NCBI GenBank assembly: GCA_002696685.1
Contig: NZSI01000060.1
Span: 1,901 to 10,828, forward strand
Source: Chloroflexota bacterium
GTDB lineage: Bacteria; Chloroflexota; Dehalococcoidia; SAR202; UBA826
Length of the DNA stretch: 8,928 bases
Direction: 5' to 3'
In this document: positions 1 through 8,928 of the stretch, in pieces
How the letters are laid out: each line of letters begins with the position of its first letter
How positions within the stretch are numbered: position 1 is the stretch's first letter
Notes under the pieces: generated by a model
The model's input: the letters and a program-made list of their open reading frames with translations, nothing else
Told to the model about the DNA's origin: nothing
Database searches by the model: none
Program-made: the position numbers and the translations under genes

Positions 1-541
1 GTTTGTTGTGGTTGCTTTCGGTGATAAATTTGCGCCTAGTGCTACCTTCATGACAATATCAGCATTTTCCATTTTCCCGAGTGTGGTTGCTTGGTTTCTA
101 CCTAATCTACTCATTTCGAATGCAAAAACAGGCGATGCGTTTCGACTCACACTTTTAAACCTTTTTACAAATATAGGGGTCGCGGGAACTACAATATGGT
201 TTGGCATCGAAGTTATGTTGACATGCATGGTAATTGGCGCATTTTTGTCTCTTCCTGTAAGGCTTTGGATTGTAAACAAACACGTGCAGATTGACTTTAA
301 GTCGCTAACAAAGTCATTGTTACCGCCTTCAATATCGGCGCTACTTATGTTTTTCTTTTTGATGATGTTAAAAACACATCTTGAGGGGCAGTTTCAAAGT
401 GATGTGCTTATCTTGTTGATACTTGTGTTCCTTGGTGCGCTTCTTTATCCATTATTTCTATTTGGTCTATTTTTTAGGTCGGCAAAACTACATACTTTAG
501 AGTTAAAAGCCATGTTTTTAAAAGGCGAAGCCAAAAGGTAG
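1..541 (+). CDS. Polysaccharide (oligosaccharide) flippase, C-terminal part
   Basis: This is the 3' end of a gene entering from the left edge; the frame is open from base 2 and stops with TAG at 539-541, leaving about 179 residues. What remains is a very hydrophobic protein with four or five membrane segments: the region after VAWFLPNLLIS, a pair around FTNIGVAG to SLPVRLWIV, one at SALLMFFFLMML, and a last one at VLILLILVFLGALLYPLF. A short basic tail (KGEAKR) follows. This layout matches the last third of Wzx/MATE-like flippases of the MOP superfamily, which move lipid-linked sugar repeat units across the inner membrane. The family call rests on topology and the flanking polysaccharide genes, because no diagnostic motif survives in this fragment. 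Another multi-pass exporter is possible. It is probably the last gene of an exopolysaccharide operon extending left. Confidence 0.7.
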   Translation, partial: FVVVAFGDKFAPSATFMTISAFSIFPSVVAWFLPNLLISNAKTGDAFRLTLLNLFTNIGVAGTTIWFGIEVMLTCMVIGAFLSLPVRLWIVNKHVQIDFKSLTKSLLPPSISALLMFFFLMMLKTHLEGQFQSDVLILLILVFLGALLYPLFLFGLFFRSAKLHTLELKAMFLKGEAKR

Positions 542-600
542 GGTTTAACTTGAATGTTAGACAAATGATACTGTCAATATTTTTTACAAGTATTGCGATG

Positions 601-619
601 AAGCATAAAATGCTTTTTT
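601..619 (+). terminator. Short intrinsic terminator after the flippase gene
   Basis: AAGCAT (601-606) and ATGCTT (610-615) form a 6-bp stem with a 3-base loop. The T run at 614-619 overlaps the stem's 3' arm. It lies 60 bp after the flippase stop and before the sigma-54 promoter of the next gene. The stem is short and AT-rich, so termination may be only partial. Confidence 0.5.
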
Positions 620-660
620 AATTTACATTATCTTTATGATAAATAAGTGAAAAATTTTAT

Positions 661-676
661 TGGTCTGTTTTTTGCT
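661..676 (+). promoter_or_regulatory. Sigma-54 (RpoN) promoter of the PEP-CTERM gene
   Basis: The sequence TGGTCTG-TTTT-TTGCT matches the sigma-54 consensus TGGYRYR-N4-TTGCW at every defined position except the fifth (C for R). The GG (662-663) and GC (674-675) are separated by exactly 10 bases, as required for the -24/-12 elements. Transcription would start near 687, giving a leader of about 22 nt that contains the AGGAG ribosome site (697-701) and the ATG at 709. Published work on PEP-CTERM/exosortase systems links PEP-CTERM genes to RpoN and the PrsK/PrsR two-component pair, which fits this position. The activator-binding site was not identified. Confidence 0.75.
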
Positions 677-708
677 TGGGTGCTTATTCAAATTATAGGA
701 GTTGTTGT

Positions 709-1302
709 ATGAAATTTTTCACTGGTTTAGCATTTTTGGTGCTGTCATTAAATGCTAACGCGGCATTTATCACCTTTAATCAGTCAAACTTAAGCGGCCA
801 TGGTGCTCAGGCGACTAGCGGTGGTTTTAACGTTACTAACGGCGGTCTAAATCTTGAGGTTTTTGGTAACTATTGGGCGAGCTTGGCGCCAATTGATATC
901 GCAATGCTTAAGGATAGTGTTTTATCATTCGATTTTATGACAACTAATGCTGGTGAAATTAATGGCATTGGGTTTGATAATGACGGCGAAATCAGAACAG
1001 GCGGCCTAGTTTTCAATTTTGGTGGTACGCAGAATTATGGTAATCAAGACTTTGCTCGCCCCCTATCTGCTAATGTCTGGTATAACATCACCATAGATTT
1101 TTCAGATTATGATTTAACTGGTTTCGATAGAATGCTTTTCATCGCGGACCAAGACCAAGCTGGCAGAAGCACGACGTCGAATTTCAGAAATCTATTAGTA
1201 ACAACACCTTCGAACGTTGTTGATGTTCCCGCACCGGGAACTGCGTTAATGCTTGCTCTCGCACTAGTGGGTATTGGCTTCACCGCTCGACGAAAGCTTT
1301 AA
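709..1302 (+). CDS. Secreted PEP-CTERM sorting-domain protein
   Basis: The product has 197 residues. The ATG at 709 is chosen because AGGAG (697-701) lies 7 bases upstream and because the in-frame TTG at 676 falls inside the promoter. Residues 1-19 form a signal peptide (KFF, a hydrophobic core, then NANA-A). Residues 173-197 form a PEP-CTERM signal in its VPAPG variant: the VPAPG motif, one hydrophobic helix (ALMLALALVGIGF) and a basic end (ARRKL). Such tails are recognised and cleaved by an exosortase at the inner membrane, and the proteins usually accompany exopolysaccharide biosynthesis; no exosortase gene lies in this window. The body, residues 45-166, has no cysteine and looks beta-rich. 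It shares a clear module with the C-terminus of the beta-helix lipoprotein at 3385-5892 (G53-N-x-W56, P61-I-D63, E83-I-x-G-x-G-F89, G106-T-Q-N-Y-G111). The molecular function is unknown; a role in binding polysaccharide or in biofilm or floc structure is inferred. It is flanked by its own promoter and terminator. Confidence 0.9.
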   Translation: MKFFTGLAFLVLSLNANAAFITFNQSNLSGHGAQATSGGFNVTNGGLNLEVFGNYWASLAPIDIAMLKDSVLSFDFMTTNAGEINGIGFDNDGEIRTGGLVFNFGGTQNYGNQDFARPLSANVWYNITIDFSDYDLTGFDRMLFIADQDQAGRSTTSNFRNLLVTTPSNVVDVPAPGTALMLALALVGIGFTARRKL

Positions 1303-1323
1303 TCATTGCAACAGCTAAATTCT

Positions 1324-1349
1324 AAAACCACGCGAAAGCGTGGTTTTTT
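1324..1349 (+). terminator. Strong intrinsic terminator after the PEP-CTERM gene
   Basis: AAAACCACGC (1324-1333) pairs perfectly with GCGTGGTTTT (1338-1347) around a GAAA tetraloop, and a T run continues to 1349. It starts 21 bp after the TAA at 1302. The A tract in the 5' arm gives the minus strand a T tract, so it may also stop transcription arriving from the converging sulfotransferase operon. Confidence 0.9.
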
Positions 1350-1525
1350 GTTTTTGTATTGTTGATATCTTCAACACAATCAAAATCGGCGGTTTTACAT
1401 TAATATCCCAGCACTGGTAAATAAGGTGATTCTAAGCCAGTTATTCCACCGCTGGCTTTGTGTATTTCACTACGGAACAAACGTTTTATCAAAGCTACAA
1501 AATGTTTGTTATTGATTTTCGACTG
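1350..1525. other. Convergent intergenic region with two weak inverted repeats
   Basis: This spacer separates the PEP-CTERM terminator from the stop of the converging sulfotransferase gene. I see no gene in it. It holds two imperfect hairpin candidates: AAGCCAG (1434-1440) with CTGGCTT (1452-1458), and AACAAACGTTTT (1476-1487) with AAAATGTTTGTT (1499-1510), the latter with one G-T pair. Both have 11-base loops. Neither is followed by a convincing T run on the minus strand, so they are weak terminator candidates at best. Confidence 0.4.
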
Positions 1526-2335
1526 TTAACTAAATAATATTTCTTTGAGCTGCTTTTTCTTACTTTTCAGTCCCAAAGCCAAGTCTATATCTAATAAAAT
1601 TTCACTGTGCTTACTTTGCAAAAACTTTTCCTTCCACTCTTCATTAATGCCGTTTGACTGTTTCTTCGTAGCAGGCGATAAGGTCACGTTCTCTAACGGA
1701 AGGTCAACTTCCATGAAATCTGCTATTGCGCAAACTGTGTGAGGAAGTTTAGCTCTTGCTTCTTCGAACGTTATCTCTATGTATTTCAAACCAGTTGAGG
1801 CTAGCAAGTATTTCCATGAGGCATTGTGCAAGACAGTGCGCTTCAAACAAAAACAGATATCCTCCTCGTCGTATTTTACGTTTTCAGACATAGCTTGTTG
1901 ACCTGCGATCCACACGCCAGTTTGGCGTGCTATCGATAAAGAGATAGCCTGATTTAAAATATCTCGGCGCGTCAGCATAACGAAGTGGGGATTATCCAAT
2001 GATTGAGCAAACTCTCTCAAACCTCCAAATTGCTGTAAGTGAGAGAAATGCGCTTTTATAGAAAATATGCCGTTAGAAGAGGTACGTTTAGTTTTAAGTG
2101 TATCCAGCACGTTTTTTACGCCTTTCACATTTAACACTTCCTCCCATCTCGCTAAATTTGTAGGGTTCGCATATTCTAACGGAAAGCCAAAGTGGTTGGT
2201 TTGGTGCAGTGCATGACCTAGAAAGTGACTACCTGAACGAGGTGTAGATGCAATCACTAGTGTTTTCTTTACTGAAGTACATTCTTTAAAATTATGAATT
2301 TCGTTGAACTGGTCTTCGTACAGGTGTTGTTCCAT
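1526..2335 (-). CDS. Stf0-type sulfotransferase
   Basis: The 269-residue product fits the PAPS-dependent sulfotransferases of the Stf0 family, whose founding member is the mycobacterial trehalose 2-sulfotransferase of similar length. Residues 30-39 (STPRSGSHFL) are the 5'-phosphosulfate-binding loop. G50-F-P-L-E54-Y follows, where the family carries its proposed catalytic glutamate. K94 sits in FSIKAHF. Residues 119-142 (VMLTRRD, then QAISLSIARQTGVW) are the family's characteristic 3'-phosphate-binding segment. There is no signal peptide, so it should act in the cytoplasm, transferring sulfate to a sugar or lipid-linked intermediate. The gene lies 21 bp downstream of the pyruvyl transferase gene on the same strand, so the two are probably co-transcribed. 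The ribosome site is modest (GGGG, 8 bases before ATG). The acceptor cannot be read from sequence; its setting suggests the exopolysaccharide or its precursor. Confidence 0.88.
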   Translation of the reverse strand: MEQHLYEDQFNEIHNFKECTSVKKTLVIASTPRSGSHFLGHALHQTNHFGFPLEYANPTNLARWEEVLNVKGVKNVLDTLKTKRTSSNGIFSIKAHFSHLQQFGGLREFAQSLDNPHFVMLTRRDILNQAISLSIARQTGVWIAGQQAMSENVKYDEEDICFCLKRTVLHNASWKYLLASTGLKYIEITFEEARAKLPHTVCAIADFMEVDLPLENVTLSPATKKQSNGINEEWKEKFLQSKHSEILLDIDLALGLKSKKKQLKEILFS

Positions 2336-2356
2336 AACTATTGCCCCAGGTCTTGC

Positions 2357-3202
2357 TCAATTAGTCTGTTTGTACTTATCGAAAGGAAAGCTACTGAGTA
2401 AGTCAGTCTGTTTTGCCCTCAGATTTGGGATAGGTGATGTTTCTAATTCCATACACTCTTCAATTGATGTGCCAACAGCAAATTCTGTTCTTCCGGTTCC
2501 CTCGTAGTAATCGTGGTATTTAAAAATGTTTTCACCACTACCTGAACTGTAATAAACCGCAGGGATTCCATACGCTTCAGCCAGAATTAAGCCGTGTAAA
2601 CTACTTGCTATCACTTTTTTAGCCTTCGTCAATCTACCTAAAAAATTCCCAGGAAGCTGCCTAGGTGACACCAGCTGGTTTTTGTACTCGGAATATATCG
2701 ATAAATCATCATTAAGCTGCGGAACAATAAGAACGTCTTGAGTGTCGCCCGCGTAGACAGTGTTTAACTGAGCTTTTGGGTAAATAAGAGGCGCTAAAAT
2801 TCCTGGATCACCGAATATTTCAGGCACTGTGATTCCCTTTTTCTCAAGGTAATCCTTTGTGCGAGGCCCGCGTACTGAGCGGACGTCAAGGGATGAAAAC
2901 ACGTGCTTTTCCGGCGATATTTTGCCATTTCGTCCAGTTCCCCAAACGGTGTCACCATCGTTTGCGAAGTGTAATACGGAGCCAATAGAGAGAATTTTAC
3001 CGGAAGAGATATCGAGCGGGTGTAGGTCTTTCAAATTGAGTACAAAGTTTACCGTTTCAAACGCGAGGTAATCGCCGATATTGGGAAGTCCGCTCTTGGG
3101 ATTCCAAAAATAGTTTTTGGTTTGCTGGTGTAATGCCTGTTTAACTTTAGATGGCGTTTCTTGAGAAATTTCTTGTTTAGACTTGAAAAGTTTGTTGAAC
3201 AC
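2357..3202 (-). CDS. Polysaccharide pyruvyl transferase family protein
   Basis: The 281-residue cytoplasmic protein matches the polysaccharide pyruvyl transferase family (ExoV/CsaB type), which transfers pyruvate from phosphoenolpyruvate to sugar hydroxyls to form a ketal. Visible landmarks are NIGDYLAFETVNFVL (41-55), GSVLHFANDGDTVWGTG (74-90, close to ExoV), SVRGPRTKDYLEKKGI (109-124), GDPGILAPLIYP (131-142) and the C-terminal ASSLHGLILAEAYGIPAV (199-216), which contains the conserved S-x-H-G signature. The start is GTG at 3202: no in-frame ATG lies nearby, and an AAAGAG stretch sits about 10 bases upstream. Some homologues act in other polymers, so pyruvylation is inferred from family and neighbours. 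The gene leads the pair with the sulfotransferase, and a strong hairpin (3262-3298) separates it from the lipoprotein gene upstream. Confidence 0.85.
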   Translation of the reverse strand: MFNKLFKSKQEISQETPSKVKQALHQQTKNYFWNPKSGLPNIGDYLAFETVNFVLNLKDLHPLDISSGKILSIGSVLHFANDGDTVWGTGRNGKISPEKHVFSSLDVRSVRGPRTKDYLEKKGITVPEIFGDPGILAPLIYPKAQLNTVYAGDTQDVLIVPQLNDDLSIYSEYKNQLVSPRQLPGNFLGRLTKAKKVIASSLHGLILAEAYGIPAVYYSSGSGENIFKYHDYYEGTGRTEFAVGTSIEECMELETSPIPNLRAKQTDLLSSFPFDKYKQTN

Positions 3203-3261
3203 GAATTGTACTCTTTTAGTAATAGTGATATGTCAAATAAGTAAACTGCCCAGGTAAATTA

Positions 3262-3298
3262 AACGCATTGAAAATTGACAGTTACTTTTCAATGCGTT
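3262..3298 (-). terminator. Perfect 13-bp hairpin, likely terminator of the beta-helix lipoprotein gene
   Basis: AACGCATTGAAAA (3262-3274) and TTTTCAATGCGTT (3286-3298) are perfect inverted repeats around an 11-base loop. On the minus strand the stem is followed by TTAATTTA, a moderate U-rich tail, and it lies 86 bp after the lipoprotein stop. This fits an intrinsic terminator that separates the lipoprotein gene from the pyruvyl transferase gene. A weak tail leaves room for read-through. Confidence 0.6.
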
Positions 3299-3384
3299 GT
3301 TTCACTGAACTAAAGCAAGTTCTATGCTAGAAAACCTGCGTAACGATAAGATGAACGATAAATAGAAGGACTTAATTAATGTCA

Positions 3385-5892
3385 TTAGTAATTTGAACGA
3401 GATGTCAGAGTAACGTTAGAAAATGTAACTTTTATGTCGTTATTTTTCTGGCTTACGTCATCATAGTCCAAAACAAAGACAAGATAGTTTATGTCGCCCT
3501 TTACAAAATTTCCAAGTGGGAATGTTATCTGGCTGCTTGATTGAGAAAAGTACTTTAAAGCATTTATTCCCCAGTTTTGTGTACCAAAAAAGCGAATAAC
3601 TCTTTTGCTGCTAATATCGTTATCTGTTTCAAAGCCAAGTCCAATAATTTCTGGGTTACCTCCGCCTTCAATCAGTAAAGTAGCTGTCAATTCGGTACTT
3701 TTAACGACATTAAAATCAATGGGGATCTTAACCCAACTGTTACCTGCTATTGCTATGCTATCGCTATCAACAATAGTCGTTTCACCATAATCATGCTGTT
3801 TTGCAAATGGCGTAATTGAAACATTGTCAGTGTTTAACTTCCAATAATTAGGATCAACAGCATTCGCCTGCTCTAAATCTAATGGTTCAAAAGATTCGTC
3901 ACTTGAGTGCTTTGAAAAATTAGGAATTGGCGTAACCATTTCTCTATCCATTGCGGATTGGCCAGCCTGAATAAGTGACTCTACATACGCTAGATTATCA
4001 GATTTAGGGTGCTCAATTAGTTGAGCTAAATTAAATTCATATCTTGCGCCCGTTACTTCATGGTTGAAACAAATGTCGTTAGTACTGGTGTTCTTAAAGT
4101 ACTTTTCAGTATCAAAAATGCAGTAACCTACAGAGTATCCAGTGTTATCTGTCAAGATGATGTTGTTTTGTGATTCTATCCAAAACGTTGTATCACTATT
4201 AACTTTTGAGGCTGCGATACCGTTACGATCAACATCAATTACATTTTCAAAAATATACGTTTTACCAGCAGGACGAGCGATTAGCCCGCCAGCTTTAATT
4301 GCGGTCCACTCTTTGCCCGTTTCATCGCCTAGGTTGTGAATGTGGTTATGAAAAATATAACTTGGGCCTAGCATATTTGGGGCAATGCTGATTCCAGCAT
4401 ATCCTTGCTCCATTTCGTTTCCATACACCAAGACATTTTGTTGACCGCCATCTATTTCTATCAGGTCATCATTAGCATAGGCCAAATAATTATTATAAAT
4501 AGCCGAGTTTCTTACGAATCCTCCGCGTCTTTCAAAATTCTTTCGACCTTCTATAACATCATTAAATCTATGGTTTGGGGCACCATAGAAGCGATTGTTT
4601 CTAACAATAAACTCGCCTCTGTAAGCATCGCTATCATGATATGCCCATACTTGAAGTGCGTTTGCACCTTTTGGGTGCCCAACTTGCCAGCTATTGGCAC
4701 CTAAGTTTGGGCTGTGCACTTCGCACTCTTCAATCACAGCAATACCGCTTCGCTCTAAATAGATGCCAGAGTCGTAGTTGATAGGAGAGTTCGTTGTTGG
4801 GCTTGCATAGGCTAATCCATCGCGAATATCTACTGCTTCACGACCGAATTCTGATACATTGCAGCCTTTAATCCATATATGGTGCGCTTTTTTCGCAAAA
4901 ATGCCGTAGCGCTGGCCGCCCTTTATCGTCAAGTTCTCAAGCATAACATATGATTGCGCACCAATATTCACAGCGGCCAGATCATCACTAGAAGCCTCTA
5001 TAACTTGACCGTCTCCAATGATTTTTGCATATCCATCAGCACTACCGCTTATATTAAGTGCCTCTAGATCCAGTTGACCTCCTGAGTAAATATCAGATAA
5101 GTAGTAAATTTTTTCTGGATCAATTGGCGGTGAATTTGGTTTAGTTTTGGTCTGAAAAACATGCTCTTGTTGTTCACCATTTTGGTCGGTAATTCGAACT
5201 TCAATATGGTAGGTCGTGTCTGCATTTAGGTACACAATGCTGCCAGCGAAAGAACCGTAAACTGGTTCCCATGATAAGTTCAAGCCTTTCTGCCAGCGCA
5301 TTTCATCGTCTGCTCTGAAACGAACAGTAGCGGTGCTAGTTTCGTCTTGCCCGTAGATAACTATTCCGATGGAGTTAATTAAGGGAGTAACGGAGTCCTC
5401 GAAACCCGCTGCTGAGGCTTTGAAAACAATAGAAGGATCTAATCCTGCGGCAATTGCTGATTCGTAAACTTCATTTTCAGCTAATTCTGAATGTATGGAA
5501 ATGAGTTTCATCCATTTTGCTGTATCGATAGGGTAGAGTGAAAATAGCGCGGTAGACTCTTCTGTAGTAATCGATTGCAAACGCGACTTTATCTCGTCGC
5601 TATTAGTTGAAGGAGTAATATCCAAAACTTTTTTGGTAAATAACTCGGCAATCTCGTTGCGATATAGCTTTATGTGACGTTTAGCTTTTTTTGAACCGTC
5701 ATATTTAAGTAGGAGATCATTGATATTGTCTGGTTGAGCGTTGTTAGCCAGCAAATAAGTGTTTAACTTTTCGCCTGGTTGAACGGCATATGTTGTGGCT
5801 TCGCGTTTATGAGAACTGCTCGTGCATGAAACGATTAAGAATGCGCTAGCGAATATTAGCCAAATGGAACCCGCAGAAATTCGAAAATTCAT
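3385..5892 (-). CDS. Outer-membrane lipoprotein with right-handed parallel beta-helix and C-terminal shared module
   Basis: This is an 835-residue protein. Residues 1-22 are a lipoprotein signal peptide ending in IVS before C23. The residue after it is T, not D, so Lol sorting to the outer membrane is expected. Residues 35-170 are a mostly helical region whose start (VQPGEKLNTYLLANN) faintly resembles LysM-like folds. Residues 175-250 look like a fibronectin type III-like beta domain ending in HVFQTKTKP. Residues 262-600 are a long parallel beta-helix with repeated short strands and Asn-rich turns (VMLENLTIKGG, FIVRNNRFYG, VLVYGNEMEQG, YIFHNHIHN, YIFENVIDVD). Beta-helices of this kind occur in polysaccharide lyases, epimerases and hydrolases, but I cannot assign catalytic residues. 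Residues 700-831 form a beta-rich module shared with the PEP-CTERM protein at 709-1302. The ATG has an AAGGA ribosome site (5899-5903) 6 bases upstream. It diverges from the glycosyltransferase gene. Binding, trimming or epimerising the secreted polymer is inferred. Confidence 0.85.
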   Translation of the reverse strand: MNFRISAGSIWLIFASAFLIVSCTSSSHKREATTYAVQPGEKLNTYLLANNAQPDNINDLLLKYDGSKKAKRHIKLYRNEIAELFTKKVLDITPSTNSDEIKSRLQSITTEESTALFSLYPIDTAKWMKLISIHSELAENEVYESAIAAGLDPSIVFKASAAGFEDSVTPLINSIGIVIYGQDETSTATVRFRADDEMRWQKGLNLSWEPVYGSFAGSIVYLNADTTYHIEVRITDQNGEQQEHVFQTKTKPNSPPIDPEKIYYLSDIYSGGQLDLEALNISGSADGYAKIIGDGQVIEASSDDLAAVNIGAQSYVMLENLTIKGGQRYGIFAKKAHHIWIKGCNVSEFGREAVDIRDGLAYASPTTNSPINYDSGIYLERSGIAVIEECEVHSPNLGANSWQVGHPKGANALQVWAYHDSDAYRGEFIVRNNRFYGAPNHRFNDVIEGRKNFERRGGFVRNSAIYNNYLAYANDDLIEIDGGQQNVLVYGNEMEQGYAGISIAPNMLGPSYIFHNHIHNLGDETGKEWTAIKAGGLIARPAGKTYIFENVIDVDRNGIAASKVNSDTTFWIESQNNIILTDNTGYSVGYCIFDTEKYFKNTSTNDICFNHEVTGARYEFNLAQLIEHPKSDNLAYVESLIQAGQSAMDREMVTPIPNFSKHSSDESFEPLDLEQANAVDPNYWKLNTDNVSITPFAKQHDYGETTIVDSDSIAIAGNSWVKIPIDFNVVKSTELTATLLIEGGGNPEIIGLGFETDNDISSKRVIRFFGTQNWGINALKYFSQSSSQITFPLGNFVKGDINYLVFVLDYDDVSQKNNDIKVTFSNVTLTSRSNY
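3388..3795 (-). other. C-terminal module shared with the PEP-CTERM protein
   Basis: This covers residues 700-835 of the lipoprotein. Its motifs occur in the same order as in the PEP-CTERM protein body: G717-N-S-W720 with P724-I-D726, E748-I-I-G-L-G-F754 followed by acidic residues and I760, G770-T-Q-N-W-G775, then V-F-V-L-D809-Y-D811 and F824-S-N826. The stretch from E748 to I760 aligns without gaps to E83-I95 of the other protein. I do not recognise a named domain. A beta-sandwich carbohydrate-binding module is a reasonable guess. Confidence 0.7.
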
Positions 5893-6193
5893 GTTACGTC
5901 CTTAAAAAATGGTAGAGAAATGATAAGTGAAAAGAAGGACTACAAGTAAAAGGGTAGTGATATCTGGTATACGTCGCAAGTATTGGGTAAAGATCTTTAG
6001 CGAATTGAGGTTCATAAAAAGCAATCATTGAATAGGATACTGAGAGTTGTGAAAAAGCGGAACTTAAATTGCTTAAGTTAAATTTAAAAAGTTTACACTT
6101 TGTGTATTTTTTATCTTGAAGTGAGCCTAGCAGCGTTTAAATCAGTAAAACCATGCGCCGCAATGATGAAAGGCACAATTAAATGGACATTGT
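5893..6193. promoter_or_regulatory. Divergent 301-bp intergenic region
   Basis: This region must hold promoters for both the lipoprotein gene (minus) and the glycosyltransferase gene (plus). Seen in it: the lipoprotein ribosome site (5899-5903, minus); a partial sigma-54-like element, CGGAACT-TAAA-TTGCT (6058-6073, plus); and an AT-rich inverted repeat, AACTTAA (6061-6067) with TTAAGTT (6073-6079), overlapped by TTAAATT (6064-6070) with AATTTAA (6081-6087). No convincing sigma-70 promoter, riboswitch or ops/JUMPstart element (GGCGGTAG) was found. The plus-strand ribosome site before 6194 is weak (TGGA at 6184-6187). Confidence 0.45.
6058..6073 (+). promoter_or_regulatory. Weak sigma-54-like element upstream of the glycosyltransferase gene
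   Basis: CGGAACT-TAAA-TTGCT keeps the GG (6059-6060) and GC (6071-6072) at the correct 10-base separation and has a perfect -12 TTGCT. The -24 half is poor (C for T, A for Y, T for R). It would give a leader of about 110 nt. It is listed because the PEP-CTERM gene has a much better site of the same class; it may be chance. Confidence 0.25.
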
Positions 6194-7300
6194 ATGAAGA
6201 AAAAAGTAGCAGTTATCCACCCCGAAGCTGGGTTTTCGTCGAGCGGTGGATCGCAATTAAGTGCTTATGAGATGGCAGAGCACCTCGCAAAGTTTTTTGA
6301 TGTTAAGTTATTAAGCTCATCCAAGTGTAGTGAGTTCAGCGTTGTAATTCCTTGTATTCCAAGGGGAAAAGTAAAAAAAGCACAGCGAAATAAAATAGTA
6401 GATTGGTTTTTAACTAGATTTGTGTCCAACCCTTCCTTACTCATTGAATCTATTACAAGTTTTTTGACTTACACCCCTTATTTAATTTTTAAGCGGTGTG
6501 ACGTTATTTATCCCAACAATGATTATGGTGGGCTTGCAGTTGCAGTAGTTATAAGAAAGCTGTTCAAAACACCTATCCTCTACACCGAAAGGGCTGGAAT
6601 GGTTTCGAATGGTAAGGTCTTACGTCGCAACTTGAAATTTAAACCTGACTGCTTAGTTGTATTTAATGAAGAAACGAAAGCTTATGTACATTCAATTGCT
6701 CCTAAACAAAGGGTTGAGATAATCCCAAACGGTGTGAATTTAGGTAAATTTAGCCCAGAAGGCGAGAAATTTGACCACGGTTTAAATGGAAAAATCGCTC
6801 TTACTGTAGGTGCGTTGAACAAGCAAAATCACAAACGTATCGACTTGGCTATTGAGGCTGTAAGTCAATTAAACGATGTTTCTTTATTAATTTGTGGTGA
6901 CGGTCCTGATGTTCAATTTTTTGCAGACCTTTGTGAGGAAAAGCTAGGAAAGGGACGCTTTAAAATAGTAAAGGTTGATTTTGCAGATATTCCCAAGGTG
7001 TACAGGTCTGCTGATGTATTTACACTACCTTCAGTCGATGAGCCATTTGGTAGGGTTTACTTAGAAGCAATGGCGAGCGGGCTTCCAGTTGTTGCTACTG
7101 ATGATGCTATGAGAAGAGTCTTAATAGGACACGCTGGACTGGTTTGTGATGTTACTAACCCGAATGAATACGCCACAGCCCTAGTCTCTGCACTAGAAAA
7201 GGAATGGAATAACGCGCCAATTGAACAATCTTTGGATTTTAGCTGGGAAACAGTAGCGCAACGTTACGCGGAAGTAATTGAGAGCCTTATCCCCAAATAA
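6194..7300 (+). CDS. Glycosyltransferase family 4 protein
   Basis: The 368-residue protein has the GT-B two-domain layout of retaining GT4 enzymes. The N-terminal acceptor domain begins KKKVAVIHPEAGFSSSGGSQ (2-21), with the glycine-rich loop typical of the first strand. The C-terminal nucleotide-sugar domain shows IIPNGVNLGKF (176-186), TVGALNKQNHKRIDLAIEA (204-222) with the basic K214/R215, ICGDGP (233-238), and the E-x7-E motif E283-PFGRVYL-E291 followed by AMASGLPVVATDD. It should transfer a sugar from a nucleotide donor to a lipid-linked acceptor at the cytoplasmic face of the inner membrane; donor and linkage cannot be read. The ATG at 6194 has only a weak TGGA ribosome site, but an upstream in-frame ATG (6152) soon hits a stop and the N-terminal strand begins exactly here. 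The OpgC-type gene follows after 50 bp and is probably co-transcribed. Confidence 0.9.
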   Translation: MKKKVAVIHPEAGFSSSGGSQLSAYEMAEHLAKFFDVKLLSSSKCSEFSVVIPCIPRGKVKKAQRNKIVDWFLTRFVSNPSLLIESITSFLTYTPYLIFKRCDVIYPNNDYGGLAVAVVIRKLFKTPILYTERAGMVSNGKVLRRNLKFKPDCLVVFNEETKAYVHSIAPKQRVEIIPNGVNLGKFSPEGEKFDHGLNGKIALTVGALNKQNHKRIDLAIEAVSQLNDVSLLICGDGPDVQFFADLCEEKLGKGRFKIVKVDFADIPKVYRSADVFTLPSVDEPFGRVYLEAMASGLPVVATDDAMRRVLIGHAGLVCDVTNPNEYATALVSALEKEWNNAPIEQSLDFSWETVAQRYAEVIESLIPK

Positions 7301-7339
7301 CTGCAATAAATAAAACACACTACATATTTTCACCTAAAT

Positions 7340-7343
7340 AGGA
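7340..7343 (+). promoter_or_regulatory. Ribosome binding site that fixes a TTG start
   Basis: AGGA lies 7 bases before the TTG at 7351. No in-frame ATG occurs before residue 14, and the family's N-terminal R-I-D-L-I-R-G motif begins at residue 5. Together these fix TTG as the start of the OpgC-type gene. Confidence 0.7.
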
Positions 7344-7350
7344 CTCAGCT

Positions 7351-8331
7351 TTGAGAGATAACAGGATTGATTTAATACGTGGTTTTGCAATGGTGACCAT
7401 CTGCGTAAATCACATAACTTGGATGTTGGGTAAAGTAGAAAGTGTCAGTCTAAAAATACCGACTCTGACTCATTATGGTTACTCTTCAGCGGCGGAAATA
7501 TTCTTTTTTATGTCGGGTTACATGGTTGGAATGGTTTATTTAAACAAATTTGATACTCGAGCTAAGCTATTGAGCCGGGCGTTCCATCTTTACAAAGTAA
7601 ATATCACTCTATTCATATCATTAGTTCTTATTAGTTTAGCAACTCCTAATGAACATTTTTTAGCGTTGACAGACTTAGATTATTGGGTTGATAACATCCC
7701 AATTGCGTTAGTCCAATACATGAGCCTCTTTTATGGGCCAATGTTTACAAATTTACTTTTCACTTATGTTCTACTCTTAATAATTGCTATTCCTTTCACC
7801 AAGCTCCTTCAAAAGAGTGCGATGACATTTATTCTGGCAATTACAGGGCTTTACATCTTCTCGCAATATTTTCCCATGATGAAACTAACTAACGTAGCTA
7901 CATCTGATGGAAAGTGGAGCTTTAATCTTTTCTCTTATCAATTTCTATTTATGCTAGGGCTCTTTGCCGGAGACCGAAAAATAATTAATCGAGTGTTTGA
8001 GAGAATCGATAGAAACACAGTGCTATGGAGTGCGCTGTCTGTGGGGACTCTAGTCGGGTTCTACGCTATTAAACGCTATGACCTGCTTGGCTTAAAAGGG
8101 CAGTGGTGGATCGCGAAGGAGACTTTAGGGCCAGTTAGAATTTTACATTTCTTTGTCGTGATAACAGTACTGATGAGCTTGTTGTCTGTATTTAAAAAGG
8201 TGCTAAACATCTGGCCAATTACAGTTATTGCCCTAATAGGAAGGCAGTCGTTAACTGCATTCTACGTTAGTGTTGTGAGCTGCTACATCGCACTTGCTAT
8301 ATGGATCTCAAACTCTGTGTCCGTCCGGTAA
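7351..8331 (+). CDS. OpgC-type membrane acyltransferase, C-terminus probably truncated by IS66
   Basis: The 326-residue multi-pass inner-membrane protein starts NRIDLIRGFAMVTICVNHI (4-22), followed by HYGYSSAAEIFFFMSGYMVG (41-60). This is the hallmark of the OpgC family, whose E. coli member adds succinyl groups to periplasmic glucans. About eight to nine hydrophobic segments are visible, the last at residues 300-319 (SLTAFYVSVVSCYIALAIWI) after the GRQSL motif. Family members usually run to about 360-400 residues and continue past this motif. Here the frame stops at SVSVR-TAA, exactly where the flanking IS66-type sequence begins, so the last part is probably missing. Activity may be lost. 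In this locus it would O-acylate the exopolysaccharide or a periplasmic glycan. The start is TTG, supported by AGGA 7 bases upstream. It sits 50 bp behind the GT4 gene in the same direction. Confidence 0.82.
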   Translation: MRDNRIDLIRGFAMVTICVNHITWMLGKVESVSLKIPTLTHYGYSSAAEIFFFMSGYMVGMVYLNKFDTRAKLLSRAFHLYKVNITLFISLVLISLATPNEHFLALTDLDYWVDNIPIALVQYMSLFYGPMFTNLLFTYVLLLIIAIPFTKLLQKSAMTFILAITGLYIFSQYFPMMKLTNVATSDGKWSFNLFSYQFLFMLGLFAGDRKIINRVFERIDRNTVLWSALSVGTLVGFYAIKRYDLLGLKGQWWIAKETLGPVRILHFFVVITVLMSLLSVFKKVLNIWPITVIALIGRQSLTAFYVSVVSCYIALAIWISNSVSVR

Positions 8332-8359
8332 TCCCCACATTCAATTCATAAATTAGCTA

Positions 8360-8401
8360 CGGCATGGTGTTCTCTTTTTGTTAAGGAGAATGACCATGCC
8401 G
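8360..8401 (+). promoter_or_regulatory. Long hairpin enclosing the tnpA ribosome site and start codon
   Basis: CGGCATGGT (8360-8368) pairs perfectly with ACCATGCCG (8393-8401), which contains the tnpA ATG (8396-8398). Inside it, 8370-8377 pairs with 8383-8390 (one G-U pair), covering the AAGGAG ribosome site (8383-8388) and leaving a TTGTT loop. In a transcript reading through from opgC, both ribosome site and start codon would be paired, which would reduce transposase translation. Confidence 0.65.
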
Positions 8402-8716
8402 CAATATCAACGAAGAGAAGTGCAAGACTGGCTCAATTTATTCGAGCAGCAAAAGCAAAGCGGGCTCACCGCAGTGGCGTTTTGTCGCCAACAGCAGATT
8501 AATGTTCAAACTTACTACACCAGGCGTCGTGATATTCGGTTACAGCGAACAAGCAACAAGTTTGTTCAGGTGAAACGTGAAGTCACGAAGGTTGAATCCT
8601 ACACCGAAGCAATGGGTGGCGAACTTCTCCTGCAACTTGGAAATGCTCAACTTAGCGTGCCAATCAATATTAACCCTCACTGGGTTGCTACCGTGATGAA
8701 GGCATTGTCCGAATGA
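8396..8716 (+). CDS. tnpA: IS66-family accessory protein TnpA
   Basis: The 106-residue protein begins PQYQRREVQDWLNLFEQQKQ, then SGLTAVAFCRQQQINVQTYY (22-41), a helix-turn-helix-like segment typical of IS66 TnpA, followed by a basic stretch (TRRRDIRLQR). The C-terminal half ends in a beta-rich segment and HWVATVMKAL. IS66 TnpA is a small accessory protein, probably DNA-binding, required with TnpB and the DDE transposase TnpC for transposition. The start is placed at 8396 because AAGGAG (8383-8388) lies 7 bases upstream; the in-frame ATG at 8390 is only one base from that site. The stop overlaps the tnpB start (ATGA at 8713-8716), implying translational coupling. The ribosome site and start lie in a long hairpin. 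Confidence 0.88.
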   Translation: MPQYQRREVQDWLNLFEQQKQSGLTAVAFCRQQQINVQTYYTRRRDIRLQRTSNKFVQVKREVTKVESYTEAMGGELLLQLGNAQLSVPININPHWVATVMKALSE

Positions 8717-8928
8717 AGATGTTCGTAGAGCCTGCTGACATTTACCTGTACATGGATATCGTCGATTTCCGCAAATCGATAAATGGCTTAATTGTCGTTG
8801 TTGAGCAGGATATGAACCTGAATCCGTTTCGCGATGCACTGTTCGTCTTCCGCAACAAAAAGCGCGATAAGGTCAAAATACTCTATTGGGATAAAACGGG
8901 CTTCGCTCTCTGGTATAAACGCCTCGAG
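8713..8928 (+). CDS. tnpB: IS66-family TnpB (IS66 Orf2-like), 5' part
   Basis: Seventy-two codons are present and the gene runs off the right edge; the family is usually about 115-120 residues. The order KMFVEPADIYLYMDIVDFRK, SINGL, NPFRDALFVFRNKKRDKVKI, LYWDKTGFALWYKRLE is the standard IS66 Orf2 pattern, especially D-x-R-K-S-I-x-G-L, F-V-F-x-N-[KR]-x-R-D-K-[VI]-K and L-x-W-D-x-x-G-F. It is an accessory protein for IS66 transposition of unclear biochemical role, unrelated to the RNA-guided TnpB of IS200/IS605 elements. The ATG at 8713 overlaps the tnpA stop by ATGA; an ATG two codons on (8719) is an alternative start. Confidence 0.92.
   Translation, partial: MKMFVEPADIYLYMDIVDFRKSINGLIVVVEQDMNLNPFRDALFVFRNKKRDKVKILYWDKTGFALWYKRLE

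Follow-up and report, generated by a model that had tools for sequence, protein, structure and literature searches.

Two proteins encoded in the window (the whole stretch of 8,928 nucleotides that we analysed) share, with near certainty, the same domain, which we call the module. Both are surface-destined, but they are different kinds of carrier: one is a PEP-CTERM protein whose sorting tail is recognized by PF07589, and the other is a lipoprotein with a lipobox, in which the module forms the C-terminal end (Table 1). To judge from conserved sequence, the module is a domain of about 145 amino acids that belongs to a widespread family.

Table 1. Features of the window; positions are counted from its first nucleotide.
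Feature	Position	Strand	Remarks
Flippase-like end	2-541	+	Wzx model E 1.5e-7, far under cut-off
PEP-CTERM protein	709-1302	+	197 aa: signal peptide, one module, exosortase sorting tail (PF07589)
Module of PEP-CTERM protein	766-1206	+	residues 20-166; beta-sandwich model, pLDDT 95
PEP-CTERM tail	1222-1296	+	residues 172-196: V-P-A-P-G-T, hydrophobic stretch, ARRKL
Terminator-like hairpin with T run	1324-1347	+	just 3' of the PEP-CTERM gene
Stf0-type sulfotransferase	1526-2335	-	context
Polysaccharide pyruvyl transferase	2357-3202	-	context
Lipoprotein	3385-5892	-	835 aa: lipobox to C23, Fn3-like stretch, right-handed beta-helix, C-terminal module
Variable tip of lipoprotein	3385-4281	-	residues 538-835 (last helix turns and module)
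Module of lipoprotein	3388-3822	-	residues 691-835
Beta-helix region of lipoprotein	4018-5148	-	residues about 249-625; resembles RbmB, AlgE/AlgG, alginate lyase, tailspikes
Conserved acidic motif	4450-4473	-	N-D-D-L-I-E-I-D, residues 474-481
GT4 glycosyltransferase	6194-7300	+	context
OpgC-like membrane acyltransferase	7351-8331	+	context
IS66 accessory gene	8378-8716	+

Homology of the two copies

The initial annotation had proposed a common module because both proteins carry the same motifs in the same order. BLASTP aligned the PEP-CTERM protein with the lipoprotein at 28% identity over 130 columns (E 2e-7), and none of 2000 shuffles reached the score of this alignment. The part of the lipoprotein that is N-terminal to the module gave a background score against the PEP-CTERM protein. 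A comparison between a profile of the PEP-type copies and one of the lipoprotein-type copies, as the initial annotation had suggested, was significant (E 1.5e-5). We also used as an outside set 15 copies that other organisms encode at 13 loci, with no PEP-type or lipoprotein-type sequences among them. Using hhalign, both the PEP type (E 3.9e-30) and the lipoprotein type (E 6.2e-23) matched this set, which places the two types in a single larger family. That the motifs agree merely by chance is contradicted by the BLASTP result, the shuffles and all of these profile comparisons, and we rejected this explanation as extremely improbable.

Extent and signature of the family

We scanned GTDB species genomes with a seven-row alignment, which gave 283 pattern matches, 200 of them encoding relatives, and kept the best 80 loci. 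These best 80 of the 200 loci lean to Saprospiraceae; they come from Bacteroidota (mostly Saprospiraceae, Lewinella relatives, Aquimarina and Tenacibaculum), Planctomycetota, Cyanobacteriota, Chloroflexota, Hahella and a few others. The family also occurs in Gammaproteobacteria, and one viral contig encodes the module; phage records contained no sequence match. Together, the 80 loci and the viral contig yielded 116 good copies, or 97 when near-duplicates were removed; from the latter we took 74 and aligned them with 7 PEP and lipoprotein rows.

Seven residues are invariant in all 81 rows of this alignment, namely N54, W56, E83, G86, G106, D147 and D149 (in the numbering of the PEP-CTERM protein), and positions conserved in at least 90% of rows include G82, G88, F89, Q108, G111, F144, F159 and N161, among others. 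Both window copies lack the Lys found at position 40 in 67 of the 81 rows, as well as the His found at position 68 in 69 of them. Among sampled genomes, and counting the seed genome in each case, the 81-row profile matched 3 of 247 in Bacteroidota, 10 of 194 in Cyanobacteriota and 10 of 199 in Planctomycetota. The PEP-CTERM protein alone, used as a query, matched 5 of 369 gammaproteobacterial genomes, although three of these matches were weak (E 6e-4 to 1e-3) and covered the second half or the tail. The distribution of the family is thus scattered, often with several copies per genome.

We searched Pfam with 7 and then with 81 copies, and NCBIfam with 81. The best among the matches listed for the 81-copy scans were the PEP-CTERM tail (2e-5), floc_PepA (NCBIfam; 3 of 81 copies, best E 7e-6), other PEP-CTERM subfamilies and CBM30 (Pfam; 2 of 81 copies, best E 4e-4). 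DUF4082, also among the Pfam matches listed, matched 5 of the 81 copies (best E 0.014); cut-offs for floc_PepA, CBM30 and DUF4082 were not given. The PEP module alone matched nothing in Pfam at E<=10, CBM models of Pfam and NCBIfam matched neither window protein at E<=1, and the two family profiles matched no PDB sequence up to E 10. We rejected a named family for the window copies, as no Pfam or NCBIfam model fits them. What is now defined is a compact family with a profile, limits, invariant residues and a confident fold.

Another possibility is that this lineage duplicated the module long ago, so that the two copies only look like a shared toolkit. We built a tree of 59 rows from every second one of the 97 copies, together with PEP, lipoprotein and Gloeothece rows. 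Here each window copy lay closest to its own orthologues, and not to the other window copy. A quick tree of 60 rows also placed the PEP and lipoprotein groups apart, on long branches. Although forcing the two window clades to be sisters was not rejected (p-AU 0.239), as a duplication would have it, this separation and the 28% identity between the copies speak against such an origin, which we consider rather unlikely; the alternative is independent recruitment.

Predicted fold

The model of the PEP module is confident, and on its basis the module is very probably a beta-sandwich. The lipoprotein's own model gives its module the same strand order, with a block pLDDT of 46-83 except for the last residues. 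The initial annotation's suggestion of a carbohydrate-binding module is consistent with the predicted fold, which is like that of carbohydrate-binding modules and lectins; structural likeness was found to CBM11, CBM15, CBM29, CBM30, a porphyran CBM, CBM4 (with Foldseek) and legume lectins. However, identity to known CBMs and legume lectins in the structural alignments is 8-18%, no sequence model of the known beta-sandwich CBMs matches the window copies, and the module has an invariant signature of its own (N.W / E..G / G / D.D). In a viral structure library, jelly-rolls of tail fibres and tail proteins were among the best matches (best E 6.6e-5).

Carriers of the module

We found 90 open reading frames with a module match, 76 of them complete and 14 truncated where the locus ends. 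Among the complete carriers, 56 mutually dissimilar ones were scanned in locus order up to L066. A T9SS sorting tail is present in 46 of the 56 (near the N-terminus in L002), and a reprolysin-type protease domain in 33. Other domains are MAM (10 carriers), M36, trypsin-like and RTX domains (3 each), and subtilase, multicopper oxidase and PA14 domains (2 each). The module follows a MAM domain in L004, L039 and L046. In planctomycetes, as many as six copies stand in tandem, and there are proteins of about 480 aa that end in the module; in three of the latter that we scanned, FecR passes its cut-off in one, is just under it in another and does not match the third.

It is possible, though in our view rather unlikely, that the module is a general adhesive or stabilizing jelly-roll without glycan specificity, and that it occurs twice in the window simply through its general use on exported proteins. 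The many proteases of four types, the MAM domains and the modules that follow them, the frequent T9SS tails, and the planctomycete arrays and FecR-type fusions are all in line with this explanation. On the other hand, the PEP-CTERM protein has no other domain found in it that would need stabilizing, and many proteins of this fold class bind glycans.

We also scanned 18 carrier proteins singly. Both architectures of the window recur outside it, and the module was found where the initial annotation had recommended looking, i.e., on another PEP-CTERM protein and on a lyase-like beta-helix. The former is the planctomycete protein L132, with a signal peptide, a module and a PEP-CTERM tail (PF07589 over its cut-off), encoded in a genome that gives 123 PEP-CTERM matches; the architecture with a single module and a PEP-CTERM tail is therefore seen in two phyla. 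The latter is L070, whose pectate-lyase-like beta-helix is accompanied by two modules at the C-terminus. The single scans also include a G8/CEMIP beta-helix protein (L012), a protein with BNR repeats (L059) and one with Spondin_N (L046).

The PEP-CTERM protein

AGGAG precedes the ATG of this gene. The protein scores 21.2 bits against the PF07589 cut-off of 20.7, the only Pfam cut-off that it passes, and with 15.5 bits it just misses the cut-off of 16 for TIGR02595 in NCBIfam. Pfam revealed no further domain besides the module, signal and anchor, and the protein, as read from its sequence, is essentially these three parts. Neither this protein nor the lipoprotein passes any NCBIfam cut-off. Ten NCBIfam models give sub-threshold matches to the PEP-CTERM protein, most of them in its tail, and no PEP-CTERM subfamily exceeds its own cut-off. 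Two models reach into the module: floc_PepA (residues 73-196; 17.4 of 80 bits) and QFxxD (residues 79-195). A distant link between floc_PepA and the module family is possible, but much of that match is probably due to the tail. In the distant relative P0012 there is no PEP-CTERM match. Regarding the hairpin downstream of the gene, one was observed, against a mean of 1.0 in shuffles of the region.

To our knowledge, the role of PEP-CTERM proteins after sorting is largely unknown. The window protein is similar to PepA of floc-forming bacteria in its signal peptide, body, PEP-CTERM tail and exopolysaccharide setting, but differs in its body, a single copy of a family that T9SS and other proteins carry as well. 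A study of floc-forming Aquincola reports that PepA moves exopolysaccharide from the soluble to the bound state (PMC9850573). Since a PEP-CTERM protein with a single lectin-like domain is available in two phyla, a function in holding polymers is directly testable.

The beta-helix lipoprotein

The lipobox (IVSC) and Fn3-like stretch were assigned by eye. Beta_helix (3.6e-10) is the sole Pfam model whose cut-off the lipoprotein passes. The full-length model is poor (mean pLDDT 46), and its use here is limited to matching the beta-helix and reading the strand order within the module. According to this model, the body of the lipoprotein resembles polysaccharide lyases and epimerases, and it has the right-handed beta-helix of that class. 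By sequence, the nine PDB entries that match the lipoprotein (E<=10) include no solved lyase or epimerase, and the best, a GH110 protein, is a weak match (E 0.0016). The AlgE/AlgG mannuronan C-5 epimerases and an alginate lyase (6kfn) are like the beta-helix in structure, without a PDB sequence match. RbmB of Vibrio cholerae, the VPS lyase of biofilm clusters, is 13% identical to the lipoprotein, which differs by its lipid anchor and about 200 extra N-terminal residues; the solved RbmB chain of 368 residues is aligned to its residue 396, with no room for a C-terminal module. In the acidic motif, D475 and E479 are invariant in eight rows, four of them distant, and are candidate active-site residues. 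We found no lipoprotein in viral contigs.

The first 540 residues are 95-98% identical to relatives, whereas the tip (the last ~300 residues) is ~48% identical. One protein, P0013, is 99% identical to the window lipoprotein over the regions searched, and we compared it with four (P0014, P0051, P0019 and P0132) among the other 119 listed. P0013 and P0014 (827 aa) agree in 531 of the first 540 columns and in 138 of 285 thereafter, and the comparisons with P0051 and P0019 are much the same. For P0132, these values are 512 of 540 and 137 of 280, while P0014 and P0132 agree in 519 of 540 and then 195 of 280. These comparisons imply three forms of the tip on one lipoprotein body. When residues 690-835 were the query, P0013 alone was matched; residues 30-690 matched 396 proteins. 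With respect to aquatic bacteria, one study describes islands for surface structures that undergo homologous recombination (PMC4033161).

Locus context and possible function

As the initial annotation stated, the window is, on the evidence of its gene content, part of a polysaccharide gene cluster; besides the weakly matched flippase end, it encodes the Stf0 sulfotransferase, the pyruvyl transferase, the GT4 glycosyltransferase and the OpgC-like acyltransferase.

We think it fairly probable that the ligand of the module is a glycan, and more tentatively that the target is the locus's own polymer. We infer that this polymer is sulfated/pyruvylated and is the target in both proteins, and the enzyme activity is inferred in the same manner. 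The reading that we prefer, although it falls slightly short of an even chance, is that of a lectin- or CBM-like attachment module that serves a polymer-holding PEP-CTERM protein and a polymer enzyme. The module would be an attachment domain for secreted proteins of many bacteria, often near the C-terminus, and it probably helps such proteins to hold sugars or other extracellular material. The PEP-CTERM protein would be exported, sorted by exosortase and displayed on the cell surface, where it would tether exopolysaccharide near the cell, a role that PepA seems to play in the flocs of Aquincola, judging by its effect on bound and soluble polymer. The lipoprotein would be a beta-helix enzyme of the polysaccharide lyase or epimerase type that is anchored in the outer membrane and there trims or epimerizes the polymer, and the module at its tip would keep it on this polymer.

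Another hypothesis is that the bound glycan is an algal or other outside polysaccharide, and that the lipoprotein is a scavenging enzyme. In Persicobacter, a distant beta-helix relative adjoins GH88 and sulfatase genes, and some close relatives of both window proteins bear the name Alteromonas macleodii; Alteromonas is a marine genus. However, the other recognized genes of the window are of the synthesis and decoration type, not degradation, and we consider this hypothesis unlikely.

The initial interpretation holds with respect to one module on two surface carriers, a polysaccharide locus and a fold of the CBM/lectin class. Its more speculative parts are carbohydrate binding, the locus's own polymer as the ligand, and a link between exosortase sorting and the beta-helix protein. 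The spread over several phyla, on sampled carriers that are mostly secreted proteases (33 of 56 reprolysin-like), argues against a module specific to polysaccharide loci. A more elaborate proposal, which we regard as doubtful, is that this is a new glycan-recognition family, in which an exosortase-anchored receptor and a lyase/epimerase with an exchangeable tip read the strain's own decorated exopolysaccharide, the tip recombining with the sulfotransferase and pyruvyltransferase genes. If real, such a matched pair would be a counterpart of the RbmA/RbmB/RbmC kit of Vibrio, made of unrelated parts.

We sought a close match to the whole locus, with Alteromonas in mind, and found none in three samples at class level, which had 369, 369 and 284 genomes and seem to overlap, or in an order-level sample of 4 genomes. 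PF04230 had no match in genome G366. Plasmid matches to the window's DNA are confined to positions 8317-8928, at the IS66 end.

Module carriers and architectures

The lipoprotein, whose C-terminus carries the module, was compared with four close relatives, and identity drops sharply, from 95-98% to approximately 48%, in its C-terminal part (see table for coordinates). Three forms of this tip were observed. As judged from sequence, the lipoprotein consists of a conserved body with an exchangeable C-terminal tip. A relative of the body is encoded on Persicobacter plasmid pPP1 (L097), where it adjoins GH88 and sulfatase genes; this protein has 570 residues, ends shortly past the helix and is without the module.

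A stand-alone module with a PEP-CTERM tail is also found in a second phylum, in planctomycete genome G890, and the gene immediately upstream of it in that genome likewise terminates in a PEP-CTERM tail. For the PEP-CTERM protein of the window, weak, sub-threshold matches to the NCBIfam families floc_PepA and QFxxD extend into the module, and floc_PepA matches 3 of the 81 rows of the module alignment. Distant versions of the module fold may therefore occur in other PEP-CTERM families.

Other planctomycete proteins, of about 480 residues, have the module at their C-terminal end (L124, L125, L126, L129, L130 and L135). Among the three that were scanned for domains, a FecR domain scored above the cut-off in L130 and slightly below it in L124, and none was found in L129. 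The module in these proteins possibly has a ligand-sensing role. Two further planctomycete proteins (L068 and L075) each contain six tandem copies, which in L068 are followed by a subtilase domain.

Coordinates of the features discussed
Feature	Location	Strand
Lipoprotein residues 538-835	window 3385-4281	-
PEP-CTERM protein, family matches at residues 73-196	window 709-1302	+
Stand-alone module with PEP-CTERM tail, G890	L132:1438-2031	+
Upstream gene with PEP-CTERM tail, G890	L137 3178-3891	
IS66-type insertion sequence start (TnpA)	window 8317-8928	

Viral contig, plasmid and insertion sequence

Among the viral contigs searched, only one bears the module. Because its 601-residue protein matches a protein of Lewinella sp. 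W8 in length and hit positions (L081, L024), this contig is probably host DNA filed as virus. On Glaciecola plasmid pGLAAG01 (L140), the module sits within a very long protein, Glaag_4332, annotated as a YD repeat protein. The insertion sequence start lies at the edge of the window's polysaccharide genes, and Paraglaciecola/Glaciecola plasmid copies of it are 84-85% identical.
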